DNA from: a virus
Direction: 5' to 3' (one strand)
Virus record (IMG/VR): IMGVR_UViG_3300034135_000002
Span: 1 to 23,606 of that record
DNA: 23,606 nucleotides
Each line of letters opens with the position of its first letter. The stretch's first letter is position 1. The notes beneath the pieces are model-generated. The model searched no databases and was not told the origin of the DNA. It was given only the letters and a program-made list of their open reading frames with translations. This document shows positions 1 to 23,606 of the stretch, in pieces. The translations under genes and the position numbers were made by a program.

Positions 1-15
1 ATTAGCGATAAGATT

Positions 16-24
16 TGCTAGAAT
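16..24 (+). promoter_or_regulatory. Extended -10 promoter candidate (TGCTAGAAT)
   Basis: TG at 16-17, one base, then TAGAAT at 19-24 matches the extended -10 form TGnTAtaaT. The matching -35 position falls at or before the window edge and cannot be judged. Transcription would start near 31 and run into the hairpin chain at 50-208 and the lysozyme-like gene. Similar sites occur at 10602-10610 and 14385-14393. Sequence resemblance only. Confidence 0.45.
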
Positions 25-49
25 AACTTCTAGAACCTTAAAGTTCACA

Positions 50-208
50 ACAAATGTTTCGCCCGGTTACTGAACGTTTGTAATAGCGCCCTTCATGTAG
101 AAGGCACAATTACAAAAATTCATCATCTGTTAATCCTAACAGACTAACCGACGCGAAGACAAGCGTCGGTTATTAATTTGGGGCTGTAGTCATGGTGATT
201 ACAACCCC
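50..208 (+). ncRNA. Chain of four hairpins; leader or small RNA of unknown class
   Basis: Four successive hairpins can be read by eye. H1 pairs 50-59 with 72-81 (10 pairs, two G-U). H2 pairs 126-132 with 137-143 (7 pairs, four-base loop). H3 pairs 145-154 with 163-172 (10 perfect, GC-rich pairs). H4 pairs 180-191 with 197-208 (11 of 12 pairs, one G-U). H3 is followed by an A/T-rich run without a clean T tract, so it could be a weak terminator. The H1 loop base run CGGTTA is complementary to 216-221, a possible pseudoknot. The region lies between a promoter-like site and the first gene, so it may be a 5' leader or a separate small RNA. I do not recognise the class. Confidence 0.5.
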
Positions 209-316
209 GGACAGTTAACCGAAACAAAATCCATACAGAGTATGGCATTAGGTAGCTGTCCAAGTGAGAGACCTATGACTGGGGTAAATCAGTCAAAACA
301 GTTAGGAGAAAGCTGG

Positions 317-817
317 ATGAAATACATCATCACAGTTCTGTTCATTGCGACCTTGGTTGCTTTGAAACCGAACACTCCGGCGCAATTTAACAATTTAGTT
401 AGCGAGCACAAACAAGTGCAAGCGGTGACGACAGCTGCCAATGAGCCTATGCCTATTGAGCAAGAGCAGCCTGTAATACAACCGCAAAAGCCAACTGAGC
501 CGGAGACACCAAAAGCGGAAGCAACCGTTGCGGTGCAAGAAACACTACCAGTCACTACATCGGAAGGTGAGGCGAAAGCTTTTATCTACCATAAAGAATC
601 GACTACTAACCCAGCAGCAGAAAACCATTTAGGTTGCTACGGCCTCGGGCAAGATTGTAACGGCATAGTAAAGGAGAGATGCGGTGCTGACTATAAATGT
701 CAGGATGCTTTCTTCACCGATTACATGGAACGCCGATATGGGTCATGGCAGAAGGCTAAGGCTTTCTGGTTGGCTAGAGTCCCGATAAATGGAAGAGATG
801 TAGGGCACTGGTGGTAA
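317..817 (+). CDS. Secreted lysozyme-like peptidoglycan hydrolase, aggregation-promoting-factor-type C-terminus
   Basis: 166 aa. I start at ATG 317, not the upstream in-frame ATG at 242, because AGGAG at 304-308 is ideally spaced and the protein then opens with Lys-Tyr and a hydrophobic stretch (residues 3-15), a signal peptide or signal anchor. Residues 30-85 are a Pro/Glu/Gln-rich linker. The C-terminal domain has a lysozyme-like KES motif with Glu94 as likely catalytic acid, GLGQ at 109-112, four cysteines (107, 114, 122, 128) fit for disulfides, then RYGSWQKAKAFW and a terminal WW. This pattern matches aggregation-promoting-factor/transglycosylase-like domains that act on peptidoglycan outside the membrane. 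It could be an export-dependent endolysin or a host-wall remodelling enzyme. The two-helix membrane protein at 1289-1582 would suit a lysis partner. Family call is from memory of the motif. Confidence 0.8.
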   Translation: MKYIITVLFIATLVALKPNTPAQFNNLVSEHKQVQAVTTAANEPMPIEQEQPVIQPQKPTEPETPKAEATVAVQETLPVTTSEGEAKAFIYHKESTTNPAAENHLGCYGLGQDCNGIVKERCGADYKCQDAFFTDYMERRYGSWQKAKAFWLARVPINGRDVGHWW

Positions 818-820
818 GAA

Positions 821-1083
821 GTAGAGCGCAGTTGCAAGGTAAGTATATAAGTCCATCTGTTCACGACAGTAGCCAAGACTTAGCCAACCGGATAGTTACC
901 GGCTTGCCTTACACATGCGCTCTACACCAGTACCCTGTTATCCGTCCTATTCCTCTACCAACATCGCGCGTCAGGTAGATACGTAATAGGCGGTTACCAG
1001 GGTATTGCTGAACCAGCAACCGTAAAATGACCGTCGCTACAAGCAGTAGTGCGGAGCAAATAACGGCACCGTTGTTGCTGGTT
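821..1083 (+). ncRNA. Three-domain structured RNA candidate, unknown class
   Basis: This gene-free stretch folds on paper into three adjacent domains. Domain 1: 821-830 pairs perfectly with 916-925, enclosing 836-843/903-910, 848-853/877-882, 857-860/866-869 and 888-891/899-902. Domain 2: 931-937/998-1004, then 942-951/985-993 with T945 bulged, then 954-959/974-979. Domain 3: 1011-1020 pairs perfectly with 1074-1083 and encloses hairpins 1031-1040/1046-1054 (T1034 bulged) and 1062-1065/1070-1073. CAGCAA at 1014-1019 can instead pair with TTGCTG at 1005-1010, so domain 3 has two exclusive states. All three plus frames contain stops. No T tract follows. It may be an independent RNA or a long untranslated region between the flanking genes. 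Confidence 0.55.
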
Positions 1084-1121
1084 TTACTATGCACTGAAAA
1101 CAATAACGAAAGGACAGGGGG

Positions 1122-1265
1122 ATGACAGAGTTACAGGAAATCGACATTAAGCTAGCGGTCGTCACCGCCATATCCGATTACGCCCACGCTAGTCTTGAGG
1201 GGCCCGCACCCATTTTAGAGATAGCCGATAAGGCAGTTCAAAAAATTAAAGAAGTACTAAATTAA
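1122..1265 (+). CDS. Small protein of unknown function (47 aa)
   Basis: ATG at 1122 is preceded by AAAGGA at 1109-1114, well spaced. The product is mildly acidic and looks helical (ELQEIDIKLAVVTAISDY, then a C-terminal KAVQKIKEVLN helix), with no Cys and no membrane segment. It sits directly downstream of the structured region 821-1083 and 23 bases before the two-helix membrane protein, so its ribosome binding site lies just past the last RNA domain, whose alternative pairings might affect its translation. No family recognised. Confidence 0.6.
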   Translation: MTELQEIDIKLAVVTAISDYAHASLEGPAPILEIADKAVQKIKEVLN

Positions 1266-1288
1266 ACCTCACAGAAAGGGGAATTATC

Positions 1289-1582
1289 ATGAAAAAATCA
1301 ACTGAAGACCAGAAAAGTAGCGCTTTCAAAAAGCACTGGGATAACTTTACGGCCAATATGCGCGCAGCCTGGGATGTGATAACACACGCATTCTTATTTA
1401 TTCGGGACTTCTTAACAGCCGCTACATTAACATGGCTCATCTATTACGCAGTTACTCAAGCTCGGGAAGAGCCATATCACAGCATCACGCAGCTTTCAGT
1501 CTACGTTGCCAGCGGCTTTGTATTGATCTTTGCACTTACAGCCTGGTCTAGGCTTGTACGGAATTATGGAGGGAGCAAGTAA
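1289..1582 (+). CDS. Two-helix membrane protein, holin candidate
   Basis: 97 aa. GGGG at 1277-1280 lies upstream of ATG 1289. The N-terminal 33 residues are hydrophilic, charged and amphipathic. Two hydrophobic helices follow at about 35-56 and 66-86, joined by a short polar turn (TQAREEPYHS), with a short basic tail. Size and topology fit class II holins, which form membrane pores that release endolysin, but they also fit many other small phage membrane proteins. The lysozyme-like gene at 317-817 is the nearest lysis candidate, separated by the structured region and one small gene. Call rests on topology and context only. Confidence 0.6.
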   Translation: MKKSTEDQKSSAFKKHWDNFTANMRAAWDVITHAFLFIRDFLTAATLTWLIYYAVTQAREEPYHSITQLSVYVASGFVLIFALTAWSRLVRNYGGSK

Positions 1583-1624
1583 TGACGAGTTTATCTAACG
1601 GCGTAGCGGTTAAGGAGTCATAGG

Positions 1625-1738
1625 ATGAACTTCGACTATACAGTAGATGACGATATGCTCCCGTGGAATCATGTAGACCCACCTGAGATTAACGATTTGC
1701 CAGATAACGGCAAACCAATACCAACTAAGCCATTTTAA
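1625..1738 (+). CDS. Very small acidic protein of unknown function (37 aa)
   Basis: ATG at 1625 follows AAGGAG at 1612-1617, well spaced, and the frame stays open to TAA at 1736-1738, nine bases before the Rad52-like start. The product is acidic (NFDYTVDDDM) and proline-rich at its end, with no membrane segment or Cys. The final codons carry AAGGAA for the next gene. No family recognised. Ribosome binding site and packing support expression. Confidence 0.5.
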   Translation: MNFDYTVDDDMLPWNHVDPPEINDLPDNGKPIPTKPF

Positions 1739-1747
1739 GGAACCTAT

Positions 1748-2260
1748 ATGACTGCAACTGACATTATGACCAAATTGCAAGAACCGTTTGACTTTGATGA
1801 CATCGAGTGGCGGGTGCAGCAAGCAGGTTTATACCCGCAGCCTAAGGGCCAATCATATGGCTGGGCCATGGCGCTTGCGTATGTTAATAACCGTGCGATT
1901 CAGGAGCGCTTAGATATGGTGTTCGGTATAGCTGGATGGCAAAACGAATACCAGCCGCTGCCTGACGGTGGGATAGTCTGTGGCCTGAAGTGCAAAATTG
2001 GTGACGAATGGATAATAAAGTTTGACGGCGCAGACAAGACTGCTGTAGAGGCTACAAAAGGTGGCCTAAGTAATGCTATGAAGCGCGCAGGTTCACAGTG
2101 GGGGATTGGCCGATACTTGTATAGCCTAGAGGGAAAGTTCGTGAATCTTTACAAAGAGAAGGGGCCGAATACCCACACGCACTATGACAAGATTACCAAG
2201 ACTAAGTACTATTGGACACCCCCGCAACTACCCGAATGGGCGTTACCAAAGGCAAGCTAA
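1748..2260 (+). CDS. Rad52/Rad22-family single-strand annealing protein
   Basis: 170 aa, close to the usual length of the phage/DdrA-like branch of the Rad52_Rad22 family. Visible family signatures are IEWRVQQAG near residue 20, a LAYVNNRAIQERLD stretch with GWQNEY after it, a central strand region ending in IKFDGADKT, and the highly typical GGLSNAMKRAGSQWGIGRYLY near 115-135. Such proteins coat single-stranded DNA and anneal complementary strands during phage recombination and repair in the cytoplasm. No RecE/lambda-exo-type exonuclease is next to it; the nearest nuclease candidate is the DUF1064-type gene at 5217-5591. AAGGAA at 1737-1742 serves the ATG at 1748. Its TAA overlaps the next ATG by one base. 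Confidence 0.82.
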   Translation: MTATDIMTKLQEPFDFDDIEWRVQQAGLYPQPKGQSYGWAMALAYVNNRAIQERLDMVFGIAGWQNEYQPLPDGGIVCGLKCKIGDEWIIKFDGADKTAVEATKGGLSNAMKRAGSQWGIGRYLYSLEGKFVNLYKEKGPNTHTHYDKITKTKYYWTPPQLPEWALPKAS

Positions 2261-2439
2261 TGGGCGATATACCACAAGAGGTCATAGACCTATTAAACAA
2301 AAAAGATCAGGGGTATATCGGTATAGATAAGCCTCTGGTCAGCGTCACTCAGGATGAAGGCTTAACTGTTCCCAAGTGGCATAAAGACGCTGAGGATTCA
2401 GATAACGAACCAGGGAGCCGAGAAGCTGCCTGGGCCTGA
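2260..2439 (+). CDS. Small acidic protein coupled to the annealing gene (59 aa)
   Basis: Starts at ATG 2260 in the TAATG overlap with the Rad52-like stop, so reinitiation is likely; the upstream in-frame ATG at 2212 would overlap the annealing gene and has no binding site. The product is acidic, begins MGDIPQEVIDLLNKKDQG and ends in a charged tail (EDSDNEPGSREAAWA). It could assist the annealing protein, but this is inferred only from coupling. No family recognised. Confidence 0.55.
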   Translation: MGDIPQEVIDLLNKKDQGYIGIDKPLVSVTQDEGLTVPKWHKDAEDSDNEPGSREAAWA

Positions 2440-2453
2440 GTATTAAATAATAT

Positions 2454-2478
2454 AGAGCGGTTCTGCGAGGGCCGCTCT
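2454..2478 (+). other. Intergenic hairpin without T tract
   Basis: AGAGCGG at 2454-2460 pairs with CCGCTCT at 2472-2478 across an 11-base loop. It follows the stop at 2439 by 14 bases, where a terminator would be expected, but GTGTATG follows instead of a T run. It may be an RNA processing or stability element or a decayed terminator. Confidence 0.5.
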
Positions 2479-2497
2479 GTGTATGTAAGGAGAAGAT

Positions 2498-2950
2498 ATG
2501 GCTAAGTTTAAAAAAGGTGACAGGGTGCGAATAATTGATGGTCTCCTGGGACCGTGGAGTGTTCCTAGGGGCACAGCTGGAACTGTAGATGAGGATGACG
2601 ACTCTACTCCGTGGGTGCTGTGGGATCAAGGTGAGGGGGACCGTCGCTGGGCAGCTCACGAGAATAGATTAACTTTATTGGAGAAAACAATGGAAAACCT
2701 ACAACCTGGCGATATTTTAGTAAAAGATGGTCTCAATGATAAGCGCGAAGTGCAAGGTGTAATTGGCAATGCAGTAATTACTATCGATTCTGATGACAAT
2801 ATGGCAACCCTTAGCTCAGTTGAACAGCTTAAGAGACAGGGCTGGAAATTAGAATCTGAATCTACTGACACTACCGAGGTCTCCCTGGCAGAGATTGCAG
2901 AGAAATTCAGCATTGACGTAGCTAAGCTTCGTATCAAGAAGGAAAGCTAG
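2498..2950 (+). CDS. Protein with tandem SH3/KOW-like segments (150 aa)
   Basis: AAGGAG at 2488-2493 precedes ATG 2498. The N-terminus (FKKGDRVRIIDG, then GTAGTVDEDDD) has the pattern of KOW/SH3-like barrels that bind nucleic acid or protein. A second, weaker copy of the pattern begins at residue 65 (MENLQPGDILVKDG). That Met is an in-frame ATG at 2690 with its own GGAG at 2680-2683, so a shorter 86-residue product could also be made. The C-terminus (LAEIAEKFSIDVAKLRIKKES) looks like a small helical, LysM- or HTH-like segment. A likely terminator follows at 2989. Function unknown; the SH3-like reading is moderate. Confidence 0.75.
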   Translation: MAKFKKGDRVRIIDGLLGPWSVPRGTAGTVDEDDDSTPWVLWDQGEGDRRWAAHENRLTLLEKTMENLQPGDILVKDGLNDKREVQGVIGNAVITIDSDDNMATLSSVEQLKRQGWKLESESTDTTEVSLAEIAEKFSIDVAKLRIKKES

Positions 2951-2988
2951 CTTAAAAGTACATCAGATCAAACAACCAAACACCACAC

Positions 2989-3017
2989 AAGAGGCTCCCT
3001 CGCAGAAAGCCTCTTTT
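2989..3017 (+). terminator. Probable intrinsic terminator
   Basis: AAGAGGCT at 2989-2996 pairs perfectly with AGCCTCTT at 3008-3015 and is followed by two more T then AAATT. The eight-pair stem is good but the T tract is short (four T including the stem end), so partial termination is likely. It separates the 2498-2950 gene from the pentapeptide-repeat gene. Confidence 0.65.
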
Positions 3018-3039
3018 AAATTCACGGAAGGAGTATTTT

Positions 3040-3648
3040 ATGGGTAAAGTAAAAATACAAATCAAGTCTATCTGGGGCTCCGTTCTGTTTGAAAGCGAAA
3101 AAGCAGAAACGATTAAGGACGCGGTTTACGAGGCCGACCTATCCGGGGCCGACCTATCCGGGGCCAGCCTACGCGGGGCCGACCTACGCGAGGCCAGCCT
3201 AAACGGGGCCGACCTATACGGGGCCAGCCTATACGGGGCCGACCTATCCGGGGCCGACCTACGCGGGGCCAACCTACGCGAGGCCAGCCTACGCGGGGCC
3301 GACCTACGCGGGGCCAAGGACGCCGACTACGCCATAGCTATGACTCGCATTCTTCCTGAGGGCACCATCACCGGTTGGAAAAAATGCCAAAACGGCGTAA
3401 TCGTAAAACTTCAAATTCCTGCAAGGGCCAAGCGGTCACATGCTTTCGGTCGTAAGTGCCGGGCTGAATATGCAAAAGTCATGCAGATCTATGGTGCTAC
3501 TGAAGCGGTCAGTAGTCACGATTCAAACTTTGTATACCGTAAGGGAGAAACAGTTAAGCCCATAGAACCATTTGACCCGGATTGGACAGATGAATGCTCC
3601 TCAGGGATTCACTTCTTTATTACTCGGCTTGAGGCAGAAAAATACTGA
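3040..3648 (+). CDS. Pentapeptide-repeat protein with DUF5758-like C-terminus
   Basis: 202 aa from ATG 3040 with GGAAGGAG at 3026-3033. Residues 1-31 form a short leader. Residues 32-91 are twelve pentapeptide repeats of type A(D/S/N)LXX, which build a right-handed quadrilateral beta helix. The C-terminal half ([30 protein letters not shown], a [13 protein letters not shown] stretch and [15 protein letters not shown]) matches the DUF5758 domain that often follows pentapeptide repeats in phages. Some pentapeptide proteins mimic DNA and inhibit gyrase, but twelve repeats make a short helix and the role of this architecture is unknown to me. The TGA overlaps the next ATG. Confidence 0.85.
3133..3312 (+). 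repeat. Twelve tandem 15-bp units encoding pentapeptides
   Basis: Units of the form GCC GAC/AGC CTA NNN GGG repeat with almost no synonymous change; variation is concentrated in the fourth codon (TCC, CGC, AAC or TAC) and at D/S/N in the second, and some units have GAG in place of GGG. DNA-level identity this high implies recent unit duplication or active gene conversion within the gene. Confidence 0.9.
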
Positions 3649-4019
3649 TGATAGATAGCCTAGAGAAAAATGAAATATTTGTGTTTGGAAGCAATAAGTC
3701 TGGCCACCATGCGGGAGGAGCAGCTAAGCAGGCCTATGAATCATTCGGAGCTGAATGGGGTGTAGGCAGCGGTAGGACTGGTCAATGCTATGCCATAGAC
3801 ACTATGAGCGGCATCTTTGAGCTGACGAGTAACCTTGAGGATTTCTTGATCTATGCCAAGAGGCACCCAGAGCTCACTTTCCTGTTAACCAAAATAGGCT
3901 GTGGCATTGCTGGATATGAAGAGCGAGAGATCAAAGAACTGTTAGATATAGCCGTACATAGGGTTAATCACTTTTCTGGGGAGGTTCCAGGCAACGTGAT
4001 CAAACCAGAGGACTGGTAA
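3648..4019 (+). CDS. A1S_2505-family phage protein (macro-domain-like)
   Basis: 123 aa, ATG overlapping the preceding TGA. It opens with IFVFGSNKSGHHAGGAAKQA, a pattern shared by the A1S_2505 phage non-structural family and reminiscent of macro domains (FGSN and a Gly-rich loop). The later LLTKIGCGIAGYEEREIKEL segment is the other family hallmark; the GCGIAGY loop resembles the second ligand loop of ADP-ribose-binding folds. The usual family length is about 120-150 aa, so it looks complete. Biochemical role is not established to my knowledge; binding or processing of ADP-ribose or a nucleotide is inference. Confidence 0.78.
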   Translation: MIDSLEKNEIFVFGSNKSGHHAGGAAKQAYESFGAEWGVGSGRTGQCYAIDTMSGIFELTSNLEDFLIYAKRHPELTFLLTKIGCGIAGYEEREIKELLDIAVHRVNHFSGEVPGNVIKPEDW

Positions 4020-4080
4020 ACGAAAATTGGGTAATAAGACTGCGTAATCCCGTGTTCACACGGAGAAGCAAGGGTATAAG

Positions 4081-4371
4081 ATGAATTACTTAGAACTTCT
4101 AAAAAGGGTAAAGATAGAAGTTGTAGCAGATCAGAACGAAGCAGTATCTAGGGCTAAACGCACTAACTACATCAAGATCATGCAGGCCTTCAGAATCTTG
4201 AAGCGACCTGCTAGTGAAACCACCATAGCTACTATGGTAGGCCAGTACACAGAAACAGTAGGGGCTCGTCTTGAAGAAATGGCAGACAAAGGAATACTAC
4301 GTATTGCCTATACAAAGCCTGGCTTAGATAGGATTGACCGGCCGTTTTATGAGTTGGCGAGGGATGTGTGA
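4081..4371 (+). CDS. Winged-helix-like small protein (96 aa)
   Basis: AAGGG at 4070-4074 precedes ATG 4081. After a helical start the centre reads YIKIMQAFRILKRPASETTIATMVGQYTETVGARLEEMADKGILRI, a common layout for a winged helix: two helices, a recognition helix, then a basic wing and a hydrophobic strand. It probably binds DNA, perhaps as a local regulator, though some replication-associated phage proteins share this fold. The 61-base gap before it holds a small CCGTG/CACGG hairpin at about 4050-4063. No specific family recognised. Confidence 0.7.
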   Translation: MNYLELLKRVKIEVVADQNEAVSRAKRTNYIKIMQAFRILKRPASETTIATMVGQYTETVGARLEEMADKGILRIAYTKPGLDRIDRPFYELARDV

Positions 4372-4595
4372 TGACCGCTGCTGCATTAATACAGGTGCTT
4401 ATGCGGGAAGATAATATTGATAAAGATATTGTCGTGGTTAATGTTCGTAATAGTGAAGAGTTTGCTATCGAAGAGGCCAACGACATCAGCGGGTTATTAA
4501 AGCTCGTTGTTGACCTTGGTGACCCTGATGATGCTTGCGAGCATTTCAATATATGCAACTGTGACTGCGAATCGTGCGAGGAGTGTCTAGGATGA
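4371..4595 (+). CDS. Small protein with cysteine-rich tail (74 aa)
   Basis: I start at ATG 4371, overlapping the previous TGA; GAGGG at 4359-4363 is well placed, and the GTG at 4368 is a less likely alternative. The N-terminal 50 residues are acidic with strand-helix character. The last 20 residues carry six closely spaced Cys and one His (CEHFNICNCDCESCEECLG), a likely metal-binding tail. The next gene begins inside its stop codon. No family recognised. Confidence 0.65.
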   Translation: MTAAALIQVLMREDNIDKDIVVVNVRNSEEFAIEEANDISGLLKLVVDLGDPDDACEHFNICNCDCESCEECLG

Positions 4596-4816
4596 GCTAT
4601 TCACCTAAGCAATGGCGCGCGATTAATCATTACCTGACTAAGAATGACCTTAAGCCCGAGCTGTCACTATTTCCTGTTATTAGAGCTACCAACAAGAAAA
4701 CCGGCGAAATAGTCGAGATGCACATCTCTAATATAGAGGATTTCCATACAGCCGATAAGCTCAGGGCAAAGGCACAGCTCAAGGCTGAAAAGCAGAGAAA
4801 TAAAGTCAATAACTAG
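4592..4816 (+). CDS. Small basic protein of unknown function (74 aa)
   Basis: ATG 4592 lies in an ATGA overlap with the preceding gene; GAGGAG at 4578-4583 is the binding site, and the earlier in-frame start at 4574 would precede it. The product begins MSYSPKQWRAINHYLTKND, continues with a short beta-like segment (KTGEIVEMHISNIEDFHTADK) and ends in a basic helix (AQLKAEKQRNKVNN). It could bind nucleic acid through that tail. No family recognised. Confidence 0.65.
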   Translation: MSYSPKQWRAINHYLTKNDLKPELSLFPVIRATNKKTGEIVEMHISNIEDFHTADKLRAKAQLKAEKQRNKVNN

Positions 4817-4829
4817 ACTGAGGTTTAAG

Positions 4830-5081
4830 ATGGCCATAACGAAGGAAGCGCAGACCGCGCGTATCTTACGCATGCTCAAAAACCAAAACAGGGTTACCAA
4901 TCGTGAGCTTAACAAAATATGCTTCCGGTATAGTGCCCGCATTAAAGAACTCCGTGACGAGGGTCACTTAATCGTTTCCAGCCATATTAAAGATGGATTA
5001 TGGGAATACTCCTATAAGGGTGAGCGTCCTGAATATGAAAGCTCGGATGTGTTCACAGAGCTGTTAAGGGACGCCGAATGA
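4830..5081 (+). CDS. Winged-helix-type DNA-binding protein candidate (83 aa)
   Basis: GAGG at 4820-4823 precedes ATG 4830. The order is a helix (KEAQTARILRMLKNQ), a turn, a second helix (VTNRELNKICFRYSARIKELRDEG) and two strands (HLIVSSHIKDGLWEYSY), the usual form of small phage helix-turn-helix proteins that read reading-frame-like 'NREL...RISELRDxG' motifs. It may regulate or assist replication. Its TGA overlaps the ATG of the next small gene (ATGA). Confidence 0.7.
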   Translation: MAITKEAQTARILRMLKNQNRVTNRELNKICFRYSARIKELRDEGHLIVSSHIKDGLWEYSYKGERPEYESSDVFTELLRDAE

Positions 5082-5224
5082 TAGCCAAGTTAAAACTCTG
5101 GTATCTAATAAAAACAGGCGCTATATGCCCAAAGCATCATCAGCCAACATACATAGATGATCTAGGGTATGGCACACTACGCTGTTCAGTTACTGATCAG
5201 CCGGTGAGGCATGAGCATGTATAG
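5078..5224 (+). CDS. Small Cys/His protein (48 aa)
   Basis: Starts at ATG 5078 in an ATGA overlap with the previous gene, which supports translational coupling. The product has a short hydrophobic start (KLKLWYLIKTGAIC), then CPKHHQ and a later LRCSVTDQPVRHEH. Cys17, His20/21, Cys36 and His45/47 could hold a zinc ion. It overlaps the DUF1064 gene start by eight bases. No family recognised. Confidence 0.55.
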   Translation: MIAKLKLWYLIKTGAICPKHHQPTYIDDLGYGTLRCSVTDQPVRHEHV

Positions 5225-5591
5225 CCAAAGATTTGGGAACAAATATGGCGCAAAAAGGACTGAGTTTAACGGCAAGAAGTATGACTCTAAATTTGAAGCT
5301 TGTGTAGCTGAAGAGCTAGAACTGCGTAAGAAGGCTAAAGACATTCTGGACTACGATACTCAGTTCAAAGTTGAAATGTGGGCCTATGACCAGAACGGCA
5401 AAAAGGCCATGAAGGTCAGCCATAAAGTAGATTTTCGTATCCATCACAAGGACGGAAGCTTTGAACTCATGGAGGCGAAAGGGGTCGAGACTGCGGATTA
5501 TAAGATGCGCCGTAAGTGGCTAGAGACGTTCTGGCTGCCATTCAATTTAGATCATACATACACAGTAGTAAAACAACGACAGAGATATTAA
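5217..5591 (+). CDS. DUF1064-type PD-(D/E)XK nuclease-like protein
   Basis: I choose ATG 5217 (124 aa) over ATG 5211 because GGTGAGG at 5203-5209 is seven bases upstream. The order of motifs fits DUF1064: NKYGAKRTEFNGKKYDSKFEA, then an EEL helix, YDTQFKVEMW, then HKVDFRIHHKDGSFELMEAKG. The pair Asp (VDFRI) and Glu-x-Lys (MEAKG) forms a PD-(D/E)XK core, with the Glu in SKFEA a further likely ligand. Such proteins resemble Holliday-junction or endonuclease folds and are thought to process phage recombination or replication intermediates. It may act with the Rad52-like protein at 1748. Activity is inferred. Confidence 0.8.
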   Translation: MYSQRFGNKYGAKRTEFNGKKYDSKFEACVAEELELRKKAKDILDYDTQFKVEMWAYDQNGKKAMKVSHKVDFRIHHKDGSFELMEAKGVETADYKMRRKWLETFWLPFNLDHTYTVVKQRQRY

Positions 5592-5606
5592 CAGAGGAGA
5601 AATGCA

Positions 5607-6191
5607 ATGAGTAAGTTTAAGGTAGGCGATGAAGTCACGATAAAAAGGTGTGACATTCATGGGGAGGGCATTCCATGCTACCACGTGGGTGAACTGAAGT
5701 CACCATATAAGATTACCAGTGCGGATTATGGCCGTGCCTACCCCTATCGGTTAAATGAGGACGATTCTGAATGGAACGATAACGAACTAGAACTTGTAAC
5801 AACAAATAATGGGGATAAATCAGTGACACGACGTACATTTAAATTAATCAAAGATAGCCCAACTATGAAAAAGGGCGCAATCCTACAAGAGCAATGCGAT
5901 GACGGTACACAGCCATACACCCTGTTAAATGCTGAGACACATAGCCTAGACCCCTCATTTAGTATCAGCATAGCCAAGCGCTCAATTGTAGAAGAACAGC
6001 CTAAGTGGTTCATAGAAGTTTTCAAGGCAGCCCCAGAGTGGTTAACCTCTGAAGAGCTAGAAGCATACAAGGCGTTCATGCAAAAGAACAAGCCTGCTAA
6101 GGCCAAGACCGCCACGCCCGCCGTTACTAAGAAATCAGGATGGACACCAGCGCGCCGAGCAGCTCAAATCAAACGAATTAAAAAAGCTTGA
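5607..6191 (+). CDS. SH3-like protein with basic tail (194 aa)
   Basis: GAGGAG at 5594-5599 precedes ATG 5607. The N-terminus (FKVGDEVTIKRCDIHG...VGELKSPYKI) resembles the opening of the protein at 2498-2950 and fits an SH3-like barrel. The middle is a beta-rich domain (TFKLIKDSPTMKKGAILQ). The C-terminal 45 residues are Lys/Ala-rich and end GWTPARRAAQIKRIKKA, a basic tail that should bind DNA or RNA. Followed directly by a strong terminator at 6216. Function unknown. Confidence 0.75.
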   Translation: MSKFKVGDEVTIKRCDIHGEGIPCYHVGELKSPYKITSADYGRAYPYRLNEDDSEWNDNELELVTTNNGDKSVTRRTFKLIKDSPTMKKGAILQEQCDDGTQPYTLLNAETHSLDPSFSISIAKRSIVEEQPKWFIEVFKAAPEWLTSEELEAYKAFMQKNKPAKAKTATPAVTKKSGWTPARRAAQIKRIKKA

Positions 6192-6215
6192 TCAGCCAAG
6201 CGTAAATAACAATAT

Positions 6216-6236
6216 GCGGCCTAGGGCCGTTTTTTA
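6216..6236 (+). terminator. Intrinsic terminator
   Basis: GCGGCC at 6216-6221 pairs with GGCCGT at 6225-6230 around a three-base loop and runs into seven T (6230-6236). Clear rho-independent form. It closes the 1748-6191 group; the next gene starts 17 bases on with its own AAGGAG. Confidence 0.85.
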
Positions 6237-6253
6237 TAACAAGGAGAGTAATT

Positions 6254-6484
6254 ATGGCCTTAGTTAGCCACGAAGATTTCGTAGTAGCTTGGACTACTTC
6301 GTCATCACTAGAAGATGTAATACGAGACACAAAAATGACCAAGGCTGCGTGTTCTGCACGAGCCAATATGTTACGCAAGGCAGGGGTAAGGCTTAAGAAA
6401 ATGCCGAGTAATAGGGCTCTAGATAACTTACGAATTTCTCAGCTCAACTCCCTTATTAATAAACATTCAGTAAAGGGGGCCTAA
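6254..6484 (+). CDS. Small helix-turn-helix-like protein (76 aa)
   Basis: AAGGAG at 6241-6246 precedes ATG 6254. The sequence FVVAWTTSSSLEDVIRDTKMTKAACSARANMLRKAGVRLKKM has the spacing of a helix-turn-helix in which the second helix samples 'TKAACSARANMLRK', a pattern seen in many small phage and giant-phage regulators. Basic tail. It probably binds DNA. First gene after the 6216 terminator. Confidence 0.68.
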   Translation: MALVSHEDFVVAWTTSSSLEDVIRDTKMTKAACSARANMLRKAGVRLKKMPSNRALDNLRISQLNSLINKHSVKGA

Positions 6485-6485
6485 G

Positions 6486-6686
6486 GTGGCCGGGACAAAA
6501 GAAGGCGCAGCTAAGGCCCAAGCCACTATAAAAGCAAAGTACGGTGAGAACTTTTTTAAGGTTATCGGCACTACCGGCGGGAAAAACGGCCGTACTGGAG
6601 GCTTCTTTGCTAACAGGGAGTTGGCGAGTCGAGCTGGCCGAATCGGAGGACTTAAAAGCCGCCGGACAAAGATGAATGAAAAATAA
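6486..6686 (+). CDS. KGG/GsiB-like small basic protein (66 aa)
   Basis: GTG start at 6486 with GGGG at 6476-6479 upstream. The product is Gly/Lys/Arg-rich with KYGENFFKVIGTTGGKNGRTGGF and AGRIGGLKSRR, matching the 'KGG' motif of general-stress GsiB-like proteins and their common phage relatives. Such proteins are highly hydrophilic; phage versions probably bind nucleic acid. The GTG start is unusual among its neighbours. Confidence 0.72.
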   Translation: MAGTKEGAAKAQATIKAKYGENFFKVIGTTGGKNGRTGGFFANRELASRAGRIGGLKSRRTKMNEK

Positions 6687-6706
6687 AAGGCTAAAGGTGG
6701 ATTTAC

Positions 6707-6928
6707 ATGGATGGCCCAGCAATTACGAAGAGGCCGGACACATTAAGCGTGGTCGGCTTCTTCCCAGGAAGAAAAAGAATAGAGCGAATAAAAAGGCGTC
6801 TTTGGCAGCTTATGGGAGTCGCAATTATCGGGTGCTCACTTGGATTATTCGTACTACCAAGGCCGCTTACCTTCGCCTTCGCTTGGATAGTCGAAAACAT
6901 AAGTGAGTGGATGGAGGTATTACTGTAA
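6707..6928 (+). CDS. Small membrane protein (73 aa)
   Basis: AAGGTGG at 6694-6700 precedes ATG 6707. Residues 1-32 are hydrophilic and basic (GRKRIERIKRR), residues 33-50 form a hydrophobic helix, and 53-65 are a second, weaker one. The basic flank predicts the N-terminus inside the cell. It is preferred over the competing frame starting at 6676 because of its binding site and its TAATG join to the next gene. Function unknown; a second membrane candidate besides 1289-1582. Confidence 0.6.
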   Translation: MDGPAITKRPDTLSVVGFFPGRKRIERIKRRLWQLMGVAIIGCSLGLFVLPRPLTFAFAWIVENISEWMEVLL

Positions 6929-7260
6929 TGCCAAAAGGCATAGAGCACGTAAGGCTCGCAGCTGAGCAAATAAAGGCACGGAAAAACACTCGTATCGTAG
7001 AGGCTGCTAAACCTCGTCAGAAACATCAGTCAGTTATGGCCCGCATCTACGATACACAGAACAGTAACGCCATGAAGATGCGCTACCTCATTATCCGTGC
7101 CTGTAAGCTTTGCCACCACGCAGAGCCAATGAATCTTACGTACGACACAGACTACCCATTACTCAGCAGAGTAAATATTCATTATGACGCTCAAGGTATG
7201 GGGTCTTACTGCGTACTTAAGCATATGGACTTGAACGAAGGAGAAAGAAGTGACCATTAA
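6928..7260 (+). CDS. CxxC/CxxxH small protein (110 aa)
   Basis: ATG 6928 overlaps the preceding TAA; GGAGG at 6912-6916 lies 11 bases upstream. The N-terminal half is basic (KARKNTRIVEAAKPRQKHQ). The C-terminal half has CKLCHH and a distal YCVLKH, likely metal ligands. The same two-part layout recurs in the next two genes. Family not recognised. Confidence 0.65.
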   Translation: MPKGIEHVRLAAEQIKARKNTRIVEAAKPRQKHQSVMARIYDTQNSNAMKMRYLIIRACKLCHHAEPMNLTYDTDYPLLSRVNIHYDAQGMGSYCVLKHMDLNEGERSDH

Positions 7261-7438
7261 AAAATATGGAAAGTGCGCCACATGCCAACTACCTACGACA
7301 GAGATACGCGAGTTTCATGAGAGCATCGACATGTTCCAGGGGCCAACTAAGCCCGGTATCAGTAAACAGATTGAAGACAGCGTGCGTGACTTCCGTGATG
7401 AGGCTATGTTTTGTGAGGCTCATTATGAGGAGAAGTAG
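7250..7438 (+). CDS. CxxC...FCxxH small protein (62 aa)
   Basis: GTG start at 7250 with AAGGAG at 7239-7244, overlapping the previous gene by 11 bases. The product has CATC near the N-terminus and MFCEAHYEEK at the end, a zinc-ribbon-like split pair. The linker between the two knuckles is about 35 residues with acidic helix character (KQIEDSVRDFRDEA). Function unknown. Confidence 0.68.
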   Translation: MTIKKYGKCATCQLPTTEIREFHESIDMFQGPTKPGISKQIEDSVRDFRDEAMFCEAHYEEK

Positions 7439-7568
7439 CGTAGCCCAAGTCTGGAGGCACGCCCGATGCAGACTAGTTAACAAGATGGTTCGTGGCGCGT
7501 ACTGTGGCAAAGCTGAAATGTACTGTACTCAACATAAGGAATTTGTAAGGGAGATACCCATATCATGA
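7425..7568 (+). CDS. Small basic YCxxH protein (47 aa)
   Basis: ATG 7425 lies inside the end of the previous gene, with GAGG at 7414-7417 well spaced. The product is basic (MRRSSVAQVWRHARCRLVNK) and contains AYCGKAEMYCTQHKEF, so three Cys and one His are placed as in its neighbours' second knuckle. The frame is open further upstream, but that part only shadows the 7250 gene. It ends in an ATGA overlap. Confidence 0.5.
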   Translation: MRRSSVAQVWRHARCRLVNKMVRGAYCGKAEMYCTQHKEFVREIPIS

Positions 7569-7657
7569 CCACTACTACACGAGGTGCGGAGAATGGAGCT
7601 GTTAGTATGACCGTCTCCGAGGACTCCATACAGCCAGAGGGAGGGGCAAGTGTCTAG
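7565..7657 (+). CDS. Very small acidic protein (30 aa)
   Basis: Starts in an ATGA overlap at 7565 and overlaps the next GTG start by eight bases, so it bridges two genes. AGGGAG lies 12 bases upstream. The product is Thr/Ser/Gly/Glu-rich (MTTTTRGAENGAVSMTVSED) with no recognisable fold. It could be a coupling peptide rather than a functional protein. Its end carries GAGGGAGGGG, the binding site for 7650. Confidence 0.4.
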   Translation: MTTTTRGAENGAVSMTVSEDSIQPEGGASV

Positions 7658-7904
7658 CGAAGCTGTAGAAAAGCGAATCGGTAAAGAATGGGCTGTGCCT
7701 AATCAGTACCATAACTTTCCTGCGGCTGTCGTATACATGTCAGATTATGGCTATAAGCGTGTCAGATGCCCGATTAAAGATTGCCGGTATGACGGCTTTA
7801 GTACTGGGTTTAATCAGCACTACGCCAGGACTCATGCGCCTGACCAGTGGCGACAGAAAGCCAAGCGAGTACTAAAAGCATTGAAGCAGAAGGAAGATTT
7901 ATGA
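7650..7904 (+). CDS. C2H2 zinc-finger-like protein (84 aa)
   Basis: GTG start at 7650, five bases after a purine-rich GAGGGAGGGG. The core RCPIKDCRYDGFSTGFNQHYARTH gives Cys-x4-Cys-x11-His-x4-His, a C2H2-type finger with aromatic and Phe core residues in the right places. The C-terminal helix is basic (QWRQKAKRVLKALKQKEDL). Probably binds DNA or protein. C2H2 fingers are uncommon in bacteria but found in phages and in Ros/MucR-type regulators, to which this shows no wider match. Confidence 0.68.
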   Translation: MSSEAVEKRIGKEWAVPNQYHNFPAAVVYMSDYGYKRVRCPIKDCRYDGFSTGFNQHYARTHAPDQWRQKAKRVLKALKQKEDL

Positions 7905-8410
7905 GCAAAGTTATACAAAACAAAGCAAGCCGCCCAGACGGGCAACGCTATGACAAGGTAGACATCTACACGGTACCCCGCTATAAAGAGTCAGAGCTCT
8001 CTGGTGATGAGTGGCGAGTGTGCGCTGCTGCCGACCTTTATTACAAGGGCCATAGGATAAAGACTATGACCTTCAGCGATGTGGACACAGCAATGCGATA
8101 CCTAGATGGGGCACTTGTTTGCTGGCGCGAAAATGGCGAAGGCTATACTCGACCTGACGATTCCTACCTATGCGATCAGGAGTCCTGTGCAGAAATTGCT
8201 GACGTTAAGTATAAGCGTCTACGTGGCTTCACGGATAGGGGTGACCCTGAAACGCTCTACGACTGGAACCTCTATCGAGTGTTCTGCGACCAACACAAAA
8301 CGCGAGGTGATTGCGCTTTAGACGACTCGGACCAGAACTATGAGCAGGTAGACTTTCTGCCAGATGAGCAATCAGCGCTAGAGCGGCTTCGCCAAGGCGG
8401 TGAGCTATGA
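7901..8410 (+). CDS. Cys/His-containing protein of unknown function (169 aa)
   Basis: I start at ATG 7901, in an ATGA overlap with the finger gene and preceded by GAAGGAAG; the earlier in-frame ATG at 7847 lies inside that gene. Residues 1-80 read as an alpha/beta domain (RYDKVDIYTVPRYKESEL, RIKTMTFSDVDTAMRYLDG). Then come CDQESC, a long linker, and RVFCDQHKTRGDC, repeating the CxxC...FCxxH pattern of its neighbours in a larger protein. The tail is acidic. No family recognised. Confidence 0.7.
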   Translation: MSKVIQNKASRPDGQRYDKVDIYTVPRYKESELSGDEWRVCAAADLYYKGHRIKTMTFSDVDTAMRYLDGALVCWRENGEGYTRPDDSYLCDQESCAEIADVKYKRLRGFTDRGDPETLYDWNLYRVFCDQHKTRGDCALDDSDQNYEQVDFLPDEQSALERLRQGGEL

Positions 8411-8682
8411 GCGCAAAGGATGCGTTTGACAAATTTGAAGATCAGATGCGCCAAGACACGATTGGTGACGAAGCGCATCAGAAGCTTTTTGCTCTAGCCA
8501 AGGAGCTAGAGGCCAAAGATGCAGTGAGGTACAAGAAGATTATTGAACGTTGCCGAAATGGTCATTACCACGATTTTGCTACAAAGGCTACCTTCCCCAA
8601 GATGGATATGCACAACGACTTGATAGCAGTTGAGCTGACGGACGTGGATAGTCGTATGCAAGATGGCGAGTTTGACTCCTAA
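8407..8682 (+). CDS. Helical charged protein (91 aa)
   Basis: ATG 8407 overlaps the previous TGA (ATGA); GGTGAG at 8399-8404 is upstream. The first 60 residues are highly charged and helical (DKFEDQMRQDTIGDEAHQKLFALAKELEAKDAVRYKKIIER), followed by a RNGHYHDF segment and an acidic end. May be a small coiled-coil. No family recognised. Confidence 0.65.
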   Translation: MSAKDAFDKFEDQMRQDTIGDEAHQKLFALAKELEAKDAVRYKKIIERCRNGHYHDFATKATFPKMDMHNDLIAVELTDVDSRMQDGEFDS

Positions 8683-8714
8683 TAACTACTAATACACTTA
8701 TGGAGGATAAATAA

Positions 8715-8900
8715 ATGGCAGTTTATATGGTACTTACAGTTATGCTTCACTGCGATACTTGCAAAAAGTACCTCGGAAAACTTGATTTCGATGCTGCAAT
8801 AGCACGTGAGCTAACAGATCATACTAAAGTTACATGTCCTGAATGTGAAATTAAGAGAGACTCTACCCCTGATCAAACGAGCATAGGGGAGGATAAATAG
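8715..8900 (+). CDS. Zinc-ribbon-like small protein (61 aa)
   Basis: TGGAGG at 8700-8705 precedes ATG 8715. Two CxxC knuckles (HCDTCKKYLGK and VTCPECEIK) are about 28 residues apart, the classical zinc-ribbon arrangement. The short N-terminus is hydrophobic and strand-like. Small phage zinc ribbons can bind nucleic acid or modify host RNA polymerase, but nothing here fixes the target. Confidence 0.7.
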   Translation: MAVYMVLTVMLHCDTCKKYLGKLDFDAAIARELTDHTKVTCPECEIKRDSTPDQTSIGEDK

Positions 8901-9164
8901 ATGACACGATACGAGCTAGAAAAGTGGCGCGAGACATTCACTAAGGACATCTTCGACAACGCCAACCAGTTTCTGCCAGTTGTGCAAAAGGTCATATCAG
9001 GCGAGATTGACGAGGACGAGTTTTCAACCGAGGTTGTCAAGCTGACGCAGAACGCCCGAACCTATGACGATTACAAAAAGCGGATGGCAGACTTTATCGA
9101 GGAATACGCTAAAGAGCTGGCCAAGGCTGCCCCCGTCCAAGAGACAGATGCGGAGGGGGTATGA
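8901..9164 (+). CDS. Acidic helical protein (87 aa)
   Basis: GGGGAGG at 8886-8892 precedes ATG 8901, which directly follows the previous TAG. Charged and helical throughout (RYELEKWRETFTKDIFDN, DYKKRMADFIEEYAKELAKAA), with an acidic tail; no Cys, no membrane segment. Ends in an ATGA overlap. No family recognised. Confidence 0.65.
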   Translation: MTRYELEKWRETFTKDIFDNANQFLPVVQKVISGEIDEDEFSTEVVKLTQNARTYDDYKKRMADFIEEYAKELAKAAPVQETDAEGV

Positions 9165-9517
9165 AAAAGTCATTAACGCTAGCCTTAACGCCAAGTGTTA
9201 AATTGCGACCGGGACAAGCGCATTTATATGGCTTCATCGTTAGCAAGCATAAGGCTGGTGACACCATAAGCCTGCCAGAGGTGATCGAGCAATACAGCAA
9301 ATACGGCAACCAGCACTCTCGGAGTGGGAAGTCTTACTATTATCGTTATGACTGGGAGAAACACAGCCAGTGCTTAGAGCCTCTTGAGGGCGACGAGCTG
9401 CGTACCTATGCTGTGCAATGGTTCATTCGCAACCTAGGGATTTTTGTAGTCAAAGGTTTGCTAACTGCCATACCTACGATGGAACTATCTCAGTTACAAA
9501 TTGAGGGGCAATCATGA
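9161..9517 (+). CDS. Unknown protein (118 aa)
   Basis: GGAGGGGG at 9152-9159 sits immediately upstream of ATG 9161. The product has a basic N-terminal strand region, then RPGQAHLYGFIVSKHKAGDTISLPEVIEQYSKYGNQ, where 'switch to helix' spacing suggests a small winged-helix or helical domain, then an Arg/Tyr-rich stretch (SYYYRYDWEKHSQ) and a helical end (RTYAVQWFIRNLGIFVVKG). Possible regulator; not recognised. Confidence 0.65.
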   Translation: MKKSLTLALTPSVKLRPGQAHLYGFIVSKHKAGDTISLPEVIEQYSKYGNQHSRSGKSYYYRYDWEKHSQCLEPLEGDELRTYAVQWFIRNLGIFVVKGLLTAIPTMELSQLQIEGQS

Positions 9518-9873
9518 CCGCCCAACCCCAGCAACCAGCCGAGCCTCAAAGTAGGGAGGAGCCTTTAGCCGCAATGCGCGCTAAAATAGTCACCCTCCTT
9601 GATTCTGATGTTACCTACCTAATACCACCTGAGATGGATAGCACACAATGGTATGCTGATCAGCTGGAGACAATAATGCGTGAGGCAGCGGAAGCCCTTG
9701 TAGCAGAACGGGCGCTCAAAGCACGGATTGATGAAAACAACTATCACTTTGGGCGCCCTCTTATGATAGCCGAAATACATGGTGAAGTAGTTTCTGGAGT
9801 GCCGATAGGCCGCGTAAGTAAGCGTCAAGCCGAGCTTCAGCAACAACTCAAAGATATGGAGAAGAAAGTATGA
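9514..9873 (+). CDS. Helical protein of unknown function (119 aa)
   Basis: ATGA overlap at both ends. A Pro/Gln-rich start is followed by two helical segments (YADQLETIMREAAEALVAERALKARID and VSKRQAELQQQLKDMEKK), the second likely a short coiled coil. A GAGGGG site lies just upstream of ATG 9514. No family recognised; the helical order resembles the product of 10004-10342. Confidence 0.62.
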   Translation: MTAQPQQPAEPQSREEPLAAMRAKIVTLLDSDVTYLIPPEMDSTQWYADQLETIMREAAEALVAERALKARIDENNYHFGRPLMIAEIHGEVVSGVPIGRVSKRQAELQQQLKDMEKKV

Positions 9874-10007
9874 GCAAACGTAGATTCAGATTCAGCAACG
9901 GTACTACGCAAAACCGCTCCAAATCTGGTAAGCCGGTGTGGTTATGGAAATGGACTGCTGACGCTTGGCATACATATAAGCAAAAGAGAAAGGATGGGAA
10001 GATATGA
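9870..10007 (+). CDS. Small strongly basic protein (45 aa)
   Basis: ATG 9870 and TGA 10005-10007 overlap both neighbours by four bases. The product is Arg/Lys/Trp-rich (MSKRRFRFSNGTTQNRSKSG, then VWLWKWTADAWHTYKQKRK), unlike the acidic proteins on each side. Probably binds nucleic acid; no family recognised. Confidence 0.55.
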   Translation: MSKRRFRFSNGTTQNRSKSGKPVWLWKWTADAWHTYKQKRKDGKI

Positions 10008-10342
10008 GTAGCCCTGACCCCTCCACCGCTCCTATGGGGGAGATACGAGAAGCTGCACATAAGACCATGGACGCTTACTTAGATGCAGGCGGCCCTAGCG
10101 ATTTCTTGATTGTTAGTCGAGAGGAATTAGAGCTTAGCCTCGGCACTACCATTTCAGCGGCCATTAAAGCAGAGAGGGAGAGACTACTGGAAGAATTAGA
10201 GAGTAGGGTCGTACAAGCGTGGGATAAAAAAGTTATCGATAGGGCAGCGAAGATAAATCAACCAGCACCGGCTTATGAGGCAGTGCCATTGCATTACATT
10301 CGCGGCCTACTAAAGTCCCAGGCAGAGAAGGAGAAACAATGA
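10004..10342 (+). CDS. Helical protein of unknown function (112 aa)
   Basis: GGGAAG at 9996-10001 precedes ATG 10004. A Pro/Ser-rich start, helix-forming EIREAAHKTMDAYLDAGG, then IVSREELELSLGTTISAAIKAERERLLEELESRV, a likely long helix or coiled coil. Charged Lys/Glu tail. Ends in an ATGA overlap with a 30-codon frame. No family recognised. Confidence 0.62.
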   Translation: MSSPDPSTAPMGEIREAAHKTMDAYLDAGGPSDFLIVSREELELSLGTTISAAIKAERERLLEELESRVVQAWDKKVIDRAAKINQPAPAYEAVPLHYIRGLLKSQAEKEKQ

Positions 10343-10431
10343 AGCCAAGTATATTTTGCTATGCTAAACGGTGCTTTAGAATTTGCAGCCCATGGTGGAT
10401 TGGCTATCGCAGCAAACATAACCCATTCTAG
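10339..10431 (+). CDS. Very small Cys-containing protein (30 aa)
   Basis: ATG 10339 overlaps the previous TGA, with AAGGAG at 10327-10332 well placed. The product MKPSIFCYAKRCFRICSPWW is basic, aromatic and has three Cys, followed by IGYRSKHNPF. The ribosome site and coupling favour translation, but a frame this short could be chance. Confidence 0.42.
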   Translation: MKPSIFCYAKRCFRICSPWWIGYRSKHNPF

Positions 10432-10452
10432 GAGGCATAGTACAATACCTAC

Positions 10453-10584
10453 ATGCCCCCCTTCCGTAAAGAGAAACCCAAAACAATCTACAAAATAGTA
10501 GATGGTCACCTAGTACCCTTCAACACTCCAGATATACCGGAGCAAGTTGAAGGGTGTAGTTGTGTAGATGGTAGTAGCCCCTAG
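10453..10584 (+). CDS. Possible small protein (43 aa) over a strong hairpin
   Basis: The frame from ATG 10453 encodes 43 residues (ending in a GCSCVDGSSP stretch), but the nearest binding site, GGAGG at 10431-10435, is 17 bases upstream, too far. The same DNA contains a 14-pair hairpin at 10513-10557. Either a real small gene or part of the non-coding region that follows. I cannot decide from sequence. Confidence 0.33.
   Translation: MPPFRKEKPKTIYKIVDGHLVPFNTPDIPEQVEGCSCVDGSSP
10513..10557 (+). other. Strong hairpin inside or replacing a small gene
   Basis: 10515-10524 pairs perfectly with 10546-10555 (10 pairs, plus two G-U outside), and after a 1x3 internal loop 10526-10529 pairs with 10539-10542 around a nine-base loop. 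No T tract follows, so it is not an ordinary terminator. It lies just upstream of the promoter-like site at 10602. Confidence 0.6.
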
Positions 10585-10638
10585 CAATTACCCCTTAAAT
10601 ATGCTATGATGCAAGCAACTTGAGGCGTTAGCAATTAC
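10582..10638 (+). repeat. Direct decamer repeat TAGCAATTAC flanking a promoter
   Basis: TAGCAATTAC occurs at 10582-10591 and again at 10629-10638; the core GCAATTA occurs a third time at 10673-10679. The first copy covers the expected -35 position of the promoter at 10602 and the second lies within the terminator hairpin. Two perfect ten-base copies 47 bases apart look like operator sites, although no repressor gene is visible in the window. Confidence 0.55.
10602..10610 (+). promoter_or_regulatory. Extended -10 promoter candidate (TGCTATGAT)
   Basis: TG at 10602-10603, one base, TATGAT at 10605-10610. The -35 position (about 10582-10587) reads TAGCAA, a poor match, as is usual for extended -10 promoters. 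Start would be near 10617, directly before the terminator hairpin at 10623. It shares TGCTA with the site at 16-24. It may serve the late genes or the RNA at 10676. Confidence 0.5.
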
Positions 10639-10658
10639 TGTTGACGCCTTTTTCTTTT
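10623..10658 (+). terminator. Intrinsic terminator just after a promoter-like site
   Basis: AGGCGT at 10623-10628 pairs with ACGCCT at 10644-10649, with CAA/TTG (10632-10634/10641-10643) pairing inside, followed by TTTTTCTTTT to 10658. A clear rho-independent form. It may end upstream transcription, or act on the 10602 transcript as an attenuator that late-gene transcription must pass. Confidence 0.75.
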
Positions 10659-10675
10659 GTATAAAGTTTAAGGCA

Positions 10676-10835
10676 ATTAGTAACCATCAGAGGCTCGTTG
10701 CTTCGGCACGTGTCTAGTACGTTGGATTCATGACTTTGCAGTATGCTAGGAACCTCAAGTTTTTAGTACTCAACCATGCAAGGTACCCACCCACACGGCC
10801 CGTGGACTATCCATGGGCCTCTGATGGAGACTAAT
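10676..10835 (+). ncRNA. Branched structured RNA candidate, unknown class
   Basis: P1 is formed by 10684-10694 with 10817-10827 (11 perfect pairs), extended past a 2x2 internal loop by 10676-10681 with 10830-10835. Inside it: P2, a hairpin capped by a C(TTCG)G tetraloop (10696-10701/10706-10710, T10698 bulged); P5, 10723-10727 with 10809-10813, enclosing P3, a long hairpin (10733-10743, 10746-10753 with 10759-10769, 10777-10784, about 19 pairs), and P4, 10791-10805. The tetraloop and the nested junctions argue strongly for RNA. Stops break all plus frames. It is about 85 bases before the first late gene and some 1.4 kb before TerS. No known class recognised. It is not a tRNA or tmRNA by sequence. 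Confidence 0.65.
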
Positions 10836-10846
10836 ACCCAAGAGAA

Positions 10847-10886
10847 GCTCGTAGGTGAGCAGTCAAAGCCTCAGCAGGCTTATTTG
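10847..10886 (+). other. Two small hairpins after the branched RNA; possible 3' end
   Basis: GCTC/GAGC at 10847-10850/10857-10860, then AAGCCT/AGGCTT at 10866-10871/10876-10881 with a four-base loop followed by ATTTGT. The second has the shape of a weak terminator, and may mark the end of the RNA that starts upstream. The region 10887-10920 only holds the binding site for the next gene. Confidence 0.42.
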
Positions 10887-10920
10887 TCATATCAAAAGTT
10901 ACTAACAAAGGTGGGCAATC

Positions 10921-10983
10921 ATGGACGACATAGAAGTAACCGTAATAGTGGTTGATGATCTTAATAAGGTTAGGGGGTTGTAG
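10921..10983 (+). CDS. Twenty-residue frame before the late genes
   Basis: ATG 10921 follows AAGGTGGG at 10908-10915, well placed, and the frame ends at TAG 10981-10983, next to the GTG of the following gene. The product is acidic (MDDIEVTVIVVDDLNKVRGL). It may be a leader peptide that couples translation to the next gene rather than a functional protein. Its last codons hold the GGGGG used by GTG 10984. Confidence 0.4.
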   Translation: MDDIEVTVIVVDDLNKVRGL

Positions 10984-11226
10984 GTGAAAACAGATCCACT
11001 AACGGGAATAAAGATAGTCTACGACAAGCGCATCAAAGTAGGTTATTCACGCTGGGATAACAAAGGTAGGTTCTTGCGCATGAACCCAAAGACAAAGCCA
11101 ACTTTAGAAAGAGGCATTGCTTACGCCAACGCCCAGCACATGTTTAAGCGGCTAGACTTACGTGGCTATTACTCGCCTCAAGTACTGCTCAACCCTCCTA
11201 TATTACTTACGAAAGGTATCGCATGA
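10984..11226 (+). CDS. Small basic protein of unknown function (80 aa)
   Basis: GTG start at 10984 with AGGGGG at 10972-10977. Basic, with KRIKVGYSRWDNKGRFLRMN and RLDLRGYYSPQVLL, probably beta-rich. First full gene after the 10676 RNA; ends in an ATGA overlap. No family recognised. Confidence 0.62.
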   Translation: MKTDPLTGIKIVYDKRIKVGYSRWDNKGRFLRMNPKTKPTLERGIAYANAQHMFKRLDLRGYYSPQVLLNPPILLTKGIA

Positions 11227-11600
11227 CCAACCAAGACCACAAAGCCATATTAGGGCGTGCTATAAAGAAGGCTATTAGTAATGGATGGCAACCTTACGAG
11301 GGCATAGACTCCTCGATGCTTGCATGGGATATATCAAGAACACGCGTCATCTTCCGCTATAAAGACATAGCGCCGCTGGGCGAACATTCTTGGTATGGCA
11401 TGATGTTCAGCCATGAGTTCGCAAAAGCTTTATGGGGCGAGGAAAGAGAGTGGAACGTGGCTGGGCGCGAAGAGGAGGACGGTTCTGGCTATAGTGGTTA
11501 CGTAATTCCATATTGGCAGGGAATGCTCCAGCAAATGGTCGTAGCCAAAGATCGTATAGCCTACCTAGCCTCCCACCTGCCAGTAGAGGAGAGCGAATAG
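11223..11600 (+). CDS. Conserved-looking phage protein of unknown function (125 aa)
   Basis: ATG 11223 overlaps the previous TGA. Typical traits of a common phage accessory protein are FSHEFAKALWGEE near the centre and, towards the end, YWQGMLQQMVVAKDRIAYLASHL. I recall similar 'HDFAKALWG ... LQQMV...YL' proteins in many phages without a known role. Soluble, no Cys. Ends directly at the ATG of the next gene. Confidence 0.72.
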   Translation: MTNQDHKAILGRAIKKAISNGWQPYEGIDSSMLAWDISRTRVIFRYKDIAPLGEHSWYGMMFSHEFAKALWGEEREWNVAGREEEDGSGYSGYVIPYWQGMLQQMVVAKDRIAYLASHLPVEESE

Positions 11601-11948
11601 ATGGTTACTTGCATTGTTCTTGATGGCTGGCACAAGGGGCATACGGTACAGCTACCTGAACCGCTACAGCAGATCAGACTGCTAAGGCCCCCTGTTAAGA
11701 CTTACGATGACTGTTGTGAAGGTGATGTTGTGAGTGAAGTACGTAATGGTTATCACGATTATGAGCTAGCGTTTGCCGCAGTTGACAGAAAGACATTCTT
11801 ATATACACAAGACGGTTCATCAGCGCCAATTATGCAAAGGGATTGGATTGGATATGGCAGAGGGCGCGAGCATTGGGCGACTACACCACTTTATGTTGGC
11901 ATACACGACCCTAGAAGCGTCGCTTCAGTAGAGGAGAAGCAGCAGTGA
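11601..11948 (+). CDS. Unknown protein (115 aa)
   Basis: GAGGAG at 11587-11592 precedes ATG 11601. Begins with a beta-like GWHKGHTVQLPEPLQQ, then a YDDCCEG segment and a DRKTFLYTQD stretch. Ends with an acidic tail and a four-base overlap with the GTG of the next gene. No family recognised. Confidence 0.62.
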   Translation: MVTCIVLDGWHKGHTVQLPEPLQQIRLLRPPVKTYDDCCEGDVVSEVRNGYHDYELAFAAVDRKTFLYTQDGSSAPIMQRDWIGYGRGREHWATTPLYVGIHDPRSVASVEEKQQ

Positions 11949-12055
11949 ATAGTATCCATTATATGTTTTGTTACTGCGACGCCTGCTTAACGTTAAAGAG
12001 CGGCACATCAGACACTTCCATAGGCGTGGCCGCCCCACTAAAGGAGGCTAAGTAA
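11945..12055 (+). CDS. Very small CxxC protein (36 aa)
   Basis: GTG start at 11945 with GAGGAG at 11931-11936, ideally spaced, overlapping the previous TGA and joined to the next ATG by TAATG. The product carries FCYCDACLTLKSG, a CxCxxC cluster suited to metal binding, and no second pair, so it would have to dimerise or bind a partner to hold zinc. Start codon choice explains why it is easy to miss. Confidence 0.5.
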   Translation: MNSIHYMFCYCDACLTLKSGTSDTSIGVAAPLKEAK

Positions 12056-12285
12056 TGGCAGAACGTATAGACATTTCAGACCAATTAAACGAGGACTTCT
12101 TTAAAAGTGAGTTCGCTAGCAAGGGTAAGATACTAACTTTCCAGATAGAAGATGACCGCCAAAGCTTTAAGATCGTACGCATGAATAGAGGCAAGATGAT
12201 CTGTGAAGTAGTACCAGTAGAGCTAACTCAGCTGAAAGAGGATGAGATATTGAAGGAGGTAGACCGTGGCGCACGCAGGAGGTAG
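12055..12285 (+). CDS. Small protein upstream of TerS (76 aa)
   Basis: AAGGAGG at 12041-12047 precedes ATG 12055. Charged and mostly beta-like (KILTFQIEDDRQSFKIVRMNRGKMICEVVPVE) with an Arg-rich end. It overlaps the TerS gene by 20 bases, so it belongs to the packaging operon. Role unknown. Confidence 0.65.
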   Translation: MAERIDISDQLNEDFFKSEFASKGKILTFQIEDDRQSFKIVRMNRGKMICEVVPVELTQLKEDEILKEVDRGARRR

Positions 12286-12688
12286 GCCAACCAAGCTAAG
12301 CCAGGCCCTAATAGATGCCGCAGCCAGGCACGTCGATGAGTTTGATGTGTCGACAGCAACTCTGCTACCAACAATTGAAGGATTAGCCTTAGAGCTGAAC
12401 ATCAGCAGGGACACTGTGTACGACTGGGAAAAGGTACCGGAAGCTACTGACAATAACGCTGAAGACGTGGAACTACACCTTCAGTTTTCCTACATCGTTA
12501 GTAATTTACGGTCAAAGCAAGCTTATAAACTTATACAAAATAGCCTCGTTAACAGATACAACCCTACCATAGCCAAGCTAATTCTAAGCGGCAAGCATGG
12601 GTATATAGAGAAGAGTGAAGTAGACCAGAAGCTTACTGGCAACGTAGCGTTTATTAACGATGTGCCAAGACCGAAGAATACAAAGTGA
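12266..12688 (+). CDS. terS: Terminase small subunit
   Basis: 140 aa from GTG 12266, with GAAGGAGG at 12252-12259. The N-terminus GGRPTKLSQALIDAA, followed by LALELNISRDTVYDWEKV, is the DNA-binding helix-turn-helix of small terminases that recognises the packaging site. The centre (LQFSYIVSNLRSKQAYKLIQNSLVNRYNPTIAKLILSGKHGY) is the helical oligomerisation region, with the typical '...KLILSNKHGY' end. It sits just ahead of the large subunit, as usual. Confidence 0.85.
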   Translation: MAHAGGRPTKLSQALIDAAARHVDEFDVSTATLLPTIEGLALELNISRDTVYDWEKVPEATDNNAEDVELHLQFSYIVSNLRSKQAYKLIQNSLVNRYNPTIAKLILSGKHGYIEKSEVDQKLTGNVAFINDVPRPKNTK

Positions 12689-12697
12689 GCAGCACAT

Positions 12698-14035
12698 ATG
12701 CAGATTAAGGTGCCCGATTATACGGCTTCTGATCGGCAGACCGTTTTTCACACTACTGTCGCAGACGAGAAGTTATACGGCGGGGCAGCAGGTGGTGGCA
12801 AGACTGCTGCTATAGTTGCTGAGAGCGGCACTATAGCCTTAGAACATCCTGGCATACCCATCAATCTATTTAGGCGCACTATTCCAGAGCTGAAGGCCAC
12901 TATCATACCTGAGATCAACAAACAGTTTGGCGCATACATTAGAGCCGGACACATGACGTGGCACGGGCAAGACCGTAAGTTCATATTGACTAATGGCTCT
13001 AGCCTCATTCTCAACTACCTAGACAACGATAATGACATCTATCGCTACCAGGGTTCAGAAATGCCGGTTATAGGTGTAGATGAGCTTACACAATTCCCGC
13101 AGGCTTGGATAGAGTATCTGCTGACTCGTAACCGTACGAGCAACCCGGACTGGCCGGTAATGTTTATCGCTGGTACAAACCCTGGGGGTATAGGCCATGG
13201 CTGGGTTAAATCCCGTTTTATTGACCCCGTACCTGCTGAACATATAAACATAGTAAACCTTGATGGAGGGCAGGCAGTGACCCGTGTGTTTATCCCGGCT
13301 AAGGTAGACGACCATCCTAACCAGAAGTTTAAAGAGGATTATTCCCGAAAGCTTGCCGCTATTAGCGACCCCCAGTTAAGACGGGCGCTACGTGACGGGG
13401 ACTGGGATGTATTCGCAGGGCAGGTGTTCAAGGAGTTCCGCAGAGATGTGCATGTTATCGACCCGTTCGCTATCCCCAAGCACTGGCAGCGTTGGAGGGC
13501 GATGGACTATGGGAACAAAAACAGCATCGGGTGGTTTGCTCAAGACCCTATGTCGGAGCGCATCTACATGTACCGTGAGTACCGAACCGAAGAGTTTGTA
13601 GATATACCAAGCAAGTCCAAGCTAGTTAAACAATTTGACGCGGGCGAAGACATTCATTATGGGCTAGCTGACCCTGCCATATGGAACGGGCAAGGCGACC
13701 ATAACACAGGTAAATCCATAGCTCAGATGTTCATTGACGAACAAGTTACTTGGATGCCAGCAAATAACGACCGCAAAGCTGGGCTGGCCGTGGTGCATGA
13801 CCACCTGAGTATCGCCAAAGATGGGTTACCAAAGCTCCAGATCTTTAGCACGTGCACCAGCATAATCCGTACCCTACCTTCGCTCCCGTACGACAAGATT
13901 AGGGTAGATGATGTGGACACCAAGGCTGATGATCACGACTACGACATGCTGCGCTATGCCCTTATGAATTTTGTTGCTCCAGTCGAGGAAGACGAAGACG
14001 CATCAACAGGTAACATACAAAGCTTATGGAGGTAG
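12698..14035 (+). CDS. terL: Terminase large subunit (ATPase/nuclease)
   Basis: 445 aa, normal length. Walker A GAAGGGKT at 29-36 and Walker B PVIGVDE at 123-129 (Asp128, Glu129) drive DNA translocation; AGTNPGG at 158-164 is the coupling motif. The C-terminal RNase H-like nuclease that cuts the concatemer has Asp270 (AMDYG), Asp325 (LADPA) and Asp414/Asp416 (DDHDYDML) as likely metal ligands. It works with TerS and the portal as the packaging motor. Starts nine bases after TerS. Confidence 0.93.
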   Translation: MQIKVPDYTASDRQTVFHTTVADEKLYGGAAGGGKTAAIVAESGTIALEHPGIPINLFRRTIPELKATIIPEINKQFGAYIRAGHMTWHGQDRKFILTNGSSLILNYLDNDNDIYRYQGSEMPVIGVDELTQFPQAWIEYLLTRNRTSNPDWPVMFIAGTNPGGIGHGWVKSRFIDPVPAEHINIVNLDGGQAVTRVFIPAKVDDHPNQKFKEDYSRKLAAISDPQLRRALRDGDWDVFAGQVFKEFRRDVHVIDPFAIPKHWQRWRAMDYGNKNSIGWFAQDPMSERIYMYREYRTEEFVDIPSKSKLVKQFDAGEDIHYGLADPAIWNGQGDHNTGKSIAQMFIDEQVTWMPANNDRKAGLAVVHDHLSIAKDGLPKLQIFSTCTSIIRTLPSLPYDKIRVDDVDTKADDHDYDMLRYALMNFVAPVEEDEDASTGNIQSLWR

Positions 14036-14036
14036 T

Positions 14037-14363
14037 ATGAGATTCGCAACAGAAAAAGAGACAACAGAGCTAGATAGTCTCGGCTCAACGGTAACAATTA
14101 TACGAAAGGTCAATGGTGAGGATGTGAACGACGTACAAAAACAATACCGGATAGCCATACTGGTGCATAGCGCGGTGGAAGAGAAGTCCCAGTATGATCA
14201 CTTCACTGCCAAAGTGGCCGAGCTAAGAGCTACTGGTAGACTGGTAGTCAAAGATAAAGACCCGGCGTCTTTGCCATCCTTTAGCATTGAGTACCCTAAA
14301 AGCACTGGTGATGGGTCTTACCTTGTCATCAAAACATGGACGGAAAGAACAAGGGTCAACTGA
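14037..14363 (+). CDS. Small protein between TerL and portal (108 aa)
   Basis: ATG 14037 follows GGAGG at 14028-14032 and the TerL stop by one base; the longer open frame from 13971 overlaps TerL and is less likely. Beta-rich with ELDSLGSTVTIIRKVNGEDVNDV and a helix (YDHFTAKVAELRATG). A 115-base gap with promoter and hairpin follows. No family recognised. Confidence 0.68.
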   Translation: MRFATEKETTELDSLGSTVTIIRKVNGEDVNDVQKQYRIAILVHSAVEEKSQYDHFTAKVAELRATGRLVVKDKDPASLPSFSIEYPKSTGDGSYLVIKTWTERTRVN

Positions 14364-14384
14364 CTTCTAATTCTGCTAGAAATA

Positions 14385-14393
14385 TGGTATTAT
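14385..14393 (+). promoter_or_regulatory. Extended -10 promoter candidate (TGGTATTAT)
   Basis: TG at 14385-14386, one base, TATTAT at 14388-14393; no good -35. It lies in the 115-base gap before the portal gene, with a start near 14400, so the hairpin at 14412-14469 would be at the 5' end of the transcript. It would feed the capsid operon. Confidence 0.42.
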
Positions 14394-14411
14394 CCACTCA
14401 GATTAGCAGTG

Positions 14412-14469
14412 TAGCTGAATAGCAATCGCAGACCACTGGTCGAACTGACCACCCCGTGCTGTCCAGCTA
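14412..14469 (+). promoter_or_regulatory. Long hairpin in the portal mRNA leader
   Basis: 14412-14417 pairs with 14464-14469 and, after one mismatch, 14419-14424 pairs with 14457-14462, giving 12 pairs; inside, TGGTC/GACCA (14437-14441/14447-14451) forms a second hairpin. The structure ends ten bases before the TTG start and covers most of the leader, so it may control access to the weak AGG site at 14469-14471. Confidence 0.55.
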
Positions 14470-14478
14470 GGCTCCCTC

Positions 14479-16398
14479 TTGGCCGCACAACTCGACGAAA
14501 AAGACGTTTTCGATGCTCTTCGAGATAGCTCTGCGTACATGGCTCCTTTGTTCGAGCCGCTGGATGAGTACGACCGGATTGCCCGTAACAAGCCTCATCC
14601 CAACACGGATAAGTCATACCCTAAAGTCACTGACGGTAGCACCTCTGCTATCATCAACAAAACTCCTCGGAGAATAATTCAACAGCTCCCTAGCGGGACT
14701 ATAACCAGCGACGCCGATGATTGGCTTTCCTTAGTCGCTGGTTTTTGTTTGACCAACATCATCCTACCGAACTGTAACGAAGATTTCGCGCTCCTGCAGA
14801 AGGATTGGTTGGTCGTAAAGAAAGCACTCACCTTTGGGTCACAACCGGCATATGTACCGCTTGTGTTCAGAGGTGATTACTTTGGCCCTGACATGACCAT
14901 CCCCTTCATTAAGGACGTTCTCTATCAGCCAGGCAAGAACTCCGACTTAGCATCGAACTACGTCTTTATGCGCTCATGGTGGCAGACCTCGGATATAGAA
15001 GGTCTTATTCAGCGTGAGAAACGGCTGGAGAAAAAAGCCACCGAGCGTAAAGAGAAGTACGTATCAGAGTGGGACTTGAGCGCTCTTGAATCTATCAAGA
15101 AAGAAATCACTGCCAAGAACTCCGAAGACCAAGCCCCGAGCGAGAAAGCTAGGGACTACCAAGCTAGTGGCGTAGAGATCATGCACTGTTTCCAGCGCGG
15201 TGTAGGCTCTGAGTTCTTCTCCTTTCATCCCAAGACTAAAAAGATTGTCCGTACAAAAAAGAACAAAGACCCTCGGGGTGACATCCCGCTTATATCCATG
15301 TACTCCGATACAGACGGCTCTAACCCATTAGGCTGGGGACTTGCTGAGCAACTCGCACCTATGCAGAACCTCATGGACGCTGAGCTACAGATGTACCAGT
15401 TCGAGAAAGCCTTAGGTCTCCAGCCTCCGACTATTAAGCGTGGCACCTGGAACAAGTCACAGGCCAAGCTCATACCAAACGCCCTTATTGATCTAGGTAC
15501 TAATCCGGGCAACTCATGGGAAGTACTAAAGCGTGACACCAACGCACTTGCTCAGTTCGCCGCCAACTACGGGCTGATGAAATCTCAGTTACTCAACTTA
15601 GCCTCCAGCCCTGATACCTCTATCAGCTCAGAAATAGGCAACCCTGGATTTTCTAAGACTGACTCAGGCGTGAAGCAACTCGCTCAGAACGTATCAGTTG
15701 ATGACAACTTTGTTAGCAAACAGTACGCCACCTTTAAGGAGCGATGGTCTGAGACGGCTATAAATCTTTACTTTGCTGAACGCACCGGCATACAGGAAAT
15801 CCAGTTGGACAAAGCCACCGCCTCTAAGGTACGCGAACTTAACCCTGGTGCAGTAAGCGATGACAACAAGGTACGCATCGACTTTGATACAGAAACTCAG
15901 AAGCTGAAGTTTGAAGTAGACGCTAGCTCTTCTCGCATGAAGGACAACTCCGTACAGCTAGAAGCTCTGGACGGTCTACTAACTCGGCTTGAGAAATCTA
16001 CCGTGCTACAGGGAATCATCCCGCAACGAAAGATCGTTGGTGCATGGAACAGGATAGTCGCCGCTTCCGGCGTTGAAGACCCCGAAGACATGTCCCTGTC
16101 CGATGAAGAGCTAGACCAAATGGAAGCGGAGCAGCAAGCCCAGGCTGAAGCTCAAGCAGCCCAGCAACAGCAACAAATGCAGGCCCAGGCAGCACAACAG
16201 GAGCAGATGGCCGCCCAACAGTCCCAGCCCCCCATGGAGCAAATGCCTCAGCAACCACAGATAGACCCAGAGGACGCAGCCTTTATCCAAGAGCTTCAGG
16301 CTCTTGGATATGACGAGGCACGCATCCAGCAGGCCATGCAAATGCTGGCAGCTGATCTTCCTGAAGAGCAAATCATTAATGCGATAGGGCCAGCGTAA
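14479..16398 (+). CDS. Portal protein
   Basis: 639 aa, start TTG 14479: the frame has a stop at 14446 and no other start before residue 21, and the next ATG (14539) lacks a binding site. Position after TerL, size and order fit a portal, the dodecameric ring at the capsid vertex that forms the DNA channel. Features include an N-terminal SSAYMAPLFEPLDEYDRI region, a central NPLGWGLAEQLAPMQNLMDAELQMYQ helix pair, and a Gln/Ala-rich stretch at 548-594 that may form the barrel or tail of the channel. The last 45 residues (FIQELQALGYDEARIQQAMQ) resemble a UBA-like helical fold. Structural identity is inferred from context plus motifs. Confidence 0.78.
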   Translation: MAAQLDEKDVFDALRDSSAYMAPLFEPLDEYDRIARNKPHPNTDKSYPKVTDGSTSAIINKTPRRIIQQLPSGTITSDADDWLSLVAGFCLTNIILPNCNEDFALLQKDWLVVKKALTFGSQPAYVPLVFRGDYFGPDMTIPFIKDVLYQPGKNSDLASNYVFMRSWWQTSDIEGLIQREKRLEKKATERKEKYVSEWDLSALESIKKEITAKNSEDQAPSEKARDYQASGVEIMHCFQRGVGSEFFSFHPKTKKIVRTKKNKDPRGDIPLISMYSDTDGSNPLGWGLAEQLAPMQNLMDAELQMYQFEKALGLQPPTIKRGTWNKSQAKLIPNALIDLGTNPGNSWEVLKRDTNALAQFAANYGLMKSQLLNLASSPDTSISSEIGNPGFSKTDSGVKQLAQNVSVDDNFVSKQYATFKERWSETAINLYFAERTGIQEIQLDKATASKVRELNPGAVSDDNKVRIDFDTETQKLKFEVDASSSRMKDNSVQLEALDGLLTRLEKSTVLQGIIPQRKIVGAWNRIVAASGVEDPEDMSLSDEELDQMEAEQQAQAEAQAAQQQQQMQAQAAQQEQMAAQQSQPPMEQMPQQPQIDPEDAAFIQELQALGYDEARIQQAMQMLAADLPEEQIINAIGPA

Positions 16399-16709
16399 TG
16401 CAAGACGAGAACCTCTACCCCAATGATGGCGGTACTTACTACAAGCCAGAGCTACCCGAAGACCGGAAGGACGAGGAGTCCGAAGAGAAGGCTAAAGCTT
16501 TGGCTGGCATGCCGATGATTACTGATCTAATCGCTCACTTTGAAGCCCGCATAGCATTTTACGACTCGCTCGAATCCATACCGAGTGATGTGTCTACCCA
16601 GCCTGAAGAACACCTCCGAACAGTATTAGCCAACCAAATGACCAAGGAGAACTTAGTTAGCGAGAAGGAGTACTTAGAGGGATTACAAGCCACATACAAG
16701 CAAGGTTAG
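16398..16709 (+). CDS. Small acidic protein of the head module (103 aa)
   Basis: ATG in the TAATG overlap with the portal stop. Acidic N-terminus (DENLYPNDGGTYYKPELPED) then helix-forming TDLIAHFEARIAFYDSLES and TKENLVSEKEYLEGLQATYKQG. A portal- or scaffold-associated role is likely by position. No family recognised. Confidence 0.68.
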   Translation: MQDENLYPNDGGTYYKPELPEDRKDEESEEKAKALAGMPMITDLIAHFEARIAFYDSLESIPSDVSTQPEEHLRTVLANQMTKENLVSEKEYLEGLQATYKQG

Positions 16710-16761
16710 TTGCGCTGTGGGCTTTCCCCTGAGCCCGCAACGGAGCTTATCTCAGCTTCCG
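16709..16761 (+). other. Two hairpins before the scaffold gene
   Basis: GTTGC at 16709-16713 pairs with GCAAC at 16737-16741 and GGGCT/AGCCC (16719-16723/16732-16736) inside, with a five-base bulge; then CGGAGCT...AGCTTCCG at 16741-16761 folds again, sharing one base with the first. No T tract. Possibly mRNA processing or stability elements between portal-group and capsid mRNAs. Confidence 0.48.
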
Positions 16762-16800
16762 CCTCGTCAGTGTTTAACGACGTAAAAAACGGAGAACTAC

Positions 16801-17610
16801 ATGTCAGATGTAAACGATCAGGGAGCCACGCAGGATTCTCCCGCCGCTGACTCATCAACAGCTGAAAACAACCAACCTGAAGCAGCTGAAAATAACGTCA
16901 ATGAGGTCTGGGATAACCAACCGAAAGAAGACGCCAAGTCCAAAGAAGAAACAGAAGAGCAACCCGAGAAGCCAGAAGGCGAAGGGGAAAAGCCCGATGA
17001 TACGGAATCCGAGGAACAGCCGCGAGGCGCAGCAGAAGAGCGCAAGCAGCAACTTAACACTGAAATACGGGACTTAGTATCCAGGCGGAATGAGATTCGT
17101 TCCGAAGTCGAGAAGCTAAATTCCCAGGTGTACCAGCCCCAAAGCAAAGATGAACTTGTTGAGCAAGGCTTGTCTGAGACTGACGCGAAAGTGGAAGCAC
17201 TTAGACAAGAGATAGAACTCGGCAAGTTTAACGAGCAGATGGCAGAGACACAACTCACCCTTCGTACAGAAGCGGAGCGCGTGCTACAGGACTTTCCTAT
17301 GTTTGACCCAAAGCTTGATGCCGAAGGCAAACCAACGAACCCTGATTACCGCCCGGAGCTGGCAGCACAAGTAGACCAGATATTAAGCAGCAGTTTAGTA
17401 CTTGACCCAAACACTGGGCAGGTTATCGGCTCCAATGTATCGCCTTACCAACTTTACAAATCATATGCAGACGCAACGAAGTTGGGAGCGATAGACGGGC
17501 AAGTAAAAGGCCAGCAAGCAGCTGAGAGGCAACTTGCATCGGCCGACCCATCGTCTAGTGCGACCCGTACAGGGAAGCAAGATCCCCTCCTCGCCCTGTG
17601 GTCTGATTAA
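16801..17610 (+). CDS. Capsid scaffolding protein candidate
   Basis: 269 aa, immediately upstream of the major capsid gene, GGAG at 16791-16794. The first 75 residues are extremely acidic and Pro/Gln/Glu-rich; 80-150 form a predicted coiled coil (RKQQLNTEIRDLVSRRNEIRSEVEKLNSQV), followed by a helical, more basic end. Acidic disordered plus coiled-coil layout is typical of scaffolds that guide procapsid assembly and then leave. Primary sequence identity is low in this class, so the call is by position and composition. Confidence 0.78.
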   Translation: MSDVNDQGATQDSPAADSSTAENNQPEAAENNVNEVWDNQPKEDAKSKEETEEQPEKPEGEGEKPDDTESEEQPRGAAEERKQQLNTEIRDLVSRRNEIRSEVEKLNSQVYQPQSKDELVEQGLSETDAKVEALRQEIELGKFNEQMAETQLTLRTEAERVLQDFPMFDPKLDAEGKPTNPDYRPELAAQVDQILSSSLVLDPNTGQVIGSNVSPYQLYKSYADATKLGAIDGQVKGQQAAERQLASADPSSSATRTGKQDPLLALWSD

Positions 17611-17627
17611 CAGAAGAGGATTAGGCA

Positions 17628-18476
17628 ATGCCTACTTACAGCCAAAACTACGCGACTGACGTACTGGGCAAGATTGACGAACGAGTCTACCTTGATTCAG
17701 TTACGAAGGACGTAATCAACAATGGTGTTGAGCTAGAGTTCAGCAACGGTAACAACGCCGTAACCATCTACCAGATGGAAGTTGTAACAGAGAATGACTA
17801 CCAGCGCTCCGGAACTATGCGTTACGGACAGTTGGTAGAGCTTGGTAACGCTGTGCAGACATTCGTACTGTCACAGGACAAGTCTTTCGCTATCTCTATA
17901 GACCGAGGTAACCGAGAAGACGCCAAGATGGTTCCAGCAATCAACGAAGCAGTTAAGCGTCAGGTTCGTGAAGTCTCTGTTCCTACAGTAGACACATACC
18001 GCCTAGCAATCGCCGGAGCATACGCAGTTGCTAACTCACAAGGTGCAACAGCCGCTCTGACATCTAGCAACACGTTTGCTAAGATTCTTGACCAGCGTGC
18101 AGCTTTGCAGGAAGCAAAAGTTAAGCTTGGCAACATCGTCGTATTCGTTACGCCGACAGTCGAGGCTTACCTATGGCTAGACACTACCTTCAAGCAAGCT
18201 ACCGACCGTTCAACAGCCGACAAGGCTAGCGGTAAGCTTGGCACAGTTATGGGCATGGACGTATATACCGTTCCTAGCACTTACCTCCCTGCAAACTTTG
18301 GTTTCTTGATGATGGCTAAGGACGTTCTGATTGCTCCTACCAAGTTCAACAAGATTAAGACTATGGACGGTGATTACTTTGGTATCGATGGAATGGTTGG
18401 CTTCGGTCGCCGCTACTACGACTGCTTCATCACCTCGAACAGCGGCATTAGACTCCGTTACCACAAGATCGCCTAG
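17628..18476 (+). CDS. Major capsid protein (HK97-like fold expected)
   Basis: 282 aa, GAGGA at 17614-17618. The N-terminus (VLGKIDERVYLDSVT), the EFSNGNNAVTIYQMEVV segment, NDYQRSGTMRYGQLVELGN and FAISIDRGNREDAKMV stretch match a group of phage capsid proteins found mostly in Firmicutes and metagenomic siphovirus or podovirus genomes; VPTVDTYRLA is also typical. It should form the icosahedral shell. Short length (no N-terminal delta domain) fits a separate scaffold, seen just upstream. Confidence 0.88.
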   Translation: MPTYSQNYATDVLGKIDERVYLDSVTKDVINNGVELEFSNGNNAVTIYQMEVVTENDYQRSGTMRYGQLVELGNAVQTFVLSQDKSFAISIDRGNREDAKMVPAINEAVKRQVREVSVPTVDTYRLAIAGAYAVANSQGATAALTSSNTFAKILDQRAALQEAKVKLGNIVVFVTPTVEAYLWLDTTFKQATDRSTADKASGKLGTVMGMDVYTVPSTYLPANFGFLMMAKDVLIAPTKFNKIKTMDGDYFGIDGMVGFGRRYYDCFITSNSGIRLRYHKIA

Positions 18477-18496
18477 TTAACGAAAGGATTTATGAA

Positions 18497-19054
18497 ATGG
18501 CAGAAGGAACACTAGCACGCCCTAAACAAGGCGTAGCAAAGATGCCCGAAGTCTCTGGTAACACAGGACAAGTTGGCGGCTCCTCTCAGGAACTGAGCGG
18601 CGGTGTATACCGTCACCCAGCTACTAAGGAAGAGATCATAGCCTTAACTGACCCCATTACCGGTGATGCTCAAGCACGCGGATTCGTCCGTGCTGGTTTT
18701 GAGTGGGTACGCGATGTCAAAAAGGGTGACGTCAAAGAAGTTGGCCTGAACAGCGACGAGTTCGCAGCCCAGCCTGAGCGCAAGCTTGAGTCTGACGCTG
18801 AAATGCTGAAGGGCCTACGTGCTCGTCTAGCAGCTCTTGAAGCCGAGCAGGACAAACGCAAAGAAGCCGAGAGCCAGGAGTTGAACACAACCACCGAGTC
18901 TCAGCTACGTGCCCAATTGGCCGCCACAGAGAAAACTTTGGAGCGCGGTACAGACAACAGCGGTGACGTTGAGGCTAACGGCGGTGTAAATACTGACGCA
19001 ACCCCTTCAGCTGATCGCAAAGAAGCAAGTTCAAGCAAGAAAGAGAGTAAATAA
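18497..19054 (+). CDS. Head-associated protein candidate (185 aa)
   Basis: GAAAGGA at 18481-18487 precedes ATG 18497. A VYRHPATKEEIIALTDPITGDAQARGFVRAGFEWV stretch in the first third, then a helix/coiled coil (MLKGLRARLAALEAEQDKRKEAESQ) and a disordered Ser/Thr/Lys-rich tail. The position directly after the capsid gene suggests a minor head or completion protein. No family recognised. Confidence 0.68.
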   Translation: MAEGTLARPKQGVAKMPEVSGNTGQVGGSSQELSGGVYRHPATKEEIIALTDPITGDAQARGFVRAGFEWVRDVKKGDVKEVGLNSDEFAAQPERKLESDAEMLKGLRARLAALEAEQDKRKEAESQELNTTTESQLRAQLAATEKTLERGTDNSGDVEANGGVNTDATPSADRKEASSSKKESK

Positions 19055-19479
19055 TGGCTAACATGGCTAACACCGCAGCCTACCGTCTATCTGATGGCCG
19101 TATGGCTGTAGACGTAGACAGCGCTAAGGCGCTGACCGCAGATGACTGTGGGTTCGTACAGAAAGTTATTGCTGATGCAGTAACTATCACCCTTCCGTCT
19201 GTAGGCGCAGGCCTCAACTACACCTTCTTGAATGGTGGTGCCAAGGTAACTAACGGCCCTGTTGGAACAGGCTCTAACGGCTCTGTCGCTTTGACAGTTA
19301 GCCCCGCTGCTGCTGACAAGATTCAGGGCGGCGTTGGTGGGACTGCTACGGCTAACAAAGACTTGGTTAACACCAAGGCTACTAGCCGTGCAGGGCTTGA
19401 CGAGCTGAGTATCGTAGGTGGCGCCACTACCGCCTGGTCAGTTACCAGTATCAAGGGCGTTTGGGCTCGCGAAGCTTAG
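19054..19479 (+). CDS. Capsid decoration protein candidate (141 aa)
   Basis: Start at ATG 19054 (TAATG overlap), with a second in-frame ATG nine bases on. Pattern ADDCGFVQKVIADAVTITLPSVGAGLNYTFLNGG is what phage decoration or outer-capsid proteins with small beta-sandwich folds show, followed by a Gly/Ala-rich middle and a C-terminal VTSIKGVWAREA strand. Identity inferred from composition and place. Confidence 0.58.
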   Translation: MANMANTAAYRLSDGRMAVDVDSAKALTADDCGFVQKVIADAVTITLPSVGAGLNYTFLNGGAKVTNGPVGTGSNGSVALTVSPAAADKIQGGVGGTATANKDLVNTKATSRAGLDELSIVGGATTAWSVTSIKGVWAREA

Positions 19480-19501
19480 TTAACAACTCGGACAGAGAAC
19501 G

Positions 19502-19534
19502 GCCACGATAGCATCAATCGTTGGATGCTACGGC
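19502..19534 (+). other. Hairpin between head-protein genes
   Basis: TAGCATC at 19509-19515 pairs perfectly with GATGCTA at 19524-19530, with GCC/GGC at 19502-19504/19532-19534 outside an internal loop. No T tract. It may tune mRNA stability between high-copy capsid genes and downstream fibres. Confidence 0.5.
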
Positions 19535-19569
19535 TTACTAGCTGCCCCTCAATGAAATAAGGAAAGACT

Positions 19570-19920
19570 ATGGCAAAACTTAATATAAACCGTGGCACTA
19601 CCTACAGCCGTACTGTGAACTATAAGGTAAACGGTGTCGCTACTTCCTTAGTAGGTGCAACTGTGCGGTTCACCATGAAGACCACAGAGTATGACTCCGA
19701 TACAGTCGACAGTACAGCCGTGGTCACAAAGAACGTTACAAACGGCACCTCTGGTGGCGTAGCGGTCATTACACTGAATCCTTCTGACACAGCGACCCGT
19801 ACTCCTGGCAAGTACTTCTACGACATTAAAGTAGACGTGGCCTCTGACGGAGTAACTGTGTACAAGATAGATGAAGGCACAATTAAGCTCGATGGCAGTC
19901 CAACGAATAGGTTGTCTTAA
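19570..19920 (+). CDS. Small beta-sandwich-like virion protein (116 aa)
   Basis: AAGGAAAG at 19559-19566 precedes ATG 19570. The sequence alternates hydrophobic strands: GTTYSRTVNYKVNGVATSLVGA, VRFTMKTTEYDSD, AVITLNPSDTATRTPGKYFYDIKVD. This matches Ig-like or BppU-type N-terminal domains of phage baseplate and fibre proteins. It joins the next gene by TAATG. Probably a fibre-base or neck protein. Confidence 0.62.
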   Translation: MAKLNINRGTTYSRTVNYKVNGVATSLVGATVRFTMKTTEYDSDTVDSTAVVTKNVTNGTSGGVAVITLNPSDTATRTPGKYFYDIKVDVASDGVTVYKIDEGTIKLDGSPTNRLS

Positions 19921-20879
19921 TGGCGGACTCTTCAACTCTGGACGTAAACGTAATAACTAATGCCGTGGATGCCTCTGGCTCTACAGTTATTTCAGTTGTC
20001 CAGTCAAACGTTATGGAGTCCTCCACTGTAGATGCCACTATTACTACTGGCGGGGTTGGGGAGACAGGCCCACCAGGCACAACCAACCACACCCTCCTAA
20101 CCAACATAGGCGTTAACACTCACGCTCAAATAGACACAGCGCTAACAACAGCCGCTGCCCATATAGCCAATACATCTAACCCTCATAGTGTTACTAAAGC
20201 CCAAGTAGGGTTAGGCAGTGCGAATGATACTAGTGATGCAGACAAGCCGGTAAGCACAGCCCAGGCCGCCGCTATAGCCGCTAAGCTATCCTTAACCGGC
20301 GGCCAAGTCACTGGTCTGATAGACGTCATATACGCTTACGCCATGAACAGTGCAAAGAACACGAGCACCGCCCAATATTCTGGAGCAGGTATGCGCTTGC
20401 TCAACACTGCCTCTACTATGGGCGACCAAGCGGGTGTAATGGTATATGCCGGAATAAATGACACAGCTGCAAGCGAAGGTTATTTGTCTATAGATAAAGT
20501 TGATACGACTGGCGCATTTACTGGTCACCTGATGCTGTTCGACTTTAATGCAGCTCTAGTTACTCTGTACCAAGAGCTCTTCATGAGCCAAGAGCGCATA
20601 ACGGGTGTTGGCGAGCCTATAAGCGCCCAGGATGCAGCCACGAAGAACTATGTTGATACAACTGTAGCAGCAATACCCCTGAACCGACTGACAGCCCCCG
20701 ACGGTGGTGTATGGGAAGTAAGCGTATCTAATTCGGGCAACCTGATTACAACCCTTATCCCTGTAGATACCGAACCGATAGACCCCGACTACGATACATC
20801 AGACTTCCAGCCAGCGTACGCAGAACCTACCCCTGGTGACTTTGGCGGAACATTTACTATAGGAAGCGCAGGATTTTAA
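19920..20879 (+). CDS. Tail fibre-like protein (319 aa)
   Basis: ATG in TAATG overlap. N-terminus is beta-rich; a short GETGPPGTTNHTLLTNIG motif, typical of phage fibres, precedes THAQID and a SNPHSVTKAQVGLGSANDTSD fibre signature repeat. Residues from about 140 on form a beta-rich domain, then ITGVGEPISAQDAATKNYVD, the common fibre shaft or trimerisation element. C-terminal tail is Asp/Pro-rich. Acts in host adsorption or as an adaptor for the following GH81 enzyme. Confidence 0.78.
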   Translation: MADSSTLDVNVITNAVDASGSTVISVVQSNVMESSTVDATITTGGVGETGPPGTTNHTLLTNIGVNTHAQIDTALTTAAAHIANTSNPHSVTKAQVGLGSANDTSDADKPVSTAQAAAIAAKLSLTGGQVTGLIDVIYAYAMNSAKNTSTAQYSGAGMRLLNTASTMGDQAGVMVYAGINDTAASEGYLSIDKVDTTGAFTGHLMLFDFNAALVTLYQELFMSQERITGVGEPISAQDAATKNYVDTTVAAIPLNRLTAPDGGVWEVSVSNSGNLITTLIPVDTEPIDPDYDTSDFQPAYAEPTPGDFGGTFTIGSAGF

Positions 20880-20880
20880 T

Positions 20881-23094
20881 ATGGCAACAAACACAACTCA
20901 TTTCACATCAGTAGCTAACATTACGGCAAAGCACACGCCAATCGCAGCCTTCACCACTGCTATCCCAACTAACCAGTGGTGGTCAAATGTTTACGTCGGT
21001 TCAGTTGGGATTAACTGCCTACCGTTTGGAGCACTACCTACAGCTTCTGGTCTCGGCTTCTGCCTCCCCATTAAAACTACTACTGCCAAGGTATCTGGGG
21101 CTATTACTAATATTGCTACCCCCAATACGACACAGATGTCATTTAATGCCGTGGAAACACTGAGCCAGCGGGTAATTACTGGTTGGGATGACCTAACTGC
21201 AACTATGAAGTGGCCAACCGCTAACCCCGCCAACTATTTACAGACATGCTTCTCCCAAGGTGCTGGCTTTGTCACGATGCAGTACAACAACCTGACACCA
21301 AGCATCACCCACACCGGGAGCATCGTCACTATTAATGGGCTAACACCAGGCTCAAGTGCAACAGGTGACAAGTTTAAGATTGTGCTGAGTAATGGCCAGA
21401 CATGGGTAATCTACTCCAGCTCAGTTATCACCATATCCACTCACGCAACTGCTGCGCTGGTGGCTACTAGCACCTTCACCGGAATTTTGCAGGCTGCCAT
21501 TATATCCGTGCCTGAAGATGAGGCCGTACTTGATGCTGCCCATGGCATATACGTTACTGGGGCTGATCTCACTCTTACCGTAAATAACAACGTGGGTACA
21601 ATCGTATTCACTTACACGACAAGTGGAAGCGGTACGCTTCTGACACACGTACTGCCCCATCACATGGATGGTATACAGGACCCAACACTAGCCGGTATTA
21701 CCTATAACGTGCTTAAAGGTGATACGACTGGGATAAGCGGCACCTCATGGACGATGCGTGAAGTGCTCCCAACATTTGGGTTTAAGCCGCCGAATGCTAT
21801 TGACCCTACCCGCATAGCAGCCATTACGACAGCGCTAACCGCTGACATTGGTGCAACATTCAGTACCACTACCGCGCAGGCTGACCCCTACTACGGTGGG
21901 AAGTACTTAGCGAAGTGGGCCCGCCTAGCCCAAATAGCTGATGAACTTGGTGAGACTACTCTAGCGGCCAGTGCTCGTACAAAGTTCAAGCCAAGCCTTG
22001 TAGCCTGGCTAGACGCTACTAACACAAATAAGCTACTGTATGACACGACTTTCGGGGGCATCATCTCCACAAACGGCTCAACATCTACGGGTGGTGACTT
22101 CGGCAATGGCATATACAATGATCATCACTTCCACTACGGATACATGCTCTACGCAGCCGCCATACTTGCTAAGACTGACGCAGCGTTCCTAGCTAGCTAC
22201 CAAACAAAAGTAAATGTTCTAGCTAAAGATATAGCTAACCCATACCCAAGTGAAACCAGCTTCCCACTATTCCGTCACAAAGACTGGTACCACGGCCATT
22301 CGTGGGCCCATGGCTTAAGCGCAGCTAGTAGCTCAAAGAACCAAGAATCTTCCAGTGAATCAATCAATGCCTACTATGCACTGACACTATGGGGACTGGC
22401 GAGCGGCAGCGACTACATGGCTGCAACCGGACAACTACTGACTGCCACCGAACTGCACTCGGTCCGGCGCTACTACCACGTTAAGCTTGACTCACCGATC
22501 TGGCCCGAGAACTTCAAACAGCAAGGCTCAGTGGGTATCTTGTTCGACTTTAAGATGGACTACAACACCTTCTTCGGAACCCAGGAAGAGTATATACATG
22601 GAATCCAGATGCTCCCTTGCGTACCGATATCAGAACTTTTCTTGGAGGCTGACTGGGTTGCGGATGAGTACCCGGCCGTTATGTCACGTATCGATAGCCG
22701 TAGTACGCCTTACCGGATAACCAAGCTCACGGGTGGCTCAGGCTATACCGCAGGAAGCAGCCTAGCAACAACTGGGGGTAGCGGTACAGGCCTTCTCGTC
22801 ACTATTGCTGTATCGGGAGGTGCTGTCACTTCTATAACTCCAAAGATAGGCTCAGCGTATGAGTGGACGGGGAGTGGTTATGTTGACGGCGATACCATCA
22901 CTGTCGTCGGTGGAGGAGGTACGGGTGCAACAGGCACTCTCCATATAGAAATGACTGATGCCTGGCAAGGGGTTATGAACTCCGCTAAGGCGGTACTCGA
23001 CCCAGCAGCTGCATGGACTGAGGCGAATGCGCTCACCACCTTTGATAATGGTGCAACATTAACTAACTTGCTTCACTGGATAGCTACAAGATAA
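20881..23094 (+). CDS. GH81 endo-beta-1,3-glucanase, probable virion depolymerase
   Basis: 737 aa, AGGA at 20870-20873. Family signatures: PTNQWWSNVYVG at 29-40, then IYNDHHFHYGY with Asp414 as likely general acid, and NQESSSESINAYY with Glu489 and Glu493 about 75-79 residues later, the spacing of the GH81 acid and base. The enzyme cuts beta-1,3-glucan chains inside (EC 3.2.1.39, inverting). Residues about 612-690 are a Gly-rich beta domain (GGSGYTAGSS, TGLLVTIAVSGGAVTS) of the kind common in phage structural proteins, set between the main catalytic part and the end of the GH81 fold (DAWQGVMNS to LLHWIATR). The position between two fibres suggests a tail-bound enzyme; there is no signal peptide. 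Confidence 0.88.
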   Translation: MATNTTHFTSVANITAKHTPIAAFTTAIPTNQWWSNVYVGSVGINCLPFGALPTASGLGFCLPIKTTTAKVSGAITNIATPNTTQMSFNAVETLSQRVITGWDDLTATMKWPTANPANYLQTCFSQGAGFVTMQYNNLTPSITHTGSIVTINGLTPGSSATGDKFKIVLSNGQTWVIYSSSVITISTHATAALVATSTFTGILQAAIISVPEDEAVLDAAHGIYVTGADLTLTVNNNVGTIVFTYTTSGSGTLLTHVLPHHMDGIQDPTLAGITYNVLKGDTTGISGTSWTMREVLPTFGFKPPNAIDPTRIAAITTALTADIGATFSTTTAQADPYYGGKYLAKWARLAQIADELGETTLAASARTKFKPSLVAWLDATNTNKLLYDTTFGGIISTNGSTSTGGDFGNGIYNDHHFHYGYMLYAAAILAKTDAAFLASYQTKVNVLAKDIANPYPSETSFPLFRHKDWYHGHSWAHGLSAASSSKNQESSSESINAYYALTLWGLASGSDYMAATGQLLTATELHSVRRYYHVKLDSPIWPENFKQQGSVGILFDFKMDYNTFFGTQEEYIHGIQMLPCVPISELFLEADWVADEYPAVMSRIDSRSTPYRITKLTGGSGYTAGSSLATTGGSGTGLLVTIAVSGGAVTSITPKIGSAYEWTGSGYVDGDTITVVGGGGTGATGTLHIEMTDAWQGVMNSAKAVLDPAAAWTEANALTTFDNGATLTNLLHWIATR

Positions 23095-23606
23095 TGGGAA
23101 CACATATACAAGAATCCGACCTAGCTGCTGAATTGGTCGGCAAACAAAACCAAAGTGCATTTCTTGATAGCATCGCTGGGGGTAGCGTCCAAGGCTATAC
23201 ATCGTTCTACATGCCGCATAACATACCCATAAAGGGAACGGATAGCATTGGTAACAACCCAGATATACTGAATGTATCCACATCAGACCATACGGACCTT
23301 CGGAGCGCAGGAGCTGGTATACGGTTGAAGAATAGCGCTGGCACAACTGTGGCTACCATTACTGAAGCAGCCGGAGTAGACGTTAATGGGAATAAGGTCA
23401 CTAGTCTAGCCAATGGTACGAACGCCGCTGACGCTGTGAATAAGAGCCAGTTGGACACAAAAGAGACTACCATTGCCGCAGGAACGTCATCTCAATATTA
23501 CCGGGGCGATAAGACAATGCAGGCGCTTAACCAAGATGCAGTGCCAGACGGAACGACTAACAAAGCCTATACAGCTACGGAGAAAACTAAAGTTGCGGGC
23601 ATTGCT
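23094..23606 (+). CDS. Tail fibre-like protein, partial at window end
   Basis: Begins at ATG 23094 (TAATG overlap with the GH81 gene) and stays open for 171 codons to the window edge. A short N-terminal helix (HIQESDLAAELVGKQNQSAFLDS) is followed by beta-rich fibre sequence, VNGNKVTSLANGTNAADAVNKS (shaft type) and SSQYYRGDKTMQALNQDAV, common in phage fibres. Probably part of the same adsorption apparatus. Size and C-terminus not visible. Confidence 0.75.
   Translation, partial: MGTHIQESDLAAELVGKQNQSAFLDSIAGGSVQGYTSFYMPHNIPIKGTDSIGNNPDILNVSTSDHTDLRSAGAGIRLKNSAGTTVATITEAAGVDVNGNKVTSLANGTNAADAVNKSQLDTKETTIAAGTSSQYYRGDKTMQALNQDAVPDGTTNKAYTATEKTKVAGIA

Follow-up and report, generated by a model that had tools for sequence, protein, structure and literature searches.

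What is the structured stretch that lies between the early and the late genes of this virus, and what might it do there? The window analyzed here is the whole 23,606-nucleotide virus record (23.6 kb). A preliminary description, made from the letters of the window alone, had proposed that positions 10676-10835, which precede the late module, encode a structured noncoding RNA outside the known classes, and the fold, the pair probabilities and the Rfam scans reported below support this proposal. The element occupies part of a 474-nt intergenic gap. Upstream of it are small early ORFs, including one for a Rad52/Erf-type annealing protein, and downstream are genes for TerS (12266-12688, a PHROG match, 1.4 kb from the element), TerL (12698-14035, related to annotated large terminases), a large ORF at the place expected for the portal (14479-16398, to which PHROG gave no match) and the major head protein (17628-18476). 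No coding frame runs through the element; stops are present in all three plus frames inside it, as had been claimed. Elsewhere in the window, positions 3040-3648 hold an ORF with tandem 15-bp repeats encoding A(D/N/S)L-type pentapeptide repeats.

Refolding, which the preliminary description had proposed as a check together with an Rfam search, gave a strong fold. The minimum free energy (MFE) of 10676-10835 was -62.2 kcal/mol compared to -41.1 ± 4.1 kcal/mol for dinucleotide shuffles (z = -5.12), and none of 200 shuffles was as stable, in agreement with the claim of a nested fold of 160 bases. The minus strand folded less well (-55.0, z = -3.05) than the plus strand (z = -5.1), and this is consistent with the G-U pairs in the interior hairpins. 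The closing stem (P1) is made of two helices separated by a 2x2 internal loop, AA/AG. The outer helix pairs 10676-10681 with 10830-10835 (6 bp, pair probabilities of 0.60-1.0, the outermost pair having 0.60) and corresponds to the six-pair extension noticed earlier. The inner helix (CCAUCAGAGGC/GCCUCUGAUGG) had been described as 11 pairs long; of these, the seven between 10684-10690 and 10821-10827 were near-certain (p of 0.99-1.0), while the last four, which reach 10694/10817 in one of two folds, compete with neighboring hairpins, with p falling from 0.61 to 0.23. The near-certain pairs of P1 are all Watson-Crick. The 3' strand of P1, including internal-loop bases 10828-10829, spans 10821-10835.

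Inside this stem the predictions were less uniform. The hairpin P2 (10691-10715), capped by C(UUCG)G, had pair probabilities of about 0.33-0.67, so that at about 0.66 the capped hairpin of the preliminary description holds in part. In the long hairpin P3 (10733-10784), previously counted as roughly 19 pairs, the distal segment (10746-10753/10759-10766) was certain at p of 0.99-1.0 and the proximal segment reached only about 0.6. A hairpin adjoining the 3' strand of P1, P4 (10797-10819), pairs 10797-10806 with 10810-10819 (p of 0.63-0.94), and because of this pairing the fourth helix that had been suggested between 10723-10727 and 10809-10813 had a probability of 0. Two distinct interiors were near-isoenergetic, at -61.3 and -61.2 kcal/mol (within 0.1). 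The element is thus predicted to be a well-folded branched RNA domain with a long closing stem and an uncertain interior. Taken together with the results below, the earlier observation is partly confirmed and its interpretation partly supported.

We compared this fold with what chance and the rest of the window offer. A closing stem this good was found anywhere in the whole window in 1.8% of 1000 Markov shuffles using an ungapped score, and in 3.3% of 600 Markov shuffles of the whole window using a stacking-energy score; P1 itself falls within the small noncoding fraction of the window. By raw MFE, 10676-10835 ranked 8th among 1173 windows of 160 nt, indicating that the element is not unique. 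The intergenic region 815-931 was also strongly structured (z = -5.4). At the left end of the record, 75-220 showed three successive strong hairpins (z = -7.9), at least one of them terminator-like, and a second branched RNA candidate with the inner stem AACCAGCAAC/GTTGCTGGTT was seen at 990-1104, beside 821-925 (z = -2.2). The closing stem of the element survived most flanking contexts tried. It was weakened to p = 0.35 on folding 10617-11240, and on folding 10500-11100 a long-range alternative was favored over it by 3.3 kcal/mol.

The immediate surroundings of the element contain candidate signals for transcription and translation. An extended -10-like motif (TGCTATGAT, 10602-10610, plus strand) with a weak -35, detected by a scan for TGnTATAAT-type motifs with an adjacent hairpin, is a possible late promoter; a sigma-70 consensus scan called no promoter at 10602-10610. 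Directly 3' of this motif, the terminator scan identified an intrinsic terminator (10622-10659, fold z = -4.5) composed of a 12-pair hairpin at 10622-10650 and a U-run to 10659, and the element lies downstream of both. Beyond the element, the same scan found a weak terminator-like hairpin at 10866-10881, and the stability of the region 10836-10900 did not exceed that of shuffles (z = -0.96). After the RNA, the first candidate start codon, 85 nt from P1, belongs to a 20-codon ORF (10921-10983) with a Shine-Dalgarno-like AAAGGTGG upstream. This layout, in which an intrinsic terminator comes within tens of bases after an extended -10 motif, recurs ahead of late genes: it was seen at 10602-10659 of the window, at G002:23609 and downstream (by motif scan), and at L005:2851-2900 and L026:6230-6300 (both spotted by eye). 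This recurrence suggests that late transcription may depend on antitermination.

Homologues of the element were then sought in several ways. BLASTN of 10600-10920 against 50,697 phage records gave no match, nor did a comparison of the same segment with the whole records of seven relatives, a search that carried no positive control. Relatives could be found through TerL and portal, with TerL identities of 64-81% at the amino-acid level, and showed no matching DNA at the RNA locus; the 125-aa ORF at 11223-11600 retrieved none. Two Rfam scans at E up to 10 returned nothing relevant to the element, and ARAGORN called no tRNA or tmRNA in the window. A covariance model built from the single sequence (R3) recovered only the query from 1.13 Mb of related loci. 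The exact inner-stem pattern CATCAGAGGCN{100,130}GCCTCTGATG had one match in IMG/VR (L110), which was rejected as a chance inverted repeat in unrelated surroundings. By these comparisons the element is an orphan with no detectable relatives, and for want of a homologue in which to test covariation it stays a candidate new phage RNA.

The TerL genes of relatives provided a separate observation. In three lineages, otherwise intact TerL genes carry a single in-frame TAA inside the Walker A motif (L005:5145-5162, L006:5187-5204, L009:6676-6693 and, on the minus strand, L112:6395-6412), in the context GGN GGT TAA GGY GGN AAR. A one-stop ribosomal hop, with the same glycine tRNA on both sides, could bypass the six additional bases, or the stop could be read through. 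According to a review, no natural hop over an in-frame stop is known, and the terminase of phage Hau3 may use bypassing (PMC5009743). In L005 an HNH-like ORF lies just upstream.

Do relatives carry RNAs of similar architecture? A stem scan of the window (W) and its close low-GC relatives (G001-G004, G006 and L025-L028) found 12 long closing stems with a score of 36 or more, compared to about 1.25 in shuffles, and by inspection they lie between genes. Stems placed just before a start codon were seen in L009 (3293-3430) and in the copies of an RNA that we refer to as family A. The L009 stem is part of a long-stem branched leader RNA that, along with a promoter-like motif, directly precedes a glutaredoxin/NrdH-like ORF with a CSPC motif (3420-3665).

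Family A was collected with the pattern GCTGGTAGTAAN{55,85}TTGCTACTAG, which matched nine contigs. Eight of the nine were true members, seven of them distinct (L106 duplicates L101), and L104 was an unrelated match; L028 is a further member beyond the pattern contigs. The members are L101:9240-9360, L102:7634-7753, L109:10056-10193 and L028:199-395 on the plus strand, and L103:6472-6589, L105:1064-1183, L107:4419-4544 and L108:3486-3612 on the minus strand. In these RNAs an outer helix, in which compensatory changes occur, is followed by an internal loop and by an inner helix (GUGCUGGUAGUAA/UUGCUACUAGCAC) that is invariant, its two G-U pairs included; the interior is hypervariable. The covariation score of 0.206, compared to 0.102 in shuffles, was reached by none of 500 shuffles. 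Neither Rfam, in which no entry matched the members, nor BLASTN of one member against annotated phages, which gave no real match, contained a counterpart. On this comparative evidence, family A is a real, covarying RNA family new to Rfam. Within the window, 818-932 matched the family A model R1 with 21.9 bits (E = 0.0017 in the window, filters off), and by this score 821-925 is a diverged member of the family. On the reverse strand of L103, three long-stem branched RNAs occur in tandem (1116-1285, 1301-1467 and 1572-1681); the last is a family A member, and the other two have inner stems similar to its own. The element at 10676-10835 resembles family A in having a closing stem interrupted by a small internal loop, a structured and variable interior, an intergenic location and no Rfam entry. 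It differs in lacking the fixed inner helix GUGCUGGUAGUAA/UUGCUACUAGCAC, and R1 run with filters off gave no match to it at E up to 10. A MAFFT alignment of the element with family A was discarded as a chance alignment.

A second group, family B, was found through a 22-mer, GAGTGGCGGAATAGGTAGACGC, from the D-arm of a class II, leucine-like tRNA. Among the 69 contigs with this 22-mer, ARAGORN called a tRNA in 13, and the stem scan found a closing stem in 47, a few of which are ordinary tRNAs. Family B retains the D-arm sequence GAGUGGCGGAAUAGGUAGACGC and a T-loop that reads UGCAAAU (with G where tRNAs have psi55) or contains inserts. The acceptor stem continues for 8-26 bp, and a variable region with no normal anticodon loop replaces the anticodon arm. 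In an alignment of 18 members, P1, the D-stem and the T-stem contained 114 compensatory cells, and the covariation score was 0.610 compared to 0.196 in shuffles (0 of 500). With no match in Rfam, family B is a real, widespread, covarying tRNA-Leu-like phage RNA new to that database. Examples are L139:12140-12289 (plus), L130:977-1128 (minus) and L005:1145-1255 (plus), as well as two unannotated copies in named phages, one between tRNA-Arg genes of Lactobacillus phage Lenus (L181:1487-1608, plus) and one near the record end of Enterococcus phage VEsP-1 (L182:1487-1707, plus). Record G002 (L017) has two intergenic RNAs with uninterrupted closing stems of 24 and 21 bp, at 12533-12759, itself a family B member, and at 13662-13762. 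In the family B member L134, the helix GUGCUGGUAGUGAG/CUUACUACCAGCAC is nearly the same as the family A helix, and on this basis the two families may be related. A reading of all these RNAs as leaders was dropped, since a Shine-Dalgarno sequence and ORF followed 13 of 45 family B members, compared to 19% of random positions. A literature search found no description of these phage RNAs.

The element shares with family B a long closing stem with a hairpin (10797-10819) beside the 3' strand of P1. It has, however, neither the D-arm sequence UGGCGGAAUAGGUAGACGC nor the UGCAAAU T-loop, and the family B model R2 gave it no significant match (4.9 bits on the plus strand, E = 8.7, and 6.2 bits on the minus strand). 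Since the element fails both R1 and R2 and shares architecture only, we filed it under neither family.

Our preferred reading, to which we assign a probability of roughly 0.4, is that the element is a structured leader or intergenic domain of the late mRNA, with its long stem acting as a double-stranded processing or stabilizing site. This reading draws on the strong plus-strand fold with its near-certain closing stem, the placement after a terminator and before the late module in a segment where every plus frame has stops, and the richness of close low-GC relatives in long closing stems, several of them shortly ahead of a start codon. Family A shows a conserved, covarying stem around a hypervariable interior, which fits the stem being the functional part of such elements. 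We infer transcription, read-through, processing and stabilization of the element as follows. RNA polymerase would start near 10617, or read through from upstream, and would pass the promoter-proximal terminator, probably by means of antitermination. The branched domain would then be transcribed, untranslated, ahead of the first late ORF. Its functional part would be the closing stem of 13-17 bp with the small internal loop, which could give host RNase III-type processing a double-stranded target or be no more than a 5' barrier. The stem could thereby fix the 5' end of the processed late mRNA and govern how stable that mRNA is. The branched interior may be a spacer that evolves fast, or a small RNA that is cut out. 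Against this reading, the stem (6 plus 7 to 11 bp) is shorter than in most of the relatives' elements, and its 85-nt distance to the start codon contrasts with the short distances in several relatives. The likeness to those elements is architectural only.

Among the alternatives, we take most seriously, though we consider it unlikely, a free-standing gene for a trans-acting small RNA that has the broad architecture of families A and B without their conserved sequences, either through loss or from the outset. The genome does use such RNAs, as the diverged family A member at 821-925 indicates, and the layout shared with the element comprises a P1 with an internal loop and a GAG/CTC step, and a hairpin adjoining its 3' strand. 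The GAG/CTC step is, however, weak evidence, and the outcome with both models and the missing D-arm and T-loop sequences argue against this reading. A more sweeping form of it, which would make the element a highly diverged member of one phage RNA superfamily (families A and B) of stable trans-acting RNAs whose core, tRNA-like or branched, is enclosed by an extended acceptor-like stem, seems to us quite improbable; if true, such RNAs might for example serve to decoy host enzymes that handle tRNAs, or defence nucleases. We rank below the free-standing gene, as rather doubtful, a cis regulator of late transcription or translation, for example an antiterminator of the put type, or a riboregulator for which the two interiors would be alternative states. 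Their equal energies, the leader position and the weak terminator-like hairpin at 10866-10881 would suit such a role, but that hairpin is no better than shuffles and there is no conserved ligand-like core. The antiterminator role, raised in the preliminary description, meets the difficulty that the sole strong terminator is upstream of the element and not downstream, so that an RNA made later cannot act on it in the manner of put.

The palindromic character of P1 admits a DNA-level explanation, to which we give somewhat less credence than to a cis regulator: a widely spaced inverted repeat could bind a protein for packaging, replication or regulation, with the RNA fold as a by-product. An all Watson-Crick stem is equally palindromic in DNA, and TerS is 1.4 kb downstream; phage packaging sites, however, are usually closer to terS than this, and the G-U pairs of the interior exist in the plus-strand RNA alone, the strand that folds better. 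Lower still, on a par with the superfamily, we place a chance structure in the 474-nt gap. The missing homologues, the equal stems in about 2-3% of shuffled windows and the seven other 160-nt windows with a lower raw MFE speak for chance, and they are opposed by the location of the stem in the small noncoding fraction and by a domain z of -5.1 with 0 of 200 shuffles. A phi29-type packaging RNA, another role that had been put forward, we regard as scarcely credible, as its position ahead of packaging genes is all that favors it, while a TerS/TerL pair is present and Rfam gave no pRNA match at E up to 10.

Taken alone, the element is a moderate find, one orphan structured RNA and candidate leader, and the greater value lies in families A and B. 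Genomes of this phage group each carry several branched RNAs with long stems, among which at least two groups are covarying families without an Rfam entry. The occurrence of family B in cultured Lactobacillus and Enterococcus phages makes its function directly testable.

Among known systems, phi29 pRNA is likewise a multi-helix phage RNA near packaging genes, but it belongs to another packaging system and its covariance model does not match the element. The put RNAs of HK022, short elements of two hairpins, precede the terminators that they suppress; the element is similarly a structured leader RNA of a phage operon, and differs in having its strong terminator upstream and only a weak hairpin downstream. 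The RNase III processing stems of phage mRNAs, such as the promoter-proximal or intergenic R-sites of T7, share with it a long irregular stem with a small internal loop, placed between genes of a polycistronic transcript. Those stems end in a simple loop, whereas P1 encloses a branched interior of 130 nt, and with 6 bp, a 2x2 loop and 7 to 11 bp it lies at the lower edge of the near-continuous stem of about two helical turns expected of an RNase III processing site.
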